Part shown: positions 1-64,000 of the stretch, piece by piece | How the letters are laid out: the number at the start of each line of letters is the position of its first letter | Position numbering within the stretch: the stretch's first letter is position 1 | Translations under genes and position numbers: made by a program | NCBI GenBank assembly: GCA_019637585.1 | Contig: JAHBVL010000001.1 | Location: 372,001-436,000 of the forward strand | Reading direction: 5' to 3' | From: Thermomicrobiales bacterium | GTDB lineage: Bacteria > Chloroflexota > Chloroflexia > Thermomicrobiales > UBA6265 | Length of the DNA stretch: 64,000 nt | The notes under the pieces: model-generated | What the model was told of the DNA's origin: nothing | Seen by the model: the letters and a program-made list of their open reading frames with translations, nothing else | Databases searched by the model: none

Positions 1-2510
1 CGCTGCGCTACTACCAGCAGCGCAAACGGGAATTCGGGGCCATCGATTTCGGCGACCAGATCCTCATGGCTTGCGAGCTGCTGGCCCGGGAGGATGTGGC
101 GGAGGTGATCGGGAACCGGTACCGGTTCGTGATGGTCGATGAGTATCAGGACACCAACTACGCCCAGAGTGTGATGGTTCGGCGGATCACCGGTGGGCGG
201 CACGCCAATGTCTGCGTTGTCGGCGATCCGAACCAGGCAATCTACGCGTTTCGGGGCGCTGCTCCCGACAATCTCGATCGGTTCGTGGCCACCGACTTCC
301 CTGGCGCCGCCACCCTGCCCCTGAGCGACAACTACCGCTCGACCCAGGAGATTCTCGATCTGGCAAACAGCATTTGGCAGGGAGAGGAGGACGCTGCCTT
401 CCGGGGCAACCTCCGGTCGGCCACCAATGCCCGGGGACCGCGGCCCCTGCTGGTGGAAGCCGAGCACCTGAACGATGAGCTGGCGTTCATCGCCCGGACG
501 ATGCTCGATCTGCACAAAGCAGGACGAGCCTGGAACGAGATCGCGGTCATCGCCCGTAAGGGAAACGCAAAACGGCAGGTTTTCGAAACCCTGCGCCGAT
601 GGGGTATCCCGGCCGAGATCGTGGGCGGGCAGTCGCTCTACGAAACGCCGGAAGTGCGCGAGATCATCTCCTGGCTGCGGGCCATCGGCGATCCGGGTCA
701 CGATGTTGCCTTTGCCTGGCTCCTCCTGTCCGAACGCTGTGGCATGGACGAGCAGATGCTCTACGAGATATCCCAGCAGCGGCGGGGCGGCGAATCGCTG
801 CAGGAAGCGGCTCGTCGCATGGTGGGGGAGGAGACAGCGCCGGCGGAGCTGACCAGCCTCGTTTTCACCCTCTCCCATCTCGTGCAGCGGAGCTACGCCG
901 GGCTGGAACCCCTGATCGCCGCGATCACCGGTCTGCGGGAAGGAGCAACAGACGCTCTCGAAGCAGAGAATATCGACCGCTTCACGGATGTCGTCTACGA
1001 ATTCGCCAGCAGCCGTCTCGGTTCGCCCGATCTGCAGAATCTGCTGGCGTTCATCGACCTGATGCTCGAAGCGGGACCGGAAGAAGAAGCAGCCACCGAA
1101 TTCGATCCGGGCGAGTCGCGGGGTGTGACGGTCATCACTGCGCATGCGGCCAAGGGATTGCAGTGGCCGGTTGTTTTTGTGCCCTGTGCGAACAGACATG
1201 ACTTCTACAACCGGGGCACAAAGCGCCCGATCGTGCTGCCGCTGGAGTTGTCGCACGCCGAACCGGGGAAACCGGAGCGTTACACCTACTCCCGGGACAA
1301 AAAGGGAAACACCGCCTACAGCAAAGCAATCGAAGCATGGCGAGCGGAGCAGGCCCGAAACGAAGAGTATCGAACCCTCTACGTCGCCCTGACCCGCGCA
1401 GAGTCTGAGTTGTTCGTGTCGTGGGCAAACATGCACCCGGCCCGCCTGGATCCCACCAAAATCCATCCCGCTCTGGAAAACGTGGGCGACCTCGTCCAGC
1501 ACCAGACCGCCCCACCGGCGGCGTCTGTTCGAGCACCGGTGACCCTTGGATCGATCGCGCCGCAGCTTTTGGAGCGACTGGCTCCCTCCCTCTGGCAATC
1601 ATCCAGCCAACGGGAGGAGCTCGCCGCGGTGGCCCGGGAGTTCGATTTGGGCGAGGCGGAGCTGTTCGCCGCTTGGGATCAGTTCGTCGCGGCTCGCGAT
1701 CTGATGGTTCAGCAGCTGGCCGAGTTCGATCTGGCGCCGGAACCGGCCGGGGAGCGACCTGAACAGGATGGGTTGTTTTTCATCTCGTTCAGTCAACTGG
1801 AGAGCTGGAGCCGCTGCCCTCACCTCTACTATCTGCGCTATGTTCGCCGGCTGCCGGGAGAACCAAAGCGCTGGGCCACGCAGTTCGGCTCCGATCTGCA
1901 TGCCGCCATCGCCGCTGAAGCCGAGCGCCGGCTGATTGGGCTGCCCACCACCGCTGACGAGCTGCGGGCGGCGGTCGTTCCTTCGTCTTCGGCCAAACCC
2001 GACCGAACGGCAATCGACGCTGTCGACGCCTACCTTCGTTCCGTGGATGCCTCCGCCGAGGTGCTGCTGGTCGAGCAGCCATTCACATTGCGGTTCGGTG
2101 ATGTCGCCATCTCCGGCGTCATCGACCGCGTGCATCGCCTCCCCGATGGGACGACGGAAGTGGTCGACTACAAATCGAACAAGGTGGCGGCCACGAGAGA
2201 GCAGATCCGCAATGGTCTGCAGCTGCCCATCTATCTGATGGCGTGTCAGGAGCTTTTCCCGGAGATCGACCCCAAACCAGCGCGGGCGGTGCTCTTCAAT
2301 CTCCGGCACAACCTGCGTACGGTGGTCGAATGGACGCCTGAAGAGCTGGCGACGATCCGGGAGCGGATCGTTGGCGCCGCGTCAGCGATGCGCCGGGCCG
2401 ATCCGGAAAGGCATTCGGCATCCGCCGATCGATGCAAGTGGTGCGACTACCGGTTCAACTGTCGCTTCACCGCCTATGCCGACGGGTACCGCTACCAGAG
2501 CAGCACCTAG
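1..2510 (+). CDS. UvrD/PcrA-type helicase fused to RecB-like nuclease (5' truncated)
   Basis: The reading frame is open from base 3, so the N-terminus with Walker A lies outside the window. Numbering from the first in-window Met (base 66), SF1A helicase motifs follow in order: DEYQDTN (about 25-31), GDPNQAIYAFRG (about 53-64), DNYRST, TAHAAKGLQWPVVF, and EEYRTLYVALTRAE. From about residue 570 a PD-(D/E)XK nuclease domain follows, with GVIDR, VVDYKS and a QLPIY motif. A Cys in SWSRCP plus CKWC-x5-C near 790-799 would hold an AddB/Cas4-like Fe-S cluster. It probably unwinds and resects DNA ends in repair. The 3' end overlaps the convergent acylphosphatase gene by 4 bp. Confidence 0.93.
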   Translation, partial: LRYYQQRKREFGAIDFGDQILMACELLAREDVAEVIGNRYRFVMVDEYQDTNYAQSVMVRRITGGRHANVCVVGDPNQAIYAFRGAAPDNLDRFVATDFPGAATLPLSDNYRSTQEILDLANSIWQGEEDAAFRGNLRSATNARGPRPLLVEAEHLNDELAFIARTMLDLHKAGRAWNEIAVIARKGNAKRQVFETLRRWGIPAEIVGGQSLYETPEVREIISWLRAIGDPGHDVAFAWLLLSERCGMDEQMLYEISQQRRGGESLQEAARRMVGEETAPAELTSLVFTLSHLVQRSYAGLEPLIAAITGLREGATDALEAENIDRFTDVVYEFASSRLGSPDLQNLLAFIDLMLEAGPEEEAATEFDPGESRGVTVITAHAAKGLQWPVVFVPCANRHDFYNRGTKRPIVLPLELSHAEPGKPERYTYSRDKKGNTAYSKAIEAWRAEQARNEEYRTLYVALTRAESELFVSWANMHPARLDPTKIHPALENVGDLVQHQTAPPAASVRAPVTLGSIAPQLLERLAPSLWQSSSQREELAAVAREFDLGEAELFAAWDQFVAARDLMVQQLAEFDLAPEPAGERPEQDGLFFISFSQLESWSRCPHLYYLRYVRRLPGEPKRWATQFGSDLHAAIAAEAERRLIGLPTTADELRAAVVPSSSAKPDRTAIDAVDAYLRSVDASAEVLLVEQPFTLRFGDVAISGVIDRVHRLPDGTTEVVDYKSNKVAATREQIRNGLQLPIYLMACQELFPEIDPKPARAVLFNLRHNLRTVVEWTPEELATIRERIVGAASAMRRADPERHSASADRCKWCDYRFNCRFTAYADGYRYQSST

Positions 2511-2776
2511 TAGATCTCGAACCCCTTGTACCCCACCAGATCGCCATCCTGGACTTCGAAGCGATCGACAACTGAGCGGGGCGGTCCTTTTTCGCACCAG
2601 GCGATGAAAGCGGCCATGTCTTCTTCCGTGCCCTCGGCTTCGATCCAGACCGATTCATCGGGCATGTTGCGAGCAAAGCCGGTGATGTTCAGGCGCACCG
2701 CTTCTCTCTGGGCGGCCCGGCGATAGTTCACACCCTGCACGCGTCCAAAGACTCTCAAGACTGCACGGCGTTTCAT
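2507..2776 (-). CDS. acyP: Acylphosphatase
   Basis: This 89-residue protein has the usual family length. It carries the signature GRVQGVNYR, with catalytic Arg19, and TGFARNMPDESV, with catalytic Asn37. The family hydrolyses the carboxyl-phosphate bond of acylphosphates in the cytoplasm. Tyr replaces the commoner Phe in GVxFR, a tolerated change. It converges with the helicase gene and shares 4 bp with it, so there is no room for an intergenic terminator. No partner genes suggest a specific pathway. Confidence 0.93.
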   Translation of the reverse strand: MKRRAVLRVFGRVQGVNYRRAAQREAVRLNITGFARNMPDESVWIEAEGTEEDMAAFIAWCEKGPPRSVVDRFEVQDGDLVGYKGFEIY

Positions 2777-3007
2777 GTACTCCCCCTGTTCCGCTCACTC
2801 CGCGAAAGAAGGCACCATCCTCATCACCAGTGAATCCGTGCGGCGACAAATCATGACCCCACGACCGCAACAGACCGCTCCAACTGTCGGCGCTGATCGG
2901 CGGGGCAACGATTCCTTTCCAGAATGCAATCCTTCCACGTCTCATTATCGTCTATACCGTCAACTCCCCTCACCCCTGCCAGCCCCAGGGTTGCCGAATA
3001 GACGGCA

Positions 3008-4264
3008 ATGCCCCATGCTCCCGGCGTGAAACGCGCCGAAGCACACCCCACATCCCTATCCTCACGACACCGGCCTCTGCCCGGCCGGGTTACGCTGATC
3101 GTGCTCCTCGGCGGACTCAGCGCGTTCGGACCCCTTTCCCTCGATACCTACCTGCCCGGTCTGCCCGAACTTCAGGCCGACCTCGGCACCTCGACGACTC
3201 TTGCCCAGCTCACACTCAGCACCTGTCTCCTCGGTTTGGCCAGTGGCCAGATCATTGCCGGGTCGCTGAGCGACCGGTTCGGCCGGCACCGGCCCCTTCT
3301 GGCCGGACTGGCGATCTACGCCATCGCTTCGCTGGCCTGCGCAATCGCTCCTTCGATCTGGGTACTGCTCGCGGCACGCTTCATTCAGGGAGCGGCGGGT
3401 GGCGCCGGTGTGGTGATCGCGCGGGCCACGGTCCGGGACCTGCACGAAGGAACGGAAGCGGCTGTTTTCTTTTCCCGGCTGATGCTGGTCAGTGGTCTGG
3501 CGCCCATTCTGGCGCCGATCTTCGGCGGACAGCTCCTGCGGTTCACCGATTGGCGGGGCATCTTCATCGTGCTCGGTCTGATTGGCGTGATTCTCCTCGT
3601 TGCGGCGGCTCTCCTTCTGCCAGAGACATTGCCCGACGATCGCAAGCAGGTCGGGGGACTGGGCCAAACCATCTCCACGTTCGGTTCGCTGCTCTCCGAC
3701 CGGGTCTTTCTCGGTTACGCGATCACGATGGGATGCGCCGGTGCGGCGCTCTTTGGCTGGATCTCCAGCTCACCATTTGTGATCCAGGAGATTCATGGAC
3801 TCTCGGAGCAGACCTTCAGCATCATCTTCGGGACGGTCGCTGCCGGATACATCCTCTCCAGCCAGATCAACAGCCGCCTCGTCGGCAGAATCCCCCTGAC
3901 CATCCTCCTGCAGCGTGGATTGGCTGCGTTTGCGATCTGCGGCGCCATGCTCCTGGTGGCGGTGCTCCTCGATCTGCCGTTGCCCCTCTTCCTCCTGCCC
4001 CTCTACATGATGATGTGGACCATGGGATTCGTTTTCCCCAACTCGACCGCCCTGGCCCTCACCAACTACCCCCGTGCCGCCGGCAGCGCATCGGCTCTCC
4101 TGGGGCTGGCGCAGTTCACCACCGGCGCCATCGCCGCTCCGCTGGTGGGTATTGCCGGTGAGGACTCCGCGGTACCCATGGCTACGATCATCGCGTTCGC
4201 CTCAGCGTGCGCATTGCTGGCATTCACGAAGCTGTCCCGCCACGCACCCGTCGAGCACAACTGA
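3008..4264 (+). CDS. Bcr/CflA family MFS drug exporter
   Basis: The protein has 418 residues and about 12 hydrophobic segments, beginning near residue 28. The opening hydrophobic stretch contains SLDTYLPGLPEL, and loop 2-3 reads GSLSDRFGRHRPLL, which matches the MFS motif D-R-x-G-R-(R/K/H). Both are typical of the Bcr/CflA proton-driven exporters of chloramphenicol, bicyclomycin and similar compounds. The first about 27 residues are polar and unconserved in appearance, so a GTG at 3026 could be the true start. Transport substrate cannot be read from the sequence. The gene stands alone, followed by the DnaA-box region. Confidence 0.88.
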   Translation: MPHAPGVKRAEAHPTSLSSRHRPLPGRVTLIVLLGGLSAFGPLSLDTYLPGLPELQADLGTSTTLAQLTLSTCLLGLASGQIIAGSLSDRFGRHRPLLAGLAIYAIASLACAIAPSIWVLLAARFIQGAAGGAGVVIARATVRDLHEGTEAAVFFSRLMLVSGLAPILAPIFGGQLLRFTDWRGIFIVLGLIGVILLVAAALLLPETLPDDRKQVGGLGQTISTFGSLLSDRVFLGYAITMGCAGAALFGWISSSPFVIQEIHGLSEQTFSIIFGTVAAGYILSSQINSRLVGRIPLTILLQRGLAAFAICGAMLLVAVLLDLPLPLFLLPLYMMMWTMGFVFPNSTALALTNYPRAAGSASALLGLAQFTTGAIAAPLVGIAGEDSAVPMATIIAFASACALLAFTKLSRHAPVEHN

Positions 4265-4304
4265 CGATGCCAGAAGCCCCACTTCAACTGGCCCAGGACA
4301 TGTC

Positions 4305-4335
4305 CGTAGCCTCGCCATTTATGGCGCTTTCCCGC
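4305..4335 (+). repeat. Short palindromic dispersed repeat (CGCCAT-TT-ATGGCG)
   Basis: The core cgccatttatggcg is a 6-bp inverted repeat embedded in cgtagcctcgcc...ctttcccgc. A nearly identical segment occurs in the opposite orientation at about 30138-30175. It lies just after the exporter gene and may fold as a transcript-end hairpin, but no T-tract follows. Confidence 0.55.
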
Positions 4336-4528
4336 GGCGCACATCCTGGTTTCGGCCGCCGCGCCTGTTGTCCGCTGGCCGTGTCTGTGGCCGCTTCGTT
4401 CGACTACGACGACGTCAACTATCAGATGTTCAGTACTGAGTAAGAGAACCGTCGTAGTCGTAGTGGTGTGGATTCCGGGGATAACGGCAATAACGCTCCA
4501 TCCGCTGCGGAAGAGCGCGTGGATGGAG

Positions 4529-4830
4529 TGTGGACAGGGAACCGGACCCTCCCCATCGATGTGGACAACCCGCGGAGTGGCGCCCGCGGCTATCCACATT
4601 CATCCACAACTGGGTATCGATCACCCACAATGCGGCGCCGATTTATCCAGTGTATGTACAGCTATTTCTCCCCAGAATGGGTCGCTTGTCCACCAAATCG
4701 AGGTGGTTATCCACCGAAATGGTGGATAAGTCGGGTGAAACAGGTGTTCCATCGCCGAAAAGAAGATGGCGTACGAACATGGAGGCTACGGAATCTTGGT
4801 TTGTCCACAAGGGGATTACCCTGTGGACAA
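4529..4830. other. Cluster of DnaA-box-like 9-mers (candidate oriC or DnaA-binding locus)
   Basis: The 4265-4997 gap has no convincing gene but holds many TT(A/G)TCCACA-like 9-mers. TTGTCCACA is exact at 4560-4568 (minus), 4801-4809 (plus) and 4822-4830 (minus). One-mismatch or near forms are at 4529-4537 (minus), 4590-4598, 4600-4608, 4686-4694, 4707-4715 and 4721-4729 (minus); weaker ones lie at 4621 and 4643. Several pairs face each other (4707/4721 and 4801/4822). TTGTCCACA is the box preferred by high-GC bacteria. No dnaA or dnaN is adjacent and no long AT-rich tract stands out, so a DnaA-titrating locus is an alternative to an origin. Confidence 0.68.
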
Positions 4831-4997
4831 GTCCGGGCACTTCTTCCATACGCAGCCCCATCGAGTGATAGACTCCATTATGGAACAGGCGTTCGTATTC
4901 CGATGCAATAGGTCGGTATTCGACCCTGGATACGCGGCGAGATCGAAGCGTGAGGAAGACCCTCGACCCGGGAACTGCGGCGACCGAACGCCAGACG

Positions 4998-6986
4998 ATG
5001 CCTGAGCAACAGAATCCCCTAGACGATAGCTTCCATCCGGATGAGCCGCTTCGCTCAGCGGAGACGATTCGCCAGATCGCCGAACAGGGCGCAGAGGAAT
5101 CGTGGTGGGACCGGTGGCGGCTGGCTCTGGCGGCTGGCGGTTGCTGGTCGTTTCTCTTCGCTGCCCTGATCGCCCGGCACCTTCTCGATGCTCCCGAAGC
5201 GGTTGTGGTTGGACTCTTCGCCGGCGCCTACATCGCCGGTGGCACCTTCGCCGCCATTGCCGCGGTCACCGATCTGCTGCGTGGGCGGGTGAATGTCGAT
5301 CTGTTGATGGTGGTGGCCGCGCTGGGAGCTGCGATCGTCGGGCACTGGTCGGAGGGCGCGGTGCTGCTCGGGCTCTTCTCTTTGTCGACAGCGCTCGAGC
5401 AGTATGCGCTGGGCCGGACCCACCGGGCGGTCCGCTCGCTGATGGACCTCGCCCCCGAGGAAGCAACCTTGCTCGATCCGTTGGCGCCCGGCGGCGAGCG
5501 CGTTGTGCCGGTCGCCGAGCTGGTTGTCGGGAATCGGGTGCTGATCCGGCCAGGGGAACGAATTGCCGTCGATGGAGCGGTGGCCACCGGTGAATCCGCC
5601 GTCGATCAGGCCGCGATCACGGGCGAATCGGTACCAGTCGACAAGCGGTCGGGGGATTCGGTGTTCGCCGGCACGATGAACACCACCGGAGCGCTGGAAG
5701 TGATCGTCACCCGGCCACGCCAGGAAAGCGCGCTGGCCAGAATCGTCCAGATCGTCGACGACGCCCGCGAGCAGAAGAGCGAAACACAGCGATTCACCGA
5801 CCGGTTCGAAGGACGCTACACGATTGCGGTGATCGTGGGATCGGTGCTGGCGTTTCTCCTGTTCTGGCAGCTGACGGATATGACCCGCGCCGACGCGTTC
5901 TACCGGGCCATCACCCTGCTCGTGGTCGCGTCACCCTGCGCGCTGGTGATTTCCACACCCGCCTCGACGTTGTCCGGATTAGCGAATGCCGCACGGAATG
6001 GCGTGCTGTTCAAGGGAAGCGGCTATCTGGAGGATCTCGGCCAGGTGCGGACGATGGTCTTCGACAAGACCGGCACCCTCACCCTGGGAAAACCGGTGGT
6101 CACCGATGTTGTCAGCTGCGACGACGCATGGACGAACGATCGTCTTCTGGCGACAGCCGCCAGCGCTGAGCGCCTTTCCGAGCATCCGCTGGCAGTAGCG
6201 ATCACCGATGAAGCGCTGCAACGAGGGCTCCCTCTCGGGGATGCTTCGGGATTCCGCGCGGTATTGGGCAAGGGACTGGTCGCTGAGGTGAATGGGGATC
6301 AGGTCGCGGTGGGCACCAGCGAGCTCATGGCGGATCTGGGAATCGACGCGGCTCGCGCCACGCAGGCGGCCGACAGATTGCGTGCGGAAGGCAAGACGGC
6401 GATGCTCGTCGCCGTTGGCAGTGGGGTTCGGGGGGTTATCGCCGTCGCCGACACGCTGCGACCCAGCGCAGGTCAGGTCATCGCCGAGCTCAAAGCGCTC
6501 GGGGTCGAGCGCACCGTGATGCTCACTGGCGATCATGGCGCTGTGGCCCGGGCTATTGGCGATCAGGTCGGTATCGACGAGATCGAGTCGGAGCTCCTTC
6601 CGGAAGAGAAGCTGGCCAGTGTGGAGCGTCTGCTGGCCAGAGGGTCGGTGGCCATGGTGGGGGATGGCGTCAATGACGCGCCGGCGCTTGCCTCCGTCAC
6701 CGTTGGTGTGGCTATGGGTGGGGCCGGATCGGATGTCGCGCTGGAGACGGCCGATGTCGTCCTGGTCGCCGACGACCTGACCAAACTGCCCTATGCGGTT
6801 GCATTGAGCCAGCGAACCCGGCGGACGATCGTCCAGAATCTGGCATTTGCGCTTCTGGTGATCGTGGTGCTCGTCACGGCGTCGCTCACCGTCGGCATCC
6901 CCCTGCCGCTCGGCGTTGTCGGTCACGAAGGGAGCACGATCGTTGTCGTGCTGAATGGGCTGCGGTTGTTGCGAACGCCGTCCTAA
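4998..6986 (+). CDS. P1B-4 type heavy-metal-translocating ATPase
   Basis: An ATP-driven efflux pump of 662 residues from the ATG at 4998; an in-frame ATG at 4950 adds only a polar stretch. Visible motifs are TGESVPVDK (actuator domain), SPC at 312-314 in a membrane helix, DKTGTLT with the phosphorylated Asp356, the HPLA motif of P1B pumps, and GDGVNDAP. Near the C-terminus, HEGST (from His643) in the last helix together with SPC is the signature of the P1B-4 (CoaT/CtpD) group. That group exports Co2+, Fe2+ or Ni2+ rather than Cu+ or Zn2+. There is no N-terminal CxxC metal-binding domain, as is usual for P1B-4. It starts right after the DnaA-box cluster. Confidence 0.92.
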   Translation: MPEQQNPLDDSFHPDEPLRSAETIRQIAEQGAEESWWDRWRLALAAGGCWSFLFAALIARHLLDAPEAVVVGLFAGAYIAGGTFAAIAAVTDLLRGRVNVDLLMVVAALGAAIVGHWSEGAVLLGLFSLSTALEQYALGRTHRAVRSLMDLAPEEATLLDPLAPGGERVVPVAELVVGNRVLIRPGERIAVDGAVATGESAVDQAAITGESVPVDKRSGDSVFAGTMNTTGALEVIVTRPRQESALARIVQIVDDAREQKSETQRFTDRFEGRYTIAVIVGSVLAFLLFWQLTDMTRADAFYRAITLLVVASPCALVISTPASTLSGLANAARNGVLFKGSGYLEDLGQVRTMVFDKTGTLTLGKPVVTDVVSCDDAWTNDRLLATAASAERLSEHPLAVAITDEALQRGLPLGDASGFRAVLGKGLVAEVNGDQVAVGTSELMADLGIDAARATQAADRLRAEGKTAMLVAVGSGVRGVIAVADTLRPSAGQVIAELKALGVERTVMLTGDHGAVARAIGDQVGIDEIESELLPEEKLASVERLLARGSVAMVGDGVNDAPALASVTVGVAMGGAGSDVALETADVVLVADDLTKLPYAVALSQRTRRTIVQNLAFALLVIVVLVTASLTVGIPLPLGVVGHEGSTIVVVLNGLRLLRTPS

Positions 6987-7000
6987 CGCGCGACCGCGAC

Positions 7001-7043
7001 GCCGTGAACGGCGCCGCTCACGGAGCGATGCCCCCTGCGGGGG
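7001..7043. terminator. Double hairpin between convergent genes
   Basis: Two hairpins lie between the convergent ATPase and hydrolase genes: ccgtga...tcacgg (about 7002-7022) and ccccctgcggggg (7031-7043). Neither is followed by a clear T-tract, so termination is inferred from position and structure. Confidence 0.45.
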
Positions 7044-7061
7044 TCTGGACGACCGGAACAG

Positions 7062-7970
7062 TTAGAACCCCGCCATGAAGGGGGACTCGATCCCGATCAG
7101 CCCCTGTTCGAATCCCTCTGGCCAGAAGTACTCCATGATCACCCGGCCGGCGCGGCCGTTGGCGACTTCGCCCTCGGTTTCGGCGGTGAAACCGCCATCC
7201 TTGCTCCCGTCGGTCATGACGCCGTAGGCGATGATCTGGCCGCCGGGGATGCTGATGACGCCCATGTCGGCGCGGACGCCGGTGACCCCGCCGGTCTTGT
7301 TGGCGGTCCAGAAGTGTTGCGTTTCACCGAGCTCGGCGCTGTAGACATTCGAGCCAAGAAAGCGGGGAAACTGGGCTGTGTAGTGCTGCCGCTTCAGGAT
7401 GGCCAGCATCCCCGCCGACGCCTCCGAAGAGACCGCTTCTCCCGCCCCGATCATTCCCGCCAGCCGCATCAGGTCGAAGGGAGTTGACGTGGCCAGCCAT
7501 TGAGGATCGGTCACTTTCAGCGTGAAGTTGATCTTGCGATAGAGGGTCGTGCCGTCCAGCCCGATCGCCTTCATCGAGGCATTGACCGAACCGGGTCCGC
7601 CGACCAGATCGATCAGCATATTGGTGGCGGTGTTGTCGCTGACGATGATCATCAGCATCGCCAGGTCGTGAACGGTCGGTTGGAGTCCCGGCATGATGTC
7701 GCGCAGCACGCCCGACCCTTCCACGATGTCGCTGGTCTTGAGGTCGACGCGGTCATCCAGCCGGTGCGTTCCTTCGTCGATCTGGCGATAGAGTTCGTAG
7801 AGAATGGCGGTTTTGATGGTGCTGGCGGTGGGAAAGACCTCTTCGTGATCGAGGAGGAATTCCTCGCCCGTCGACAGGTTGCGAGCGGCGATGCCCATGC
7901 GTCCGGAGAATTGTGACCGGATGTGTTGCAGGCGTTCGTTGGTGCGCTCTCGCGTGGGAGCGGGCATCAT
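7062..7970 (-). CDS. Class A beta-lactamase-fold serine hydrolase
   Basis: This 302-residue protein shows the serine-hydrolase triad of motifs: S50-T-I-K53, S111-D-N113 and K225-T-G227. The order and spacing match class A beta-lactamases and related D,D-peptidases. The omega-loop ExxLN motif, with the deacylating Glu166 of true class A enzymes, is not found between SDN and KTG. No signal peptide is visible, so the protein looks cytoplasmic. A GGAC-type ribosome site (aaagga) precedes the paired ATGs. It more likely cleaves an ester or amide other than penicillins, but the substrate is unknown. Confidence 0.8.
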   Translation of the reverse strand: MMPAPTRERTNERLQHIRSQFSGRMGIAARNLSTGEEFLLDHEEVFPTASTIKTAILYELYRQIDEGTHRLDDRVDLKTSDIVEGSGVLRDIMPGLQPTVHDLAMLMIIVSDNTATNMLIDLVGGPGSVNASMKAIGLDGTTLYRKINFTLKVTDPQWLATSTPFDLMRLAGMIGAGEAVSSEASAGMLAILKRQHYTAQFPRFLGSNVYSAELGETQHFWTANKTGGVTGVRADMGVISIPGGQIIAYGVMTDGSKDGGFTAETEGEVANGRAGRVIMEYFWPEGFEQGLIGIESPFMAGF

Positions 7971-8101
7971 TGCTGTCCTTTGCCGTCAAACCGAATCGTC
8001 ATCGTTCGGCAGCATAACAAGGAAGACGGACCTGGAACATCAGTCTGTGGGCGGGTGACGGCAAACGCTACACTTGCCGGGAAGCAAGGCAGGACGATGA
8101 T

Positions 8102-8392
8102 ATGACCACCGTCACAATCGAACCCGAAAGCAAACTCGCGGAAGCGCTCAGGCAGGCGGCCAGAACCGGCGATGTCGTGATCGTTCGCGCCGGCGATGCT
8201 TCCTACACGATGAATGTCGAACCAGAGCTCACTCCCAGGGACACGCCGGAAACCTTGGCAGCACAAGGCGAGGCCTTCCGCTCCGCAGTCGATGCTGCTT
8301 TCGGCACCTGGAATGATGACTACGCCGAGGAATTCAAAGCGTATGTTCGTGAGCGCCGAAAGTCAGGCAGCCGACCGTCGGTAGAGCTTTGA
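8102..8392 (+). CDS. Putative antitoxin of a VapBC-like pair
   Basis: A 96-residue acidic-to-basic small protein that I do not recognise by family. Its stop codon overlaps the TTG start of the PIN-domain gene in the 4-base TTGA, the arrangement typical of antitoxin-toxin operons where the antitoxin comes first. The C-terminal third is rich in charged residues (EEFKAYVRERRKS), as expected for a segment that wraps a toxin. The antitoxin role is inferred from gene order only. Confidence 0.7.
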   Translation: MTTVTIEPESKLAEALRQAARTGDVVIVRAGDASYTMNVEPELTPRDTPETLAAQGEAFRSAVDAAFGTWNDDYAEEFKAYVRERRKSGSRPSVEL

Positions 8393-8805
8393 GCGAGTAT
8401 CTGGTCGACACTGACATAATCATCGAAATTCTCCGGGGCGACCTCCATGCGCGCCGGGTGCTGAACGGTTTGTCAGTGAGGAACGACAACCTCGCAGTCT
8501 CTGTGATCACTGTTGGAGAACTCTACGAGGGTGTGTTCTACGGCCGAGACTCCCAAGACGCGCTTGCGAGGCTCGACCACCTGTTGGAATCGTTCTCTGA
8601 AATCACTGAGGTAACTCGCCGTCTGGTAGAGCGGTTCGGAATCGTAAGGGGCGGCCTGTCTCGCCAGATTCGCAACCAGGTGGGTGATCTCGACTTGCTC
8701 ATCGCCGCGACCGCGCTCGAGCACGATCGCATCCTGCTCACCGGGAACGTGCGTGACTTCCAGCATGTGCCAGAGTTGCAGATTGCCAACTTCCGGGAGA
8801 TGTGA
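8389..8805 (+). CDS. PIN-domain ribonuclease toxin (VapC-like)
   Basis: A 138-residue protein beginning EYLVDTDIIIEILRGD, which places the first catalytic Asp of the PIN fold near residue 7. Further acidic residues fall at GELYEGV and QVGDLDLLIAATALEH, the canonical E and D-x-D-x-L-I-A-A positions. VapC toxins cleave tRNA or rRNA when the antitoxin is degraded. It uses a TTG start that overlaps the upstream gene stop by 4 bases, implying coupled translation. Confidence 0.88.
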   Translation: MSEYLVDTDIIIEILRGDLHARRVLNGLSVRNDNLAVSVITVGELYEGVFYGRDSQDALARLDHLLESFSEITEVTRRLVERFGIVRGGLSRQIRNQVGDLDLLIAATALEHDRILLTGNVRDFQHVPELQIANFREM

Positions 8806-8850
8806 CGCACTCGTCGTCTGGATGGGGAAGCCAGACAAGAAGGGGAGATC

Positions 8851-9825
8851 GTGGATATGGCCAGCACTTCAGGGACCGGGCGCTTTGCGCTCACCGAGGT
8901 CTATCGAGCCAGGCAGATCGTCTCGCGCTATCTGCAGCCGACACCGCTGCTGCGAAGCAGGATCCTGAGCGAGGAACTCGGTTGCGATCTCTGGGTGAAG
9001 TACGAGAACTGCACACCGATCCGGTCGTTCAAGGGCCGGGGCGGCATCTACCGGGCCAGTACGCTCGGACCAGAGATCGCTGGTATGGCCACCGCGTCCA
9101 CCGGCAATCACGGACAGGGTATCGCCTGGGGAGCGAGTGTTTTCGGCAAACGCGCGGTGGTGGTGGCGCCGGCCGGCGCCAATCCGTTCAAGCTGGCCGC
9201 CATGCGAGCGCTGGGCGCTGAGGTCATCGAAGAGGGCGAAACGCTCGCTGCCGCAAACGACGTCGCCCGGGCGAACGCCGCGGACCAGGGATTGCTCTAT
9301 GTGGAAGATGGCGAGGATCCCGATGTCATGCTCGGATGCGCAACCCTGGCGCTGGAGATAGTGGAGCAACTACCCGCACTCGACGACCTCGTCGTTCAGC
9401 TTGGCGGCGGCAACCTGATCGGGGCCTGTGCGCTGGTGCTCGACCACGCCGCGCCGCAGGCTCGTCTCAATGGCGTGCAATCGGATGCCGCACCGGCTTC
9501 ATATCAGTCATGGAAAGCAGGCGAACCGATCCTCAGTGCGCGGTGCGACACCTTTGCCGGCGGAGTGGCCACGAGCTATCCGGGGCACTTCACCTTCGAC
9601 TACTGGAAGGGGAGTGTCGACGAAGTGCACCTCGTCTCAGACGAAGATCTGGTCGATGCCGCGCTCGTGATGCTCCGGGCGACGGGACACCTGCCCGAGG
9701 GCGCCGGCGCAGCCGCGCTGGCCGGTGTGCTGGCCGATCCGGATCGCTATCGGGGCCGCACGGTTGTCGTGCTCCTCTCCGGCGGCAATGTGGAACCACT
9801 GATCTGGGATCGCCTGATTTCGTAG
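8851..9825 (+). CDS. Threonine/serine dehydratase-like PLP enzyme
   Basis: A 324-residue fold-type II PLP enzyme of the threonine ammonia-lyase group. RSFKGRG carries the PLP-binding Lys61, ASTGNHGQ is the substrate/carboxylate loop, and a Gly-rich phosphate cradle appears as LGGGN. A C-terminal LLSGGN motif closes the active site. There is no ACT regulatory domain, so it resembles the catabolic or biosynthetic short forms. It starts at GTG 8851, 5-6 bases after aggggag. Exact substrate (Thr, Ser or a hydroxy-amino acid such as ectoine precursors) is open. Confidence 0.85.
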   Translation: MDMASTSGTGRFALTEVYRARQIVSRYLQPTPLLRSRILSEELGCDLWVKYENCTPIRSFKGRGGIYRASTLGPEIAGMATASTGNHGQGIAWGASVFGKRAVVVAPAGANPFKLAAMRALGAEVIEEGETLAAANDVARANAADQGLLYVEDGEDPDVMLGCATLALEIVEQLPALDDLVVQLGGGNLIGACALVLDHAAPQARLNGVQSDAAPASYQSWKAGEPILSARCDTFAGGVATSYPGHFTFDYWKGSVDEVHLVSDEDLVDAALVMLRATGHLPEGAGAAALAGVLADPDRYRGRTVVVLLSGGNVEPLIWDRLIS

Positions 9826-9865
9826 CGGGCGGGCCTCTCTCCCGGCGATCCCACGATTCAGGCAG

Positions 9866-9883
9866 GGCAAGGCGGGCCTTGCC
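9866..9883 (+). terminator. Hairpin after the dehydratase gene
   Basis: ggcaagg-cggg-ccttgcc forms a perfect 7-bp stem with a 4-base loop about 40 bases after the dehydratase stop. No T-tract follows. A short heptamer-type array (gccttttgcccattgcc, about 9911-9928) comes next. Confidence 0.45.
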
Positions 9884-9934
9884 GCTACACATCCGTATCC
9901 TGCTTGCGCAATGCCTTTTGCCCATTGCCTGTGC

Positions 9935-9962
9935 TTGACAATCCTCCCCCCGCACCGATAAT
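9935..9962 (+). promoter_or_regulatory. Sigma70-type promoter for the oligopeptide ABC operon
   Basis: A perfect -35 TTGACA (9935-9940) is followed after 16 bases by GATAAT (9957-9962), 5 of 6 matches to the -10 consensus. It lies about 125 bases before the substrate-binding protein start at 10088, leaving a leader of roughly 120 bases. Confidence 0.65.
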
Positions 9963-10087
9963 GCCCGCGTAACTCCGTGCAGTGAGGCATGTAGCTGCGC
10001 ACCTGGTGCGACGTGGGTGGGGCAGATCGCTTATTCCGCGGAGGTTGGCCGGGAGGCCCCGGCATACCAGTTGGAGAGGAGATCAGC

Positions 10088-11722
10088 ATGGTTCAGAAAC
10101 CCCGGGAAGAAATGCACGAATTCGAACGGAAGGTCTACGACTACACCCGCGACTGGGCGCTCAGCCGCCGCAGTCTGCTGAAGGGGGCTGGCGCCGCGGG
10201 CGCGGCGGCTGGACTGGCGACGGTAGCCCCGGCAGCACGGCGGGCAAGCGCGCAGGCCGGCACCTCCCTGAAGATCGCTCGCGGGCAGGTATCGGACACG
10301 CTCGATCCCCAGTCGACCTCGGGCCTCCTCGTTTCCCACGAGGTCATGTGGCAGATTTACGATTCGCTGATCTATCTCCACGAGGATGGCACGATCCATC
10401 CCGGTCTGGCCACCGAATGGGTGATCGCCGAGGATGGTCTGACCGTGACCTACACGCTGCGCGAAGGGGTCAATTTCCACGATGGCACCCCGTTCAACGC
10501 GCAGGCAGTGGCCGATACCGTTGCCCGGCATCAGGATCCGGCGCTGGCTTCGCCAACCGTTTCCTACCTCGGACCCCTGACCGAGGTCCGCGTCGACGAT
10601 GAGTACACCGTCACGTACGTCTACAGTGAGCCGTTCGTGCCGATGTTCGTCGGTCTCGGCTACTCCTACTGCGCGCCGATCAGCATGGCGGCAGTCGAGC
10701 AGTTCGGCGACCAGTATGGGCGTAATCCGGTCGGCACCGGGCCGTACAAGTTCGTGGAGTGGACCGCCGACGACACCATCGTGCTCGAGATCAATCCCGA
10801 GCACACCTGGTCGACAACCTTCTATGAAACGCAGCAGGCGCCGATGGTGGAGCGGGCCGAGTTCGTGGTCATCCCGGAGGACGCCACCCGTCTTGCCGCG
10901 CTCGAAGCGGGTGAGATCGATGTGATTGCCGGAACCGACGCAGTGCCGCTGGACAAGGTGAACGCGCTTTCCAACACACCGGGCCTGAAGGTCTATCAGC
11001 GGCCGATGGTGGGGGTCTACTACGCCTACTTCAACCAGCTGGTCGAGCCGTTCAATGATGTCCGGGTTCGCCAGGCGATCCAGCATGCGGTCGATCTGGA
11101 GTCGATCATCGGGCTGGTTCTCGATGGACTCGGCGAGCCGGCGACGAGCGCGCTCGCCTCGGCGTTTGCGTCCACCTACAACCCGGACATCCCGCAGTAT
11201 CCCTACGACCCAGAGGCGGCCAAGGCACTCCTGGACGATGCCGGGCTCACCGACGGTTTCGAGTTCACCTACCTGAATATCGCGGCGCCGGTCTACCAGC
11301 GTGTGGCCGAGGTCATTCAGGAGAACCTCTCAGCAGTCGGGATTACGATGAATGTCGAGTCGTATCCGGTCGGCGAGCTGATCGCCAAGGCGAACACCGA
11401 CGAATTCGGCATGACCTTCTTCTATTACACGTACAGCGACCCGGACATCCTCCACCTGATTCTGCGCACGGGCGGTCCGTTCGACTTCGGCAATCATGGC
11501 GACGCCGAACTCGATGGCTGGCTCGACGAGCAGCGCGTCACGGTGGATGTCGACGCACGCAAGGAAATCCTCTTCAACATCCAGCAGCGGTCGAACGAGA
11601 ACGCCCTCATCCTGTTGCTCTGGGAAGGGATTTACGCCGCCGCCATGCAGGAAAATGTGCAGGGTTTGGCGATCGACCTGGTCGGCTTCATCCACCTGCA
11701 GGAGCTTTCCGTCACGGAGTAG
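10088..11722 (+). CDS. ABC transporter substrate-binding protein, family 5 (Dpp/Opp-like), Tat-exported
   Basis: The start at 10088 is chosen because ggagaggaga precedes it and the Tat leader follows at the right place; the frame is open further upstream. The leader has SRRSLLKG, then an Ala/Gly-rich hydrophobic stretch ending near RRASAQA. The mature part has the SBP family 5 features: a YDSLIYLHEDGTIHPGLA-like segment, then the hallmark LREGVNFHDGTPFNA. It would capture a di/oligopeptide or similar cargo outside the membrane for the two permeases downstream. A strong hairpin separates it from them, probably giving excess binding protein. The ATPase subunits are not in the window. Confidence 0.92.
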   Translation: MVQKPREEMHEFERKVYDYTRDWALSRRSLLKGAGAAGAAAGLATVAPAARRASAQAGTSLKIARGQVSDTLDPQSTSGLLVSHEVMWQIYDSLIYLHEDGTIHPGLATEWVIAEDGLTVTYTLREGVNFHDGTPFNAQAVADTVARHQDPALASPTVSYLGPLTEVRVDDEYTVTYVYSEPFVPMFVGLGYSYCAPISMAAVEQFGDQYGRNPVGTGPYKFVEWTADDTIVLEINPEHTWSTTFYETQQAPMVERAEFVVIPEDATRLAALEAGEIDVIAGTDAVPLDKVNALSNTPGLKVYQRPMVGVYYAYFNQLVEPFNDVRVRQAIQHAVDLESIIGLVLDGLGEPATSALASAFASTYNPDIPQYPYDPEAAKALLDDAGLTDGFEFTYLNIAAPVYQRVAEVIQENLSAVGITMNVESYPVGELIAKANTDEFGMTFFYYTYSDPDILHLILRTGGPFDFGNHGDAELDGWLDEQRVTVDVDARKEILFNIQQRSNENALILLLWEGIYAAAMQENVQGLAIDLVGFIHLQELSVTE

Positions 11723-11750
11723 CTCGGAACGACGGGTTTCGAATGGTCCT

Positions 11751-11780
11751 CAAGCCGGGTTGGATCGCCGACCCGGCTTG
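11751..11780 (+). terminator. Strong hairpin between binding protein and permeases
   Basis: caagccgggt and acccggcttg form a perfect 10-bp stem around a 10-base loop. It sits 29 bases after the binding-protein stop and is followed by A rather than T residues. It may be a partial terminator or mRNA stabiliser that lowers permease expression relative to the binding protein. Confidence 0.6.
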
Positions 11781-11788
11781 AAAAGGCA

Positions 11789-11894
11789 TCGTCATTCTGA
11801 GCGGAGCGAAGAATCTCCTGCCGCAGCAGGTCTCGAAAAAGGCGACGGTCGTTGACCACGAACGAGAGATTCTTCGCGTTGCTCAGAATGACGA
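11789..11894. repeat. Palindromic dispersed element with 12-bp terminal inverted repeats
   Basis: cgtcattctgag (11790-11801) and ctcagaatgacg (11882-11893) are perfect inverted repeats, extended inward imperfectly by cggagcgaagaatctc / gagattcttcgcg. This REP-like element type ('gtcattctgagcg...gaagaatctc') is common in many phyla. It is related in plan, not in exact sequence, to the A elements at 13987, 15536, 30017 and 37439. Confidence 0.75.
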
Positions 11895-11913
11895 ATGATC
11901 GGTAGATCGTCAG

Positions 11914-12903
11914 ATGGGCGCTTTTCTCATTCGCCGGATCATCCATATGGCAGCGGTGCTCGTTGCCGTCCTGGTGATCGTTTCCCTGCTGCTCAGACTC
12001 ATCCCGGGTGACCCGGTAGATGCCATGATGTCGGGCAATCCGGGGATGACGCAGGAGAATATGGACATGGTCCGGGATCAGCTGGGTCTGAACGACCCGA
12101 TCCCGGAACAGATATGGGACTACGCCAGCGGTCTCCTGCGTGGTGATCTGGGGAACTCCCTTCGCTTTCGCGCTCCGGTGCTCCCCCTGATCACCGAGAA
12201 ACTCGGTCCGACCATTGAGTTGACCGGGTTCGCGCTGATCATCGCCATTCTGATCGCCCTGCCTCTGGGCATGATCACGGCGCTGCATCGCGACCGCCCG
12301 GCTGACTACATCGGATCGATCATCGCTGTGCTCGGAATCTCAGTGCCGGCATTTCTGCTCGGTATTCTCTTTATCCTCCTCTTTGCCATCGAATGGCGGA
12401 TATTCCCGCCGGCCGGATACGGCGGTTCGATCACCGATGGCATTCGCGCCATCATCACCGACGGCGATTTCGGGCCGATAAAAGAGAGCTTCCGCTACCT
12501 TTTCCTTCCCGGACTGACATTGGGAATCACGATTGCCGCGTATAACGCCCGCATGATCCGCTCATCGATGGTCGAAGTGCTGCGGCAGGACTATATCCGG
12601 GCCGCCCGGTCCAAGGGACTGAAACACTCGACCGTGGTGATGCGGCACGCGTTTCGCAACGCGCTCATCCCGGTGATCACGATTCTCGGATTGCAGATGG
12701 GATATCTGCTCAGCGGCGCTTTTGTTGTGGAGAATGTCTTCGCCTGGCCAGGCATTGGCCGGTTTTCCATTCAGGCGCTGCAATGGCGCGACTACCCGAC
12801 AATTCAGGGTGTGGTGATGATCACCGCCCTCATGTTCCTGACCATCAATTTGCTGGTCGATGTGCTGTACGCCTTCATCGATCCGAGGATTCGCTTCCAT
12901 TGA
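11914..12903 (+). CDS. ABC transporter permease, DppB/OppB type
   Basis: A 329-residue inner-membrane permease. The N-terminal LIRRIIHM helix and the RLIPGDPVDAMM loop are typical of DppB/OppB proteins. The cytoplasmic coupling loop appears as DYIRAARSKGLKHSTVVMRHA, followed by FRNALIPVIT, the family's EAA-type motif that docks on the ATPase. It follows the binding protein and precedes the DppC partner by 70 bp, so the three form one transport operon lacking its ATPases in this window. Confidence 0.93.
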   Translation: MGAFLIRRIIHMAAVLVAVLVIVSLLLRLIPGDPVDAMMSGNPGMTQENMDMVRDQLGLNDPIPEQIWDYASGLLRGDLGNSLRFRAPVLPLITEKLGPTIELTGFALIIAILIALPLGMITALHRDRPADYIGSIIAVLGISVPAFLLGILFILLFAIEWRIFPPAGYGGSITDGIRAIITDGDFGPIKESFRYLFLPGLTLGITIAAYNARMIRSSMVEVLRQDYIRAARSKGLKHSTVVMRHAFRNALIPVITILGLQMGYLLSGAFVVENVFAWPGIGRFSIQALQWRDYPTIQGVVMITALMFLTINLLVDVLYAFIDPRIRFH

Positions 12904-12973
12904 TTATCCAGACGGCAAGCCGGCAGGTCGGCGAGACGGCCAGTAGCGTGGTCATCCACTCCGTTCCGCGCTC

Positions 12974-13888
12974 ATGACTGCCCAAACGTCAACACCCGAT
13001 GCAGCAACGACCTTCGTTGTCCCGGCGTCCCCGACCGGATGGCGCCGGCTCCTTCGCGATCTGAGGCGCAGCACCAAGGGGATGACCGGCGCGATCCTGG
13101 TCGGATTGGCGATTCTGGCTGCGCTGTCCGCACCGATTGTGGCGCCTCACCAACCGACCAGCCAGGCGGTTCGGGGCCGGTTCGCCGAGCCGTTTTTCCT
13201 CGATTCGAGCACCGACTATCCCCTGGGTGGCGACAATCTCGGCCGCGACATTCTGAGCCGTGTGCTCTATGGAGCGCGGGCATCGCTGGCTATCTGTTTT
13301 CTGGTGACCATTGTGGCTGCGGCGGTCGGGTCGGTGTTGGGGGCGGTTGCCGGTTTCCGGGGAGGTGTGATCGACACGCTGATCATGCGAACCGTCGATC
13401 TCCAGCTCTCGATACCCTTCATTCTGCTGGCGATGATCGTGCTGGCCGTGCTCGGTCCCGGTTTCTGGAGCGTCTTTGTGGCGCTGGCGTTGGCATTATG
13501 GGTCAACTATGCCCGGCTGGTGCGGGGTGAAACCTTGCGAATCCGGGAGATGGAGTACGTCCTCTCGGCCAGAACGATCGGCGCCAACGAGCGACGCCTG
13601 ATGACGAAGCACGTGCTGCCTAATATGCTTCATTCGATTCTGGTGCTGGCCACGCTGGATATGGCGTTTGTCATCATCTTCGAGGCGTCGCTCACCTTCC
13701 TCGGTCTCGGTATCCAGCCCCCCACGCCAACGTGGGGCTACATGCTGAGCGAGGGACGCAACTATCTGCAGGAAAGTCCGTGGATGACCGTCTTTCCCGG
13801 CGGCGCGATCATTCTCACGGTTGTCGGCATCAATCTGCTCGGCGACTGGCTGAGGGATACGTTCGATCCGAGTTTGAGGAACAGATAG
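12974..13888 (+). CDS. ABC transporter permease, DppC/OppC type
   Basis: A 304-residue permease. The periplasmic segment FFLDSSTDYPLGGDNLGRDI is the hallmark of DppC proteins (HPLGTDxLGRD), and EYVLSARTIGANERRLMTKH is the coupling loop. Six hydrophobic segments are visible after a cytoplasmic N-terminus of about 35 residues that contains an amphipathic stretch. It pairs with the upstream DppB-like subunit. The stop codon is followed within a few bases by a heptamer array. Confidence 0.93.
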   Translation: MTAQTSTPDAATTFVVPASPTGWRRLLRDLRRSTKGMTGAILVGLAILAALSAPIVAPHQPTSQAVRGRFAEPFFLDSSTDYPLGGDNLGRDILSRVLYGARASLAICFLVTIVAAAVGSVLGAVAGFRGGVIDTLIMRTVDLQLSIPFILLAMIVLAVLGPGFWSVFVALALALWVNYARLVRGETLRIREMEYVLSARTIGANERRLMTKHVLPNMLHSILVLATLDMAFVIIFEASLTFLGLGIQPPTPTWGYMLSEGRNYLQESPWMTVFPGGAIILTVVGINLLGDWLRDTFDPSLRNR

Positions 13889-14113
13889 GCAATGGGCACT
13901 AGGCACTGGGCAATAGGCAAAGGAGCTCCCCCCTCTCCCGCGGTCGGGAGAGGGGCCGGGGGTGAGGGATTTTTCGCCCTTCACCACATCGTCATCCCGA
14001 GCCGCGTCGAGGGACCTCTCGTTGGCGTGGGCCGGGTCGCCGATGTGCAGCGTGGCCAGACCCGAACGAGAGATTCCTCCGCTCCGCTTCGCTCCGGTCG
14101 GAATGACGAAGGC
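13889..14113 (+). repeat. Composite intergenic repeat, modules C-B-A
   Basis: Three modules in order fill the gap. C (13889-13922) is an array of 7-mers: ggcaatg, ggcacta, ggcactg, ggcaata, ggcaaag. B (13928-13970) is a hairpin ctctcccg-cggt-cgggagag followed by gggccgggggtgaggg. A (13987-14113) runs from cgtcatcccgag to cggaatgacg, with an inner inverted pair gacctctcgttgg / gaacgagagattcc. The same order recurs at 15458-15652 and 37330-37556. Confidence 0.8.
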
Positions 14114-14151
14114 GGGGTCGGAACGACGCTGATTGGGCGAGGTGAGGGACG

Positions 14152-15456
14152 ATGACCGACCCCACCACGGCGGTCCTCGCCGAGATCGATGCCATGCGGG
14201 ACGACATCCTGCAGACGCTGTCGGATGTCGTGCGGGTGCCAAGTATTTCGCCGAAGTACCCGGGGCTCGATGCCGACGACGTACTGGGCGGCGAGAGCCG
14301 GGCCAATCAGGTGCTCGTGCCCTCCTATAAAGCGGCCGGCTGCGTCGTCGACATGTGGGCCGAGGAACCGGGGCGAGACAATCTGGTCGGTGTGGTCAAG
14401 GGATCGGGCGGCGGTCGATCGCTGATCTTCAATGGGCATATCGACACCGTACCGCCCGGCGATCCCGCCACCTGGAAGTGGGGCGATCCCTGGAGCGGCC
14501 GCATCGAGAACGGCAAGCTCTACGGTTTGGGATCGACCGACATGAAAGCCGGGATCGTGGCCATGGTCAAAGCGGCCGAAGCGCTGCGTCGCACCGGTGT
14601 TTCGCTGCAAGGTGATTTCATTCTGGAGAGTGTGGTCGGCGAGGAATCGATGGACCACGAGCGAGGCACCACGGCTACCATCCGGCGGGGCTACACGGCC
14701 GACGCGGCGATCGTCACCGAACCGACCGCGTTCAGCGGTCCGCCCGCACTCGCGCCCTGCTCCGCCGGCGTGTTCTGGTTGCGAATCGTCGTGCCGGGCA
14801 AAGCGACCCACGTCATGGTCCGCGGCAACCTGATCTGGCCGGGTGGCGCGGGCGACCGGTATGGCGTCAATGCGATCGACAAGGGCTTCTACGTTTATGA
14901 AGCGATGAAGAAGCTGGAAGCCGACTGGGGGATGAGTCGCAACCATCCGCTCTTTCCGGCGGGACACTTCAATATCGGCGTCAATCTGCTGTCGGGATAT
15001 CCGCCCGGTCCGCCGGTTCCCTTCATCGTGCCGCACGAATGTGTTTTCGACTATGTCATCATCTACCGGCCGAACGATGATGCCGACGCGATCAAAGCGG
15101 AGATCGAGGAGTACCTCAACCGGGTTTACGATCTCGATCCCTGGTTGCGGGAGCACCGCCCCGCCGCAACATGGATGCATCAGTGGCCGGCGTACGACAC
15201 CCCGGTCGATCACCCGGTCTGTTCGACGCTGGCGGCGTCACACCAGACCGCGCTAAGCCGGGAAGCGTTCTGGGAGGGGTTCCCGGCGGTCGACGACGCC
15301 ACCTGGCTCGAACGAGGCGGCATTCCGTCGATCAGCTACGGACCGGGCAATGTGATGGACGCCCATACCGTCGACGAATCGATCGACTGTCAGCAGGTGA
15401 TCGACGCCTGCAAGGTCTATGCGGCGATGGCGATGAATTGGTGCGGAGTAGGTTAG
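14152..15456 (+). CDS. M20 family (ArgE/DapE-type) zinc deacylase
   Basis: A 434-residue dinuclear-zinc amidohydrolase. NGHIDTVPPGD carries the first His ligand and the catalytic-site Asp. GLGSTDMKAG holds the bridging Asp. ESVVGEES holds the catalytic Glu and a Glu ligand. The last His is in DAHTVDES near the C-terminus. A dimerisation domain lies between. Members remove acyl groups from N-acyl amino acids or cleave related amides. Position after a peptide-type ABC transporter suggests intracellular processing of the imported compound, which is inference. Confidence 0.9.
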   Translation: MTDPTTAVLAEIDAMRDDILQTLSDVVRVPSISPKYPGLDADDVLGGESRANQVLVPSYKAAGCVVDMWAEEPGRDNLVGVVKGSGGGRSLIFNGHIDTVPPGDPATWKWGDPWSGRIENGKLYGLGSTDMKAGIVAMVKAAEALRRTGVSLQGDFILESVVGEESMDHERGTTATIRRGYTADAAIVTEPTAFSGPPALAPCSAGVFWLRIVVPGKATHVMVRGNLIWPGGAGDRYGVNAIDKGFYVYEAMKKLEADWGMSRNHPLFPAGHFNIGVNLLSGYPPGPPVPFIVPHECVFDYVIIYRPNDDADAIKAEIEEYLNRVYDLDPWLREHRPAATWMHQWPAYDTPVDHPVCSTLAASHQTALSREAFWEGFPAVDDATWLERGGIPSISYGPGNVMDAHTVDESIDCQQVIDACKVYAAMAMNWCGVG

Positions 15457-15457
15457 G

Positions 15458-15652
15458 CAAGGGCAAAAGGCAAAGGTACTCCCCTCTCCCGCGGTCGGGA
15501 GAGGGGCCGGGGGTGAGGGATTCTCCGCCCCCAGTCGCATCGTCATCCCGAGCCGGGTCGAGGGACCTCTCGTTGGCGTAGGCCGGGTTGGCGATTTGCA
15601 GTGTGGCCAGGCCCGAACGAGAGATTCCTCCGCTCCGGTCGGAATGACAAAA
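15458..15652 (+). repeat. Composite intergenic repeat, modules C-B-A
   Basis: Starts directly after the deacylase stop. C (15458-15475) has ggcaagg/ggcaaaa/ggcaaag units. B (15479-15521) is the ctctcccg-cggt-cgggagag hairpin with its gggccgggggtgaggg tail. A (15536-15652) runs from cgtcatcccgag to cggaatgaca. It is the second full C-B-A copy. Confidence 0.8.
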
Positions 15653-15736
15653 GGGTGGGGCGGAATGACGAGAGAGGTAATCGGGAAAGGACCGGGGTGA
15701 CGAGCATTCCCGGAGCCGAAAGGAGAGACGCAATTC

Positions 15737-17128
15737 ATGACAGACACCTTCGTTCATCCCTATATCCCGAACACGGGACCAGCAGCACGGCAGGCGATGC
15801 TCGACGCGATTGGCGTCGGCTCGGCTGAGGAGCTGTATGACGCGATTCCGGCCAGTCTGCGGCTGAATCGGCCGCTGAATCTGCCGGAACCGATTCTGTC
15901 CGAGCGCGATCTTAAGCGGCATGTGGCTGGGCTGCTTGCCCAGAACACGCCTGTTACCGGAGCGCTCAGTTTTCTGGGCGGTGGGTGCTGGCAGCACGAC
16001 ATCCCGGCGGTGTGCGACGAGATCAATGGTCGCGCCGAGTTTCTGACCGCGTACGGCGGCGACACCTATGCCGACATGGGCAAGTACCAGGCCATGTTCG
16101 AGTTCCAGTCGATGATCGGCGAGCTGGTCGGCATGGAGATGGTCAGCGCTCCGGTCTACGACTGGTCCGCCGCCCTGACCAGCGCCCTGATGATGGCTTC
16201 CCGCATCACCGGCCGGAAACGGACGCTGGTGACCGGATCGCTGTCGAATGAGAAATGGTCGCACCTGAACAACACCGGCGGTCCGTGGCTCGATCCGGAG
16301 CGTCTGGCGGTCAATCCGCAGACCGGGTTGATCGATCTCGACGATCTCCGCGCTCGTATCTCGAGCGACGTTTCCGCTGTGTATGTCGAGGTTCCGTCCT
16401 ACTTCGGTGTGGTCGAACACCGCATGGCCGAGATCGGCCGGATCGCTCACGACGCCGGCGCGTTGCTGGTGGTTGGCGTCGATGCCATTTCGCTGGGTGT
16501 GCTGGCCGCTCCCGCCGATTACGGCGCCGACATCGTCGTTGGCGAGGCGCAGGCGCTCGGTGTGCACATGCTCTACAGCGGTGGGCTTTGCGGTTTCATC
16601 GCCTCTCGCGACGAAGCGAAGTTCGTTGCCGAGTATCCCTATCTGATGGTCTCGATCGCTCCAGGGCGAACCGAAGGGGAATGGGGGTTCGGCTGGGCGG
16701 CTATGGAGCGGACATCGTATGACCTCCGCGAAGCCGCTCCCGACTACACCGGCACGACCCAGTGGCTCTGGGGCATCACCGCAGCGGTTTACCTCTCCCT
16801 GCTCGGTCCGCAAGGATTGCGTGAGGTCGGCGAAGGTATTCTGCAGCGGTCCCACTACGCGATGCAGCAGCTCGATGCACTGCCGGGAGTGAAAGCGCCG
16901 GTCTACGACGCGCCCCACTTCAAGGAGTTCATCGTCAATTTCGATGGGACGGGGTCGACTGTCGCAGCGATCAACAAGCGCTTGCTGGACAAGGGCATTT
17001 TCGGCGGGCACGACCTCTCGGCGGAGTTCCCTGATCTCGGCCAGAGCGCGCTCTACTGCGTCACCGAAGTTCATACCCAATCGGATATCGACCGCCTGGT
17101 GGCGGCCATCGCGGAGGTCACAGCATGA
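15737..17128 (+). CDS. gcvPA: Glycine dehydrogenase (decarboxylating), subunit 1
   Basis: A 463-residue N-terminal half of the split P-protein of the glycine cleavage system. Features include the start HPYIPNTGPAARQAMLDAIG, FLGGGCWQHDIPAVCDEI, and the helix TYADMGKYQAMFEFQSMIGE, which belong to the aminomethyl-transferring glycine dehydrogenase family. This half lacks the PLP lysine, which is in the partner. It overlaps gcvPB by the 4-base ATGA, so the subunits are translationally coupled. gcvT, gcvH and lpd are not in the window. Confidence 0.95.
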   Translation: MTDTFVHPYIPNTGPAARQAMLDAIGVGSAEELYDAIPASLRLNRPLNLPEPILSERDLKRHVAGLLAQNTPVTGALSFLGGGCWQHDIPAVCDEINGRAEFLTAYGGDTYADMGKYQAMFEFQSMIGELVGMEMVSAPVYDWSAALTSALMMASRITGRKRTLVTGSLSNEKWSHLNNTGGPWLDPERLAVNPQTGLIDLDDLRARISSDVSAVYVEVPSYFGVVEHRMAEIGRIAHDAGALLVVGVDAISLGVLAAPADYGADIVVGEAQALGVHMLYSGGLCGFIASRDEAKFVAEYPYLMVSIAPGRTEGEWGFGWAAMERTSYDLREAAPDYTGTTQWLWGITAAVYLSLLGPQGLREVGEGILQRSHYAMQQLDALPGVKAPVYDAPHFKEFIVNFDGTGSTVAAINKRLLDKGIFGGHDLSAEFPDLGQSALYCVTEVHTQSDIDRLVAAIAEVTA

Positions 17129-18687
17129 CCCGGCTTCGCAATTTCCACGCTGCTCGATGGGACGAACCCCTCATTCTGGACAAGGGAACGCCGGGCGAAC
17201 GGGGGTATATCCCACCGGCGGTCGATGCGGGCATCGCCGCAGCGGTGCCCAATCCCGGGTCGCTCATTCCGGAGGAGATGCGCCGGTCCGAGCCACCCCG
17301 GTTGCCCGAGCTGGCGCAGCCCCAGGTGCTCCGCCACTTTCTGCGGCTCTCCCAGATGACGCTGGGGTGTCATGTCACACCCGACGCCAGTCTGGGCACC
17401 TGCACCATGAAGTACAGCCCGCAGGTCAACGAACATCTGACCCGAATGCCCGAGATGAGCGACCTGCATCCCCTGCAGGATGACGCGACCACCCAGGGAA
17501 TGCTCAAGATCATCTACGACTTCGAGCGGATGCTCTGCGAGATCTCCGGTATGGATGCCTTCACCTTCCAGCCGGCGGGCGGATCGACGGCGATCTTCAT
17601 CAATGCCTGCATCATCCGGGCGTATCACCGGGACCGGGGCGAGCTCGAACAGCGCAATGAGATCATCTCCACCGCGTTCTCCCACCCAATCGACTGCGCC
17701 GCGCCGTCGGTGGCTGGATTCCGGGTGATCACCCTGATGCCGGGACCGAACGGCTATCCCGATCTCGACGCTCTGAAGGCAGTGGTTTCGGAGCGGACCG
17801 CCGGATTGATGATGACCAACCCGGAAGATACCGGCATCTTCAATCCCTATGTCAAAGAGTTCACTCGCATCGTGCACGAAGCTGGCGGTCTCTGCGCCTA
17901 CGACCAGGCGAACGCCAACGGCATTCTGGGGATGACGCGAGCCCGCGACACCGGTTTCGATCTCTGCCAGTTCAACCTGCACAAGACCTTCTCGGTTCCG
18001 CATGGTTCGACCGGCGGTTCCTGTGGCGCCGGAGGATGCACGGCCGAGCTTGCCAAATATCTCCCCTCGCCGATGGTCGTGTTCGATGGTGAGCGCTACT
18101 CGTGGGACTACGACCGGCCCGACAGCGTGGGCAAGAGCCGCTCGTTCCACGGCAATCTGCAGGCGGTTCTTCGCTCATACGCGTGGGTCATGGCACACGG
18201 CGCCGAGGGGCTGAGAGCGGTCGCCGAAACAGCGGTGCTGAACAACAACTACCTGAAATCGATGCTCGAGGAGATTCCGGGGATCGACATTCTCTACGAT
18301 TCGCCCGGGCACCGATTGCAGGAAGTCCGGTACAGCTGGCAGCCTCTCCTCGATGAAACTGGTGTGAATACCGAGGATGTCCGTCGCCGAATCACCGACT
18401 TCGGGTTGCAGGGCTATTTCACCAGTCACCACCCGGTGATCGTGCCCGAACCGATGACGCTGGAACCCTCCGAGTCATGGTCGAAGAGCGATCTGGAGGA
18501 GTACGGCGCGGCATTGACCCAGATCGATCAGGAAGCCCGCACCGATCCGGAATTCGTCAAGAGCTCACCCCATGCGTCGTCGGTGCATCGCATTCACGAA
18601 GAAGCCATCGACTCGCCAGACCAGTGGGCGATGACCTGGCGGGGGTGGAAGCGGAAGTACGGGGAGGAGAGGGTGCATAGTGCATAG
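17125..18687 (+). CDS. gcvPB: Glycine dehydrogenase (decarboxylating), subunit 2
   Basis: A 520-residue PLP-carrying half of the P-protein, which decarboxylates glycine and passes the aminomethyl group to the H-protein lipoate. The PLP Schiff-base Lys287 sits in NLHKTFSVPHG, followed by a Gly-rich loop GGSCGAGG. CTMKYSPQVNE and GRAxxxHPxQ-like segments earlier in the protein also match the family. The last residues (RVHSA) and the stop codon are encoded by the first unit of a GTGCATA heptamer array, so a repeat insertion appears to have replaced the native C-terminus. Confidence 0.95.
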   Translation: MTRLRNFHAARWDEPLILDKGTPGERGYIPPAVDAGIAAAVPNPGSLIPEEMRRSEPPRLPELAQPQVLRHFLRLSQMTLGCHVTPDASLGTCTMKYSPQVNEHLTRMPEMSDLHPLQDDATTQGMLKIIYDFERMLCEISGMDAFTFQPAGGSTAIFINACIIRAYHRDRGELEQRNEIISTAFSHPIDCAAPSVAGFRVITLMPGPNGYPDLDALKAVVSERTAGLMMTNPEDTGIFNPYVKEFTRIVHEAGGLCAYDQANANGILGMTRARDTGFDLCQFNLHKTFSVPHGSTGGSCGAGGCTAELAKYLPSPMVVFDGERYSWDYDRPDSVGKSRSFHGNLQAVLRSYAWVMAHGAEGLRAVAETAVLNNNYLKSMLEEIPGIDILYDSPGHRLQEVRYSWQPLLDETGVNTEDVRRRITDFGLQGYFTSHHPVIVPEPMTLEPSESWSKSDLEEYGAALTQIDQEARTDPEFVKSSPHASSVHRIHEEAIDSPDQWAMTWRGWKRKYGEERVHSA

Positions 18688-18806
18688 TGCGTGGTGCATA
18701 GAGCCGGGCGACTGTGGATTCGGTCAGCCTCGATCGTCTCTTCTGGCGGGCTACGTGTCTCAACGGGCCATCGCCATGCACTATGCACTACAAACTATGC
18801 ACTCAT
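18672..18806. repeat. Gene-less cassette bounded by inverted GTGCATA heptamer arrays
   Basis: The left array reads gtgcatagtgcatagtgcg... and the right array atgcactatgcact...ctatgcactc, i.e. the same 7-mer inverted. About 70 bp lie between (cgggcgactgtggattcgg onward). No gene or clear hairpin is seen inside. The left array codes for the GcvPB C-terminus and stop; the right one ends one base before the next ATG. Confidence 0.78.
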
Positions 18807-18807
18807 C

Positions 18808-20034
18808 ATGAAACGCATCGGATTGATCGTCAATCCCATCGCCGGGATGGGCGGCAGGGTTGGGCTCAAGGGGACTGATGGTCCCGCCGCGCTCGAACAA
18901 GCGCGGGCGCTCGGCGCGACGCCGCTCTCCGGCGAACGGGCCCGGCAGGCTCTGGCCGTTTTGCGGGAGAGACTCGGCGACGATCTCCTGCTTCTCGCCG
19001 CCCCGGGTCCCATGGGCGCCGATATCGCCGAATCCCTCGGCATCGCCACGCGCGTGCCCCCCTCTCCCGACCGCGGGAGAGGGGCCGGGGGTGAGGGGGA
19101 AGACGGCAAGACGGCAAGGCGGCAAGACGGCGAGAAGGAGGGCGACTTGCTCCCCTCTCCCGCAGTCGGGAGAGGGGCTGGGGGTGAGGGATGTACCTCC
19201 TCCGCTGACACCCAGACAGCGGTCGCCGCAATTTTGGCGGAAGGGGTCGACCTCCTCCTTTTCGCCGGCGGCGACGGTACCGCCCGCGACGTCTACGCCG
19301 CCGCGGGGACTGGTCCACCGGTGCTGGGCATCCCCACCGGAGTGAAGATGCACTCGGCCGTCTATGCCACGACCCCCCGGGCAGCCGGCGAGGCCGCGGC
19401 TGCCTTCCTGACGGCCGCGAAACCGCAGCTGCGCGAGTCGGAAGTGATGGACATCGACGAAGAGGCGTTTCGGCAGGGACGCCTCTCGGCCCGGTTGTTC
19501 GGTTACCTGATGGTTCCCTATCAGCGAACCTTGGTGCAGAGTCTGAAATCGGGCAGCACGTCGGGCGAAGCGGATCTGACCGGCATCGCCACCGACATCG
19601 CCGAACGGATGCGCGACGGCGCTCTCTGGATCATCGGTCCAGGGACGACGACCCGCGCGATCGCCGCTCGCCTGGGCGTACCGAAAACGCTCCTCGGCGT
19701 CGATCTCTACTCGCGGGGAGAGCTCGTCGCGTCGGACGCGACCGAGCAGACCATCCTCCGCCATCTCGACGGCGTTCCGGCTCACATTGTGGTGACGCCG
19801 ATCGGCGGTCAGGGCTACCTGTTCGGCCGGGGGAATCAACAGTTCAGCCCGGAGGTTATCCGCCGGGTGGACAAGAGCAACATCGTGGTCGTGTCCACCC
19901 TGGCCAAACTGACCGGACTCGCCGGCGCCCCCCTCCTCGTCGACACCGGCGATCCCACCCTCGACGCCGAGCTGGCCGGATATATGCGGGTGGTGACGGG
20001 ATTCCGGCAGGAGTCGGTGCAGCGGGTTCTGTGA
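18808..20034 (+). CDS. AcoX/NAD-kinase-like protein with in-frame repeat insertion
   Basis: A 408-residue protein from the ATG at 18808, where KRIGLIVNPIAGMGGRVG is the expected N-terminus of the ATP-NAD kinase-like AcoX group. FAGGDGTARD (GGDGT at 154-158) is the nucleotide-binding motif. PVLGIPTGVKMHS follows as in homologues. Residues about 84-129 (bases 19057-19194) are Arg/Gly-rich and encoded by two copies of the B hairpin repeat around an octamer array, so they are an insertion into a normally about 360-residue protein. Phosphorylation of NAD or of another substrate is possible; AcoX function is poorly defined. Confidence 0.85.
   Translation: MKRIGLIVNPIAGMGGRVGLKGTDGPAALEQARALGATPLSGERARQALAVLRERLGDDLLLLAAPGPMGADIAESLGIATRVPPSPDRGRGAGGEGEDGKTARRQDGEKEGDLLPSPAVGRGAGGEGCTSSADTQTAVAAILAEGVDLLLFAGGDGTARDVYAAAGTGPPVLGIPTGVKMHSAVYATTPRAAGEAAAAFLTAAKPQLRESEVMDIDEEAFRQGRLSARLFGYLMVPYQRTLVQSLKSGSTSGEADLTGIATDIAERMRDGALWIIGPGTTTRAIAARLGVPKTLLGVDLYSRGELVASDATEQTILRHLDGVPAHIVVTPIGGQGYLFGRGNQQFSPEVIRRVDKSNIVVVSTLAKLTGLAGAPLLVDTGDPTLDAELAGYMRVVTGFRQESVQRVL
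19057..19194 (+). repeat. B-octamer-B repeat inserted in frame inside a coding sequence
   Basis: Two B hairpins (19060-19097 and 19151-19191) flank an array of 8-mers (gacggcaa, gacggcaa, ggcggcaa, gacggcga). The block keeps the reading frame and adds about 46 residues ahead of the GGDGT motif in the AcoX-like protein. It shows this repeat family can enter coding DNA. Confidence 0.85.
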
Positions 20035-20035
20035 G

Positions 20036-20217
20036 CCGGCGGCTGGCAGCGGGCAGCCGGCAGCACGACGAGGACGGTCGAGCACTTGTGGCCCGCGCTG
20101 CTGGCAACAGGTAGTCGAGACAGGAGGAACTCAATCGGATGTTCAAAATAATCGCGGACTGCCGGTCACCGGCTAATCCCATCTCACTGCCTGCTGCCTG
20201 CTGCCGGCTGCCCGCTC
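20036..20217. repeat. Gene-less cassette bounded by inverted GGCAGCN heptamer arrays
   Basis: Left array (20036-20067): ggcagcg, ggcagcc, ggcagca units. Right array (20186-20217): ctgcctgctgcctgctgccggctgccc, the same units inverted. About 118 bp separate them, including gaggaactcaatcggatg, with no supported gene. It fills the whole gap between the AcoX-like gene and the enolase-superfamily gene and ends one base before the latter's ATG. Confidence 0.78.
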
Positions 20218-20218
20218 C

Positions 20219-21313
20219 ATGAGAATCTCCTCCATCGACACCTACCTCCTCGAAGTCCCCTTCCGCGAGCCCTTCGTCGTCTGGCGGGGGGCGATTCCGG
20301 CCAAGCAGTTCGTCCTGGTGAAGATCACGACGGATGATGGGCTGGAAGGGTGGGGCGAAGCGGCGCCATTTCTCTTCTATGCCCCGGAAACGGCGCAGGA
20401 TGTCCTCTCGATGATCCGCGACGTGATGGCCGCGGAGTTGATCGGGCGCGATCCGCGTGATGTTCGGGCCATCGCCGGTCACTTTTCGATGCTCGACGGG
20501 CATGAGTTCGCCAAGGCGGCGGTCGAAACTGCGCTCTGGGATCTGACCGGCAAAGCGCACGGATTGCCGGTCTATCGGCTATTCGGCGGTCCGGTTCGGG
20601 AGAGTGTCCCGCTGCTGACCGTGCTGCACAGCGGCGAACCGGCCGAAATGGCCGAGGAAGCTCGCAGCTGGATCGATCGCGGTGTCCGTCACCTTAAGCT
20701 CAAAATCGGTTTCGGGGTCGACCGGGACGAGGCGATGGCCGCGGCGGTGCGGGAAGCGGTTGGCCCGGGTATTCCGATTCGGGCCGACGCCGAGGAGAGC
20801 TACCAGCGGAAAGAAGCGCTGCAGGTCGGTCGCCGGCTGGCGAAATACGATCTGGAGCTGATCAGCCAGCCGGTCGCCCGCACCGATTGGGAGGGGATGG
20901 CGTTTCTCCGGCAGCAACTGGAAACACCGGTGCTTGCCGACGAAGGAGTGCACAGTCCACATGATGTCATGACCTGTGTCCGGCACGAAGCGGCCGATAT
21001 GGTCAACATCAAAGTGCTGAAGAGTGGCGGCGCGCTCCAGTCGATGGCCATGGCCGCCATCTGTGACGCCAACCACCTGCCGATCGTCATCGGCAGCATG
21101 ATCGAATGCGGCATCGGCACCCTGATGGGCGCCCACGTGGCCCTGGCCATGCCCGGTGTTTTCTCCACCGAACTTTGCGGTCCATTCCTGATGATTGACC
21201 ACCTGCTGGATACACCACTCCGCATCGAAGAGGGTCACCTCTGGCTCAGCGACGCGCCCGGTCTCGGCGCGGCGGTCGATGTCGATCGGATCGAGCAGTA
21301 TCGGGTTGGGTAG
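20219..21313 (+). CDS. Enolase-superfamily enzyme (mandelate racemase/MLE type), atypical metal site
   Basis: A 364-residue protein of the muconate-lactonising/dipeptide-epimerase subgroup. The KxK base pair is K160-L-K162, the first metal ligand is Asp190 (RADAEES), the third is Asp241 (LADEGV), and the opposite-face Lys265 is in NIKVLKSGG. The second ligand, normally Glu in an EQP motif, is Ser216 here (LISQPV). The N-terminal capping domain and loop (WRGAIPAKQFVLVKI) look complete. Likely an epimerase or cycloisomerase with altered Mg2+ binding. A decayed copy of its last about 48 codons lies at 22893-23036. Confidence 0.85.
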   Translation: MRISSIDTYLLEVPFREPFVVWRGAIPAKQFVLVKITTDDGLEGWGEAAPFLFYAPETAQDVLSMIRDVMAAELIGRDPRDVRAIAGHFSMLDGHEFAKAAVETALWDLTGKAHGLPVYRLFGGPVRESVPLLTVLHSGEPAEMAEEARSWIDRGVRHLKLKIGFGVDRDEAMAAAVREAVGPGIPIRADAEESYQRKEALQVGRRLAKYDLELISQPVARTDWEGMAFLRQQLETPVLADEGVHSPHDVMTCVRHEAADMVNIKVLKSGGALQSMAMAAICDANHLPIVIGSMIECGIGTLMGAHVALAMPGVFSTELCGPFLMIDHLLDTPLRIEEGHLWLSDAPGLGAAVDVDRIEQYRVG

Positions 21314-21315
21314 GG

Positions 21316-21798
21316 CTATGTCGCGCGATCGTGCCGCTGCGCCACCTGAACAAGCCACTTGCGTAGGAACTGCTCCTGCTCGGCCGTTAGGTCGGCCGCG
21401 AGTTCCCGATCCAGTGCCCGTACGCGCTCGCGACTCTGATTGAGCAAATCCAGACCCTCTTCTGTCAGTTCCAGACGTTGTCGTCTGGCGTTTGCCGGAT
21501 CGTTTGCCCGGTGCAAGCGCCCCGCCTTTTCCAGATTGGCGACGATCACCGACATCGTCTGGGGCGTGAGCATAGCCGCGCGGGCGAGATCGGCGCCGGA
21601 CGATCCGGGATACGCATGGATCAGGGTCATGACCAGGAATTGCGGCTGTGTCACCCCCAGGTCTTCCAGTGCCCGCTCGGTTGCCTGGCGATTGGCAGCC
21701 ACTGCCTGTCGCATGAGGTACCCCAGGTATCCGGACTCGCCGCGCTTCCCCTCTCCAATTTCCGGAACTGGCTGCATCGTGTCCGCCTCATCGTTCAT
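21316..21798 (-). CDS. MarR-family transcriptional regulator
   Basis: A 160-residue winged-helix repressor. The recognition region reads SGADLARAAMLTPQTMSVIVANLEKAG, followed by the wing HRANDPANARRQRLELTEEG with the Asp-x-Arg pattern typical of MarR. Helices at both ends would form the dimer. It is transcribed divergently from an EamA exporter, with a palindrome between them, so it probably represses both and is relieved by a small-molecule ligand. Its 3' end is 3 bases from the convergent enolase-type gene stop. Confidence 0.92.
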   Translation of the reverse strand: MNDEADTMQPVPEIGEGKRGESGYLGYLMRQAVAANRQATERALEDLGVTQPQFLVMTLIHAYPGSSGADLARAAMLTPQTMSVIVANLEKAGRLHRANDPANARRQRLELTEEGLDLLNQSRERVRALDRELAADLTAEQEQFLRKWLVQVAQRHDRAT

Positions 21799-21805
21799 TT
21801 GACAA

Positions 21806-21840
21806 TGATATCAGACTACTGATATAAGAGCACTGATATT
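21806..21840. promoter_or_regulatory. Palindromic operator for the MarR-type regulator
   Basis: atatcag-acta-ctgatat (21808-21825) is a perfect 7-bp inverted repeat, and a third half-site ctgatat lies at 21833-21839. The site is 10 bases upstream of marR's start and about 75 upstream of the exporter, a usual place for MarR autoregulation. Confidence 0.72.
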
Positions 21841-21913
21841 CATTCGTGGCGCCGAGCGACCTCGACCATGTCTGCCACAATCCGCTACCGCTTTCAGGTG
21901 ATACGAGAAACCG

Positions 21914-22840
21914 ATGTCCACGCGTTATCGTGATACCGCCATTCTCATTCTCCTCGCAGCACTCTGGGGCTTTTCCTACATCTTCATCCGGGTGGCGGTG
22001 CCCGCGTTCGGACCGATCGGGCTGTCGCTGGCCCGGGTCGGGATCGGTGCAGTCGGCATCCTGGGCTGGATGGCGGTTTCGGGATCGCTCGATCAGATTC
22101 CGCGAATCGATCGCCGTTTCCTGATCCTCGCTGTCCTCAACGCCGTGATCCCGTACGCGCTGATCGCCTTCGCCGAACTGCACGTTTCGGCGTCGTTCGC
22201 GGCGATCGCCAGCGCCATCACACCGCTGTTCACTGCCGTGATCGTCGCGGTGATGGCGCGAGAACGATTGGGCGGCGGGTTGGCGACCGGGTTGGCGGCT
22301 GGCATTGGTGGGGTCGGCATTCTGGTCGGCTGGAGTCCGATCCCTTTTTCCGGCATCGTGCTGCTGGCGGTGCTGGCCCTGCTGATCGCGTATCTCTCCT
22401 ATGGTGCAGCGGGGGTCTATGCCAAGCGGAATCTGGCCGGGACTTCCTCGTTGGGTATGGCGATGGGTCAGCAGCTGGCGGCGACATTTCTGCTGGTGCC
22501 GATCGGCGCCGGATCGATGGCGGTCGGCGAGGCGGACAAGGCGATGTCGCTCAATCCGATTCTGGCGACGATCGCACTCGGTCTGATCTGCACGGCGTTT
22601 GCCTATCTCCTCTATTTCCACCTGATCAAGGCAATCGGACCGGTCCGGACGTCGTCCGTCACCTTTCTGATCCCGCCCTTCGGCATTCTGTGGGGCTGGC
22701 TCTTCCTGGACGAGCACATCAAGCCGTCGATGATCGTCGGACTGGCCCTGATCCTCGTCAGCATCCGACTCGTCAACCGTCCCACTTCAGCCAAGCCCCA
22801 CGAGGCATCGGCCACTGAAATCGTTTCTGAAACAGCTTGA
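21914..22840 (+). CDS. EamA/DMT-family transporter
   Basis: A 308-residue membrane protein with about ten hydrophobic helices arranged as two EamA repeats. The first begins LILLAALWGFSYIFIRVA and the second about residue 155; the typical ends FAYLLYFHLIKAIGPVRTSS and PPFGILWGWLFLDEH are clear. Members export metabolites such as amino acids or drugs. The divergent MarR gene and the palindrome between suggest ligand-induced expression. The substrate is unknown. Confidence 0.9.
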   Translation: MSTRYRDTAILILLAALWGFSYIFIRVAVPAFGPIGLSLARVGIGAVGILGWMAVSGSLDQIPRIDRRFLILAVLNAVIPYALIAFAELHVSASFAAIASAITPLFTAVIVAVMARERLGGGLATGLAAGIGGVGILVGWSPIPFSGIVLLAVLALLIAYLSYGAAGVYAKRNLAGTSSLGMAMGQQLAATFLLVPIGAGSMAVGEADKAMSLNPILATIALGLICTAFAYLLYFHLIKAIGPVRTSSVTFLIPPFGILWGWLFLDEHIKPSMIVGLALILVSIRLVNRPTSAKPHEASATEIVSETA

Positions 22841-22883
22841 ACCGGCCACTTGCTCGACGTCGCTTGGCTGGCGAGACCGGGTC

Positions 22884-23036
22884 TTGTGTCTCCTCACCGA
22901 GCTTTGTGGTCCGTTGCTGACGATCGACCACCTGCTGGGCATGCCTCTCCGCATCGAAGAGAGTCATCTCTGGCTCAATGACGCGCCCGGCCTCGCAGCG
23001 GCGGTCGATGGGATCGAGCGGTATCGGATTGGGTAG
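22884..23036 (+). pseudogene. Remnant of an enolase-superfamily gene (C-terminus only)
   Basis: From 22893 to the stop at 23034-23036 the frame encodes LTELCGPLLTIDHLLGMPLR and continues to YRIG, closely matching the last about 48 residues of the enolase-type gene at 20219-21313 (TELCGPFLMIDHLLDTPLR ... YRVG). Homology fades with small indels just upstream, and no start or active-site region is present. It is a diverged duplicate 1.6 kb from its relative, beyond the marR-eamA pair. Confidence 0.82.
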
Positions 23037-23058
23037 TTGGGAACGGCGGGGATCGAGG

Positions 23059-23136
23059 ATCCGCCAGACAGGGCGGATAAATCGAAACCCCAGGGTCGTC
23101 AGCTTCGCCCGAAGACGAGTGATGGATACCCTGGGG
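23059..23136 (+). other. Two stable hairpins in the leader of the HEPN gene
   Basis: atccgcc-agacag-ggcggat (23059-23078) is a perfect 7-bp hairpin. ccccagggt (23088-23096) pairs exactly with accctgggg (23128-23136), enclosing a shorter cgtc...gacg stem. A TATACT -10-like hexamer at 23150-23155 follows, 35 bases before the proposed TTG start. These could end upstream transcription or form a small structured RNA; there is no T-tract. Confidence 0.45.
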
Positions 23137-23189
23137 ACTACGGGTTCATTATACTGCTACTCTCCTCTGACATCAAACGGGGGTTAGCT

Positions 23190-23915
23190 TTGGTAGCCCA
23201 GTTTCTAGCTGAGTTCGAACGTGGAATCTCACCAGCGCGGTTCGCTCCGTACGTTGCTGTCGGTCAGTCACAATTCGATGCTGCGGTGGATTATTACTGG
23301 AACATGGCGCTCTCAGAAGCGCTTTATCCAGCATTGGCTACCCTGGAGATTGCTCTTCGCAACACTATTCACGACACGTTCACAGATCAGCAGAATGGTA
23401 ATGACTTCTGGTTCAAAGTCATTCTCGAGCCGAGCCAGCTACGTGAGTATGCGGGCACCCACGCTCACCTGATTCGAAACGGAGTAACATCTCCTCCAGC
23501 AGGCAAGATTGTTGCTGAGCTCAGCTTCGGCTTCTGGACCTCAATTCTCAGTAAGCTCTACCACCAAGTTTGGGCGGACAATAAGTTTTCCCTCATATAT
23601 ACGGCCTTCCCACACCTCCCGCATATGGCCAACCCACGACATGCGGTCTACGATCGATGCAATGACATCCGCCTCCTCCGCAATCGGGTGATGCATTATG
23701 AGCCGATCGCCAAGGGAATGACCTTCCAAGGTCGCAAGAACCAGCGGCTCACATTTTCAGTTGATCAGCTTCATGACCAGATTCTCGAGGCAATCGACTG
23801 GATCAATCCAACAGTGAGGAGAGCCGTTCAATGCGTTGATCGATTCGATGCCATATCTACGGCCGGACGGGCCGACATCGAGCTGAAGATCAGAAATGAA
23901 TTCCGAATCCCCTAG
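23190..23915 (+). CDS. Abi-like HEPN-domain protein
   Basis: Starting at TTG 23190, 7 bases after cgggggt, the protein has 241 residues; the frame is open upstream but lacks a better site. ISPARFAPY, then LSEALYPALATLEIALRNTI and RLLRNRVMHYEPI fit Abi-like abortive-infection proteins. RNRVMH gives the R-x4-H catalytic motif of HEPN ribonucleases. Codon use and base composition are less GC-rich than its neighbours, as expected for an acquired defence gene. It is bordered by an enolase-gene remnant and a decayed toxin-antitoxin pair. A phage-defence role is inferred from family. Confidence 0.72.
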   Translation: MVAQFLAEFERGISPARFAPYVAVGQSQFDAAVDYYWNMALSEALYPALATLEIALRNTIHDTFTDQQNGNDFWFKVILEPSQLREYAGTHAHLIRNGVTSPPAGKIVAELSFGFWTSILSKLYHQVWADNKFSLIYTAFPHLPHMANPRHAVYDRCNDIRLLRNRVMHYEPIAKGMTFQGRKNQRLTFSVDQLHDQILEAIDWINPTVRRAVQCVDRFDAISTAGRADIELKIRNEFRIP

Positions 23916-23964
23916 CGGTACAACTTGAAACAGCCAGCCAGCGCCACCACTGCTGCTCGACCCA

Positions 23965-24090
23965 TCATTCAGAGTGTGTAGGACTGACGCGGACAACCAC
24001 GCAACTCTTGTGATTGGCGCTCGCGTGATCCGGAACCGCACCCGCGGTGTTGTAACCAGCGATGACGACAGATGTATCGAGGGTGATCAA
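23965..24090 (-). pseudogene. Truncated PIN-domain toxin
   Basis: Read on the minus strand from a TTG at 24088-24090, the 41 codons begin ITLDTSVVIAGYNTAGAVPD, the N-terminus of a PIN-domain protein with its first catalytic Asp. The frame then stops; the other acidic residues are missing. It lies 23 bases after the RHH-type antitoxin gene stop, where a complete VapC would be expected. Confidence 0.72.
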
Positions 24091-24113
24091 TCAGACCGCC
24101 AATGCGCTTCCAG

Positions 24114-24311
24114 TCAGGCCTCGTCATCGGCGCCACGAACGGATTCGTCGTGAACGGAACCAAAGAAGGACGGCAACCCTTGTCGCTGACGGGCTGCGTA
24201 GAGAACCAATCCGTCACGAATGACCTCTGATTCCGTGCGATCTTCGCGCTGGGCGATCTCCTTCAGATTGGCAACGAGTTCTTCTTCAAGATAGAGAGCC
24301 GTCGTTTTCAT
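24114..24311 (-). CDS. Ribbon-helix-helix (CopG-type) antitoxin-like protein
   Basis: A 65-residue protein from the ATG at 24309-24311; an upstream in-frame start adds ten unconserved residues. KTTALYLEEELVANLKEIA then EDRTESEVIRDGLVLY is the beta-strand plus two-helix pattern of RHH DNA-binding proteins. RHH antitoxins repress their own operon and neutralise PIN toxins. Its partner downstream is truncated, so it is a solitary antitoxin. Confidence 0.82.
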   Translation of the reverse strand: MKTTALYLEEELVANLKEIAQREDRTESEVIRDGLVLYAARQRQGLPSFFGSVHDESVRGADDEA

Positions 24312-24422
24312 GGTCGAAACCTCTGGCGAACGATGCCCCATTCATCCAGTTGCATTAGTCGCCGCCGGGGGGACTCCACAACTTCGACTCTCGGACAGCA
24401 TAACTGAGTCTTGCCATCTGCT

Positions 24423-25511
24423 TCAGGAAGCGAGACGCTCGCCAGTCGACCGGTCGAACAAATGAATGCTCTCGGGCTCGAAGTCGATCGCGACTTCCTG
24501 GCCGACCTGGTAGCGCGAATTTCCTGCCACCGACGCTCGCAGTGACCGCTCGCCGACCGAAAGATCGAGATAGGAGACCGGACCGACGAGCTCGATCAGG
24601 TCGATGCGGGCGACGACGTCGCCGGGTTGTGGGGGGCGGAGGGAGAGGTGTTCCGGCCGAACGCCCAGGGTTGCTTCCCTGCCTTCAGGTGTGGCGAGAC
24701 CGAGCGCGTAGTCGCTGGCGGTGGCGAAGGTAGCGGATGTTCCTTCGAGAAACGCCTGGCCGTTCTCCCGCCGGAGCCTGCCGTTGATGAAGTTCATGCG
24801 CGGATTGCCGATGAAACCGGCCACAAATGTATTCGACGGCTGGCGATAGGTTTCGTCGGGTGTCGAATATTGCTGCAGAACACCGTCTCGCATGATGGCG
24901 ATGCGGTCGGACAACACCATCGCCTCTTCCTGATCGTGGGTGACGAAGATCGTCGTCGTGCCGAGCTCCCGCTGCAACCGCTTGATCTCGGTGCGGGTAT
25001 TGACCCGGAGCAGAGCGTCGAGGTTGCTGAGCGGTTCGTCCATGAGAAACACGGTGGCATTGCGAGTGAGCGCCCGGCCGAGCGCCACACGCTGCCGCTG
25101 ACCACCGGAGAGCTGTGATGGGCGCCGGTCGAGGAGCTGCTCGATGCCCAGCAGGTTGGCGACCTGTTCCACGCGCTGCCGGATCGCGTCTTTCGGCGTT
25201 TTTCGCATCTTGAGCGCGAAACCGAGATTGTCGCGGACGCTCATGTGGGGATAGAGCGCGTAGTCCTGGAAGACGAGCGCGGCATCGCGATCCTTGGCGG
25301 AGAGATCGGTGACCCGGACGCCATCGAAGTAAATCTCGCCGTGCGTGGCTTCTTCCAGACCAGCGATGCAATAGAGCGTGGTGCTTTTGCCACAACCCGA
25401 GGGGCCGAGCAAGGTGATGAAATCCCCTTCCGGAATCTCCAGGGAGAGACCGTCAACGGCTTTGACGTCCCGGAAGTGTTTGCTCAACTGGTCGATTGTT
25501 ACTCGGGCCAT
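24423..25511 (-). CDS. ABC transporter ATP-binding protein (MsmK/UgpC/MalK type)
   Basis: A 362-residue ATPase from the ATG at 25511 (ARVTIDQLSKHFRDVKAVDG). Walker A is GPSGCGKST, the signature is LSGGQRQRVALGRA, Walker B is VFLMDEPLSNLDA and the switch His is in VTHDQEEA. A C-terminal OB-fold (MOP-like) domain, with LGVRPEHLSL, marks the sugar-type CUT1 family. It powers the fused permease encoded upstream on the same strand. A C+B repeat block separates the two genes. Confidence 0.95.
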   Translation of the reverse strand: MARVTIDQLSKHFRDVKAVDGLSLEIPEGDFITLLGPSGCGKSTTLYCIAGLEEATHGEIYFDGVRVTDLSAKDRDAALVFQDYALYPHMSVRDNLGFALKMRKTPKDAIRQRVEQVANLLGIEQLLDRRPSQLSGGQRQRVALGRALTRNATVFLMDEPLSNLDALLRVNTRTEIKRLQRELGTTTIFVTHDQEEAMVLSDRIAIMRDGVLQQYSTPDETYRQPSNTFVAGFIGNPRMNFINGRLRRENGQAFLEGTSATFATASDYALGLATPEGREATLGVRPEHLSLRPPQPGDVVARIDLIELVGPVSYLDLSVGERSLRASVAGNSRYQVGQEVAIDFEPESIHLFDRSTGERLAS

Positions 25512-25524
25512 GGTGTCCTCAAGT

Positions 25525-25670
25525 AGTAGGCAAAAGGCAAAAGGCAAAAGGCACTCTCCCCTCTCCCGCGGTCGGGAGAGGGGCCGGGGGTGAGGGATAT
25601 CCCACGGTTGGGAGAGGGGTCGGGGGTGAGGGATATCCCGCGGTCGGGAGAGGGGACGGGGGTGAGGGAA
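25525..25670 (+). repeat. Heptamer array plus three tandem B hairpins
   Basis: ggcaaaa x3 and ggcactc (25529-25554) are followed by three B units: 25556-25598, 25601-25634 and 25636-25669. The second reads cccacggttggg rather than cgcggtcggg, keeping a hairpin with changed arms. It lies between the fused permease and ATPase genes, so it is transcribed within that operon. Confidence 0.8.
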
Positions 25671-25683
25671 TAGACCACCAGAT

Positions 25684-27672
25684 TCATCCCTTCACCGATC
25701 CTGCTGTGAGCCCCTGCACCAGATAACGCTGCAGCACGAATGCCAGCGTCACCGGCGGGAGAATGGCCAGGATGCCGGCGGCGAAGAGGGTGCCGTAGTT
25801 TTGCGGGCCGTAGAGCACGACCCCGAACAGCTGCGCGATTACGTAGGTGATGGTCATCGAGTCGGCGTCCTGGGCCAGATTGAGGGCGAAGATGAACTCG
25901 TTCCAGGCCGTGATAAAGGCGAAGAGACCTGCAGCGATCAGACCGGGAACCGACAGGGGCAGCACGACGCGGAAAAAGGTTTGCAGCCGCCCGCAGCCGT
26001 CGATGGCCGCGGCGCGTTCCAGATTGATGGGTATGGTTTCGAAATAGGTCTTCATGATCCAGAGCACCAGTGGAATAGTGAAGCTGGCGTAACTGATGAT
26101 GAGACCCTGCTTCGTGTTGGAGAGCCCAGCCCTGCTGAAGAGAATGAACCAGGGAACCATGATGGCCAGACCCGGGATCATACGGGTCATCATCATGACC
26201 ATCAACGAGGGCCCCAGAAACTCGACATGGCTGTAACGGGCATAGGCATAGCCGGCCAGTGACCCAAGCACGAGCGCGGCGATTGTCACCGACGACGCGA
26301 CGACGAAGCTGTTCCACAGCGCGTTGGGCACCCGTTCCGCCACCAGCGGCACTCCGGCAGTGTCGGCCGCGGTGGCCCCCGTGAAGATGCGGCGGTAGTT
26401 GTCCAGGGTTGCGTCCGGCCAGAACTTCGGCGGTTTGGAAAGGAGATCGGTGAATGGCGAAACGCTGGAGATGAAGAGCCACACCACCGGCGCCAGCGAC
26501 CAGACTGCAATCAACGCCGCGGGAAGATAGATGAGCCGCTGCTTCCAGGTGCGTGCCGACTTGCTGTTGGCCCAGAGTCGGGTTGGAGCGGCGAATGCTT
26601 TCCGTTCGGTCGATTGGCTGAGCGCCGCCAGACCCTCGGCATAGGTGGCTCGCTGCCGCTCCAGGTCTTCTTCCAGATCGCTGACCGAAGCCTCGGTCCG
26701 GCCAGCCAGATTGGATGCTTCGGATGGCTTCCGGTCGAGCACCTTGATGTAGAGAAAAGCCAGGATCAAGCAGATCAGGGTGAGAATCAGCAGAATCGCG
26801 GTTCCCTGCCCAAACTGGAAAAAGCCGAAGATCGTGTTGTACCCAAGCCAGGAAAAAACGGTCGTTTGGGTGCCGGGTCCACCTCTGGTCAAAAAGTAGA
26901 TGAGATCGAAGGCCATGACGCCATTGATCGTGGCCAGGATGAGCACCAGCAGAATCATCGGCCGCAACCAGGGAAGGGTGATGTAGCGAAACCGCTGGAA
27001 TGCGCCGGCGCCGTCCATTTCGGCGGCCCGGTAGAGGTTTTGTGGAACCGATTGCAGCGCGGCGAGCAGAAAGAGCGCCGCCAGCGGAGCGCTGTTCCAG
27101 ACAAAGGCGATCACCACGAGGTAGAGGGCGGCCGGACCCAGACCCGGAATGTCCCAGGCGCTCAGCCAGGCTTTGTACTCATCGATCAGACCGAGCCGGT
27201 AGAGCACGCCATTGAGCGTGCCATAGCCACCATCGTAGATCCACGCCCAGAGCACGCCGACGACGGTTCCGGACATGGCCCAGGGCACCAGAATGATGCT
27301 GCGCAGGAGTCCTCGCCCAAAAAACCGCTGATTGAGCACCAATGCGACGCCCAGACCCAGCGCCAGCGAGAGGATGACGGTGAAGATCGCAAACCTGGCG
27401 GTGACGATGAGCGCTTGGTGGAAATCCCGGCTGTTCAGCACATACCGATAGTTGTCCAGGCCGACCCAGAGGTTGAGGCCCATGGCGGGATTCTTGTTGT
27501 GAAACGAGGTCCAGATGGCATACCCAACGGGATAGATGCTGACGCCGATCACCGCGATGATCGTGGGCAGGATCAACCAGAAGGCGAACCAGCGGTCACT
27601 CGCACGCTTTTTGGGTTTGTCACCGGGCGGAGCAGAGGGTGTCCCCGGCGCGGCGATCGTCTCACTTGCCAC
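25684..27672 (-). CDS. Fused MalF-MalG type ABC permease (two subunits in one chain)
   Basis: At 662 residues this is double the usual permease length. Residues about 1-330 form a MalF/UgpA-type permease with the EAA loop EMDGAGAFQRFRYITLPWLRP-like segment near 225-245. After a polar, coiled-coil-like linker (EEDLERQRATYAEGLAALSQ) a MalG/UgpE-type permease starts near residue 380, with its EAA loop AAAIDGCGRLQTFFRVVLP near 565. The frame is continuous, with no slippery site seen. It would make both membrane halves of a sugar-type importer. Fixed 1:1 stoichiometry is the likely consequence. Confidence 0.9.
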   Translation of the reverse strand: MASETIAAPGTPSAPPGDKPKKRASDRWFAFWLILPTIIAVIGVSIYPVGYAIWTSFHNKNPAMGLNLWVGLDNYRYVLNSRDFHQALIVTARFAIFTVILSLALGLGVALVLNQRFFGRGLLRSIILVPWAMSGTVVGVLWAWIYDGGYGTLNGVLYRLGLIDEYKAWLSAWDIPGLGPAALYLVVIAFVWNSAPLAALFLLAALQSVPQNLYRAAEMDGAGAFQRFRYITLPWLRPMILLVLILATINGVMAFDLIYFLTRGGPGTQTTVFSWLGYNTIFGFFQFGQGTAILLILTLICLILAFLYIKVLDRKPSEASNLAGRTEASVSDLEEDLERQRATYAEGLAALSQSTERKAFAAPTRLWANSKSARTWKQRLIYLPAALIAVWSLAPVVWLFISSVSPFTDLLSKPPKFWPDATLDNYRRIFTGATAADTAGVPLVAERVPNALWNSFVVASSVTIAALVLGSLAGYAYARYSHVEFLGPSLMVMMMTRMIPGLAIMVPWFILFSRAGLSNTKQGLIISYASFTIPLVLWIMKTYFETIPINLERAAAIDGCGRLQTFFRVVLPLSVPGLIAAGLFAFITAWNEFIFALNLAQDADSMTITYVIAQLFGVVLYGPQNYGTLFAAGILAILPPVTLAFVLQRYLVQGLTAGSVKG

Positions 27673-27738
27673 AGTCTCGTCCCTGTCGATTAAGGGTGGA
27701 CCGGGAGGATATCAGTAACCCCCCGGTCCGAACTGCTG

Positions 27739-29103
27739 CTAGAAGGTCGGGTAGATCGCCTTCGCGCCTTCCAGGTTGGAGATCATCTCATTGAGTGTGT
27801 CCTCGAGGCTCTTGTTGCCGATGACATACTCATTGACCAGCGCAATCGTCTTGAATTCCCATTCGGGATACCAGAGCTGCTTCTGCACGTTGCGCGGCTT
27901 GCCGAGGGCCAGCTGCTCGTCGTAGATGTCGACATCGCGCCACTCGGCAAATGATTCCCGCACGGTCGGATCGTTCATCACGTTCGTGTCGATCGTGCCG
28001 AGACCTTCTTCCAGAACCCAGCGCATCGCCACGTGGTACTCACCGTCGGTGTAGCGATAGGCGAAGAACCGCGCCAGATCGTTCTGTGTCTCCGGTTCGA
28101 GGTTGCTGTTCTTGCCGAAGACATACATCGGCGAGATCGCCGTCGTCTCATGCGTGGCGCCCGGATTGAGGAAATTGTGGGCATGCCCGGCAATGGTCGA
28201 CAGTTCCGGATCGTTGTTGCGCTTGTGCGAATAGTCGTCGTTCATGCAGAACGAATGCTCGCCCGTGTTGAAACGGATCGTCGGATCGCCGATATCGAAG
28301 GCGTCCGGCGGCACGATGCCGGCGTCATACCAGCGCTTCCATCGCTCGAGCATGTTCACAAACGGGGTCGAGCCGTCCTTGAATGTCAGCTCGTAGTCGT
28401 CGGTGAAGATGTAGTCGCCGTCTGAATAGGACTCGACGAACATCGACCAACCGAGGGCCCAGAAGTCCTTGCGCCAGTAGGGAATGTACGGATTGGCGAT
28501 TCCCGCGGCCTGAAGCTGGGTGCACTGTTCCTCGAACTCCTCCCAGGTCGTGGGAGGTGCATCGATGCCAGCCTGCTCGAAGTGGATGTCGTTGTAGATG
28601 AGGTATTTGGTGCCCGCCCAGTAGGGGAGACCGATCATGTTGCCTTCGAATGTCGACATGTTCTCGACGCCCCATGGATGGAGCGCCGGTTTCAGCTCCT
28701 GGACCCAGTCGATCTGCTCGATGTCCTGCCGGAGCCAGCCCGCTTTGTCCCAGCGATTGAGCTGATCGGAGTGGCAGTAGGCCATATCGATCTTCTCGCC
28801 GCCGAGGAATTTGGCCGCGATCACGTTGGCATAGTCGTAGACACCCGGGATATCCGCGAACTGCGGAGCCGGTTGGCCGTTCAAGTCCGCCCAGATCGTC
28901 AGGTTGTCCTGAACGATGTCGGGCCGGTAGGTCCACACCACAACGTTGGGCGTGCCGGTTACCGGCAATGCATCCTGGGCGCTGACCTCGGAGAGAAGAT
29001 AGCTGCGGACCGGCCCAGGCGCGGCCATGGCAGCGGACAGCAACCCCGCACTGCCGGCGGCTTTCTTGAAGAAGTCGCGACGGCCCATGTAGTCGACTGA
29101 CAT
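27739..29103 (-). CDS. ABC transporter substrate-binding protein, family 1, Tat-exported
   Basis: A 454-residue binding protein with a Tat leader (GRRDFFKKAAGSAGLLSAAM) instead of a Sec lipoprotein signal. gaggagg precedes the ATG by 8 bases. The mature part has the Periplasmic-binding SBP1 features: a domain crossing at NVVVWTYRPD, and INPYIPYWRKD-like aromatic residues that could stack on a sugar. It is first in the operon with the fused permease and the ATPase downstream. Ligand is most likely a carbohydrate, by family. Confidence 0.9.
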   Translation of the reverse strand: MSVDYMGRRDFFKKAAGSAGLLSAAMAAPGPVRSYLLSEVSAQDALPVTGTPNVVVWTYRPDIVQDNLTIWADLNGQPAPQFADIPGVYDYANVIAAKFLGGEKIDMAYCHSDQLNRWDKAGWLRQDIEQIDWVQELKPALHPWGVENMSTFEGNMIGLPYWAGTKYLIYNDIHFEQAGIDAPPTTWEEFEEQCTQLQAAGIANPYIPYWRKDFWALGWSMFVESYSDGDYIFTDDYELTFKDGSTPFVNMLERWKRWYDAGIVPPDAFDIGDPTIRFNTGEHSFCMNDDYSHKRNNDPELSTIAGHAHNFLNPGATHETTAISPMYVFGKNSNLEPETQNDLARFFAYRYTDGEYHVAMRWVLEEGLGTIDTNVMNDPTVRESFAEWRDVDIYDEQLALGKPRNVQKQLWYPEWEFKTIALVNEYVIGNKSLEDTLNEMISNLEGAKAIYPTF

Positions 29104-29226
29104 ACGGAATCCTCCTCACCGAGATGTGATCTCAATGATGACTCTGGTCCCAACCAGTGCCGGGACGTGAACTGCTGCGTTCGTGCAAAATCTTACGCTA
29201 CTCGTGGTCGCATGTAAACCATTTTC

Positions 29227-29308
29227 GAGGCGGAGAGGCGGAGAGGCGGAGAGGCGGAGAGGCGGAGAGGCGGAGAGGCGGAGAGGCGGAGAGGCGGAGA
29301 GGCGGGGA
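29227..29308 (+). repeat. Octamer tandem repeat (GGCGGAGA)n
   Basis: About ten uninterrupted copies of the 8-mer ggcggaga lie 120 bases upstream of the binding-protein gene start, then decay to ggcggggagacggg. It is a pure purine-rich tract on this strand, prone to copy-number change. Related 8-mers occur inverted at 47284-47310 (cgcctttc cgcctatt cgcctctc). Confidence 0.9.
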
Positions 29309-29335
29309 GACGGGAGGACGGGGAGACGGGCGATC

Positions 29336-29361
29336 GTAGTTCGGGCACCTGTGGCCCGACG
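29336..29361 (+). repeat. D element hairpin (tcgggcacctgtggcccga)
   Basis: gtagttcgggcacctgtggcccgac has a 6-bp stem (tcgggc/gcccga). Other copies: 33310-33333 (plus), 34256-34281 (minus) and 47206-47230 (minus). All are in gene junctions, next to heptamer or octamer arrays. Confidence 0.75.
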
Positions 29362-29379
29362 AGGCAGGGAGACGGGATC

Positions 29380-29958
29380 CTAGGGCAAGGAGAACTCGAG
29401 TTCATCCAGAACATCGTCGATCAGCCAGCGGCCATCCTGCTTCACCAGGAAAAAGCCAAACCGCTTCTGCACCGGGATGAGTGCCGGATCGAGGATGACG
29501 GTGGCGTAGACGCGGCCGTCGGGAAGGCGCTGGGGGTTTTCGACACCGAGAACGATCGTGTGCTCGTCCGTATCGACCGGCCGGGGCGTGGCGAGCGCGG
29601 TCAGCTCGGTTGGCGATTGGGTGGCCAGAATGTGGTGGAGGTAGTCGTCGGAATAGAGCGCGTATGCGCGCAGAGTCTCTCCGGCATTCAGGCAGGCGAA
29701 GAGGTGGGCGATCGTGGCCTCGATCTCCTTGGCGACATCGTCATCGACCGGCAGACCCGCCGGCGCCGAAAACGCGACCGGCGATCCGCCGGCCGGCACT
29801 GGCGTCGCCAGGATGGCCGTCAGCTCCTCGATAGTCCGGGGGGCGACGTCACAATGCGCGGCCGCTGGCGTCTGTGCCCGGATACCGGGTGCGGTCACGC
29901 TTCCCAGACAGATTGCCGCCACGATCACGAGCGGCAGACGAACATCGCGAAGCGGCAT
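29380..29958 (-). CDS. Secreted NTF2-like hypothetical protein
   Basis: A 192-residue protein from the ATG at 29958. The first about 28 residues (PLRDVRLPLVIVAAICLGSV..., then IRAQTP) form a Sec signal peptide with an Ala-Gln cleavage area. The mature half shows helix LFACLNAGETLRAYALYSDD and a C-terminal strand set ending in KQDGRWLIDDVLDEL, the usual end of SnoaL/NTF2-like cone folds. No catalytic residues can be assigned. Upstream in-frame codons run through an A-type repeat and are not thought to be translated. Confidence 0.7.
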   Translation of the reverse strand: MPLRDVRLPLVIVAAICLGSVTAPGIRAQTPAAAHCDVAPRTIEELTAILATPVPAGGSPVAFSAPAGLPVDDDVAKEIEATIAHLFACLNAGETLRAYALYSDDYLHHILATQSPTELTALATPRPVDTDEHTIVLGVENPQRLPDGRVYATVILDPALIPVQKRFGFFLVKQDGRWLIDDVLDELEFSLP

Positions 29959-30016
29959 ATCCCTCACCGTCCTCTTTGTCCTCCCGCCCGTCCCTTGGTC
30001 ATTCCGCCCGCCCTCA

Positions 30017-30352
30017 TCGTCATTCCGACCGAAGCGGAGGGATCTCTCGTTCGGGCCTGAGCATGCTGCGAATCGCCAACCCGGCCTACGCCAACGAGAG
30101 GTCCCTCGACGCGGCTCGGGATGACGATGTGATGATGCGCGGGCAGCGAAAGCGCCATGAATGGCGAGGCTACGCGTCGATTTCATGCTGTGCTGGTGCC
30201 CTCAGGTGCCCGGCGCGGCGGCTCGGGATGACGCTGTGATTCGGGGCGGGATGTCCCTTACCCCCGACCCCCGCGGGATGTCCCTCACCCCCCGACCCCT
30301 CTCCCGCGGTCGGGAGAGGGGAGAATTCCAGTGCCCAGTGCCCAGTGCCCAG
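30017..30352 (-). repeat. Composite repeat in reverse orientation (A, palindrome, B, heptamers)
   Basis: On the minus strand the order is C-B-A. A spans about 30017-30130 (cgtcattccgacc ... ctcgggatgacg). Then comes the short palindrome shared with 4305-4335 (30138-30175), a partial D-like stretch, B at about 30250-30323 with an extra ccctta-cccccga repeat, and the heptamers cccagtg x3 at 30329-30352. The 29959-30378 gap holds nothing else I can support. Confidence 0.75.
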
Positions 30353-30378
30353 TCAACTCGCCGACCAGCAGACGAACA

Positions 30379-30996
30379 TCAAGACGGGTTCGTTTCGGCC
30401 AAACAGGCGACCATTCTGACGAACATCTCCACGCAATCCTCGTCAGACAGTCCCCGCTGCTGCGCCAGCAACCGCCAGGTCGGCAGCGATACAGCCAGTG
30501 CGATCGATTGTCTGATGAACGGTGATGAAGCGTTGTCGTCTGGAAATCCAAGCGTCAGTACGGCTACTGCGGCTTCCCAGTACTCCACCAATGGCTGCAA
30601 AAGCTGAGAAAGCGTGGGGTTCTCAGCAACACCATGTTCGGCTGCCGTCATCATCCGGACGTTCTCTCGATGATAGGCGAACACGTCCGCCAGGGCCTTC
30701 CGCAATCGCTCTATCGGATCCTCGATCGCCGTCCAGGTTGCCAGATCAGGCAGCGGATGTTGCTCCATATAGTGGGACGTACATGCGGTGAGCAGTGCGA
30801 GTTCGTCGGGGAAGTGCCGGTAGAGCGTAATCCGGCTGATGCCGGCAACGCGGGCAACTTCGCTGATCGTGGCCGCGTTGCCTTTGCTCTGGTGCATGGC
30901 AATGGCCGCGTCGACGATCCGCTGACGAGTTTCCGCTTCGCTAACCGCCCGCTTTCGCTTGCGGTAGGTGCGGGTTGCCGGAGTCGAGGGGCACAT
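30379..30996 (-). CDS. TetR-family transcriptional regulator
   Basis: A 205-residue repressor. The HTH lies near residues 45-70: ATISEVARVAGISRITLYRH then FPDE, the standard TetR recognition helix. The C-terminal ligand/dimer domain is all-helical. It is transcribed divergently from the cupin gene with 115 bp between, which suggests it controls that gene and itself. No clear palindrome was found in the gap. Confidence 0.92.
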   Translation of the reverse strand: MCPSTPATRTYRKRKRAVSEAETRQRIVDAAIAMHQSKGNAATISEVARVAGISRITLYRHFPDELALLTACTSHYMEQHPLPDLATWTAIEDPIERLRKALADVFAYHRENVRMMTAAEHGVAENPTLSQLLQPLVEYWEAAVAVLTLGFPDDNASSPFIRQSIALAVSLPTWRLLAQQRGLSDEDCVEMFVRMVACLAETNPS

Positions 30997-31020
30997 TTCA
31001 GGTTACATCCTGTCTCGCGA

Positions 31021-31049
31021 TTGACATTGCCTGCATCGCGTGCTAGCCT
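31021..31049 (+). promoter_or_regulatory. Probable promoter for the cupin gene
   Basis: TTGACA (31021-31026), a 17-base spacer and TAGCCT (31044-31049). The -35 is perfect, the -10 weak. It sits 63 bases before the cupin ATG, in the gap shared with the divergent tetR gene. Confidence 0.5.
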
Positions 31050-31111
31050 CCGGTGAGATTCATGAGTCACAGTGTACGGCGAAATAAGACAAAAGGAAAG
31101 GCAGGGGGGCC

Positions 31112-31585
31112 ATGAGTTCCGAATCCGCTACAGTGAGCATTCCCTTCATCCAGTCGATCGGCGACGCAAAGGAAGGTTGGTTCTTCGGTGGACGGACCCG
31201 GATCCGCGCCACGGCGAACGACACGAACGGGCAGCTTTCGGTCATCGAACAGGTGGGCGATCCTGGTACGGGGTCGCCGTATCATGTGCATCGCGACGAC
31301 GACGAGCAGTTCTATATCCTGGAGGGAGAAGTGCGGTTCGTGAGCGGCGACCAGAGCTGGATCGGCGGTCCCGGAACCTTCGCCTTCCTGCCACGCGATG
31401 TTCCACATGGTTTCGAGGTCGTCGGCAGTTCCGCTGCCCGGTATGTCCTGATGACGACGCCCGGAGGCTTCGACAGCTTCGTCGCTGAGTTCTCCACCGA
31501 TCAACCCGGACCACCCGATTTGCCGAAGGTGATGGAAGCGGCGGCGCGGTACGGCCTGGAGATTCTCGGTCCATTGCCTGAATGA
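31112..31585 (+). CDS. Cupin-domain protein
   Basis: A 157-residue single-domain cupin. Motif 1 is PYHVHRDDDEQFYILEGEV, with two His and a Glu as metal ligands, and motif 2 is FLPRDVPHGFEV with the third His. Such proteins include quercetinase-like dioxygenases and sugar-binding or isomerase forms; the exact role is unknown. aggcagggggg precedes the ATG. A strong terminator follows. Divergent tetR suggests ligand-responsive control. Confidence 0.88.
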   Translation: MSSESATVSIPFIQSIGDAKEGWFFGGRTRIRATANDTNGQLSVIEQVGDPGTGSPYHVHRDDDEQFYILEGEVRFVSGDQSWIGGPGTFAFLPRDVPHGFEVVGSSAARYVLMTTPGGFDSFVAEFSTDQPGPPDLPKVMEAAARYGLEILGPLPE

Positions 31586-31640
31586 TTCCTGCCGGCCGGA
31601 ACTGAAACGCTCCGGATCCACGACAAGCTCATGTGAACGG

Positions 31641-31675
31641 GAACGGGACTGCAGATCGCAGTCCCGTTCTTCCTG
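31641..31675 (+). terminator. Rho-independent terminator after the cupin gene
   Basis: gaacgggactgc (31641-31652) pairs perfectly with gcagtcccgttc (31658-31669) around a 5-base loop, followed by the short T-rich ttcct. It is the best terminator in the window. Confidence 0.8.
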
Positions 31676-31788
31676 CACAACGCCGGCGGGACTTCTCGTT
31701 CCGGTTCACCCGCTGCCCTTTCCAGCGTGTCCGCCGGTGACACTATTCGGCGCCTCTCATATTCATGAAACGACATGTATCGTGGATA

Positions 31789-31817
31789 TTGACAGCGAAT
31801 GGGTGCGGTGATACTCT
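31789..31817 (+). promoter_or_regulatory. Promoter upstream of a small orphan reading frame
   Basis: A perfect TTGACA (31789-31794), a 17-base spacer and TACTCT (31812-31817, 4 of 6). It stands alone downstream of a terminator and about 100 bases before an ATG at 31919, so it marks an independent transcription unit. Confidence 0.6.
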
Positions 31818-31918
31818 GGCGTCATATTCGGGTAACACATAGTTACACGAAAGCGCGCAAGGCGCCAACGGTTGACCGCTTTGGCGGACCTCAGAAGAGA
31901 GAAAGGGTCAGGACAGAC

Positions 31919-32176
31919 ATGATGCACCCGATGACGAACCTCGATCTCACAAACACGGTACAGATGGAATATCGCTCCTTTTCCGAGCGTCATCGGTACG
32001 CGTCGGAAGGGGCCGTCCCGAGGATAGGGAAGGAAATGCAGATCGCCTTTCTCGAAACGAGCCAGAAAAGCGTGGGGAAAGAACGAATCCGGATTCCTCG
32101 TCCACCGACGCGATTTCTCCAGATTCTGCGCACACTCCATCTCAGCTCAGAGGCGGCGCCGGGATCGTCTCGATGA
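31919..32176 (+). CDS. Small hypothetical protein or leader of a short transcript
   Basis: An 85-residue frame starting at paired ATGs 8 bases after gagagaaagg. It is basic, with Ser, Gln and Arg common, and resembles no family I know. Support comes from its own promoter, a ribosome site, and a 3' hairpin overlapping its end; composition is less GC-rich than nearby genes. It could instead be a non-coding transcript. Nothing else occupies 31676-32261. Confidence 0.4.
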   Translation: MMHPMTNLDLTNTVQMEYRSFSERHRYASEGAVPRIGKEMQIAFLETSQKSVGKERIRIPRPPTRFLQILRTLHLSSEAAPGSSR

Positions 32177-32185
32177 CGATCCCGG
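32159..32185. terminator. Perfect 11-bp hairpin ending the small transcript
   Basis: ccgggatcgtc (32159-32169) and gacgatcccgg (32175-32185) around tcgat. It overlaps the stop of the small frame and lies after the 3-hydroxyacyl-CoA dehydrogenase gene on the other strand. It could serve both directions; no T-tract is present. Confidence 0.6.
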
Positions 32186-32261
32186 TCCACGTCGCATCGA
32201 CCAGCGCAATGCCTTCAGAGGGAATCCGATGTGGCCGCCAAGCAGCAGCTCCGCCAGCCTG

Positions 32262-33206
32262 CTAGCTCGTCAGCGCCTTCTTCGACGCGACCAGCAACCG
32301 GCCGCGTTTCTGGGCGAGTTCCTGGATCTGCTCGGGGGTGTACTCGAAGAGACCGCCCTGGGTCTTCAGACCGAGTTTGCCCTCTTCGACCTTGCTGGTG
32401 ACGGTCGAGGAGATGCCGGTGTTGTTGCTCAGGTCCTTGTTCAGGTAACTGGCCACGGCGGTGTAGATGTCCAGACCGGCGACGTCGAGCAATTCCAGTG
32501 GACCGATGACGGCCAGCTTGTAGCCGATGCCCCACTTGGTGATTTTGTCGATATCCTCGGCCGAGGCGACCCCTTCATCGAGCAGGTGCAGGGCTTCGCG
32601 CATGATCGCGTAGAGAATGCGGTTCTCCACGAAGCCGGGCACGTCCTTATCCACGATACCGGGCACCATGCCGACGCTCTCGATCACCGCGACGGTGGTG
32701 TCGACAGTCGCCTGTTCGGTTTCCGCTCCCTTGATCACCTCGATGACCGGGATCAGGTGGGGCGGGTTCGACCAGTGCATGCCGATCACGCGACCAGGGT
32801 TCTTCAGTCCTTCCTGCAGGGTGGTGATGGGAATGCCCGAGGTGTTCGAACCGAGAATCGCGTCTTGGCGCGCCTGTTCGGCCAATTCCTGGAAAACGGC
32901 TTTCTTGATCTCGAGACGCTCGGGAACGGTTTCCACGATGTAGTCGGCGTCGGCAACCGCCGCGGCCTGATCGGTGGTCAGGCTCAGGCGTCCTCGCGCC
33001 GCCGCCACGTCCTCCTCGGTCACGAACCCGCCGCCGAGGAGCGTCTTGAACACGAAATCGATCGTTCCCTGCGCTTTTTCGATCTGCTCCGGTTTGATGT
33101 CGGAGAGGGTGGTGTCGTAGCCATACCGGGCAAACGTGGCGGCCATCCCCGGCCCCATCGTTCCCGCTCCGACGACGACGACTTTGTTGATTCCTTTGAC
33201 GGTCAT
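32262..33206 (-). CDS. 3-hydroxyacyl-CoA dehydrogenase family protein
   Basis: A 314-residue NAD-dependent dehydrogenase. VVVVGAGTMGPGMAATFARY is the Rossmann loop, SNTSGIPIT the conserved Ser/Asn region, and MHWSNPPHLIPVIEVI holds the His-Glu catalytic pair (the commoner form is HFFNP). The C-terminal helical domain follows NRILYAIMREALHLLDEG. aaggag lies 6 bases before the ATG. It oxidises 3-hydroxyacyl-CoA or a similar hydroxy acid. It is the last gene of the minus-strand catabolic block. Confidence 0.88.
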   Translation of the reverse strand: MTVKGINKVVVVGAGTMGPGMAATFARYGYDTTLSDIKPEQIEKAQGTIDFVFKTLLGGGFVTEEDVAAARGRLSLTTDQAAAVADADYIVETVPERLEIKKAVFQELAEQARQDAILGSNTSGIPITTLQEGLKNPGRVIGMHWSNPPHLIPVIEVIKGAETEQATVDTTVAVIESVGMVPGIVDKDVPGFVENRILYAIMREALHLLDEGVASAEDIDKITKWGIGYKLAVIGPLELLDVAGLDIYTAVASYLNKDLSNNTGISSTVTSKVEEGKLGLKTQGGLFEYTPEQIQELAQKRGRLLVASKKALTS

Positions 33207-33225
33207 GGTTTGCTCCTTTCAGTCG

Positions 33226-33403
33226 CAGGCAAAAGGCAAAGGGCAAACGGCAAAAGTAGCCAGATTCCCTCAGTTCAATGCCCTCACTCTTACGCGGTCA
33301 GTAGTCCGTAGTTCGGGCACCTTTGGCCCGACGTGATGGCAGGGCACAGGTCCCTGCACTACGCTTGCCAATCTCCCTTTGCCCTTTGCCCCTTGCCTAT
33401 CTC
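33226..33403. repeat. Gene-less cassette bounded by inverted GGCAAAG heptamer arrays
   Basis: Left array (33233-33255): ggcaaaa, ggcaaag, ggcaaac, ggcaaaa. Right array (33372-33398): ccctttgccctttgccccttgcc. Between lie about 115 bp containing a D hairpin (33310-33333). It fills the gap between the SDR stop and the dehydrogenase ribosome site. Confidence 0.8.
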
Positions 33404-33408
33404 CTTCG

Positions 33409-34161
33409 TCAATGCATCGATATCCCACCCCCGATATTGATCGCCGCGCCGTTGATGAAATCGGCGTCGTCGGAGCAGAGGAAGACGATCAGGCCATTGA
33501 CGTCTTCGGGTTTCTCGAACTTGCCGATCGGGGTATGGGAGAGAACGTAGTCGAAGTGACCCTGCTGGAACGCGGCGCGGGTGCCTGGTGTGTCGAGCAA
33601 TGTCGGGGTGACATAGCAGGTGGTGATGCCGTGTGGACCGAGCTCGTTGGCCAGGGCACGGGTCATCCCCAGCACGGCGGCTTTGCTCGTCACGTAATGG
33701 ACGAAGCCGGGCGTCCCCATCCAGACGGTATCCGACCCGATGTTGATGATCTTGCCCTTGCCCTGTTCGCGCATGGCCGGAACGACGGCGCGCGTGGCCA
33801 GGTAGGTGCCGTCGACATTCACCCGCAGACGCTTTTTCCACTCGTCGTAGGTCAGATCGTCCCATGGGCAGGCGGTGAAGAGACCGGCGTTGTTGACGAT
33901 GGCGTCGATGCGGCCAAAGTTCTTCAGTGCCGCGGCCGCCATTTTGGCCATGTCTTTTTCGGACGTGACATCGGCTTTCACGAAAACGATCTTGTTGCCC
34001 CGTTTTGCTTTCTTGATCTCCGCGGCGATTTCGCGACCGTCGGCGATGTCGACCATCACCACAGCGGCCCCTTCATCGACCAGCCGCCGGCAGAGCGACG
34101 AACCGATCTCCCCGGCTCCCCCGGTGACGACGATGACCTTGTCTTTGATGGATATTGGCAT
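33409..34161 (-). CDS. SDR-family oxidoreductase
   Basis: A 250-residue classical short-chain dehydrogenase. TGGAGEIG is the cofactor loop, NNAG the structural motif, and the catalytic set is Ser in NIGSDT plus Tyr/Lys in HYVTSKAAV. Asp in VMVDIAD at the end of strand 2 suggests NAD(H). It ends INIGGGISMH, the usual SDR C-terminus. Its ribosome site and first upstream bases (gctcctttcagtcgcaggca, plus strand) are identical to those of the neighbouring dehydrogenase, indicating a duplicated or repeat-shared leader. Confidence 0.9.
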   Translation of the reverse strand: MPISIKDKVIVVTGGAGEIGSSLCRRLVDEGAAVVMVDIADGREIAAEIKKAKRGNKIVFVKADVTSEKDMAKMAAAALKNFGRIDAIVNNAGLFTACPWDDLTYDEWKKRLRVNVDGTYLATRAVVPAMREQGKGKIINIGSDTVWMGTPGFVHYVTSKAAVLGMTRALANELGPHGITTCYVTPTLLDTPGTRAAFQQGHFDYVLSHTPIGKFEKPEDVNGLIVFLCSDDADFINGAAINIGGGISMH

Positions 34162-34177
34162 GTGTGCTCCTTTCAGT

Positions 34178-34300
34178 CGCAGGCAATTCCCTCACCCCCG
34201 GCCCCTCTCCCGCACGGGAGAGGGGAGAGTACGCTGTGTTTTGCCTCTTACCCTTGTCGGGCCACAGGTGCCCGAACTACTTTTACCCTTTGCCCTTTGC
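34178..34300. repeat. Repeat block with B, D and heptamer modules
   Basis: On the minus strand: heptamers (34282-34300, ccctttgccctttgcc on plus), a D hairpin (34256-34281), and a B hairpin with shortened loop ctcccgcacgggag (34190-34229). A single ggcaatt marks the left edge. It lies between the SDR and the aminotransferase. Confidence 0.75.
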
Positions 34301-35476
34301 CTACGCAGCGTCATCCCACCCCTCGATGGCGTCCATCGCCGCGCCGACGCCGGCGCCCATTTGGACCGGGTAGCCGATGTCTTTGAGGCTCCGTTCGAGA
34401 ATGGCCAATTGACTGGCCAGCATGGTTGGATGGGCGGCCATGCCCATGTGACCGAGACGGAAGAGTTTGCCGTTCAGGTCGCCATAACCGGGTGAGATCA
34501 TCACCCCGTAGCGATGGCGCATGGTGCCGCGAATCTGCTCGTCGGTCAGTCCGTCGGGCATTTTGACCGCGGTCACGCAACCGGCCGCGATCTCTTCCCG
34601 CACCGGCCAGAGCTCGAGTCCGAGCGCTTTCACCCCTTCCCGGCAGGCTTTGGCGATCGTCTGATGACGCCACGCAACACGCTCGACTCCTTCCTCCAGG
34701 GTCTGGGTGAGGGTTGATTCGAGCGCGTACATCTCGCTGACCGACGGGGTGTAGGGGAAGCGGTTGTTCTCCAGCCAGGCGTCTTTCCAATCGAGTATCG
34801 AAAGGAAACTGCCCCGCAGCGGATTGGCGTGCTTTTCCATCGCTTCCCAGGCGGCCGGGCTGATCGACATCAGCGAGAGACCCGGCGTGCCGCCCAGGCA
34901 TTTCTGCGGACCGGCAATCGCCACATCGAGACCCCATTCCTCGGGGCTGAGCAGTTCGCTGCCGAGCCCGGAAACGGTGTCGACCATGGTCAGCACGCCG
35001 AACTCGCGGGCGATGTTGCCGATCTCCCGGACCGGATTGTGCGTGCCGGAGGGTGTTTCCGAATGAACGACCGAGAGGTACTTGACGCCGGGGTTGGCGT
35101 TCAGCGCTTTGCGCACATCCTCCGGGTCGATGGCATCGTCATAGCCAACGGCGAGCTCGATCGTCTCCCCGCCGAACTTGTCGATGAAAAACTCGAACCA
35201 TTTACCGAAGACACCGGACACGAGGTTGAGTACCTTGTCTCCGGGCTGGATCAGGCTGGCGGCGGCGGCTTCGAGACCGAGAATCGCCTCCCCCTGCATG
35301 ATCACGACGTCGTAGTTGGTGCGAAAAACCTGCTTCAGCAGGTCGCTGGTGTGGGCGAACTCCTCTTTGAACGCCGGGTCATAGTGATAAAGCACCGGTT
35401 TGGACAAATCCCGCCGGGTTCGCTCCGGCACCTCGACCGGACCGGCGGCCAGATTCATGCGGGGCCAGTTCGTCAT
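34301..35476 (-). CDS. Class V aminotransferase (alanine-glyoxylate/ureidoglycine type)
   Basis: A 391-residue PLP enzyme from the ATG at 35476 (TNWPRMNLAAGPVEVPERTR). MQGEAILGLEAAAASL is the substrate/PLP segment, VDTVSGLGSE contains the PLP-binding Asp, and GPQKCLGGTPGLSL holds the Schiff-base Lys. The subgroup includes serine/alanine-glyoxylate aminotransferases and PucG, which aminates glyoxylate from ureidoglycine in purine breakdown. The nearby Bmp importer and molybdenum hydroxylase make a purine-type role attractive but unproven. Confidence 0.9.
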   Translation of the reverse strand: MTNWPRMNLAAGPVEVPERTRRDLSKPVLYHYDPAFKEEFAHTSDLLKQVFRTNYDVVIMQGEAILGLEAAAASLIQPGDKVLNLVSGVFGKWFEFFIDKFGGETIELAVGYDDAIDPEDVRKALNANPGVKYLSVVHSETPSGTHNPVREIGNIAREFGVLTMVDTVSGLGSELLSPEEWGLDVAIAGPQKCLGGTPGLSLMSISPAAWEAMEKHANPLRGSFLSILDWKDAWLENNRFPYTPSVSEMYALESTLTQTLEEGVERVAWRHQTIAKACREGVKALGLELWPVREEIAAGCVTAVKMPDGLTDEQIRGTMRHRYGVMISPGYGDLNGKLFRLGHMGMAAHPTMLASQLAILERSLKDIGYPVQMGAGVGAAMDAIEGWDDAA

Positions 35477-35489
35477 GTGGGCCTCCTTG

Positions 35490-36110
35490 TTGGCAAAAGG
35501 CAAAGGGCAGAAGGCAGAAGTGAGGGAGAGGTCATGACGATCCCTGTGAGCGTTCGATTGCGTTGGACAGCGCCGTTACGCGCGCAGTAAGTGTGGTGAT
35601 TGCAGCAACGACATTCTGGGCGGAGGATGAATCGAGGTATGCCAACCGCTCAGCGATGAGGATCTGCGTCTTCATCTCGCTCAACGAACCTCGGGCTATC
35701 GACAGGAACCGGAGATAGTCGGCAGTCCTGTTGCGGGCGTTGCCTTCGGCAATGTTGGAAGGCACGGACACGGCAGCCCGCCGCAGTTGAGAGGTCAATC
35801 CATACAGCTCATCTTTTGGAAAGCTCTCGGTCATCTTGTAGATCAGAACGGCCAGGTCGATGCCATCTCTCCAGACGCGAAGGTCGGTGAAATCGCGGAC
35901 CCCGTCGTACATCGGCGATGGTTCCTCGATGGTAAATCTGGCAGAGGGTCGTTTCTCGGGATCCATATGCCAGAGGTAGCTAATCTCGCTACCCATTGCG
36001 TCCATCAGCTCGTCCGGAAGCAATTCATCGTCTTCCATCTTGACATCTCCCAGCCACCAATTACGCTTCTTTGCCCTTTGCCCTTTGCCCTTTGCCCTTT
36101 GCCCTTTGCC
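35490..36110. mobile_element. Candidate cassette 1: inverted heptamer arrays around a four-helix-bundle gene
   Basis: Left array (35491-35520): ggcaaaa, ggcaaag, ggcagaa, ggcagaa. Right array (36070-36110): six near-perfect tttgccc units, the inverse of the left. Between lies a single gene, the four-helix-bundle protein at 35532-36038. The cassette sits between the aminotransferase start and the Bmp binding-protein terminator. Its plan matches that at 48346-48875, which uses a different heptamer. Mobility is inferred from architecture only. Confidence 0.6.
35532..36038 (-). CDS. Four-helix-bundle protein (S23/23S rRNA IVP-like), copy 1
   Basis: A 168-residue helical protein. From about residue 47 it shows the family pattern DFTDLRVWRDGIDLAVLIYK, FPKDELYGLTSQLRRAAVSV, then PSNIAEGNARN and FLSIARGSLSEMKTQ. 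These proteins occur in intervening sequences of 23S rRNA genes and, as Avd, in retroelements; none has a known enzymatic activity. An N-terminal acidic extension of about 45 residues is unlike copy 2; the start is supported by gggag 8 bases upstream. About half of the core residues match copy 2 at 48406-48843. Confidence 0.9.
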   Translation of the reverse strand: MEDDELLPDELMDAMGSEISYLWHMDPEKRPSARFTIEEPSPMYDGVRDFTDLRVWRDGIDLAVLIYKMTESFPKDELYGLTSQLRRAAVSVPSNIAEGNARNRTADYLRFLSIARGSLSEMKTQILIAERLAYLDSSSAQNVVAAITTLTARVTALSNAIERSQGSS

Positions 36111-36135
36111 GGGGCGGCACAGTGCGCCACCCCGG
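36109..36135 (-). terminator. Hairpin after the Bmp binding-protein gene
   Basis: ccgggg...ccccgg with an inner ggc/gcc stem and one C/A mismatch lies 11 bases after the stop of the minus-strand bmp gene and directly borders the heptamer array of cassette 1. Confidence 0.6.
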
Positions 36136-36146
36136 CAGGGCGAGAA

Positions 36147-37217
36147 TTACTCGTACCCGAGCTCAGCGAGCTTGGCATGCATGCCTTCGGAATCGCCGAC
36201 GGCAGAGACAGTCACCGATCCGTCGATGATGCTTGCCTGCGCGGAAGCGACGGCATCGGCGGTTTCCGCCGGAACGCTCTCCGGCAGGTCGAGGAGGCGG
36301 ACGCCGCCATTCTCGACGTTCATGGTGTAGACCTGACCGAACTGGTCGGTGCCGGCGTTGCGGATCATCTCTTCGTAGATGCCGCTGTAATCGAAGAGCA
36401 CCGAGGTCAGCAGGACATCGCTGTAGTCAGCCGACTTGTCGCCGATGACGTCGATGAACCAGGCTGGGGTCTCAGCGTTGGCTTCGTTGTACTCGCGGAT
36501 CGCTTCGATCATGCCGAAGGACGCGCCGTCGCCCATGCCGAAGATGATGTCGGCGCCGTTGGCCAGCTGCTGCTCGGTGACGCGCTTGGCGCCCGCCGCA
36601 TCGTCGTACGCAGCTTCGCCGATGACGCTGTAGATCAGCTTGGCGTCAGGATTGGACGCGTTCAGACCCTCGGCGAAACCGACAGTCATGTAGTTCCATG
36701 TCGGCGGCTCGCCCGACACGACCACGCCGACAGTGCCGGTGGTAGTGGTGAGACCAGCCAGCACGCCAGCCAGATAGGCGACTTCCTGGGCCTGGGTCTC
36801 GATATCGGCAACGCGCTCGCTGACGGCATCCGGATTCTCGATGACCGCAACCGAAACGCCCTCATTCTGCGCCGCAAAGTCGGGGCAGGTGGTCTGATAG
36901 CCGGAGGCGTGGCAGATGATCAGCTGCGCTCCCTCGTCGGCCAGGTCGGCCAGGGCCGGGGTGATGTCGTCGTAGCCGCCGTTTTCGGCGACGATCGCGG
37001 TGATGCCGGTTGCGGCGGCGGCGGCATCGAGACCGTCAGCGCCTTGCTGGTCCCAGCCGAGATTGGTCCGGGCCGAAGGAGTAATCAGCGCGGCGGTGCT
37101 GATCGTTGGCTCTGGCGAGGCGTCCTGCGCCAGTGCCGGGGCAATGAAACCCATACCGAACGCGGCGAGCAAGGTAAGCACGCCGAGTATCCGGAAGGGC
37201 CGTCGAACCCTATTCAT
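36147..37217 (-). CDS. BMP-family ABC substrate-binding protein (nucleoside/purine type)
   Basis: A 356-residue binding protein with a Sec signal peptide (about 1-30, LGVLTLLAAFGMGFIAPALA). The mature protein has family features: SARTNLGWDQQGADGLDAAA, ADEGAQLIICHASGYQ, VAYLAGVLAGL, and NGADIIFGMGDGASFGMIEA. BMP/PnrA proteins bind nucleosides or related compounds. It is the first gene of a Bmp operon with two permeases and a double ATPase downstream on the same strand... in genomic order binding protein lies after them by strand position, with a repeat block between. Confidence 0.9.
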   Translation of the reverse strand: MNRVRRPFRILGVLTLLAAFGMGFIAPALAQDASPEPTISTAALITPSARTNLGWDQQGADGLDAAAAATGITAIVAENGGYDDITPALADLADEGAQLIICHASGYQTTCPDFAAQNEGVSVAVIENPDAVSERVADIETQAQEVAYLAGVLAGLTTTTGTVGVVVSGEPPTWNYMTVGFAEGLNASNPDAKLIYSVIGEAAYDDAAGAKRVTEQQLANGADIIFGMGDGASFGMIEAIREYNEANAETPAWFIDVIGDKSADYSDVLLTSVLFDYSGIYEEMIRNAGTDQFGQVYTMNVENGGVRLLDLPESVPAETADAVASAQASIIDGSVTVSAVGDSEGMHAKLAELGYE

Positions 37218-37329
37218 CCTGGTTCTCCTCTCCGATAGTCACTACACGCGACCGATGTCACGCTACGGGATCCGTTCCCGCGCGGGGCTCGATCCCAGGG
37301 AGGGGTCGAGGCCCGTGAGGGACCGGGAA

Positions 37330-37667
37330 ATGGGCATAGGGCAAAAGGCAAAGGGCAATAGGGAATGGGAAATGGAATTCTCCCCTCTCCCGCGGTCGGG
37401 AGAGGGGTCGGGGGTGAGGGATATTCCCGCCCCCAACCACATCGTCATCCCGAGCACGGTCGAGGGACCTTTCGTTGGGGTAAGCCGGGTCGCCGATTTG
37501 CAGCGTCGCCAGACCCGAACGAGAGATTCCTCCGCTTTGGTCGGAATGACGAAGAGGGTGGGCGGAATGATGATGCGGGCGAGTATGTCCCTCACCCCCG
37601 GCCCCTCTCCCGACCGCGAGAGAGGAGAGACTATCTCCCAGTGCCCAGTGCCCAGTGCCCAGTGCCA
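37330..37667. repeat. Full symmetrical composite repeat C-B-A-B'-C'
   Basis: Left C (37338-37375): ggcaaaa, ggcaaag, ggcaata, then ggaatgg variants. B at 37380-37422, A at 37439-37556, an inverted B' at 37587-37631, and inverted heptamers cccagtg x4 at 37640-37666, ending at the stop codon of the permease gene. It is the only copy with both arms and looks like a complete unit with inverted ends. The 450-bp gap holds no gene. Confidence 0.8.
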
Positions 37668-38612
37668 TCACCGCTGCCCCCTCGCATACGGCACGCCCAA
37701 CGATGCGGGGAGCTGTGTTTTCCCGGCCAGGACGACCAGGGCCAGCATGATGCCGATATAGGGAAGCATGCCGATGAATTCGGTGCGAATGCCGACGCCG
37801 ACGATCTGCAGACTGTCCCCGAGGGCATTGAGCATACCGAAGAGGATGGCGCCGGCGGCGATTCGCCAGGGGTTCCAGCCTCCCAGCATGGTGATCGCCA
37901 GGGCGATGAATCCCTGCCCGACGGTCATGCCGATGGTGAAGATGCGCAGATCGGCGACGGCCAGAAACGCGCCGGCAAACCCGGCCATGACGCCGGCCAG
38001 TCCGATTGCCAGATACCGGGTGCGGATGACGTTGACGCCCGCCGCGTCGGCGGCGAAGGGACTCTCGCCGACCGCCCGCACGTTGAGCCCGAACCGGGTG
38101 CGGTAGAGGAGCCAGGCAAAAACCGGCACCAGCGCCCAGCAGATGTAGAAGATGATCTGGCGATGGAAGATCGCCGGTCCGATGATCGGGATGTCGCTCA
38201 GAAGGGGGATTTCGATCGAACGCGCCCGCACGTTGGCCGCCACATTCTGTCCGCCATACCAGTCGCGGAAGAGATAGCCGGTCAGGCCGGCGGCGAAGAT
38301 GGTGATGGCCAGACCGACGAGCACCTGGTCGACCCGGAGATGGATCGTCAGGAATCCAAAGAGCAGGGCCATGGCCAGTCCGCCGGCAATACCGCCCAGC
38401 ATGCCCAGAACGACGCTCTCGGTTTTGTATGCGGCATGGAACCCGAAGAAACACCCGGAAAGCATCATCCCTTCGATACCGAGATTGAGCAGCCCCGCTT
38501 TCTGGGCGAAGACGTCGCCGAGCGACGCGATTGCCAGCGGCACGGCGCGCAGCAGACCGGTGGCCAGCATGGCCGTCAGAAAGTCGGTAACGTCGATGCC
38601 ATTGAGCGTCAT
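37668..38612 (-). CDS. Bmp-type ABC permease (second subunit)
   Basis: A 314-residue permease with 8-9 hydrophobic helices in the BPD_transp_2 pattern of branched-chain/nucleoside importers. GLLNLGIEGMMLSGCFFGF near residue 35 and RYLAIGLAGVMAGFAGAFL are family marks, the first being the IGxxGMM-type loop. Its start overlaps the preceding permease stop by 4 bases. The stop abuts inverted heptamers of the composite repeat. Confidence 0.9.
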   Translation of the reverse strand: MTLNGIDVTDFLTAMLATGLLRAVPLAIASLGDVFAQKAGLLNLGIEGMMLSGCFFGFHAAYKTESVVLGMLGGIAGGLAMALLFGFLTIHLRVDQVLVGLAITIFAAGLTGYLFRDWYGGQNVAANVRARSIEIPLLSDIPIIGPAIFHRQIIFYICWALVPVFAWLLYRTRFGLNVRAVGESPFAADAAGVNVIRTRYLAIGLAGVMAGFAGAFLAVADLRIFTIGMTVGQGFIALAITMLGGWNPWRIAAGAILFGMLNALGDSLQIVGVGIRTEFIGMLPYIGIMLALVVLAGKTQLPASLGVPYARGQR

Positions 38613-39715
38613 TCCGATTCTCCGGCAACAGCGAGGGATGTGGTGGCTGGATCAGACGAAGCAGCCCGGGCTGTTCGCTGGCTCCAGCGGCGTTCGAGAT
38701 AGACAGCAACAGCGAAGCAGAGGAGCATCAACCCCTCCAGCAGTTCGATGAAATAGGTCGGGACATCGGCCCGGCGGGCCATCGAATCCCCTCCCACCAG
38801 CAGGAACGAGAAGAAAAAGGCGAAGGGCACAATCAGCAGACTGTTCAGCCGGGCCAGATAGACCAGGGCGAAAGCAGTGAAACCATAACCGGGATTCCAG
38901 TTTCCTTTGAAGAGCCCCTGCACACCGAAGACGTCGTTGGCGCCGGCCATACCCGCGAACCCGCCGCTGACCAGGAGGGCGACGACCATCAGGGTCGCGA
39001 CTGGAATACCGGCATGCACGGCCGCGCGCCGGTTGCGGCCGATCACGTCGAGCATGAACCCGGGAACAGTCGAACGAAAGAGAATGGCCACCAGAATGAT
39101 GCAGACAAGCCCGACCAGCAGTCCGATATGAACATCGCTGCCCGGAATCTTGGGCAGACGGTGCTCGAGCGGAATCTGGCGGGTCTGAGGCGCCACGATC
39201 TTCGGATCCTTGGCTGGTCCCTTGACCAGCCAGGCCGTCACGTTGAGTGCGACGTAGTTCATCATCAGCGTGGTGATGATCTCGTTCAGCCCGAACCGAA
39301 CCCGCAACAGCGCCGGAATCAACGCCCAGGCCACGCCGCCGATAAAGCCGGCCGCAAAGGCGGCGATCCACATCACCGGGTCGGGAACGTCGCCGACCAG
39401 CGCCGCTCCCGTGACCGCCGAAAAGAGCGCGCCGACCATAAACTGGCCGTCGATGCCGATGTTCCAGACCCCGGCTCGCAGGGCGACCAGCAGGCCGCTG
39501 CTGGCGATCAGCAGCGGCGCCATCTTCTTGAGGGTCTCCGTCAGACCGGTATTGCTGAGGAGACCCCGGTCGATCAGAATGCGATAGGCCTCGAGCGCGT
39601 CTTTGCCGGTTGCCTCCAGGAAGATGCCGCCGATCACAAAGGCCATGAGAATAGCCACGAGGCTACTCACCAGAGGCGTCAGCGACATACCGGAGAGGCG
39701 GGCGCGCTCGGTCAT
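38609..39715 (-). CDS. Bmp-type ABC permease (first subunit)
   Basis: A 368-residue permease; GVWNIGIDGQFMVGALFSAV is the paired family motif, and RVRFGLNEIITTLMMNYVAL is typical of YufP/NupP-type nucleoside permeases. It overlaps both neighbours by 4 bases, so the ATPase and two permeases are translated as a coupled set. The transporter would bring nucleosides, purines or similar compounds into the cell. Confidence 0.92.
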   Translation of the reverse strand: MTERARLSGMSLTPLVSSLVAILMAFVIGGIFLEATGKDALEAYRILIDRGLLSNTGLTETLKKMAPLLIASSGLLVALRAGVWNIGIDGQFMVGALFSAVTGAALVGDVPDPVMWIAAFAAGFIGGVAWALIPALLRVRFGLNEIITTLMMNYVALNVTAWLVKGPAKDPKIVAPQTRQIPLEHRLPKIPGSDVHIGLLVGLVCIILVAILFRSTVPGFMLDVIGRNRRAAVHAGIPVATLMVVALLVSGGFAGMAGANDVFGVQGLFKGNWNPGYGFTAFALVYLARLNSLLIVPFAFFFSFLLVGGDSMARRADVPTYFIELLEGLMLLCFAVAVYLERRWSQRTARAASSDPATTSLAVAGESE

Positions 39716-41313
39716 GCCGCCACTCCCGTGGCACGGCGGCCGGTGAGCATCAGCTGGCCGATGGTTTCGACGTCGAATTCGCCCCGTTCGAAGATGGCCA
39801 CCAACTCACCGTTGTACATGACGCCGAGACGGTCGCTGACATCGAGGAGTTCGTCGAGCTCAGACGAGATGAGCAGCACGGCATTGCCATCGTTGGCCTG
39901 CTCGCGCAAGGTCTTCAGCACGAACTGAGCGGTGCGGATATCGAGTCCATAGGTTGGTTTGTTGCAGACCAGCACCTTGGGTTTCATGGCCAGCTCGCGC
40001 GCCAGCAGCAGTTTCTGGATATTGCCGCCGGAAAGGAGGGTCAGCTGGGTCGACGCGCTGGGTGTGCGAACGTCGAATTGCTCGATGAGCGCTTCGGCGT
40101 GCCGCTCAATGGCTTTGCGGTTGAGCCAGAACTTGCGGGAGAAGGGCGCCAGACCGATGGTTTTGAGCACGGCGTTTTCCGCCACGCTCTGGCCGGGCAC
40201 GGAACCCTCGCCCAGGCGGTCGTCGGTGACGTAGCCGATACCGGCCCGGCTGATGGCCGAGACGCCCTGATTGGTCAGGGTTCTGCCGTCGATCGCCAGG
40301 GAGCCGCTGGTGGAGCGGCGCTGTCCGGCGATGACCTCCCCGAGCTCTTTCTGGCCGTTGCCGTCCACACCGGCGATGCCGAAGACCTCGCCGCGATGGA
40401 GATCGAGCGAGAGATTCTTCACCGCGGGTGCGCCGCGGTCGCCGTCGGCAGAGATGGCGCTGAGGGTCAGCAGGGTCTCGCCGGGTGCGGCCGAACCGCT
40501 GGCGACGTCGCTCCCTTCGGACGAGGGACGGCCACCGAACATCAATTCCACGATGCGGAGCCGGGACGTTTCCCGGTCGGAGGCGGCAAGTGTTTCCGGA
40601 TCGAGCACGCCGACCTTACGACCCTGTCGCAACACCGTGATGCGATCTGAGAGATCGAGGGCTTCGTCGAGCTTGTGGGTGATGATCACCACCGCGACGC
40701 CCTGTTCGCGCAGCCGGCGCAGAATGGCGAAAAGCCCTTCCACCTCGACGGGAGTGAGCACCGATGTCGGTTCGTCCAGAAGGAGTACCCGGGTGCCCCG
40801 GAAGAGCACCTTGATGATCTCGATCCGTTGCCGTTGCCCGATCGACAGGTGGCGGACTTCGGTTTGCGGCGTCGTGTTCAGCGCGAAATCGGCCAGCATG
40901 GTCTGAAGCTGTCGTTCGGCATTGCCCAGGTCGAGCCGGAATCCCGTTTTCGTGCCCAGCACGACGTTTTCGATGACGGACAGATTCGGCACCAGCGTGA
41001 AGTGCTGGTAGACCGTGCCGATCCCCTGTTCGAGGGCATCGATCGGTGTTTTGATGACGGCTGGCTGGCCATCGAGCAGAATCTGCCCGTCATCGGGTTG
41101 ATACATCCCCGAGAGGACGTTCATCAGCGTCGTTTTGCCCGCGCCATTCTCCCCGAGAACAGCGTGAATCTCCCCCGGCCAGAGGGTCAGGTCGACATTG
41201 TCGTTGGCCAGCACCGGTCCGAACCGCTTGGAAATACCAAGCATCTCGACTCGGGGCTCCCCCCCTCTCCCGTCAGGGAGAGGGGGGCGGGGGGTGAGGG
41301 CGTCATTCGCCAT
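39712..41313 (-). CDS. Double ABC-domain ATPase of the Bmp transporter
   Basis: A 533-residue protein with two ABC domains. Domain 1: Walker A GENGAGKTT, signature LSIGQRQRIEI, Walker B LLLDEPTSVLTP. Domain 2: the loop GVDGNGQKE, signature LSGGNIQKLL, and VLVCNKPTYGLD, where Asn-Lys replaces the usual acidic Walker B pair, so the second site is probably catalytically weak, as is common for this class. Its first about 22 residues are encoded by a B repeat; a second ATG at 41244 (MLGISKRFGP) may be the ancestral start. Its ATG overlaps the MBL gene end by 11 bases. Confidence 0.92.
   Translation of the reverse strand: MANDALTPRPPLPDGRGGEPRVEMLGISKRFGPVLANDNVDLTLWPGEIHAVLGENGAGKTTLMNVLSGMYQPDDGQILLDGQPAVIKTPIDALEQGIGTVYQHFTLVPNLSVIENVVLGTKTGFRLDLGNAERQLQTMLADFALNTTPQTEVRHLSIGQRQRIEIIKVLFRGTRVLLLDEPTSVLTPVEVEGLFAILRRLREQGVAVVIITHKLDEALDLSDRITVLRQGRKVGVLDPETLAASDRETSRLRIVELMFGGRPSSEGSDVASGSAAPGETLLTLSAISADGDRGAPAVKNLSLDLHRGEVFGIAGVDGNGQKELGEVIAGQRRSTSGSLAIDGRTLTNQGVSAISRAGIGYVTDDRLGEGSVPGQSVAENAVLKTIGLAPFSRKFWLNRKAIERHAEALIEQFDVRTPSASTQLTLLSGGNIQKLLLARELAMKPKVLVCNKPTYGLDIRTAQFVLKTLREQANDGNAVLLISSELDELLDVSDRLGVMYNGELVAIFERGEFDVETIGQLMLTGRRATGVAA
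41258..41300 (+). repeat. B hairpin repeat inside the 5' end of the ATPase gene
   Basis: ccctctcccgtcagggagaggg plus ggcggggggtgaggg. It is read through in the first codons of the ATPase gene and lies just after the stop of the MBL gene, so this repeat either extended the ATPase N-terminus or lies in its leader. Confidence 0.75.
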
Positions 41314-42067
41314 AGAAGTCGGGCGCCTTCTTGTACGTCTTGTAGCTCTCCGGGTCGTGGGAGAAGAAGATGTTGCCGCCGATCTTATGGGCGATGTTCT
41401 CGATCTTGACCATCGAGGCCAGCAGCTCGCGCGGGTCGGAATGGAGACCCATCAGCACTTTGTCATACAGATTGTGGCCGTTGTAGGCGACGTCGATGGG
41501 GAAGACCATCGGTGGTTCGCCGGTCGGCCGGACGATTGCGGAGAGATGCCCGCATGAATGTCCCGGTGTTTCGATGAGGGTCACACCAGGCACGACTTCG
41601 TAGTCGTAATCGCCCAGCTCGAGGAGTTCGACTTTCGCTCCCGGCATATCGACCAGATTGCGATCGTAGCCCAGCCGTTCCCATGGATCAGGCACATAGG
41701 CATGCCGTAGCTCTTCCTTGCTCATGACGAACTGGGCGCCAGGGAAGTACTTGTTGCCCGAGCAATGATCGAAGTGGAGGTGCGAATTGACCACGATGTC
41801 GATCTCTTCCGGCCGGATGCCGATTTTGGCCAGCTGGGCGACGATCGTCTGATCCTCGCTCTGCTCCGGCAGCTCGAACGGAAGAACCCGCTCGACCCAC
41901 TCCTTCTCGAATCCGGTGTCGATCAGGACCTTCTTGTCCCCTGTGTCGACAAGGACGGAAAAGACCGGGAAGCGATACTCGGCGCCCTGGCCGTGATTCC
42001 ATGTCACGAACGACATGTCGAGCATCAGTGTTCCGCCATCGAGCAAATAGACGCGCGTTCCCATCAC
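41303..42067 (-). CDS. Lactonase-like metallo-beta-lactamase-fold hydrolase
   Basis: A 254-residue MBL protein of the N-acyl-homoserine lactonase (AiiA) subgroup. VNSHLHFDHCSGN is the HxHxDH motif; the other metal ligands are His in TPGHSCGH, Asp in FPIDVAY and His in FFSHDPE. Tyr in PIDVAYNG may be the family's active-site Tyr. Such enzymes open lactones. In a catabolic cluster it may open a ring intermediate rather than quench signals. It overlaps the molybdenum hydroxylase gene by 4 bases. Confidence 0.88.
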   Translation of the reverse strand: MMGTRVYLLDGGTLMLDMSFVTWNHGQGAEYRFPVFSVLVDTGDKKVLIDTGFEKEWVERVLPFELPEQSEDQTIVAQLAKIGIRPEEIDIVVNSHLHFDHCSGNKYFPGAQFVMSKEELRHAYVPDPWERLGYDRNLVDMPGAKVELLELGDYDYEVVPGVTLIETPGHSCGHLSAIVRPTGEPPMVFPIDVAYNGHNLYDKVLMGLHSDPRELLASMVKIENIAHKIGGNIFFSHDPESYKTYKKAPDFYGE

Positions 42068-44364
42068 TCCATCCTTTCCTTCTGCATTGCCCGCCAGATC
42101 CGCTCCGGCGTGGCGGGAAGCTGATCGATTGTGACGCCAGCATCGTAGAGCGCCGTAGCAACCGCGGCGATCGCCCCGGCCAGCGACCCCTCCCCGACCC
42201 CTTTGGAGCCGTACGGACCGGGTCCATCCTCGTTCTCGACGATCGACGAGGCGTGTTCCACCGCCAGATCGCCGAATGTGGGGATGTGATAGTCGAAAAG
42301 GGTCGAATTGAGCAATTGCCCGGTCTGGGGATCGAAGAGCATCTCCTCCCAGAGGGCGTTGCCCAGACCCTGCATGATGCCGCCCATTTCCTGGATCTCG
42401 ACCTGGTCGGGATTGATCGCTTTGCCGACATCGGCCACGCTGGCTGTTTTCAGCAACCGGACTTTGCCCGTGTCCTGATCGACTTCCAGCTCGATGCCGC
42501 CGATGCAGACCTCCCAGAAAACCGGTCCCTCGGCATAGGAACCGCTCCCCTGCTCGGGACGCACCTCGCCGCGACCGATCAGCTCGCCACCCACCATGCC
42601 GAAGTGCGCTTTGATCAGGTCGGGAAAGGAACGGCTTTCGTCTTCATGCCAAACGGCGGCGTCCCGAATCTCCAGCGCGTCTGGCGGCAGACCGAACTCC
42701 CGGCTGGCGATATCCAGCAATTGCTGGCGCAGCTCGCCGCCGGCGCGTTTCACAGCCATACCGGCCAGGGTGGTGGAGCGGCTGGCGCCGGTGGAGCGGT
42801 CGTAGGGGGTGATTTGCGTATCCCCACCGATCACCCGGATCCGGCTGACCGGCAGCGCCAGCTCCTGGGCCATGATTTGGGTGTAGACGGTACGAACCCC
42901 CTGACCCATATCGGTCGACGAACCGTAGACGGTGACGGTGCCGTCCGCTTCCATGCGGCAGAAAGCGGTCGACACGGGATGCGCTCCCGCCGCCAGCAGC
43001 CCGACGCTCAGCCCCCGGCCGACGTTGTCCGGCTTCGGTGTGCCCCATCCGAGGTTGGCGGCCGCCTGGCGGATATCGCCGATCAGGTCGGCATCGAGTG
43101 GTTTGCCGCCTGGCCGCACATATTCCCCCGGGGTCAGCAGGTTGCGCTCCCGAATCTGCAGACCATCGAGTCCGCATTGGCGGCCGATCTGGTCGATTTG
43201 CAGCTCGCCGGCCCATTGCAGGTGAGATGCGCCGAATGCGCGATACGAACCAGCCGACGACGTATTGGTATAAACGCCCCAGGAGTCGACCTTCACCGCT
43301 TCCCAGCGGTAGGGGCCGGGAGCAGCGTCGGCGCCGGTGGCCACCACCCGTGGACCGTTGTCGGCGTAGGCGCCGGTGTCGAACCAGGCGCGGACCTCGC
43401 GGGCCAGCAATGTGCCATCGCTCCGGGCCGCCGTACGCATCCAGGCGTTCATGCCGTGCCGGCGGGTGGTGACCATCGATTCATCGACCATGTTGGCGAT
43501 GCGCACCGGCCGGCGGGCCTTGCGGGCCAGCGCGACGGTGATCGGCTCCATTTTTGTGTAGGACTTGCTGCCGAACCCTCCTCCCAGCCAGGGAACGGTG
43601 ATCCGGACATTGTTCTGCGGCAATCCGAAGAGATCGGCGATCTCGGCCCGGACGAGGAAGGGGTGCTGGCAGTTCGACCAGAGCTGTACCTCGTCCTGCA
43701 GCGGGTTCCACGACGCAATCGTGGTGTGGGTTTCCATGGCGTACTGATAGATGCCGGGGAAGGTGTACTCACCTTCGACCACGATATCGGCGCCGGCGAA
43801 AACGGCATCGGCATCACCGCGGGCGAAACTGTGGTGATAGCAGACGTTGCCTGGATCGAGATTGAAGTCGCCGAGTCCGTGGAAGAGACCCTTTTTCAGC
43901 AGTTGGGTGACGTGCAGATGGGGCGCGTCGGCGGCGAGGGCTTCGTCGATCGAGATCACGGTCTGCAGTGGGTCGTACTCGACCTCGATCAGTTCGACCG
44001 CGTCGGCGGCGATAGCCAGCGACTCGGCCGCCACAGCCGCCACCGGTTCACCGGCGAAACGGACCCGGTCGATCGCGATCAGTGGCCGGTCCTTGATGGC
44101 GTGTCCGTAGTAGGGGTTGATGTCGAGCACATCCTCCCCGATTAGCACCGCGACGACGCCAGGCAATGCTTTGGCAGCGGAGGTGTCGATCGAGCGAATC
44201 CGGGCATGGGCGTAGGGGCTGCGCAGCAGCTTGCCGTAGGTCATGCCCGGGATCTGCAGATCGCCGGCGTAGACCGTTTCGCCGGTGGCTTTGGCCCGAG
44301 CGTCGATGCGGGGGACGTTGCGGCCGATCGACTCGCCGCCGGGGGTGTAGGTGTGGTTGGTCAT
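42064..44364 (-). CDS. Xanthine-dehydrogenase-type molybdopterin large subunit
   Basis: A 766-residue catalytic subunit from the ATG at 44364 (TNHTYTPGGESIGRNVPRID). GGGFGSKSY and SYRAFGAS are molybdopterin-binding segments, GSSTDMGQG another, and GSKGVGEGS holds the catalytic Glu that activates the metal-bound hydroxyl. It hydroxylates an aromatic heterocycle or aldehyde using water. The frame is open 54 codons upstream, but that part reads through B-type repeats and is probably untranslated. It forms a trimer with the FeS and FAD subunits encoded upstream. Confidence 0.93.
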   Translation of the reverse strand: MTNHTYTPGGESIGRNVPRIDARAKATGETVYAGDLQIPGMTYGKLLRSPYAHARIRSIDTSAAKALPGVVAVLIGEDVLDINPYYGHAIKDRPLIAIDRVRFAGEPVAAVAAESLAIAADAVELIEVEYDPLQTVISIDEALAADAPHLHVTQLLKKGLFHGLGDFNLDPGNVCYHHSFARGDADAVFAGADIVVEGEYTFPGIYQYAMETHTTIASWNPLQDEVQLWSNCQHPFLVRAEIADLFGLPQNNVRITVPWLGGGFGSKSYTKMEPITVALARKARRPVRIANMVDESMVTTRRHGMNAWMRTAARSDGTLLAREVRAWFDTGAYADNGPRVVATGADAAPGPYRWEAVKVDSWGVYTNTSSAGSYRAFGASHLQWAGELQIDQIGRQCGLDGLQIRERNLLTPGEYVRPGGKPLDADLIGDIRQAAANLGWGTPKPDNVGRGLSVGLLAAGAHPVSTAFCRMEADGTVTVYGSSTDMGQGVRTVYTQIMAQELALPVSRIRVIGGDTQITPYDRSTGASRSTTLAGMAVKRAGGELRQQLLDIASREFGLPPDALEIRDAAVWHEDESRSFPDLIKAHFGMVGGELIGRGEVRPEQGSGSYAEGPVFWEVCIGGIELEVDQDTGKVRLLKTASVADVGKAINPDQVEIQEMGGIMQGLGNALWEEMLFDPQTGQLLNSTLFDYHIPTFGDLAVEHASSIVENEDGPGPYGSKGVGEGSLAGAIAAVATALYDAGVTIDQLPATPERIWRAMQKERME

Positions 44365-44387
44365 GACGGCGCACCTTGCGAGGGAGG

Positions 44388-44505
44388 AACCCCAATCCCC
44401 TGCCCCTTGCCCCTCTGCGGAGGGGTAAGGGGTTCTCCGCTGAGCGCTGCTTCTCCCCTTTCCCCTTCGCCAAGGGGAAAGGGGTCGGGGGATAGGGGTA
44501 GAAGC
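44388..44505 (+). repeat. Two B-like hairpins between hydroxylase subunit genes
   Basis: cccctgccccttgcccctctgcggaggggtaaggggtt (44398-44435) and tcccctttccccttcgccaaggggaaaggggtcgggggat (44454-44497). Both are long hairpins with the gtcggggg tail of B but altered arms. They occupy the junction of the large and FeS subunit genes. Confidence 0.7.
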
Positions 44506-44512
44506 ACCATCA

Positions 44513-45028
44513 TCATGACCCGCCATCCTTGTCCCGCATTCGTTCCCCGGCCAGCTGGATCGCGTCGATGATCCGCCAGTAGCCGGTGCAACGACAGAGA
44601 TTGCCGCTCATGTAGGCGGTGATGTCGTCGCGGGAAGGGGAGGGGTTGTCCGCCAGCAACGATTTTGCGGTGAGCACCATGCCCGACGTGCAGAACCCGC
44701 ACTGCACCGCACCGGTATCGACAAACGCTTGCTGGATGGGATCGAGCGAGCCGTGGGCCGAGAGACCCTCGATCGTCGTGATCGCTTTGCCCTGTGCTTC
44801 CCACGCCAGGGTGCAGCAGGAGGAAACCGGCGTTCCATCGAGGAGCATGGTGCAGGCGCCGCAAACCTGCACATCGCACGACCGCTTCGCCCCACGCAGA
44901 CCGAGCTCTTCCCGAACGAAATCGAGGAGGGTGGTTTGCGCTGCGATCGTCGCGTGGACCGGCCGGCCGTTGACAGTGGCGTCGATGGTGATCGTGCCTG
45001 TTTCGGTCATCCGGGTCGTTGTTGTCAT
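44513..45028 (-). CDS. (2Fe-2S) subunit of the molybdenum hydroxylase
   Basis: A 171-residue iron-sulfur protein. The plant-ferredoxin-type cluster is bound by CDVQVCGACTMLLDG with a further Cys in SSCCTL. The second cluster is bound by QCGFCTSGM and NLCRCTGY. This is the standard two-domain small subunit that carries electrons from the molybdenum site to FAD. It overlaps the FAD subunit gene by 4 bases, confirming co-translation. Its gene precedes the large subunit in transcription order. Confidence 0.95.
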   Translation of the reverse strand: MTTTTRMTETGTITIDATVNGRPVHATIAAQTTLLDFVREELGLRGAKRSCDVQVCGACTMLLDGTPVSSCCTLAWEAQGKAITTIEGLSAHGSLDPIQQAFVDTGAVQCGFCTSGMVLTAKSLLADNPSPSRDDITAYMSGNLCRCTGYWRIIDAIQLAGERMRDKDGGS

Positions 45029-45888
45029 GACGCTGCTCGCTCCGCGGCTTGCGCCAGCGCGCGCTTCATGAGCACACCGATCAGATGGCGTTTGTACTCA
45101 GCCGACTCGAATCCTTCTTCTTCGATGAAGACGGACGCAGCCGCTAACTCCGCGGCGCGAGCGAAGAGGGTGGCGTCCGGTTCCTGGCCTTTGATCATCT
45201 CTTCTGTGGCGGGGAGTCGTTCCGGACCGATGCCGACGCTTCCGGCCACCAGGCGCGCATCTCGAATCCGGCCATCCTCGACCCAGAGCGTTGCGGCAGC
45301 CGCTGCGGCGGGACGTTCGTGTGTCTTGAACCGTTGGTAGGAGCTTCCGGCGCCGGATGGCAGCAACGGCAGGTCGATACCCGTCAGCAGCTCGTCTGGT
45401 TCGCGCGCCGTTTCCAGCAAACCAGTGAAAAAGTCGGCGGCCGCGACCGTGCGCGAACCCCCTGCCGATGCAAGCGTGAAGTGCGCATCCCAGGCCACGA
45501 AAAGGGTGGCTGGGTCGCTGTGCGGTTCGGCGAAGCAGAGATTGCCGCCGATCGTTCCGGCGTTGCGGACCCGGATGTTGGCCACCTGCGATTCGACTTC
45601 GGCAAGCAGCGGCGCCCGTTCCCGGATCAGGGGAGACCGCTCCAGCGCCCGGTGTGACGCCAGTGAGCCGATCGACATCGACCCCGCAGCGTCATCGACA
45701 GCGATGCTAGACAGCCCTGGAATCTGCTTGATGTCGATGAGGTGAGCGAAATGCACCAGCCGCTCTTTCATCAGCACCAGCAGCTCGGTGCCGCCGGCGT
45801 AAATGGCGGCATCGTCGCCGTAGTGCCGGAGCATCTCGGACGCTTCGGTCACCGACACGGGCTGGTGCAGCGTGAATGCGCTAAGCAT
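45025..45888 (-). CDS. FAD-binding subunit of the molybdenum hydroxylase
   Basis: A 287-residue protein from the ATG at 45888 (LSAFTLHQPVSVTEASEML). AIYAGGTELL is the first FAD loop and RNAGTIGGNLCFAEPHSDPA the second, both diagnostic of the family M (CoxM-like) subunit. The C-terminal CO-dehydrogenase flavoprotein domain follows. It overlaps the aldolase gene end by 8 bases. With the other two subunits it forms a complete, single-operon hydroxylase. Confidence 0.93.
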   Translation of the reverse strand: MLSAFTLHQPVSVTEASEMLRHYGDDAAIYAGGTELLVLMKERLVHFAHLIDIKQIPGLSSIAVDDAAGSMSIGSLASHRALERSPLIRERAPLLAEVESQVANIRVRNAGTIGGNLCFAEPHSDPATLFVAWDAHFTLASAGGSRTVAAADFFTGLLETAREPDELLTGIDLPLLPSGAGSSYQRFKTHERPAAAAAATLWVEDGRIRDARLVAGSVGIGPERLPATEEMIKGQEPDATLFARAAELAAASVFIEEEGFESAEYKRHLIGVLMKRALAQAAERAAS

Positions 45889-46615
45889 GGAAGTGCTCCG
45901 ATTCGTCGATGCCGTCCATGCCATCGTCGAGCGAAAAGCGCTGCACTTGCCGGATCATGTACTTCCAGTAGGTGTCGACGAATTCGTCGCGGTACTTGTC
46001 TGGATAGACCGACGCGGCCATTTCCCGCGACATCGGCCGCAGCTCACCGAGATTCTGGGCGATGGCCTGCAACCGGAGAACTCGTTCGAGGGTCAGCGCG
46101 GTGTAAACCGCCCAGGGGAGCGATCGCTCGGCGATCAGCACCCCGTGGCCCCGCATGATCACCACCGGTCTGTCTCCGAGCGCGGCGGCAACGGCTTCGC
46201 CCTGTTCCGGACTCATGATCAGTTCAGCGGTTTCGTCGAAATAGGCGAGACCTCGGTGGAAAAGCACCGCATCGTGGTTGATCATCGCCAGTTGGGCGTT
46301 TGTAGCTCCGAAGGCGGTGGTGTAGGGCGGGTGGGTGTGGATGACGGCGTTCACGTCTGGCCGGTTCCGGTAGACCGCGGTATGCAGCACCGCTTCGAGG
46401 TGGACGCTTCCTTCGCCGGCGATCTTTTTGCCGTCGAGATCGATGGTCAGCACATCGCGCGGACAGACTTCTTCGAGTCCGATGTAGTTCCGCTTCATAT
46501 GCACGCGATCATCTTCGCGAGCGCTGACATGCCCAAGCGTGAAATCGCCATGCCCGTCCATCGCGAGAATCCGCGATGCCCAGGCGATTTGTTCGTGGAG
46601 GGTGTGGTTAGTCAT
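45881..46615 (-). CDS. Class II aldolase/adducin-family protein
   Basis: A 244-residue protein from the ATG at 46615 (TNHTLHEQIAWASRILAMDG). Zinc ligands appear as HTHPPYTTA and GHGV, and the catalytic Glu as HLEAVLH. The fold is shared by L-fuculose-phosphate aldolase, ribulose-phosphate 4-epimerase and decarboxylases. In this cluster it may cleave or decarboxylate a product of the hydroxylase. It is transcribed just before the three hydroxylase subunits. Confidence 0.88.
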   Translation of the reverse strand: MTNHTLHEQIAWASRILAMDGHGDFTLGHVSAREDDRVHMKRNYIGLEEVCPRDVLTIDLDGKKIAGEGSVHLEAVLHTAVYRNRPDVNAVIHTHPPYTTAFGATNAQLAMINHDAVLFHRGLAYFDETAELIMSPEQGEAVAAALGDRPVVIMRGHGVLIAERSLPWAVYTALTLERVLRLQAIAQNLGELRPMSREMAASVYPDKYRDEFVDTYWKYMIRQVQRFSLDDGMDGIDESEHFHA

Positions 46616-46617
46616 TG

Positions 46618-46804
46618 GCAAAGGGCAAAAGGCAATGGGCAAAGGGCCGGAGATATAGTTCGAGATGTGGACATGGTGCGTGTGGTGGGAAATTGGGCCG
46701 CTCACGCCTCTTCAGGAGATCCTCGCCGAGGCCAGTGAGGCATGCGCCATGTCCGCGGGCAGCATTTCCTCCACTATTGCCTTTTGCCTCTTGCCCTTTG
46801 CCCA
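46618..46804. repeat. Gene-less cassette bounded by inverted GGCAAAG heptamer arrays
   Basis: Left array (46618-46647): ggcaaag, ggcaaaa, ggcaatg, ggcaaag. Right array (46776-46803): attgccttttgcctcttgccctttgccc. About 125 bp between, no gene seen. It fills the junction of the cupin stop and the aldolase start codon. Confidence 0.8.
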
Positions 46805-47185
46805 TCAACCCTGCCTCTCCGTTGGGGGATATGCCGGGTAGGGAAAGCCAAAGACCATCACGAGATTCTGTTCACCCGAGTTGACCACGGCGTGCCAGAG
46901 ACGAGCAGGAATGTGGACGGCGTCACCCTCGCCAACCTGCACGCTGCCCTGTTCGGTCCTGATTTCACCGGCGCCGGAAACGACATAGGCGACTTCTTCG
47001 ACCTCGTGCGACACCGTCGCCAGCTCGGTTCCCGGTTTGAAGACAGAGAATCCCAGCGACGACACAATCCCCGACACCGTGTCGCCGGTGAGGAGCATCT
47101 TGCTCCAGCTGCCATTCGGCAGGGCGATTTCGTCGACGGAGTCGATTGGTATCATGGTTATTCGCGTTTCGCTTGCTTCGGCCAT
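46805..47185 (-). CDS. Cupin-domain protein
   Basis: A 126-residue single cupin from the ATG at 47185, with aaaggga 8 bases upstream. Motif 1 is VSHEVEEVAYVVSGAGEIRT, with one His and Glu visible, and motif 2 is HIPARLWHAVVNSG. The usual first His-x-His pair is reduced to one His, so metal binding may be incomplete. Function is unknown. Some cupins act in ureide metabolism, which would fit the neighbouring genes but is speculative. Confidence 0.85.
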   Translation of the reverse strand: MAEASETRITMIPIDSVDEIALPNGSWSKMLLTGDTVSGIVSSLGFSVFKPGTELATVSHEVEEVAYVVSGAGEIRTEQGSVQVGEGDAVHIPARLWHAVVNSGEQNLVMVFGFPYPAYPPTERQG

Positions 47186-47204
47186 GTCACGTTCCCTTTG
47201 GAGC

Positions 47205-47310
47205 GGGCGGGCCACAGGTGCCCGAACTACATCTTCGAAATCCCTCACCCCCAGCCCCTCTCCCGCGGTCGGGAGAGGGGAGCTCGTCGCCTTTCCGCCT
47301 ATTCGCCTCT
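47205..47310. repeat. D + B + octamer repeat block
   Basis: A D hairpin (47206-47230), an inverted B hairpin (47241-47282), then 8-mers cgcctttc, cgcctatt, cgcctctc (47288-47311). On the minus strand the order is octamers, B, D. It lies between the M29-type gene stop and the cupin ribosome site. Confidence 0.75.
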
Positions 47311-47314
47311 CCGC

Positions 47315-48322
47315 TCACAAGGCCCATTTCCCGTCCTTGACGATGTACTGCCCGGTGTCCTCGATCAGCAGGGAGGCGTTCAGGCAGTTGCCGTCGAGGT
47401 GGAGTTTGCTCACGTTTTTGCCGCCGGGATAGGCGTTGTGATTGTCGCCGAGGGCGAAGTGGACGGTGCCGAGCAGACCTTTTTCTGATGGTGAGCCGGT
47501 GGGCGATTTCTCGCTGGTGCCGAAGGCGAACTCACCGATCACCGTGGCACCGTCGACTCCCGCGATCACCCTCTTCAGCCGCTCGGCTTCCTCGCCACCT
47601 TCGATGGCCACCGCTTTGCCCCCTTCGACCCGCCATTCGATTGGGTTCGGGGTCTGGCCGGGCAGACCGATGCCGAGCATGATGCCGTCGACCACGATGC
47701 GGCCCTCGGTCTTGTCCTCGACCGCGGCGAACGCGACCTCTGCCCAGAGCGGGATCGGTCCCATCATCTGACCGCGTTTCTTGATCGGGGTGACTTCGAG
47801 GGCCGGACGTCCCTCGATACAGACCCGGACATCGGTGCCGGCTGGCGACGTGACCCGGCACCACTTGGCGCCTTCCATGGCGGCAATAGCGGCTTTGGCC
47901 CGGTCGGTAGCGTCGATGATGTCGGCTTTGGTCATGTTCCAGGAGCCGATCCCCTCTTCCACCGAAGCGATCTTGGCGTTGTTGTCGCACGACTCGCGAA
48001 CGGCCGAGACGTGGGCAAACCGGTTCGCCCATTCGAGGTTGGTGATGATGATGATCTCGTCCGAGGTGACCATCGATTGATGGAGATTGCGCGGCGGCGC
48101 CATCGGGAAGGTCATGTCGGCAATCGCCCGCTTGACCTGGTACTCGTTGTTGCAGACGACCGGAAAACCGCCGTGCTCGACGACGATCTGGGCCAACGCG
48201 TCGGCTTCGGTGGTGTGGTCGTTGTCGGTAATGATGGTGACGACGTCACCTTCCTCAACTGACATGCAGACGCCGACGATCAGTTCGGCGTCGGTTCGGA
48301 GACCTTTGGATAGTTCAGCCAC
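47315..48322 (-). CDS. M29-type metallopeptidase or dihydroxypyridine-dioxygenase-like protein
   Basis: A 335-residue protein with the Thermus aminopeptidase T (M29) plan. VIGEFAFGTSEK gives a Glu, GTVHFALGDNHNAYPGG gives a His and a Tyr, and SKLHLDG gives the His-x-Asp pair, all metal-site residues of the fold. The same fold is used by NicX, the iron-dependent 2,5-dihydroxypyridine 5,6-dioxygenase of nicotinate breakdown. Next to a molybdenum hydroxylase cluster, a ring-cleavage role deserves equal weight with peptidase activity. Confidence 0.78.
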   Translation of the reverse strand: MAELSKGLRTDAELIVGVCMSVEEGDVVTIITDNDHTTEADALAQIVVEHGGFPVVCNNEYQVKRAIADMTFPMAPPRNLHQSMVTSDEIIIITNLEWANRFAHVSAVRESCDNNAKIASVEEGIGSWNMTKADIIDATDRAKAAIAAMEGAKWCRVTSPAGTDVRVCIEGRPALEVTPIKKRGQMMGPIPLWAEVAFAAVEDKTEGRIVVDGIMLGIGLPGQTPNPIEWRVEGGKAVAIEGGEEAERLKRVIAGVDGATVIGEFAFGTSEKSPTGSPSEKGLLGTVHFALGDNHNAYPGGKNVSKLHLDGNCLNASLLIEDTGQYIVKDGKWAL

Positions 48323-48345
48323 TGTGATTCCTTTCTGATTGTCGC

Positions 48346-48875
48346 AACTGGTAACTAGTAACTAGTAACTGGTAACTGGTATCAGGATCCAGATCTTGTA
48401 CAGACTTACCTCGGCTTCTTGCTGGCCAACGATGTGTGCAGTGAGGAGATCTGTTTCATCAGGCTCTCGATTTCTTGGATGACTTGCACGCTTTCCAGCT
48501 CTTGAAGATATCCCTCCCCAGCCGCAAGGAGCACTTGCGTTTTCATTTCGCCGAGAGAACCGCGAGCAATCAACAGGAATCGCAGGAATTCTCCATGCTG
48601 GTTGCGAGAATGACCCTCAGCGATATTGGAGGGAACTGAAACAGCGCATCGACGAAGCTGACTCGTGAGGCCGAATTGCTCCTCCCGTGGGAACTGGCGG
48701 GTCATCCTATAGATCACCGACGCGAGCTTCATTCCTTGCTGCCAAACCCGAAGATCAGTGAAATCCCGAATCGTGGTCTCGGCGCTTTGTTGTGGCAAGT
48801 CGACTACGCCCCTCTCACGAAGTACTCCAGTTCCATCAACCACCAGTTGCCAGTTACCAGTTGCCAGTTACCGAC
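48346..48875. mobile_element. Candidate cassette 2: inverted GGTAACT arrays around a four-helix-bundle gene
   Basis: Left array (48346-48382): aactggtaactagtaactagtaactggtaactggt. Right array (48842-48873): accagttgccagttaccagttgccagttacc, the inverse. The only gene inside is the four-helix-bundle protein at 48406-48843. Both ends use the same 7-mer, which differs from that of cassette 1. It is inserted between an M29-type gene and an LLM oxidoreductase gene on the same strand. Confidence 0.6.
48406..48843 (-). CDS. Four-helix-bundle protein (S23/23S rRNA IVP-like), copy 2
   Basis: A 145-residue protein with DFTDLRVWQQGMKLASVIYR, FGLTSQLRRCAVSVPSNIAE and RFLLIARGSLGEMKTQ, all in register with copy 1. 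The GTG start at 48843 lies inside the right heptamer array, so the ribosome site would be in repeat DNA; a later start is possible. The family binds RNA or nucleic acid by its basic surface in known cases, but no activity is established. Rather different C-terminal tails show that the copies are not a recent duplication. Confidence 0.88.
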   Translation of the reverse strand: MVDGTGVLRERGVVDLPQQSAETTIRDFTDLRVWQQGMKLASVIYRMTRQFPREEQFGLTSQLRRCAVSVPSNIAEGHSRNQHGEFLRFLLIARGSLGEMKTQVLLAAGEGYLQELESVQVIQEIESLMKQISSLHTSLASKKPR

Positions 48876-49896
48876 TGTCGCGGAATGCCGGAAGGACCTC
48901 CTTTGCGAAGCGCTCCACCTGCCCGAACTGATCCAACGACCCAAACCGGCAGATGAAGTAATCAACGCCTGCCGCCGAGAATGTCTTGATCCAGTCGATG
49001 ACGTCGTCGGGGGTTCCGATGGGGCCCCACTCCAACAAATCCATGGCTTTGCTCAGCTCGGGGTAGTACTGGCTGATGTAGGAATTGATGCCGGCGTGGG
49101 CTTCTTCCCGGGTGTCGGCGATGTTCATCGTCACCTGGTAGGACATGACGTACTCGGAGCGGTCCCGGCCGGTTTCGGCGATGGCGTCGTCGACTTGCGC
49201 CAGCTGGGCGGCGAACTCCTCCGGATGGCGGGCGCGACAGCAGGTCATCCAGCCGTCGCCATATTTGGCGATGCGGCGGGCGGCTTTGCTGATGACCTTT
49301 TCGGTTTTCGCTTCTTCTTTGGTTCCCACCGTGAGGCGGGGATTGCTGACCACCCAGATGGGGGGTGGCGACTGCACCGGCATGAGCGGTTTCATCTCGG
49401 TGCCCGAGTAGAAAGAGATGTTGTCGTACTTGAAGAATTCGGTGTCGAGATTCACCGTACCCGTGGTCCAGAGCTGGCGGAGGGCGTCCATGCCATCTTC
49501 GAAGATGCGGGCTCGTTTGTCGAAATCGAGACGGACGGCCGCGTATTCGCGCCGGACCCCCTCCTCGGGGTTGCCCATACCGGTACCGAGGATCGTTCTT
49601 CCATTGGAAAGGTGATCGAGCGTGGCCCATTCGAGCGCCAGATAGAGTGGGTCGCGGGTGCCGGAAACCATGCAGGCGGTGCCGAGTTTGACCTTTTTCG
49701 TGCGTTGGGAGATGGCGGCGAGGGTGGAGATCGGTTCGTATCGCGGTTTGGAGAAGAGACTATCCCCCACCCAGACCGAATCGAACCCCTCCCGCTCGAC
49801 GACTTCCGACAGATCGAGGAGATCGGTCAAGGAGTAGTCGGGTGCGATCAATGGCTCGCGGTTGTTCAGATTGACGCCGAATGTCGGATTGCCCAC
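48868..49896 (-). CDS. LLM-class flavin/F420-dependent oxidoreductase
   Basis: A 342-residue TIM-barrel oxidoreductase. FDSVWVGDSLF, the strand TKKVKLGTACMVSGTRDPLY, then LSNGRTILGTGMG are typical of the luciferase-like/mer family that uses FMN or coenzyme F420. GRTILGTGMGNPEEG is the phosphate-binding segment. It is transcribed right after the GntR regulator gene and may oxidise or monooxygenate the pathway substrate. Its last residues overlap the right array of cassette 2. Confidence 0.9.
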   Translation of the reverse strand: MGNPTFGVNLNNREPLIAPDYSLTDLLDLSEVVEREGFDSVWVGDSLFSKPRYEPISTLAAISQRTKKVKLGTACMVSGTRDPLYLALEWATLDHLSNGRTILGTGMGNPEEGVRREYAAVRLDFDKRARIFEDGMDALRQLWTTGTVNLDTEFFKYDNISFYSGTEMKPLMPVQSPPPIWVVSNPRLTVGTKEEAKTEKVISKAARRIAKYGDGWMTCCRARHPEEFAAQLAQVDDAIAETGRDRSEYVMSYQVTMNIADTREEAHAGINSYISQYYPELSKAMDLLEWGPIGTPDDVIDWIKTFSAAGVDYFICRFGSLDQFGQVERFAKEVLPAFRDSR

Positions 49897-49907
49897 GCCT
49901 GTCCTCT

Positions 49908-50609
49908 CTAACGGGTGCGAAGCTCGAAGGCTCCCTCTTCTTCCAGAATTCTTTGCGGCACGTGGATGTGCGCGGCCATCAACCGGGTGGCCTCGTCGGC
50001 GTGACCGGCTTTGATCGCTTTGACGATGGCCTCATGCTCCCCGACCGATTTGACCAGTCCGCCCCGCAAATCGATCGATGGCCAGCGATAGCGGCGCATC
50101 TTGTCGATCAGCGAGTCGTAGATCGTCTTCAGATCGTCGTTGTCCGCTTTGCCGATCAGGAGCTGGTGGAAGGCGGTGTTGGAGGCGAAAAAGGCCTCCG
50201 TATCCTCGGCTGCGGCGTGCTGCTGCATCTGGGTGTTGAGGGCGTCGAGCTCGGCGAGATCCTCGCTGGTCAGATTCGGCATTGCAAGCCGGATCGCCAG
50301 TGTTTCGAGCGCTTCGCGGACACGGTAGGCATCGAGAAACTGCTTGGGGGAGAGGGAGGAGACCGTCGCGCCCTGGCGGGGCGTCAGCGTGACCAGCCCA
50401 TCGGCGGCCAGCCGTCGCAACGCTTCCCGGACGGGAACGCGCGAGACCTTGAAGCGGCTGGCGAGAGTCTCCTCACGCAACGATGTGCCCGGTGGGTAAT
50501 CGTTGGCCAGGATGCCTTGTCGCAGGTGGTCGTAGACCTGCTCGGCGAGGGTTGCCGAGGCAATGACCGGTTCCGTTGAGGCGCCGTTCTGCGAGTTGTC
50601 CACAGCCAC
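49908..50609 (-). CDS. GntR-family (FadR/FCD subgroup) regulator
   Basis: A 233-residue regulator. The winged helix is QVYDHLRQGILANDYPPGTS then SRVPVREALRRLAADGLV, and the C-terminal all-helical FCD domain includes HQLLIGKADN and the His in GEHEAIVKAIKAG, probable metal/ligand residues. It starts at GTG 50609. A GTATAC-a-GTATAC palindrome lies 22 bases upstream. It probably controls the minus-strand catabolic block that follows and responds to a pathway acid. Confidence 0.92.
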   Translation of the reverse strand: MAVDNSQNGASTEPVIASATLAEQVYDHLRQGILANDYPPGTSLREETLASRFKVSRVPVREALRRLAADGLVTLTPRQGATVSSLSPKQFLDAYRVREALETLAIRLAMPNLTSEDLAELDALNTQMQQHAAAEDTEAFFASNTAFHQLLIGKADNDDLKTIYDSLIDKMRRYRWPSIDLRGGLVKSVGEHEAIVKAIKAGHADEATRLMAAHIHVPQRILEEEGAFELRTR

Positions 50610-50630
50610 TCCATCTCAAACCAGATCGCT

Positions 50631-50643
50631 GTATACAGTATAC
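50631..50643. promoter_or_regulatory. Palindromic operator of the GntR regulator
   Basis: gtatacagtatac, two self-complementary GTATAC arms around one A, matching the T-G-T-x-x-x-A-C-A style of GntR/FadR sites when read as tgtatacagtata. It is 22 bases before the regulator's start, so autoregulation is likely. Confidence 0.65.
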
Positions 50644-50699
50644 GCGACACGTGGACATGGATGAGTGGAGGCTCCGGCCGAGCGCCGGAGCCCGGCTGC

Positions 50700-53117
50700 C
50701 TACGATTCCCGAGACGCTGGATCGTCCGTTTGTGTACCGCCATCCTTCCGAAGGACCCAGGCTGCCGCTACGGCAGCGCTACCGGCAAGGATGGCTCCGG
50801 TCCAGCCGGAGGTTTGCGCATCTGGTCCGGCTCCGGTCGAAGGAAGCGTATCGACCGTGTCGGTGCCGCCCGACTTCGGCGGTCGCTTCTTCCGTTTGCA
50901 GTGGCCGTCGACGCACCGGTAGCCCTTGCAGCAGGGCGCTTTTTCATCACAGGCGGCTTTTTCTCCCACGCAGTGCGCATGCTTGCCGCAGGTTCCGTGA
51001 ATGCACTGCAAACCGTCGCAGCAGTCTTCGTCTTCGCTGCAATCGGCGCCCTTGTGCCGGCAGGCGATTTCGCACATGCAGGTCTGGTCGTTCCAGAGGG
51101 CGAGAGGATCGCAGCATTCGAACAGGGCGTCTTCGCCGGGGACGCAGCGACCGGGTATGGCGTCGGTGAGCAGGCAGGCGACGCACGCGTATTCCACGCA
51201 GGTGATATCGAAGCGTGGGTCGTCGTTGCAGCAGTCGAGTGTGTCACTGCAATACTCGCCATGCTTGGCGCATGAGGTCTCGTCTGTGTCGTCCGGGGGC
51301 AGACAGACGCGCGGCTCGACATCACTGCAGATGCCGGAACAGCACTGCTCGTCGTCAGTGCAATCGGACTGAATCGAGCGGCAGCCGCAGTTGTTCATGT
51401 CGCAGTTGTGGCTGCAGCAGGCCTGTTCGGTAGCGCAATAGACCCCTTCACCGTCGGCCAGGCAGGGAACGCAGCATCCGCCGCTGCAGAATTCATCTCC
51501 GTCGCAGTGTGCGTCCGTGAAGCAGGAGACGCCGTTCTCACAGAGAACGCGGCACTCGCAGTTGTTCGGGTTGTAGATGGCGTTCGCCTCGCAGCACACC
51601 GGGGTCGATTCACCGCAGGCAGGATTGGTGACATTCGATTCCAGGCAGTCCTGAACGCACAAACCCTGAGAGCACGTTGCTGCTCCGCAGCAATCCTCCG
51701 ATGCATCGCAGGTGGCGTTGAGTGGCTGGCAGCATACGTCTGATTCGCAGGCCGCCGTTCCACAGCACTGTGTGCTGCTGTTGCACGAGGCTCCGATATT
51801 GAGGCAGCACACGCTGGCAGTGTCATCGCAATTGCTGGAGCAGCAGGTGTCGTTGCTCTCGCACGCGGCGCCGATCGCCGAGCAGTAGGCGCAGAACCCG
51901 CTTGCGTTGCACAGCAGTCCGGTTTCGCAGCAGTCGATATCTGCAGCGCATGCCGCTCCCTCGAGGCAATCGGGGACGCATTCGCCACTCGAGCAGATGT
52001 GGCTTGGGCAGCAGTCGCCGGTGACGTCGCAGTCCCCTTCGGTGGGGACGCAGCAGGTGCCGCTGTCGCAGGTCAGGCCGTCTTCGGTGCAGCATTCCGA
52101 GGCGAGCGTACAGGATTCGTTGATGCCGCCGCACGTTTCCTCCTCGACGCAGAATCCATTGATGCAGCTCAGCGATCCGCAACAGCCGGAATCGATGCAC
52201 GCTTCACCGCTGGCCAGACAGCAGACGCCAAACTCGCACGTCTCGGAGCAGCATTCGTCGGCCGAGGCGCAGGTGTTGTCAATGGCGAGGCAGGGCGGGA
52301 CACATGTCTGGAATGAACAAACCAGGTCGCCGCAGCATTCGACATTAACGGAACAAAACTGGTCCTCGAGCACGCAGCAGGAGCCGCCATCCGGATCGCA
52401 GACCTGGCTGCAACACTCGCTGCTTTCTGCACACGTGTCACCTATGGCGAGGCAGGATGGCTCATCGACTGCGCAGAACCCATTGTCGCAAACCAGGCCG
52501 GTGCAGCAGTCGTCCGACGTGCCACACGCGATTCCGGCCGGAGCGCAGCACTGACCGCTTTCGCAGTTCAGGTCGCCGCAGCATCCTCCACCTGGACACG
52601 TATCGCCGAGTATGTGGCAACAGCCGCCGCTTTCGCAGGTCCCGCTGCAACACTGGGCATCACTCGTGCAGTCATGGCTCGTGGCGAGACAACTCAAGCA
52701 GACGTGCGCCGTGTCATCGCAGGTCCCGCTGCAGCAATCAAACCAATACGGATGTCCGCCGCCGGGCTGGCAGAGATGTCCATCCACTGAACAGGCTGCG
52801 GAGCAGGATCCTGTTTCGTCGCATCCTCCGCAACAGCGGGTGCAACAGCTGGGGTCACCGGATGAGCTGCAATCGACTCCAGTCTGGCAGTTGTTCCGGC
52901 AGCTGGAGGTCCCGTCGCCATCGGAGAGGCACAGCAAATAGGGATCGCAGTCGGCATTCGTCGTGCAATCCTCGCCAAGTCCGGCGGCCTGTGTCTTCTG
53001 ATGGACGGCGACGGCCGCGCCACCTCCCAGCACGCCGCCAATCCACTTGACCAGCGAACGCCGGGATACCCCCGACGCGAACACCCGCGTCAGGTCATCG
53101 AACCGTCGATCGTCCAT
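50700..53117 (-). CDS. Giant cysteine-rich surface protein with Tat leader and LPSTG tail
   Basis: An 805-residue protein. Residues 1-45 are a Tat leader (RRFDDLTRVFASGVSRRSLV, then a Gly/Ala hydrophobic core). The middle is a long series of short units such as GDTCAESSECCSQVCDPDGG and ASADECCSETCEFGVCC, with paired CC and spaced Cys like small disulfide-knot domains. The end is TLPSTGAGPD, a hydrophobic helix and RKDGG, i.e. an LPxTG sorting signal. Export folded by Tat with disulfides, then wall or surface anchoring, is inferred. No sortase gene is in the window. Function is unknown. Confidence 0.85.
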   Translation of the reverse strand: MDDRRFDDLTRVFASGVSRRSLVKWIGGVLGGGAAVAVHQKTQAAGLGEDCTTNADCDPYLLCLSDGDGTSSCRNNCQTGVDCSSSGDPSCCTRCCGGCDETGSCSAACSVDGHLCQPGGGHPYWFDCCSGTCDDTAHVCLSCLATSHDCTSDAQCCSGTCESGGCCHILGDTCPGGGCCGDLNCESGQCCAPAGIACGTSDDCCTGLVCDNGFCAVDEPSCLAIGDTCAESSECCSQVCDPDGGSCCVLEDQFCSVNVECCGDLVCSFQTCVPPCLAIDNTCASADECCSETCEFGVCCLASGEACIDSGCCGSLSCINGFCVEEETCGGINESCTLASECCTEDGLTCDSGTCCVPTEGDCDVTGDCCPSHICSSGECVPDCLEGAACAADIDCCETGLLCNASGFCAYCSAIGAACESNDTCCSSNCDDTASVCCLNIGASCNSSTQCCGTAACESDVCCQPLNATCDASEDCCGAATCSQGLCVQDCLESNVTNPACGESTPVCCEANAIYNPNNCECRVLCENGVSCFTDAHCDGDEFCSGGCCVPCLADGEGVYCATEQACCSHNCDMNNCGCRSIQSDCTDDEQCCSGICSDVEPRVCLPPDDTDETSCAKHGEYCSDTLDCCNDDPRFDITCVEYACVACLLTDAIPGRCVPGEDALFECCDPLALWNDQTCMCEIACRHKGADCSEDEDCCDGLQCIHGTCGKHAHCVGEKAACDEKAPCCKGYRCVDGHCKRKKRPPKSGGTDTVDTLPSTGAGPDAQTSGWTGAILAGSAAVAAAWVLRKDGGTQTDDPASRES

Positions 53118-53383
53118 GCCGCCCCCTTCGAAAACGTTCGATCAACGACAAACGGCCGTAGACAGGCCACGGCTGATGATGTCGATTTCGAATCATCGTA
53201 CATGCGGGCGCAGTTATTGGTCAACTCTGTTGGCATTTGGTTCGGTGAAGGGAAAGGGTGGGTGGGAGATGGGAAATGGGAGAGATGGTGGATGGCCGGT
53301 GGCGGATGTACGAACAATGGATTTCGCGGGTAGTATGCCGGGGATGAATGTGTGCGCGTTCGCGTGAAAGAATACGGCCCCCA

Positions 53384-54409
53384 ATGAGAGCACTGGTGAA
53401 GAGCCGCCCGGAAGCGGGTCTCTGGCTGGAAGAGATTCCCGTACCGGAAATTGGCATCAACGATGTCCTGATTCGTGTGTTGCGGACCGGCATCTGCGGC
53501 ACCGACCTTCATATCTATAGCTGGGACGCCTGGGCCAGCAAAACGGTGCCCACCCCGATGGCGATCGGGCATGAGTTCGTCGGCGAGATCGTGGAGATGG
53601 GGTCGAACGTCTCCGACTTTGCGGTGGGGGACATCGTCAGCGGTGAGGGCCATCTGGTCTGCGGGCGATGCCGGAATTGCATGGCTGGCCGGCGGCACCT
53701 CTGCGCGCATACGCAGGGTGTCGGTGTGAACCGGCCAGGGGCGTTCGCCGAATACATTGCCTTGCCGGTGACCAATATCTGGAAGCACGCGCCGGGGATC
53801 GATCTCGACGTGGCGGCGATTTTCGACCCGTTCGGCAATGCCGTGCATACGGCGCTGGCCTTTCCGGTGCTTGGCGAGGATGTGTTGGTCACCGGCGCCG
53901 GGCCGATTGGCATCATGGCGGCCGCGGTGGCGAAACATGCCGGCGCCCGGCACGTGGTGATCACGGACGTCAATGAGTACCGGCTCGAATTGGCCCGGAA
54001 GGTCGGTGTCACCCGCGCCGTCGATGTGCGGCAATCGAGCGTCCGTGCCGTTCAGCAGGAGCTGGGGATGCTCGAGGGGTTCGACGTGGCAATGGAGATG
54101 TCGGGCAACCCTGATGCCTTCCACGAAATGCTGGAGAACATGTCGCACGGCGGGCGTATCGCCATGCTCGGCATCCCGGCCGAGGATATCGCCATCGACT
54201 GGAACACCGTCGTCTTCAACATGCTGACGATCAAGGGGATCTACGGTCGGGAGATGTACGAGACGTGGTACATGATGACGGTGCTGCTGCAATCCGGTCT
54301 CGACATCTCCCCGGTGATCACGCATCGCTTCGAAGTCGGCGATTTCGAGGAAGCCTTCGCTATTGCGACGAGTGGGAGCGCGGGGAAGGTCGTGTTGCGG
54401 TGGGATTGA
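53384..54409 (+). CDS. tdh: L-threonine 3-dehydrogenase-like zinc dehydrogenase
   Basis: A 341-residue medium-chain dehydrogenase from the ATG at 53384. [17 protein letters not shown] gives catalytic-zinc Cys, GHEFVGEI its His-Glu, and the structural zinc is bound by [15 protein letters not shown]. The Rossmann loop is [27 protein letters not shown] and [15 protein letters not shown] are typical of Tdh, which oxidises threonine to 2-amino-3-ketobutyrate. Kbl (the next enzyme) is absent here, but glycine decarboxylase genes at 15.7 kb could use the glycine made. Confidence 0.9.
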
Positions 54410-54424
54410 CACGTCGCATCCCCG

Positions 54425-54820
54425 AAGCGGCGATCCCTTGTGGTCGCCCACGGCCCGGAGGGCCGTAAATTGCCGTCGTTCACCACGATGTCATGGTTGG
54501 GCTCGGTGTGCGAATGCGGCGGTTGTGGCTCCGTTCCGCTCCACTTCGTTGCGCTCCACTCCGCCACCGGCGGGGACAAGCCACCGCCGCTACGATGGGC
54601 ACGCGGCAGGGCGAACACCGGCCGGTCGTAGCGGCGATCCCTTGTGGTCGCCGACGGCCCGGAGGGCCGTAGATTGCCATTGTCAACACGATGTCATGGG
54701 TTGGGCTCCGTGTGTGAATGCGGCGGTTGTGGCTACGATGCGCACGTGGCAGGGCGAACGCCGTCCGGCCGTAGCGGCGATCCCTTGTGGTCGCCGATGC
54801 CCCGGAGGGGCATAAATCGC
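54425..54820 (+). repeat. Three REP units upstream of the RAYT gene 3' end
   Basis: Cores at 54425-54474, 54628-54678 and 54771-54820 read gtagcggcgatcccttgtgg then tcgcc and a second hairpin. The second hairpins are acggcccggagggccgt (54450-54466 and 54654-54670) and atgccccggaggggcat (54797-54813), where both arms change together. Longer flanks (ttgggctcggtgtgcgaatg...) are also repeated. All have the same orientation. The 54410-54879 gap holds no gene. Confidence 0.85.
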
Positions 54821-54879
54821 CGTCGTTAACCACGATGGCAAATGTTGGGCTCGGTGTGCGAAGGCGGCGGTAGTGGCTC

Positions 54880-55386
54880 CTACGAGGGTTCGCCGGTCAG
54901 TACGATTCCGCTGAGATAGGGGTATTCCTCCCAGGATTCGGCCAATCCTTCTTTGACCGGATTGTCGAGGATGTATCGGACGACCTCGTCGAATTGCTGC
55001 GGGGTGCGAACGCCGCGGTCGTAGAAGCGTCGCTGCCATGGTGATCCCTGACTACCAAAAGCCCACCACTCACGCGCGATACAGGACTTCACGTCCCCGA
55101 TCACCGCGACCAGATCGTCGTTTCGCACTTCCAGCAGCAGGTGGATGTGGTCCGGCATCACACAGGCAAGGTGCATCAGACAATCACGCGCTTCACACCG
55201 ATGGGCGACTGTTTCGATGATGCGGGTGCGAAGTGCTTCATTGGCAAATGGAGGAGGATTCATCTGTCGAGTAGCCAGTGTGACGTGCCAAACCGAACCG
55301 GCCAACGCGTATGCCTCCCCCGGTAGGCGAATCTTGCGCCGATCGCGGGTGGACCAGTCGATGTCGAGCCGTTCTTCGTCGTCCAT
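54880..55386 (-). CDS. REP-associated tyrosine transposase (RAYT, Y1 HUH family)
   Basis: A 168-residue protein from the ATG at 55386 (DDEERLDIDWSTRDRRKIRL). MPDHIHLLLEV is the HUH metal motif, WQRRFYDRGVR and the end YILDNPVKEGLAESWEEY are characteristic of RAYT proteins; the catalytic Tyr is probably in the latter half (RFYDRG or YILDN). RAYTs are single-copy domesticated transposases that act on flanking REP hairpins. Here five REP copies lie within 550 bp on both sides, so the pair is complete. Confidence 0.9.
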   Translation of the reverse strand: MDDEERLDIDWSTRDRRKIRLPGEAYALAGSVWHVTLATRQMNPPPFANEALRTRIIETVAHRCEARDCLMHLACVMPDHIHLLLEVRNDDLVAVIGDVKSCIAREWWAFGSQGSPWQRRFYDRGVRTPQQFDEVVRYILDNPVKEGLAESWEEYPYLSGIVLTGEPS

Positions 55387-55431
55387 ATGCCGTCCCCCGT
55401 CGTCAGACACGAATTGTGGTCGGTCACCCTC

Positions 55432-55730
55432 GTAGCGGCGATCCCTTGTGGTCGCCGACGGTCCGGAGGACCGTAAATTGCCGTCGTTAACCGCGATGGC
55501 AAGGTTAGGCTCCGTGTGCGAACGCGGCGATTGTGGCTCCGTTCCGCTCCACTTCGTTGCGCTCCACTCCGCCACCGGCGGGGACAAGCCGCCGCCGCTA
55601 CGGCAACCCGGGGCGGGGACAAGCCGCCGCCGTTTCGGCAACCGAGGTGGGGACAAGCTGCCACCGCTAGGAGGCCGGCCGTAGCGGCGATCCCTTGTGG
55701 TCGCCGACGGTCCGGAGGGCCGTAAATTGC
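55432..55730 (+). repeat. Two REP units upstream of the RAYT gene
   Basis: Cores at 55432-55481 (hairpin acggtccggaggaccgt, 55458-55474) and 55681-55730 (acggtccggagggccgt, 55707-55723, one T-G wobble). The first continues into a roughly 170-bp segment (to the ccgccgctacgg at about 55605) that closely matches 54427-54600, giving the RAYT long direct-repeat flanks. Between them gacaagccgccgccg-type units repeat. No gene is seen in 55387-55890. Confidence 0.85.
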
Positions 55731-55890
55731 CGGCCGGCTCTTGACACGCTTCCTCTGCACCTGCTAATTTCCGGATCAGTCAACTATCACTGTCGTCCAG
55801 CAATCTGACGGGACGGCAAGAATCAGCAATTGGTACGACGACCTGAGCGGCGCGAGCCGGTGTGTTGGTGTCGTGCGGGAGAGATGAGCT

Positions 55891-56547
55891 GTGTCCGAGC
55901 AAACCATCGATCGTCTCGCCCGAGCAGTTGCGATGCGCGGCAGCCGCAGGCGTCTGCTAGCCGGGGCGCTGGGTGGTGCTGGCGCGGCACTCATCACGCG
56001 GCTGCCGGTGGGCGCCCAGCCATGCCAGTTGGACAACCAGTGCAGTGGTGACTTCACCTGCCAGGGAGGGTTTTGTGAGGCGCCGGGATGTACGGCAAGT
56101 GGCAACACCTGCTCGAGCAACAACGATTGCTGCAGCGAATTGCTTTGTGTGAATGGCGTTTGTGGCGTCGGGTCCCGGTGTGGACGTGAAGATGAGCTCT
56201 GCGGGAATGGTTGCTGTCCGGGACTCACCTGCGCTGCTGGCTATTGCGCTGCCGATACCCCGGCCCCACCCGAAAACAATGGAGGAGGGGGCAGCGGGAA
56301 TGGAGGCGCCGGCGGTGGCGGGTCGAATGGCGGCGGGTCGGGAGCGGGAGGGTCAGGCGGCGGTTCCGGCACCACGACCGGAGGTGTTGCCGTCGCGTCC
56401 CTGCCGTCGACTGGCGCGGGTACGCCGGCGCCGAGCGGGATTCCCGCGGCGCTGATCGCACTGGCGGGCGCTGCCGGATTCGCCTCGATCGCAAGCCGCG
56501 GCCGGTCTCGGCCCGAGAGCACGGGCCCGGCATCTCAGGATTCCTGA
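55891..56547 (+). CDS. Small cysteine-rich surface protein with Tat leader and LPSTG tail
   Basis: A 218-residue protein from a GTG. The leader is RGSRRRLLAGALGGAGAALI, a Tat-type signal. Residues about 45-120 have Cys units (GNTCSSNNDCCSELLCVNG). A Gly/Ser/Asn-rich flexible linker (about 130-170) follows, then ASLPSTGAGTP, a hydrophobic helix and RGRSR, an LPxTG sorting signal. It is a compact relative of the 805-residue protein, with the same anchor and a single Cys module. Function unknown. Confidence 0.83.
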   Translation: MSEQTIDRLARAVAMRGSRRRLLAGALGGAGAALITRLPVGAQPCQLDNQCSGDFTCQGGFCEAPGCTASGNTCSSNNDCCSELLCVNGVCGVGSRCGREDELCGNGCCPGLTCAAGYCAADTPAPPENNGGGGSGNGGAGGGGSNGGGSGAGGSGGGSGTTTGGVAVASLPSTGAGTPAPSGIPAALIALAGAAGFASIASRGRSRPESTGPASQDS

Positions 56548-56574
56548 ACCGGGGTTGACGCCGCTACCCTCGTA

Positions 56575-56968
56575 GCCGTAGACCCCCCGTGTCTGCTTTC
56601 TCAGGGACACGTCGCTACTTCCTGCAGTGACGTGATGGACAGTCTTTCATTGCGTACGCATGCATCGAAGACAGCCGTCCGGCGAGAATCGGCAGACACG
56701 GGGGTCTGCGGCTACTGAACCTGACATCGTCTCCTTTCCCGACGAAGTGGTCAACGGTGCTTGGGTTCACGCATGCATCGAAGACAGCCGTCCGGCGAGA
56801 ATCGGCAGACACGGGGGTCTGCGACTACTGAACCTGACACCATCTGTTTTCCCGAGGAAGTGGTCAACGGTGCTTGGGTGCACGGCTGCATCGAAGACAG
56901 CCGTCCGGCGAGAATCGGCAGACACGGAGGTCTGCGGCTGCTGAACCTGACATGGTGTCTTTTCCTGG
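56575..56968. repeat. 113-bp tandem repeat, three copies, plus an inverted partial copy
   Basis: Units start at about 56661, 56774 and 56887 (exactly 113 bp apart), each with tgcatcgaagacagccgtcc, then ggcagacacgggggtctgcgg, a short hairpin. The last copy is about 80 bp. An inverted copy of the hairpin segment (gtagaccccccgtgtctgc) is at 56582-56600. The array fills most of the 56548-57187 gap upstream of the 1109-residue Cys-rich gene. A -10-like TATGAT lies at 57085-57090. Confidence 0.88.
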
Positions 56969-57187
56969 CAAGGCGACGCCTGGCCGCTCATGTGTATGTA
57001 TATATTGAAGGACATCGCCCGATCGGATCGCGGATTCGCTCGAAATTGGCCTGTTGAGCGCTATCTTTCGAGTCGGATTCTTGCTATGATGCGCTCGGGA
57101 GTTCCTGGTTTCCCTGTCAATCCAAATACCCGCATGAAAAACCTCTAGTCCCTCGGTCGACACTTCTGCTTGGAAGGGGACCTATCC

Positions 57188-60100
57188 ATGGACGACAAAC
57201 GCTTCGATCAGCTGACCCGGTTGGTCGGACAAGGCGCATCCCGGCGTTCGATTTTCAAGGGGCTCCTGGGATTGGGAGGAGCGGCGATCGCCGGCGGAGT
57301 TGCGGCTGAGAAAGTCGACGCCCGCGATCTGCGAACCCGGCCCGAGATTTCCACTCCACCTCCCCCCGCTCCAACCACGACGACATCGACCACACCGGCG
57401 CCATGCCCGGGCCAGGAACAATGCCCGAACAGCACCCTTTGTTGCCCAACCGGCACCTGCGCTCGATCCGGCAACAAAGCGATCTGTTGCGACGGCCAGG
57501 GTGGTCGCGGTTCGGTGGTGTGCGGGCGGGAATGCTGCGATTCCATCTACAGCTGCTGCGACCGTGAATGCTGCCCTGATGGCGCGACTTGTCTGACCTC
57601 CGTTTTCGAGGAGGGACCCAATGTCCAGGAAGAGGTCTGCTGCCCAAGTCATCTGGCCTGCGACAACCAATGTTGCGACGGGCAGTGCTACGACGAGTTT
57701 GCCGGGCTCGTCTTGAATGGTCACCCGCTTGTGATCGCAGACCTCAGCTGCTGCCCGAGTGACGGAATCGTCTGTGACACCGCCTTTGGCGAGTACTCCT
57801 GCTGCCACGGCGACACCCCCAAGTGTTGCGAGCGACTCGGCGAAGCGCCCGGCGCATGTGTGGCAACAGGCGGTTGCTGCAATGCTGGTGATTGCGTCGA
57901 TCTGCATCCGGGCACCCACCAGTCGTGCTGGACATGCGAGAACTGGACCTGCGTGCCGGCCGAGAATGACGTCGCCTGTGGCGATGCTCCCGGCGAAGTC
58001 TGTTGCGATCAGGTTTGCTGTTCCGCCGGGCAAATCTGCGTCGAAGAACCGGAAGGCGATGTCGGGCCCGCCCAGGAATCGCACATCTGCGTCACCACGA
58101 CAACGACGACGACGACAACCACGTCGACGACAACGTCCACAACGACATCGACGACCACGACGACGCCCGAATGTCTGCCGGTCGGCGCGACCAACTGCGC
58201 AGCCGGCGGCCCTCCGTGCTGCTCTGGCTTCTGCATCAACAACACGTGCGCGGATGGATGTAGTGACGTCGGTGAGCCCTGCAATGGACCGCTGCATTGC
58301 TGCGGGGAGATGTTCTGCAACTCCCAAGCAACGTGTGGGTGCCGACCAACCGGCTTCACCTGCAACGAAGGGGATTGCTGCGACGGGGCCACTTGTGCGG
58401 ACGATGGGAATGGCGTCCTGAGATGTCAGCCCGCCGCAACCACAACAACCACCTCGACGACGACGACCACGTCCACGACCACCACCACGTCGACCACGAC
58501 CACACCCGAGCCGACGACCACGACGACGCAACTCTGCGTTGTCTGTCCGGGTGCGCCGGAGGGGGATCCCTGCTGCAATCTGAGCGCTGGTCAGACATGT
58601 GCCGGCAACGGATGGTGCTGTGCGGCAGACCGGGTGGCCTGCGAGGATGGCTGCTGCGGACCGTGCCAGATCTGCAATCCCGACGGACCAGGATGCATCC
58701 CGGTCTTGACGAATGGTGAATTCTGCTCAGATCCGGACAATGGGTATGCGCCTGGTATTTGTTGTGAAGGAGACTGCCGATCCGGGCAGGTGATCGTCTG
58801 TCCGGGGCAAAACGCCAACTGTTGCCCATCGCTCGACCAATGCGCTGGCAATGGCGACTGCTGCTCCACGGACCGGCCAGCCTGCGGAGCGACCTGCTGT
58901 GAATTCTGCGAGGTGTGCCTGGACCCGATGACGAGCACCTGCGGCCCCGCTCCTGACCAGACGGTGTGCTGGGACCCAACGATGGGATACGCGCAGGGGG
59001 TCTGCTGCAGCGGCGGCTGTCTGGGCAACCAAACCAGCTGCCCGACCACAACCCCGGCCTGCCCGGCTCCCGGCTCCTGCGCCAATGGAGGGGGCAACGT
59101 TCCGGATGGCTGCCCGTGCAATGGCGGAAGTGGCGTTTGCGCCGGTGGCTGGTGCTGCGAACCGGCTTTGCTCTGCGGGAGCTCATGTTGTTCAGGCGAC
59201 GATGAATGCGTCGAGTGCCAGAGCGACCAGTGCGTGAACATCAATCAAGGCGGCTTATGCAACGGCGGCGCCGGCATCTGCAGCGGCCCGTCGTGCGTCA
59301 ACCCGCCGGCGACGACCACCACCACGCCATGCCCGGATACCTGTCTATACCGGTGTGGTGATTGGGTGCTCTGCGGCGTGGAAACGGAGTGCGACGACTG
59401 CCCGGACGGCCAGTTCTGCATCGCCAACGAAGCAGGCGAGGGTTGGTGCTGCCCGGGCACCAGTCTGGGCACCGATGACAACTGTCGCTGGTGTGGTGAT
59501 TCCTGTCCGTCCGGTGAAACGTGCCTCGATGATGGTAGCGGCGGATTTGTTTGCGGGCCACCCCCATGCGTCGACGAGACGTTCACCTGTCTCTACAAGT
59601 GCGGTCCGTGGAACGACGAGTGCGGAGTCGAATACAACTGCAACTGCGAGGGTTTCATCGCTGACGAGTGGTTCTGCACGTCCGCAGGCTGGTGCTGCGA
59701 GGGAACCGGCCTTGGCACTGATGACAACTGTCGCTGGTGCGGCGATGCCTGTGGCGCCGGTGACACCTGTCAGAGCGTTGGGGAAGGCGCATTCGACTGC
59801 CTTCCGGAGGTGACGACAACCCCCGAACCAGCGTGCGATCCCCGCGTTGATTGCGTCAATGTTCAGACGCCGCAGTGCACCGATCTCTGTCCCCCTGGAT
59901 CGCAATCAGGCAACAACAGGGGATTGGCGGGAACGTGCTGCAATGGGAATGGACAATGCTGTTCGAACAGCTGCACGAATGATGTTTGCGACCCCGTTGC
60001 CGGAGAACAGACAACAGCGCCGCCTGATCCAACCACAACGACGGTAGCTTGTCTTCCCACCTCGACGATTCCGAATCCAGTCACCTGTTCGGAGAGCAGC

Positions 60101-60514
60101 GAGTGCTGCAGCGGCTGCTGCGAGTACTTCCTGGGACAGGGCCCGTTCTGCCGGAACGCCAGCGTCTGCGCGAGTTGCAGCGGTCTCGGCCGTATCTGCA
60201 CCTCCGACGATGAGTGCTGCAGCGGTTGTTGCCAGGGCGACGATACGGTCGGCACGGGTCTCTGCGCCCCGGCATTCACCTGCGAAGTCATCAACGCTTC
60301 TGAACCGGTCGATGGGTTTGTTGCCGATGAACCGGAAAGCTGTGAGACCTGTGAGTCGCTCGGGCTCTGGTGTGGCTCAGCGCATGATGGCTGCGGCAAT
60401 GTGCTCGACTGCGGTGCATGTTGCCAACCGCTCACTTGCGCCGAGCTTCGCGTACCCTGTGGTCCAACCGTCGACAATTGCGGCGACACAATCGACTGCG
60501 GACCCTGCGGGTAG
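57188..60514 (+). CDS. Giant Tat-exported cysteine-rich protein with threonine-rich linkers
   Basis: A 1108-residue protein from the ATG at 57188, preceded by ggaaggggacc. The Tat leader (KRFDQLTRLVGQGASRRSIF, then Gly/Ala core) closely matches the other two large family leaders. Cys-rich modules, many with CC and DNCRWCGD-type motifs, are separated by Thr-rich linkers (about residues 300-325 and 415-450; bases 58090-58165 and 58435-58530). The C-terminus has repeated HDGCGNVLDCGACC-style units and no LPxTG. The linkers look ideal for O-glycosylation. Extracellular, disulfide-rich structural or adhesive role is inferred. Confidence 0.85.
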   Translation: MDDKRFDQLTRLVGQGASRRSIFKGLLGLGGAAIAGGVAAEKVDARDLRTRPEISTPPPPAPTTTTSTTPAPCPGQEQCPNSTLCCPTGTCARSGNKAICCDGQGGRGSVVCGRECCDSIYSCCDRECCPDGATCLTSVFEEGPNVQEEVCCPSHLACDNQCCDGQCYDEFAGLVLNGHPLVIADLSCCPSDGIVCDTAFGEYSCCHGDTPKCCERLGEAPGACVATGGCCNAGDCVDLHPGTHQSCWTCENWTCVPAENDVACGDAPGEVCCDQVCCSAGQICVEEPEGDVGPAQESHICVTTTTTTTTTTSTTTSTTTSTTTTTPECLPVGATNCAAGGPPCCSGFCINNTCADGCSDVGEPCNGPLHCCGEMFCNSQATCGCRPTGFTCNEGDCCDGATCADDGNGVLRCQPAATTTTTSTTTTTSTTTTTSTTTTPEPTTTTTQLCVVCPGAPEGDPCCNLSAGQTCAGNGWCCAADRVACEDGCCGPCQICNPDGPGCIPVLTNGEFCSDPDNGYAPGICCEGDCRSGQVIVCPGQNANCCPSLDQCAGNGDCCSTDRPACGATCCEFCEVCLDPMTSTCGPAPDQTVCWDPTMGYAQGVCCSGGCLGNQTSCPTTTPACPAPGSCANGGGNVPDGCPCNGGSGVCAGGWCCEPALLCGSSCCSGDDECVECQSDQCVNINQGGLCNGGAGICSGPSCVNPPATTTTTPCPDTCLYRCGDWVLCGVETECDDCPDGQFCIANEAGEGWCCPGTSLGTDDNCRWCGDSCPSGETCLDDGSGGFVCGPPPCVDETFTCLYKCGPWNDECGVEYNCNCEGFIADEWFCTSAGWCCEGTGLGTDDNCRWCGDACGAGDTCQSVGEGAFDCLPEVTTTPEPACDPRVDCVNVQTPQCTDLCPPGSQSGNNRGLAGTCCNGNGQCCSNSCTNDVCDPVAGEQTTAPPDPTTTTVACLPTSTIPNPVTCSESSECCSGCCEYFLGQGPFCRNASVCASCSGLGRICTSDDECCSGCCQGDDTVGTGLCAPAFTCEVINASEPVDGFVADEPESCETCESLGLWCGSAHDGCGNVLDCGACCQPLTCAELRVPCGPTVDNCGDTIDCGPCG

Positions 60515-60692
60515 TGAGTCATTCGGCTGGCGAGCCGGCGATGAGACTCGCCGAACTATTGAGATTCGATCGTGCGAACCGGGCCAGCGCCCGGTTCGCG
60601 TCGTCAACGAGCGGGTTTGCTTCGCCGTCTGAGGTTCGCTTGGGTACAATCACCGCCATTGATTCGCGAATTCCCACTGAGTACGACCTGGA

Positions 60693-61601
60693 ATGACCAA
60701 GCTCACGATCGGTATGGCCACATACAAGGACTTCGACGGCGTGTTTTTCACGCTGCAGGCCTTGCGGATGTATCAGGATCTGACCGAGTGCGAGCTTCTG
60801 GTTATCGACAACTTTGGCGATGAGCACACCGAAAAGATCTCCAAAGATGCCGGCGCTCGCTATATCAGGAACACCGACGTTGTCGGCACCTCCGCTCCCC
60901 GCGATCTCGTGTTCCGGGAGGCGGAGGGCGAAGCGGTGCTCTGCATGGATTCCCATGTGCTGCTGGCGGCCGGGTCGATTGCCAGGCTGAAGCAGTATTA
61001 CGCGGAGCATCCTGGCACCCCCGATCTCCTGCAGGGACCACTCCTGTACGACGATCTGAAGAATATCTCGACCCATTTCGACCCCGTCTGGCGAGCCCAA
61101 ATGTGGGGAACCTGGGGGCTCGATCAACGCGGACTCGATGTGAATGGCGAAGCGTTCGATATCCCGATGCAGGGACTCGGCGTGTTCAGCAGTCGTAAAG
61201 ACGCATGGCTCGGGTTCAATCCGGCGTTCCGGGGGTTTGGCGGCGAAGAAGGGTACATTCACGAGAAGTTCCGCCAGGCCGGAGCGCGCACGCTCTGCCT
61301 GCCCTGGTTCCGCTGGAATCACCGCTTTGCCCGGCCGGCTGGCGTGCCGTATCCGCTTTTTCTGCGAGACAAGCTCAGAAACTACATCATCGGTCACACC
61401 GAGCTGGGTCTCGATATCCAGCCGATCATCGATCACTTCTCCGAGCACGCAACGACGGAGTCGATTCAGGCGATCGTCGATGAAGCGATGCTCCTGGGCG
61501 TCAGTCAGGTGCCGGATTACACGCCGTACGTGCCCGAACCGGCGCCACCACCACCACCGCCACCGACTCCACCTCAGCCCGCCACTCAGCGCCGTGGCTG
61601 A
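60693..61601 (+). CDS. Glycosyltransferase family 2-like protein
   Basis: A 302-residue GT-A enzyme. LTIGMATYKDFDGVFFTLQA is the usual GT2 start, LLVIDNFGDE follows, and CMDSH takes the place of the metal-binding DxD. GFNPAFRGFGGEEGYIHEKF resembles the ED-type acceptor motif. A proline-rich tail (from about residue 280) is unusual for the family. It transfers a sugar from a nucleotide donor. It starts a three-gene cluster right after the giant Cys-rich gene. Confidence 0.83.
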   Translation: MTKLTIGMATYKDFDGVFFTLQALRMYQDLTECELLVIDNFGDEHTEKISKDAGARYIRNTDVVGTSAPRDLVFREAEGEAVLCMDSHVLLAAGSIARLKQYYAEHPGTPDLLQGPLLYDDLKNISTHFDPVWRAQMWGTWGLDQRGLDVNGEAFDIPMQGLGVFSSRKDAWLGFNPAFRGFGGEEGYIHEKFRQAGARTLCLPWFRWNHRFARPAGVPYPLFLRDKLRNYIIGHTELGLDIQPIIDHFSEHATTESIQAIVDEAMLLGVSQVPDYTPYVPEPAPPPPPPPTPPQPATQRRG

Positions 61602-61681
61602 GGGGGTGGCAAGAAGCGACCGGCGTGACCGGCGCATCACCCCTCCACCGGGCAGGTGGACCCGTATCACGGCGATGAGCC

Positions 61682-62608
61682 ATGCATGACCGTCTCGCGC
61701 TCGTAACCGGCGCCGCCGGTTTCATCGGTTCACATCTTGTCGAACGGCTCGCCCGGGAGGGCTGGCGCGTGCGCGGACTCGATATCCGGCAGCCGACAGG
61801 GTCGTGGGTCGATGCCCTCGATGGCGATCGGGTGAAGTTCACGACCGGCGATATCCGGGATGCCGATCTGCTGGCGCGCCTGGCCGAGGGAGTCGACGTC
61901 GTTTTCCATCAGGCGGCGATTTCGTCGGTGCAGCGATCGGTCGAGAACCCTCGCGAAACGGTCGATGTCAACATCGGCGGCACACTCAACGTTCTCGAAG
62001 CAGCGCGGGTCAATGGTTGTCGCGTCGTTTTTGCGTCATCGGCCGCAATCTATGGCGACGCCCTGGAAACGCCCAAAACGGAAGCGATGCTGCCCAGACC
62101 GCTCACACCCTACGCCGTCTCCAAACTGAGCGGCGAGCATCTGTGCGCCTCATACGGTCATGTCTATGGCGTCGAAACCGTGGCATTGCGCTACTTCAAT
62201 GTCTACGGCCCGAGGCAGGATCCTTCGTCGCCCTACAGCGGGGTCATTTCCCGCTTCGTCGATGCTGTCGGCCAAGGGCGGCCCGTGACGATCTTCGGCG
62301 ATGGGGAACAGACCCGCGATTTCGTCTCTGTCTCGGATGTGGTGAACGCGAACCTGCAGGCGGCATGCGCGCGTGAGGCATCCGGCCGGGCGTTCAACAT
62401 TGGAAGCGGCGCCGCCACATCGCTAAACGAGCTGCTGGCCATCATTGGCCGGTTGGCGAACTCGATCCCGGTTGTGGACGCGCATCCCGCCCGGGCAGGC
62501 GACATTCGAGACTCGCTGGCATCGATCGCATCCGCCAGGGCGGTTCTTGGCTACTCGCCCTCGACGCCGCTCGAACTGGGGCTTGCGGCGATGGTCGATG
62601 GCGCATGA
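61682..62608 (+). CDS. NAD-dependent nucleotide-sugar epimerase/dehydratase
   Basis: A 308-residue extended SDR. TGAAGFIGSHL is the cofactor loop, the catalytic Ser is in FASSAAIYG and Tyr/Lys in YAVSKLSGE, and LRYFNVYGPRQDPSSPYSGV is typical of UDP-glucose 4-epimerase and related enzymes. It probably makes a nucleotide sugar for the neighbouring transferases. It overlaps the next gene by the 4-base ATGA. Confidence 0.92.
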   Translation: MHDRLALVTGAAGFIGSHLVERLAREGWRVRGLDIRQPTGSWVDALDGDRVKFTTGDIRDADLLARLAEGVDVVFHQAAISSVQRSVENPRETVDVNIGGTLNVLEAARVNGCRVVFASSAAIYGDALETPKTEAMLPRPLTPYAVSKLSGEHLCASYGHVYGVETVALRYFNVYGPRQDPSSPYSGVISRFVDAVGQGRPVTIFGDGEQTRDFVSVSDVVNANLQAACAREASGRAFNIGSGAATSLNELLAIIGRLANSIPVVDAHPARAGDIRDSLASIASARAVLGYSPSTPLELGLAAMVDGA

Positions 62609-63564
62609 ACGTCGCCATGGCGACCACACCCGAACCTGATCAACCGCAGCCAGCGCGGCGCGCCGTCGTCTGCTTCGTCGACGACCGGCCAGCGCTCATT
62701 CAGCAGACGCATGCGCTCTATCTTTCCCTCATCGATTCGGACGCCCAGGATACCGATCTCGTGGCGATGGGTCCGGAAGCGGCGCTGGACCGCTTGCCGG
62801 CCGGTGTGGTCAAGGTGCCGCAGCAACCGGCTGCCGATCATCCGCTGTGGAAGAGCTATCGATACATCAATTCCATTGCTTGCATGAACGGCGAGGGCGC
62901 CGGTCTGCTCAACGCGTACACGCACGTACTCCGGACGGACGTGGACACCTTCATCATGCCGGGTTGGAACGATTTCCACCCGGAGACGTTCGTCTGGGGC
63001 GAAGGAGCCTATTCCAACAGCAACGACATCAGATCCCGGCTCCTGGCCATCAGCAAGGCTTTCGGGTTGACTTATCGGGGATATGTCAATGTCGGCTCAA
63101 CATGGTACGGACCGACAGCCGAAGTCCGCCGCGTTGCCGCTGTCTCCGAAATGATCGCCCGGCACATTTTCACGGAGCACTTTCCGGATGGCGAAGGCGC
63201 CTGGCCTGATTGGTATCAGGGCGTGACGACGATGTACTCGGGCGATATCGCCGTGAACCACTGCATCGCCGAGGGATCGCGAAGTCCGGTGCTCGATTCC
63301 TGGAGCACATCGCAGGCGTCGGTCGATCAGGCTGTCCACGTCCATTGCTGGCATACCGATGCCATGTTTTCCAAGCATTGGTTCATGAGCGGCAGGTACG
63401 ATCAGATCGATCTGGAGAGTATCGACACGTCGATCGTCGCCAACTACTGTCTGGACACGTCATTCCGGTCTGTCGAGCGTCTTCGCCAGCGAGATGAGCA
63501 ACTCATGGTCGAGCGCGCGCCGTTTGGCATCACGCCCGCCGGTCTTCCTCATCGGAGCGGATGA
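62605..63564 (+). CDS. Uncharacterised protein with glycosyltransferase-like DxD motif
   Basis: A 319-residue protein. YTHVLRTDVDTFIMPGWNDF contains a DVD that resembles a GT-A metal motif, and AVVCFVDDRPALIQQTHALY begins the fold. I know of no named function for this family. Translational coupling to the epimerase and adjacency to a GT2 gene suggest glycan synthesis. A second conserved-looking stretch is YSNSNDIRSRLLAISKAFGL. Confidence 0.75.
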   Translation: MNVAMATTPEPDQPQPARRAVVCFVDDRPALIQQTHALYLSLIDSDAQDTDLVAMGPEAALDRLPAGVVKVPQQPAADHPLWKSYRYINSIACMNGEGAGLLNAYTHVLRTDVDTFIMPGWNDFHPETFVWGEGAYSNSNDIRSRLLAISKAFGLTYRGYVNVGSTWYGPTAEVRRVAAVSEMIARHIFTEHFPDGEGAWPDWYQGVTTMYSGDIAVNHCIAEGSRSPVLDSWSTSQASVDQAVHVHCWHTDAMFSKHWFMSGRYDQIDLESIDTSIVANYCLDTSFRSVERLRQRDEQLMVERAPFGITPAGLPHRSG

Positions 63565-63633
63565 GGAACTGCCCACCCGAGTATGAAGCGGTTGTGCGGG
63601 GAGAGTGGAGGCCTCTCCTTCGCGTCCGGCGAC

Positions 63634-63661
63634 TTGACATCATCCTCCGATTTGCTATCCT
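63634..63661 (+). promoter_or_regulatory. Promoter for the fourth cysteine-rich family gene
   Basis: TTGACA (63634-63639), 16-base spacer, TATCCT (63656-63661). It gives a leader of about 190 bases before the ATG at 63854. Nothing else was seen in the 63565-63853 gap. Confidence 0.6.
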
Positions 63662-63853
63662 GTCTACATAATCCAATTCCGCAGAATGTCCATCCTTCGA
63701 ACGGGGGCATGTGTTGGACACGCGGCGCAGATCCTTCCTCTCAAACACACCATCGTTCATGCGCGTTGCGGTTGTGCGCCGTATCGCGCTCCCTCTCGTC
63801 TTCCTCCAGCGTTTCGACAGCGGATCGTTCCGCCAGCGTGAGGTGGTGCATCA

Positions 63854-64000
63854 ATGGATGGAAAGTCGTTTGATGATCTGACGAAGCTTGTTGGCCGGGG
63901 AGCATCTCGCCGCACAATTCTTCGAGGGTTGCTGGGGTTGGGTGGCGCCGCAGCGGTGGGCGCGAGTACGAGTACCCCCGATGCAGCCGCTCGCGACGCC
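63854..64000 (+). CDS. Tat-leader start of another cysteine-rich family protein (3' truncated by window)
   Basis: Only 49 codons are present. KSFDDLTKLVGRGASRRTIL then RGLLGLGGAAAVGA is almost the same leader as those at 57188 and 50700, so a further paralogue is expected, though its Cys-rich body lies outside the window. It begins at an ATG 9-10 bases after aggtgg, with its own promoter. Confidence 0.85.
   Translation, partial: MDGKSFDDLTKLVGRGASRRTILRGLLGLGGAAAVGASTSTPDAAARDA

Follow-up and report, generated by a model that had tools for sequence, protein, structure and literature searches.

The oriC of Escherichia coli lies away from dnaA, has its box array next to an AT-rich unwinding element with 13-mer DUE repeats, and is subject to GATC-based control. 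At the oriC of Bacillus subtilis, the basal unwinding system (BUS; DnaA-box 6/7) is built from tandem abutting boxes, a 4-nt G-rich gap, at least three NAN trios with the consensus 3'-GAT-5' (TAG), and an AT-rich tract. Such systems can be searched for by the rule that a box lies no more than 16 bp from at least three NAN DnaA-trios, often with the boxes as a tandem pair and with a GC-rich gap of 4 bp (PMC8287927). Within the order Thermomicrobiales, the origin of T. roseum has been placed by skew next to dnaX, with dnaA, dnaN and others dispersed, and the accessible part of that report gives the skew position only, without boxes or an unwinding element (PMC2615216). Among the papers searched, we found none that defines an oriC for Thermomicrobia.

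Here we describe an intergenic region which, judged on its sequence, is very probably the chromosomal replication origin (oriC) of an uncultured Thermomicrobiales bacterium. It lies in the window (the whole 64-kb stretch of DNA that was analysed, G000:C1:372001-436000, from a 3.94 Mb assembly of 33 contigs which is 96.6% complete), with its box cluster at 376.5 kb on contig C1. The region is similar to the E. coli oriC in combining a dnaA-remote array with an AT-rich element, and differs from it in the flanking genes. The order of its parts is that of the B. subtilis BUS, whereas its trios are TAC/GAC and the site is not adjacent to dnaA. The cluster appears to be an order-wide case of the dnaA-remote oriC, an already known kind. 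Its type seems ordinary and the support for it is good; its location is unusual, and its delimitation is new for the order. It offers a precise oriC candidate for an order with dispersed replication genes, in which the earlier placement (T. roseum) was only rough, by GC skew. The retention of the BUS layout despite a distant dnaA supports the BUS as a core of bacterial origins, and the cluster provides an anchor for growth-rate estimates (peak-to-trough) from metagenomes.

A dense array of DnaA boxes remote from dnaA

The region is flanked on one side by the gene for a Bcr/CflA-type transporter (3008-4264) and on the other by that for a heavy-metal P1B-type ATPase, whose reading frame starts 120 bp past the end of the cluster. 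The features assigned here are the following (window coordinates).

4414-4449, no strand: AT-rich tract, candidate DNA unwinding element (DUE), at the AT peak in aligned relatives
4451-4462, minus: DnaA-trio-like repeats reading TAC GAC TAC GAC, from the tandem-box and trio scan
4463-4466, no strand: G-rich 4-nt spacer (gtgg) from trios to boxes; a GGGG-type spacer is kept in relatives
4467-4475, minus: trio-proximal BUS box GAATCCACA, abutting the next box; tandem pair conserved
4476-4484, minus: trio-distal BUS box TTATCCCCG; tandem pair conserved
4529-4537, minus: DnaA box with one mismatch (CTGTCCACA), from the pattern scan
4560-4568, minus: DnaA box TTGTCCACA, exact TTRTCCACM
4590-4598, plus: DnaA box with one mismatch (CTATCCACA), from the pattern scan
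4600-4608, plus: DnaA box with one mismatch (TCATCCACA), from the pattern scan
4666-4674, plus: weak box TTCTCCCCA, first of a conserved head-to-tail triple (spacing 20, 21), from the layout in relatives
4686-4694, plus: DnaA box TTGTCCACC, middle of the triple, exact TTRTCCACM, kept in relatives
4707-4715, plus: DnaA box TTATCCACC, third of the triple, exact TTRTCCACM, kept in relatives
4721-4729, minus: DnaA box TTATCCACC, exact TTRTCCACM, facing the third box as an inverted pair
4801-4809, plus: DnaA box TTGTCCACA, exact TTRTCCACM, left arm of a 30-bp inverted repeat
4822-4830, minus: DnaA box TTGTCCACA, exact TTRTCCACM, right arm of the 30-bp inverted repeat
4950-6986, plus: flanking heavy-metal P1B-type ATPase gene (NCBIfam TIGR01525, 598 bits)

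The initial annotation had reported at least nine DnaA-box-like 9-mers in about 300 bp, three of them exact TTGTCCACA, in both orientations and with facing pairs, and each of these points is borne out. Exact TTRTCCACM occurs at six sites within 271 bp (4560-4830), to which three one-mismatch sites are added from 4529 onwards, and the three copies of TTGTCCACA begin at 4560, 4801 and 4822. The facing pairs are 4801/4822, at the ends of the 30-bp inverted repeat, and 4707/4721, which has 9-nt arms with 5 nt between them. The fold z-score of the region as a single strand is -4.9, a strong value that is probably due to the inverted boxes; an Rfam search of the region for an RNA element returned no match.

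The density is also as far above background as had been claimed, and the array is of the kind expected for a DnaA-dependent chromosomal oriC. The 64-kb window contains eight exact TTRTCCACM sites (two of them outside the cluster) against 0.95 expected, and none of 100 shuffles gave eight. Genome-wide there are 61 such sites, six in the cluster and 55 scattered, and the Poisson estimate for the cluster is ~4e-18 per 271-bp window. The cluster is the sole box cluster in the 3.94 Mb genome. On contig C1 the next-densest box stretches are part of a CRISPR array, and the box-like run at C1:267.8-268.8 kb was for this reason not counted as a second box cluster. The CRISPR array itself (G000:C1:267300-269100, outside the window) has a period of ~61 bp and a repeat ending in CCCCCACGYRYGTGGGGACAAC, with two repeat variants meeting inside it, and looks like type I-E.

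As initially noted, no dnaA or dnaN is near the cluster: dnaA is 122 kb away on the same contig (C1:253.8-255.3 kb). This is the single dnaA of the genome, and its product carries DnaA_N, AAA+ and Bac_DnaA_C domains with the box-binding domain intact. No box cluster was found around it. A second DnaA-family match (C12:458.8 kb) was judged from sequence to be a DnaC-like loader adjoining dnaB. The position of parB, on another contig here and far from the cluster in the relatives G030 and G038, gives no support for the origin.

A BUS-like module to the left of the array

The functional unit extends over ~4414-4830 and is larger than the 4529-4830 first annotated, where the cluster does lie, but which missed the left part of the element (~4414-4484). 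In this left part the AT-rich tract, the trios and the two abutting boxes (4467-4484) make up a BUS-like module of the B. subtilis type. Read on the minus strand, the order in the window is TTATCCCCG-GAATCCACA-CCAC-TAC GAC TAC GAC-GG, followed by the AT-rich tract. Four trios thus stand 4 nt from a tandem box pair, in agreement with the published rule and with the 4-bp gap of the BUS (PMC8287927), and strand opening at this site is a prediction. When 800 kb of contig C1 was scanned for a tandem box, a spacer of 3-7 nt and at least four NAN trios, with a total box mismatch of no more than 3, the window module was the sole match. Four to five NAN trios are also present in G004, G011, G022, G028 and G041; the third trio is broken in many relatives, so strict trios are not universal.

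The AT content at 4414-4449 is 0.57. Alignment of 22 clusters from relatives on the middle box of the triple gave a mean AT that rises from ~0.34 to 0.54 at -290 to -250 from that box, so that an AT-rich element with a putative role in melting is conserved beside the boxes. The conserved block adjoining this peak reads roughly CCGTNNNNGTNGTAGGGG-NTGKGGANNGTGKGGATAAC. In nearly all of 29 aligned genomes the module (AT-rich tract, trios and abutting boxes) is found at -187 to -255 from the middle box, the offset being -219 to -255 in most, with -209 for G005 and -187 for G031; for G027 this alignment yielded no convincing module match. An 11-nt perfect inverted repeat (CGACTACGACG) at 4401-4411 and 4450-4460 flanks the AT-rich tract and places trio-like sequence on both sides of it, an arrangement that is not evident by eye in relatives.

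In the mechanism we propose, the B. subtilis model (PMC8287927) is the source from which each protein step is inferred. DnaA, whose gene is 122 kb away, would load via domain IV onto the box array, where the head-to-tail triple with its spacing of about two helical turns may act as nucleation site, and also onto the two abutting boxes at 4467-4484. ATP-DnaA would extend from the abutting boxes onto the DnaA-trios of one strand, and the adjacent AT-rich tract (4414-4449) would melt, allowing the helicase to be loaded there.

Conservation across Thermomicrobiales

The relatives found by genome search all fall within one order. Most of this order shares the site, and the arrangement of BUS-like module plus array recurs in at least 25 Thermomicrobiales genomes. 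Their clusters were reached through ATPase orthologues first (in other genera of the family) and then through a pattern in which two boxes are spaced by 20-22 nt. Searching the relatives at the DNA level with the entire region returned short fragments only, since what origins preserve is their boxes and spacing and not their sequence; the pattern searches worked. Most family members have three head-to-tail boxes at 20 and 21 nt, typically TTGTCCACA-N11-TTATCCACM-N12-TTATCCACA, and the first box, which is usually TTGTCCACA in the family, is the weak TTCTCCCCA here (4666). G026, G030 and G038 have few boxes, some of them degenerate.

The usual neighbours in relatives are a queuosine-salvage gene (Pfam Q_salvage) and/or a metal P-type ATPase gene. 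The cluster lies beside an orthologue of one or both in G018, G019, G026, G030, G035, G038, G041 and G001, and further in G045, G046, G047, G005, G009, G012, G022 and G024. The ATPase orthologue adjoins it in at least eight other genomes, and the queuosine-salvage gene is on its other side in many relatives. Since G018, G019, G026 and G030 carry both flanks, the one-flank cases are tied together as one orthologous site. Thirty dnaA loci were read and none of them has a box cluster.

GC skew in relatives and on the window's own contig

Skew was analysed in two relatives with near-complete chromosomes, G030 and G038 (the latter in two contigs, the larger of 2,741,033 bases), using sampled 20-kb tiles, script-called genes, third-position GC skew and a fit with one origin and one terminus. 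In G030 the skew origin is at 1.08-1.10 Mb, compared with 1.101 Mb for the cluster and 1.835 Mb for dnaA, and 71 of 100 bootstraps fall into the 1.08-1.14 Mb bin. The corresponding positions in G038 are 2.59-2.62 Mb, 2.594 Mb and 0.001 Mb (the start of the record); the fit is broad, with 59 of 100 bootstraps in the 2.58-2.64 Mb bin and 29 at 0-0.24 Mb. The bootstrap peak is the cluster's own bin in both genomes and is sharper in G030. At the resolution of the sampled tiles, the cluster is thus at the skew switch in both of these long chromosomes, 733 kb (G030) and 148 kb (G038) from dnaA. In G030 and G026, which are apparent congeners of T. roseum, dnaX is 12-13 kb from the cluster, and the published T. 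roseum origin is next to dnaX (PMC2615216), whereas G038 and the window's genome have dnaX at other positions.

The window's own contig conflicts with this picture. Its best single skew switch is at 237-240 kb, 14 kb from dnaA and 136 kb from the cluster (R2 of 0.110 at 240 kb versus ~0.053 at 375 kb), and only 1 of 300 bootstraps fell at 360-380 kb. Taken segment by segment, the skew marks the plus strand as lagging at 60-240 kb, as strongly leading at 240-265 kb, as near neutral at 265-376 kb and as leading beyond. The initial annotation had proposed that a skew minimum elsewhere, accompanied by a dnaA-linked box cluster, would speak against an origin here; the minimum exists, near dnaA, but has no box cluster with it, and the scans of C1 found neither box cluster nor BUS near 240 kb. 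For this reason, and given that two relatives have the orthologous site at their skew switch, we keep the assignment of the origin to the cluster.

Skew is a marker of the origin and not a requirement for it, and is moved by rearrangement. Our guess is that rearrangement accounts for the mismatch: if the 240-376 kb block had been inverted or transferred, the skew would be reconciled with the placement of ndk, a gene that lies close to the origin in G026, G035 and G038 and adjoins dnaA here. Skew alone fits both such a block rearrangement and an origin at 240 kb, and comparing gene order with G038 yielded only 21 pairs, a number that does not suffice to test for symmetry. It is unlikely that the origin itself moved recently relative to strand asymmetry, being either freshly displaced with the skew still adjusting or joined by a second, box-poor initiation site beside dnaA.

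Alternative readings of the cluster

The initial annotation had left open whether the cluster is an origin or a DnaA reservoir. The origin is strongly favoured, because the genome has no second such cluster, because relatives across the order share this one, with orthologues on the skew switch in two of them, and because the AT-rich tract, trios and abutting boxes are coupled to it at a near-fixed distance. A DnaA-titrating or -reactivating locus (datA- or DARS-like), tuning initiation elsewhere near dnaA, would accommodate the own-contig skew switch near dnaA, 136 kb from the cluster, and box clusters by themselves are no proof of an origin. Such a locus has no need, however, of an AT-rich tract with DnaA-trios held at that distance. 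It is also at odds with the dnaA loci read, here and in relatives, which have no box cluster nearby, and with G030 and G038, in which the orthologous cluster coincides with the skew switch. We therefore regard titration as quite improbable.

The 120 bp between the end of the cluster and the P1B-type ATPase frame would suit a regulatory region for that gene, with the repeats as operators for a metal or cell-cycle regulator. Yet the repeats have the DnaA-box consensus, and the cluster remains intact in genomes whose ATPase gene is at a distance of 1-4 kb (G018, G005, G022) or 59 kb (G038) or was undetected in the flank retrieved (G001, G010, G041), which makes this highly improbable. We find it scarcely credible that MraZ-type operator repeats, or another GTGGR repeat family, have been mistaken for DnaA boxes: the mraZ promoter in the order does have TTATCCCCAC-like repeats that fit the same pattern, but these are GTGGG with a different internal sequence, whereas the cluster in the window consists mostly of GTGGAYAA, with copies on both strands, has the BUS module and has no adjoining mraZ.

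The mraZ promoter repeats of the order are of the TTRTCCCCAC type and end in an exact DnaA box (G038:C1:2221291-2221341 and matching sites, with mraZ identity confirmed by Pfam in G038 only); they may form an operator of the dcw cluster to which both MraZ and DnaA bind. The tandem-box pair at 2.221 Mb in G038 is this promoter and not a second origin, and the syntenic pair in G031:C89 was taken as an mraZ promoter likewise.

Other genes in the window

Two further loci lie beyond the ATPase gene. At 7062-7970 a class A beta-lactamase-family protein is encoded (Pfam Beta-lactamase2, 185 bits; under the NCBIfam class A cut-off), and at 8102-8805 two adjacent small genes, for 96 aa and then a PIN-like 138 aa, resemble by eye a VapBC-type toxin-antitoxin pair.

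Follow-up and report, generated by a model that had tools for sequence, protein, structure and literature searches.

Small S23-family genes enclosed by inverted 7- and 8-letter tandem repeats, a putative new class of bacterial mobile element

Genes of the S23 family (PF05635), which encode small four-helix-bundle proteins, are enclosed by inverted tandem arrays of a gene-specific heptamer or octamer in Chloroflexota and in other bacteria. This association is real and general and, as far as the searchable literature shows, was previously unlinked; a literature search for an S23-heptamer connection found none, which is weak evidence given that it covered only open-licence PMC papers and no preprints. 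We are confident, on the basis of comparative sequence data, that the S23 gene and both its arrays constitute a single mobile unit. The best reading of these units is a new class of small mobile element that formally resembles the RAYT/REPIN pair.

Anatomy and distribution of the S23 cassettes

The window, a 64,000-nucleotide stretch of a Thermomicrobiales genome (Chloroflexota), contains two S23 cassettes with the following components:

35492..35520, plus strand: left heptamer array of cassette 1 (TRF period 7 and sequence; GGCAAAA/GGCAAAG/GGCAGAA)
35532..36038, minus strand: S23/four-helix-bundle gene of cassette 1 (168 aa; PF05635 domain at residues 52-152)
36069..36110, plus strand: right array of cassette 1 (TRF, 100% matches; six perfect copies of CTTTGCC; inverted relative to the left array)
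48346..48381, plus strand: left heptamer array of cassette 2 (AACTGGT/AACTAGT)
48406..48843, minus strand: S23/four-helix-bundle gene of cassette 2 (145 aa)
48843..48872, plus strand: right array of cassette 2 (CCAGTTG/CCAGTTA; inverted relative to the left array; unit AACTGGT)

A preliminary description of this DNA had proposed that inverted heptamer arrays surround a single four-helix-bundle gene and that the same plan recurs in a second cassette with another heptamer. Both proposals hold: the two arrays of cassette 1 are of reverse-complement type, the profiles PF05635 (E = 6e-36) and TIGR02436 (E = 2.7e-34) concur on its protein, and the AACTGGT arrays enclose a second PF05635 gene (E = 1.6e-36; also matched by TIGR02436). 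The copies in the left array of cassette 1 (GGCAAAA GGCAAAG GGCAGAA GGCAGAAG) are imperfect. Both cassettes lie between protein genes, neither of them within a 23S rRNA gene, and each contains one S23-family ORF and no known transposase (DDE, HUH or serine/tyrosine recombinase). The two S23 proteins are 59% identical. The genome encodes six S23 genes, each flanked by inverted arrays whose 7- or 8-mer is particular to the locus; the six words, AACTGGT, AGCAGGC, GGCAAAG, the octamer AGACGGGG, AGATGGT and GTCCGGA, all differ.

The main survey included 126 S23 loci, 123 from Chloroflexota and three from Bacteroidota and Holophagaceae, with arrays sought in 350-bp flanks; a scan of genome contigs gave just three loci. 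A matching inverted pair was defined by a strict test (at most one mismatch), and 2000 random sites from the same genomes served as the control. At least one array was detected at 116 of the 126 loci, arrays on both sides at 77, and none at 10. The strict inverted pair was present at 60 of the 126 loci, that is, only about half, compared to 0 of the 2000 random sites; where both sides carried an array, the arrays matched at 60 of 77 S23 loci versus 0 of 44 random sites. Among plasmid-borne S23 genes from Cyanobacteria, Bacteroidota, Gemmatimonadota and Alphaproteobacteria (hosts including Nostoc, Calothrix, Anabaena, Pseudanabaena, Riemerella, Gemmatirosa and Azospirillum), 16 of 17 passed the strict test. 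Examination of S23 family members for flanking inverted arrays, the first check put forward in the preliminary description, thus did not refute the cassette model. The outer span of the cassettes is about 440-670 bp (median 513), and the left array is G-rich on its strand in 54 of the 60 pairs, with the opposite polarity in six. Cassettes occur in both orientations relative to neighboring genes. S23 is the only one of all neighbors that is found repeatedly between matching arrays in different phyla.

On cyanobacterial plasmids, S23 cassettes were observed inside CRISPR-Cas operons (L218, L219 and L227). In Pseudanabaena and Anabaena sp. 90, the cassette lies between cas6 and cas4, and in Picosynechococcus PCC 7003, between cas10 (cmr2) and cmr3.

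Occupied sites, empty sites and the repeat word

Comparison of allelic sites indicates, at the level of sequence, that the gene and its arrays are gained or lost as one. On plasmids of Nostoc, Aulosira and Calothrix, empty sites with flanks 88-96% identical to those of the occupied sites contain neither the S23 gene nor the arrays (L217 versus L232/L233; L222 versus L235/L236/L241; L226 versus L238; L214 versus L239/L240). The traM site is occupied by a cassette in Nostoc C052 and is empty in two C057 plasmids; in ATCC 53789 (L234:925-1139), an S23-less insert with AGGGAAC-type arrays replaces the cassette. At the cassette 1 site, 11 relatives hold 69-328 bp without S23 or GGCAAAG arrays, and one of these, G005, has an unrelated GGCTATC array there. 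The cassette 2 site lacks the cassette in G005, G013, G022 and G241, which hold 48-138 bp and no array, and contains an unrelated array in G024. Most relatives have neither of the window cassettes. The second check named in the preliminary description, whether empty orthologous sites keep the arrays, accordingly left the model standing, given the plasmid empty sites and the 11 cassette 1 sites without S23 or GGCAAAG arrays. The suggestion made there of a mobile unit ended by short tandem repeats is supported by these array-free empty sites and by the joint travel of gene and arrays.

Another genome of the same class, G158, carries an S23 cassette (L053:1354-1928) at a site that is empty in its congeners G240 and G238, where 41 and about 70 bp are found. 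This cassette is inserted within a DNA methylase-like gene, the frame of which is kept and remains stop-free over about 190 codons (chance about 0.0005 under a Markov model, uncorrected for the post hoc choice of the case), with the S23 gene using another frame. At L226 and L214, the cassette appears, in our reading of the sequences, to give the upstream gene a new stop codon. Separately, an approximately 240-bp non-coding insert with inverted AGATTTT arrays was identified in an Aulosira plasmid (L237:340-580) and is missing from a sister plasmid.

S23 is classically known from the loops of rRNA hairpins. This location, along with the abundance of S23-less arrays in S23-bearing genomes, would be compatible with insertion of S23 cassettes into pre-existing heptamer hairpins, in which case the arrays would be a target of the element rather than one of its parts. 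This possibility is scarcely tenable because it is largely refuted by the close empty sites without arrays; furthermore, words correlate with the S23 subfamily even where the loci are unrelated, and the sampled S23-free genomes have no arrays.

The occupied and empty sites show no clear target-site duplication; some bases are replaced, and the flanks are only 88-96% identical. The sequence GGTTCTA/GGATTCTA in L222/L241 was considered as a target duplication and rejected: in our reading, it is better explained as part of an array end because L226 shares this repeat. Several S23 loci have long been inherited at one place, so that jumps must be rare. No two S23 genes of one genome were near-identical in the sampled genomes, and no excision or transposition event was observed. 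Empty sites alone cannot distinguish gain from loss; gain is favored because the empty state is the majority at the compared sites.

By the same kind of comparison, the repeat word was found to be tied to the S23 protein and to track neither the host nor the site. Between genomes, the mean word distance was 1.1 for S23 proteins with at least 75% identity, 2.4 at 65-75%, 2.75 and 3.1 in the next two ranges, and 3.4 below 45%, the last value being that of scrambled words. For 42 pairs with at least 60% S23 identity and unshared flanks, the word distance was 2.24, compared to 3.29 after shuffling (sd 0.14), and 0 of 2000 shuffles reached a value as low. Different S23 genes within one genome have words at a distance of 3.4, as unlike as random, and a repeat dialect of the host lineage was rejected because these words differ like scrambled ones. 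At the cassette 2 site of G002, the S23 protein is closest to that of cassette 1 (72%), and the word is cassette 1-like. This case and the tracking of the protein by the word at unrelated loci imply that arrays and gene belong together, although common descent of the gene and its ends could yield such coupling without physical recognition.

These data bear also on another possibility, namely that replication slippage extends the arrays at the S23 locus once the cassette has inserted. The arrays would then be a by-product of a selfish RNA element that forms a hairpin, similar to the 23S intervening sequence (IVS), and would have no role in mobility, with the stem involved in RNA processing, for example, by RNase III. 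The IVS of the Coxiella burnetii 23S rRNA contains an S23 ORF within a 28-bp terminal-repeat stem that is cut by RNase III (PMC4990558). The array length is variable, and the two window cassettes are predicted to fold with their arrays paired, at energies below those of all shuffles (z = -1.9 and -2.8). Slippage, however, does not account for the same word at both ends or for the resemblance between the words of related S23 genes whose loci are unrelated, and leaves dispersed arrays with matching words unexplained; the occurrence of cassettes in both orientations relative to their neighbors also speaks against this scenario. We consider this scenario quite improbable.

Dispersed arrays and gene-less pairs

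Within 544 kb of this genome, 54 arrays of period 7 and 26 of period 8 were detected, compared to nine for all other periods from 5 to 12; Markov shuffles of the sampled sequence produced two arrays, none with period 7 or 8. This excess, along with the lack of matching pairs at the 2000 random sites, agrees with the contention of the preliminary description that chance is unlikely. Chance or general repeat richness was rejected on the grounds of period specificity and the random-site controls. The tandem heptamers of this genome are mostly intergenic and are dispersed. Among the 46 solo 7-mer arrays, 65% are within one mismatch of one of the genome's own S23 words, whereas S23 words of other genomes matched 8.6% (at most 35% in any of 2000 draws); the specificity for the own S23 word is lower among 8-mer arrays. 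Judging from such matches, arrays of the resident words fill the genome.

The same specificity was apparent across genomes. The GGCAAAR tandem has 114 matches in this genome, seven in G002 and none in 30 relatives, and the AGATAGG tandem has 94 in G158 and none in seven congeners. The AGTCGTS tandem was found only in G004, G005, G012, G022, G243 and G244. G012, with 39 AGTCGTS matches, departs from this pattern in that none of the four S23 loci detected in this draft has AGTCGTS; G243 and G244 contain few AGTCGTS copies and no detected S23 gene with exactly this word. In S23-free Chloroflexota (17 stretches from about 14 genomes), no period-7 or period-8 arrays were found in 331 kb, compared to 30 in 400 kb of S23-bearing Chloroflexota.

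The window contains both solo arrays and inverted pairs without a gene:

20038..20216, no strand assigned: gene-less inverted pair, CTGCCTG (type of L002, another S23 gene of this genome)
25528..25553, plus strand: solo array AGGCAAA, a cassette 1-type word
33227..33397, no strand assigned: gene-less inverted pair, GGCAAAG (cassette 1 type), 120 bp between the arrays; candidate non-autonomous element
37332..37362, plus strand: solo array GGGCAAA, a cassette 1-type word, adjoining a nested repeat cluster
46617..46803, no strand assigned: gene-less inverted pair, GGCAAAG (cassette 1 type), 129 bp between the arrays; candidate non-autonomous element

Inverted pairs thus are not exclusive to S23 genes, as the three non-coding pairs indicate. 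No common internal sequence was found in the gene-less pairs beyond the arrays and one short shared stretch.

Several other features of this genome were observed. In one case without S23, inverted CATAGTT arrays enclose a short ordinary gene that resembles the N-terminal region of a UxaA-type hydrolase (L194:16391-16842). Nested repeat clusters consisting of a 36-mer with inverted CCCTCTCCC/GGGAGAGGG motifs are located beside heptamer arrays at window positions 25564-25669, 30246-30353 and 37310-37690, sometimes with different words on either side. A long octamer array with about 13 copies of GAGGCGGA (29227-29329) represents a word that recurs in the genome and only loosely matches the own octamer S23 word. 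The window also includes a 113-bp unit in 2.7 tandem copies (56656-56965) and an 805-aa cysteine-rich ORF with many repeated CC motifs (50700-53117).

The array-bounded DNA could be moved by an unidentified enzyme of the host or of an element, with S23 being a cargo or a regulator that gains from bracketing. Family searches (PF05635/TIGR02436) revealed no known catalytic motif in S23 and no Y1 domain, inverted arrays enclose a non-S23 gene as well, and gene-less inserts exist. Against this stand the recurrence of S23, alone among the neighbors, between matching arrays across phyla, the tracking of S23 by the word and the lack of arrays in the sampled S23-free genomes. Two candidate partners fare poorly as well. 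No reverse transcriptase (PF00078) was detected in this genome, which is 96.6% complete, and this enzyme is present in only 5 of 41 genomes; dependence on it was rejected. Y1/HUH transposases, with six matches in this genome, are missing from many S23-bearing relatives, such as G005, and were likewise rejected as partners. An unidentified enzyme remains possible but unlikely.

Proposed mechanism and relation to known systems

The anatomy of the S23 elements is nearest to that of the 23S rRNA IVS, and their logic is nearest to that of the RAYT/REPIN pairs (PMC3116915). Like the IVS, which is about 430-450 nt long, they are small, have a central S23-family ORF and complementary ends able to pair, and show long vertical inheritance (PMC4990558). 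Unlike the IVS, they are located between or inside protein genes rather than in the 23S rRNA gene, their ends consist of tandem 7/8-mers whose word is specific to the protein, and, by extrapolation from the 544-kb sample, hundreds of related gene-less arrays are dispersed in this genome. As with RAYTs, there are few distinct gene copies per genome, with the closest kin in other genomes (cassettes 1 and 2, at 59% identity, are a partial exception), the gene is flanked by its own short repeat, non-coding inverted doublets are dispersed, and repeat and gene co-vary (PMC3116915). In contrast, S23 is a four-helix bundle and not an HUH/Y1 transposase, the repeats are tandem heptamer or octamer arrays and not palindromic, and the entire S23 gene cassette is either inserted or absent at allelic sites.

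A distant relative of S23 is Avd, an accessory nucleic-acid factor of diversity-generating retroelements (homology of PF05635 and Avd, PMC10053308; weak bAvd match, E = 3e-4); unlike in these retroelements, no reverse transcriptase was found in this genome. The S23 units also differ from classical insertion sequences in having a single S23-family ORF and no known transposase. Because the defining features of the known families (rRNA location, HUH transposase, reverse transcriptase) fail, we regard the class as new; with the IVS as the parent kind, it could be called an IVS variant.

Heptameric repeats have been described, with no source identified for them, in Xanthomonas (GGGNATC) and Nostoc (GGGGA(T/C)T) (PMC4692102), and in Beggiatoaceae (TAACTGA; PMC4679880). 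Xanthomonas has 70-75 convergent inverted heptamer pairs per genome (PMC4692102). In both papers, the repeats are viewed as possible G-quadruplexes or regulatory sites, and S23 is named in neither. The arrays described here resemble these repeats and the cyanobacterial STRR in being tandem and mostly intergenic, and those of Xanthomonas also in forming inverted pairs.

The explanation that we consider probable, albeit with considerable room for doubt, is that the S23 gene and its arrays make up a small mobile element, with S23 recognizing its own word and acting in trans. The gene is central and the arrays form the two ends, with the left strand rich in G and the right rich in C. S23, as an oligomer-forming four-helix bundle, most likely would recognize its own word, in the form of either DNA or RNA, and this recognition would allow any DNA enclosed by inverted arrays of the word to be copied or inserted. 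Solo arrays and gene-less pairs then would be non-autonomous derivatives mobilized in trans, in a manner similar to the presumed mobilization of REPINs by RAYTs. The insertions are mostly intergenic, often within operons, lack an evident target duplication and replace from a few to some tens of bases; host replication or repair enzymes would supply the strand chemistry. It is only inferred that S23 binds the word, that it acts in trans and that host replication/repair enzymes are involved; the role of S23 as the word-specific factor of the unit is favored, but not firmly. Since the arrays are predicted to pair as an RNA stem, reminiscent of that of the Coxiella IVS, a step at the RNA level is not excluded.

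Six polar positions, Q33, R36, S40, N44, E47 and E70, are conserved in 94-100% of 120 S23 proteins; judging by their spacing, we place the first five on one helix face and E70 on another helix. A catalytic S23 therefore is possible but unproven. A bolder proposal, which we offer only tentatively, is that S23 is a new transposition enzyme, with the conserved polar set as the active site and the heptamer word as the recognition site, and that S23 families underlie many of the heptameric repeats in bacteria (Cyanobacteria, Xanthomonas, Beggiatoaceae, Chloroflexota).

Each protein is paired with a single word, and each word with a single protein, which makes the idea open to direct testing. The only solved S23 structure that we found is XCC0516 (PDB 2gsc) from Xanthomonas campestris; given that this species has GGGAATC arrays, XCC0516 is predicted to be flanked by them. 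If the explanation is correct, mobile elements with tandem-repeat ends and a tiny protein of no known recombinase fold would be spread across phyla and inserted in operons, CRISPR-Cas loci included. This may explain why many bacterial genomes are strewn with 7- and 8-letter repeats, and two old puzzles may meet here: the role of the widespread S23 proteins and the origin of the heptameric repeats of Cyanobacteria, Xanthomonas, Beggiatoaceae and others.

Follow-up and report, generated by a model that had tools for sequence, protein, structure and literature searches.

To our knowledge, the proteins of the S23/IVP family have remained without a known function since their discovery in the intervening sequences (IVS) of 23S rRNA, and we know of no agreed origin for the heptamer repeats of bacterial genomes. 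The family itself, the 23S rRNA IVS and bacterial heptamer repeats, including the inverted pairs of Xanthomonas, are already known. The closest described system is the 23S rRNA IVS of Coxiella, which, according to the accessible part of the source, contains an S23-family ORF and measures about 430 nt, its complementary ends being able to pair into a single long stem (PMC4990558), features it has in common with the cassettes described here. Heptameric SSRs have been described as GGGAATC in Xanthomonas and GGGGA(C/T)T in Nostoc, with 70 and 75 inverted heptamer pairs in two Xanthomonas genomes (PMC4692102, of which only part was available), and as TAACTGA in Beggiatoaceae (PMC4679880). Like the arms of the cassettes, these repeats are tandem, intergenic, near stop codons and between aligned ORFs. 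As far as the available portions go, both papers treat single heptamer units as regulatory or slippage motifs, and the terms S23 and four helix are absent from the text of either (PMC4692102; PMC4679880). The solved S23 protein (2gsc) is XCC0516 of Xanthomonas campestris, and the solved member of the family is, judged by the title of a reference alone, an assembly of five four-helix bundles. No open-access paper was found that links S23 genes to heptamer arrays or describes such cassettes, a search that did not cover the subscription literature.

REP and REPIN elements are short palindromic repeats of intergenic regions whose presumed mover is a chromosomal protein acting in trans. The palindrome of a REP is fixed, in contrast to the tandem arrays of variable unit at the ends of S23 cassettes, and Y1 genes do not seem to track S23 in the genomes compared. 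MITEs and insertion sequences resemble S23 cassettes in occurring as gene-bearing and gene-less forms with common ends; however, the ends of S23 cassettes vary within one genome, no transposase is known and no consistent target duplication was seen. Finally, the Avd protein of diversity-generating retroelements belongs to a fold family homologous to S23, as noted in the accessible part of PMC10053308, but the S23-bearing host genome studied here is without a reverse transcriptase (0 RVT_1 matches).

The focal element, cassette 2, consists of an S23/23S-rRNA-IVP (PF05635) gene between inverted tandem GGTAACT arrays at positions 48346-48872 of the window, which is the whole stretch of 64,000 nucleotides that was analysed; arrays and array pairs are given without strand throughout. 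The first-pass annotation had claimed a cassette with matching GGTAACT/AGTTACC ends, and this is borne out. The left inverted arm (48346-48381) is composed of about five copies of the tandem heptamers AACTGGT/AACTAGT and the right inverted arm (48842-48872) of 2.2 copies of ACCAGTTGCCAGTT, read on the minus strand as GGTAACT alternating with GGCAACT. All eight matches to GGTAACTGGTAACT in the window (at most 2 mismatches) fall inside these two arrays, as compared to 0.05 expected, and 0 of 100 shuffles reach 8. The enclosed gene (48406-48843, minus strand; 145 codons, exact start codon uncertain) codes for a four-helix bundle protein that scores well above the curated profile cut-offs (PF05635, E=1.6e-36, 125.2 bits vs 33.8; TIGR02436, E=5e-34, 116.8 bits vs 24) and matches PDB entry 2gsc at 7.1e-27.

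Cassette 2 occupies the gap between an LLM-class F420-dependent oxidoreductase-like gene located upstream in the operon (48868-49896; orthologues in 5 relatives at 76-88% identity) and an M29 peptidase-like gene located downstream (47315-48322; PF02073, 5.8e-12), all three on the minus strand. On the right, the array extends over the LLM stop codon (48868-48870) and the element ends at approximately 48872 and not 48875, while the left array stops just short of the start of the M29-like gene. Cassette 2 is located between two protein genes and not in an rRNA gene. Unlike the 23S rRNA IVS, S23 cassettes moreover end in tandem 7-8-mer arrays with a unit differing from copy to copy, and have gene-less relatives with the same unit scattered in the genome. 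The duplex of the two arms of cassette 2 is predicted at -45 kcal/mol. A search for a promoter-like site inside cassette 2 found none, and PADLOC gave no match.

Cassette 1 of the same window is built from a left arm of GGCAAAA/GGCAGAA (35492-35520), an S23 domain (35556-35903, minus strand; 6.2e-38, 54% identity) and a right arm with CTTTGCC six times (36069-36110). The proposals that the two cassettes have the same architecture with different heptamers, enclose proteins of one family at about 50% identity and carry their genes on the operon strand all held: the units are GGCAAAA/GGCAAAG versus GGTAACT, the proteins are 53% identical over 119 aligned residues and each gene shares the strand of its neighbours. 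The host genome (3.94 Mb) encodes six S23 copies, all between inverted tandem arrays and each with its own unit (five heptamers, one octamer). They are 36-53% identical to one another and, in a quick tree with relatives, do not group as a single clade (p-AU 0.014). As the units differ among the six copies, the terminal inverted repeat common to all copies that would define an insertion sequence or MITE is lacking. On the other hand, the definition of a heptameric tandem repeat is satisfied, with head-to-tail intergenic heptamers above chance in the window (16 period-7 arrays vs 0 in each of 5 shuffles). Several of these arrays are inverted pairs around short spacers filling stop-start gaps. 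A gene-less pair at 20035-20216 has the GGCAGC unit of S23 cassette L005 and fills an entire stop-start gap, pairs at 33227-33397 (GGCAAAG) and 46617-46803 (GGCAAAA) have the units of cassette 1, and a pair at 37332-37666 begins 2 nt from a stop codon and contains REP-like palindromes. An octamer array at 29227-29330 (GAGGCGGA/GACGGGGA) matches the octamer of S23 cassette L004.

The account that we consider probable, although not settled, is that the element belongs to a widespread kind of mobile cassette that resembles the IVS and is accompanied by gene-less partners resembling MITEs, with S23 as the probable mobilising protein. The moving unit would be inverted heptamer array, S23 gene and inverted heptamer array, landing in intergenic gaps, very often at the stop/start junction of an operon, with both neighbouring frames staying open.

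The architecture is observed across phyla. Matching inverted arms with a score of at least 14 flank 95 of 121 S23 genes, as compared to 10 of 605 mismatched flank pairs from different loci, and at a score of at least 18 the counts are 62 of 121 versus 1 of 605; 26 of the 121 S23 genes score below 14. The survey comprised 80 named loci from many phyla (out of 582 confirmed loci) and relatives, and 13 of 134 S23 genes were left out for lack of 200-nt flanks. Among the 95 loci with matching arms the period is 7 in 60, 8 in 14 and 9 in 1, and is unresolved in 20; the consensus of the units, taken inward from each end, is RGKNNNN. Read inward, the arm is G-rich in 89 and C-rich in 4 of the 95 loci, which is used as polarity of the element only; no conclusion is drawn from how the G-rich arm lies with respect to transcription, as an inverted repeat looks identical from both strands. 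With respect to the gene, 42 of 71 cassettes with both neighbours close are sense to both and 4 antisense to both (13 cassettes were excluded because a neighbour is distant, and others for want of flanking sequence), and L312 exemplifies an antisense cassette. Strand counts for gene-less pairs were dropped, as the list of 50 still contained S23 arms from loci outside the S23 mask. An Rfam scan of 15 loci, most of them with low arm scores, found no rRNA. Among 72,556 plasmids, 30 carry S23, most of these being cyanobacterial, and none of 50,697 phage records searched does.

The focal site has been compared in six genomes with a close orthologue of the LLM gene, all six of which retain the LLM-M29 pair. 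Three genomes, G005, G013 and G022, have nothing in the gap; in G024 it contains a heptamer stretch that is decayed and lacks a gene, and in the host genome and G002 it is occupied by S23 cassettes with different units. The S23 protein of G002 is 52% identical to that of cassette 2, is surrounded by GGCAATA arrays and is closest to cassette 1 (59%), with its related unit GGCAAAA. Here, then, the repeat unit goes with the lineage of the S23 gene and not with the place. G002 has a third S23 cassette on the opposite side of the LLM gene. The first-pass annotation had considered the element an insertion and named conserved presence without signs of insertion as the observation that would refute it; this was looked for, and the six gaps just described do not show it.

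Plasmids provide cleaner junctions. At site X, a 3-nt junction in three empty plasmids corresponds to a 468-nt cassette in two occupied ones (both of one strain). At site Y, five empty plasmids have 3 nt (TAG-GTT-ATG or a close variant) as compared to 420-602 nt in three occupied ones, and one further plasmid has unrelated content. At site Z, the junction measures 0-4 nt in eight empty plasmids versus 505 nt in the single occupied one. At all three sites the occupied junctions carry both arms, the empty junctions are without an array and both neighbouring genes remain open; together with site W, described below, these sites display presence and absence between close relatives. A consistent target duplication was not seen, with TTCTA possible at site Y and none clear at X, Z or L325. 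Of 19 and 15 plasmid records, 3 and 8 were examined besides the query records, and 12 of the 30 S23 plasmid records were read for arrays, representing 11 distinct cassettes as L310 and L311 carry the same one. For plasmids the cross-locus null reaches high values (99% at 22, maximum 28), cyanobacterial units being similar to one another, and the plasmid case consequently rests on the arrays and sites themselves. An array extending over the upstream stop codon is seen in several copies, but seeding of the unit by the target site is not claimed, since a frame entering an array stops there anyway. At L298 (690-1550), G085 has what by eye resembles a two-gene toxin-antitoxin module where G041 has an S23 cassette.

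The proposal that the repeat type travels with the insertion, or is copied onto it, is supported by six pairs of S23 genes that have identities of 70% or more and lie at unrelated sites: four pairs share the unit (L317/L320, L314/L316, L313/L318 and L132/L135) and two do not (L251/L240 and L036/L023). In the pair L317/L320, the Nostoc cassette of site Y aligns with a cassette from an unrelated site in Aulosira at 81% over 418 nt, a stretch that takes in both arms and stops there, with unrelated flanks, L313/L318 are aligned over 474 nt, and L314/L316 have S23 gene and unit in common. As related cassettes at unrelated sites align through the arms, the unit can travel with the gene. Resemblance of arms rises with S23 protein identity, from 1.2% of pairs at 40-50% to 14% at 60-70%, 3 of 7 pairs at 70-80% and 3 of 3 above 80%, although orthologues at the same site account for many of the closest pairs. 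Each cassette lineage would have its own repeat unit, usually moving with the gene and able to drift or be replaced.

Gene-less arrays share units with the S23 cassettes of their genome. The S23 arms of the same genome are a better match for them than the arms of clade mates in 22 of 64 cases in the home clade and in 9 of 13 cases in Acidobacteriaceae (p<0.05); 5 of 82 gene-less arrays were left out, as their genomes provided no S23 arms, and the two arms of a pair were counted separately. On plasmid pNPM1 (L325), a gene-less pair of 181-182 nt has inserted into the S23 gene of a cassette whose unit it shares, as read against two uninterrupted copies, and the neighbouring site W is found empty, occupied or with nested insertions, which differ in their spacers. 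At one site with 97% identical flanks in two Acidobacteriaceae genomes, the first genome has an S23 cassette and the second a gene-less pair of a different unit. Across sampled stretches of 17 home-clade genomes, heptamer arrays away from S23 occur in 8 of 9 S23-bearing genomes (44 in 756 kb) versus none of 8 S23-free ones (674 kb). The S23-free genomes are, however, not independent (three of one genus, two of another) and differ in base composition. Of the S23-bearing ones, G012 has no arrays in 74 kb sampled and G028 is positive through one doubtful array. In Acidobacteriaceae, 4 arrays in 400 kb of S23-bearing versus 1 in 267 kb of S23-free genomes are too few to separate the groups. Short gene-less pairs with the unit of an S23 cassette may act like MITE-type partners. 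Broken S23 genes are found at L325, where the gene-less cassette interrupts 1462-1830, and at L246, where S23 is split into two overlapping frame pieces that its close relative L243 reads through.

The part of S23 in this process is inferred. The protein most likely would bind its cognate array and promote movement or copying in cis and trans; no catalytic domain was recognised in S23 and nothing in the data shows it moving DNA. As the arms are complementary, any transcript through the cassette could fold out as one long hairpin, which would probably make the cassette tolerable inside operons, as for the 23S rRNA IVS. RNase III could then remove the hairpin from the RNA, as in the Coxiella IVS, and any such RNA processing is equally an inference. 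An alternative is an IVS-like RNA element, with arms mainly serving RNase III to cut the cassette from the mRNA, S23 as a passenger or RNA chaperone, and movement a rare accident. The arms indeed pair strongly within a locus (median -46.5 kcal/mol vs -13.9 for mismatched loci), the host genome encodes RNase III, albeit without RNA data, and the Coxiella IVS combines an S23 ORF, a 28-bp terminal stem and excision by RNase III in vitro, according to the part of PMC4990558 that is accessible. Yet mismatches compatible with G.U pairing on the coding strand are not in excess of A.C-type ones (64 vs 89), giving no sign of selection for an RNA stem, and tandem heptamers and unit-sharing gene-less pairs are left unexplained. 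This alternative is unlikely, but retains some weight.

It is considerably less plausible that the arrays are host-made slippage tracts at gene ends into which S23 genes drop later, even though heptamer arrays are found without S23 and slippage has been proposed for bacterial heptamers in the available part of PMC4692102. Empty sites are without arrays, which already contradicts this explanation at X, Y and Z; arms are matched, inverted and of one polarity, and they move with S23 to new sites. Slippage could still hold for some solitary arrays.

We give as little credit to the idea that a Y1 transposase of the IS200/RAYT type moves the cassettes in trans and that S23 is a bound passenger. The window does contain a RAYT gene (54880-55656) and the host genome six Y1 genes, but 10 of 22 S23-bearing genomes, several of them incomplete, have no Y1 match and 8 of 19 S23-free genomes have one; G003 and G021, which bear Y1 and lack S23, are without arrays in 110 kb sampled, and the arms, in contrast to REPs, are no fixed palindromes. 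For a reverse-transcriptase route, whether like that of diversity-generating retroelements or another, in which S23 would be the Avd-type partner, a weak relationship of S23 to bAvd (PF22296, E=3e-4) and the Avd/PF05635 homology mentioned in the accessible part of PMC10053308 can be invoked, but such a route is hardly credible with no RVT_1 match in a host genome 97% complete that nevertheless holds six cassettes.

Beyond the mobile cassette preferred here, S23/IVP proteins might mobilise a so far unrecognised class of transposable elements that spans phyla, lacks a known recombinase or reverse transcriptase, has S23-lineage-specific heptamer-array ends and moves gene-less partners in trans, a tentative proposition that we rate somewhat short of an even chance. 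If true, S23 cassettes would be one source of the heptamer repeats in bacterial genomes and the 23S rRNA IVS a special case of the S23 element class. The data tie the function of S23 and the origin of heptamers together, and both become testable. Eighteen IVP genes in cas loci have been reported as an associated function (PMC3936711, seen in part). On cyanobacterial plasmids, L314 and L321 have an S23 gene with inverted arrays, of differing units, between cas6 and cas4. Insertion between cas genes, as in these two, is a simpler account of such IVP genes than an association with CRISPR.

The window has further repeats of its own. A REP-like palindrome, CTCTCCCGCGGTCGGGAGAGGGG(A/C)CGGGGGTGAGGG, is located beside or inside heptamer array pairs at 25564-25669, 37332-37666, 13885-14151 and 30187-30420, in up to three tandem copies, and a second short repeat, CGGGCCACAGGTGCCCGAACTAC, is present at three intergenic places (29104-29400, 33255-33374 and 47200-47240). 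Near the REP-associated tyrosine transposase (NF047646), two copies of one short tandem repeat with the unit CGTTCCGCTCCACTT are located at 54532 and 55540. Two very large cysteine-rich proteins with Tat-like N-termini are encoded at 50700-53117 and 57170-60514, the first of which, like a smaller relative at 55891-56547, has an LPSTGAG motif followed by a hydrophobic tail, as in surface proteins. A tandem repeat of period 113 (2.7 copies, 91% matches) extends from 56656 to 56965.
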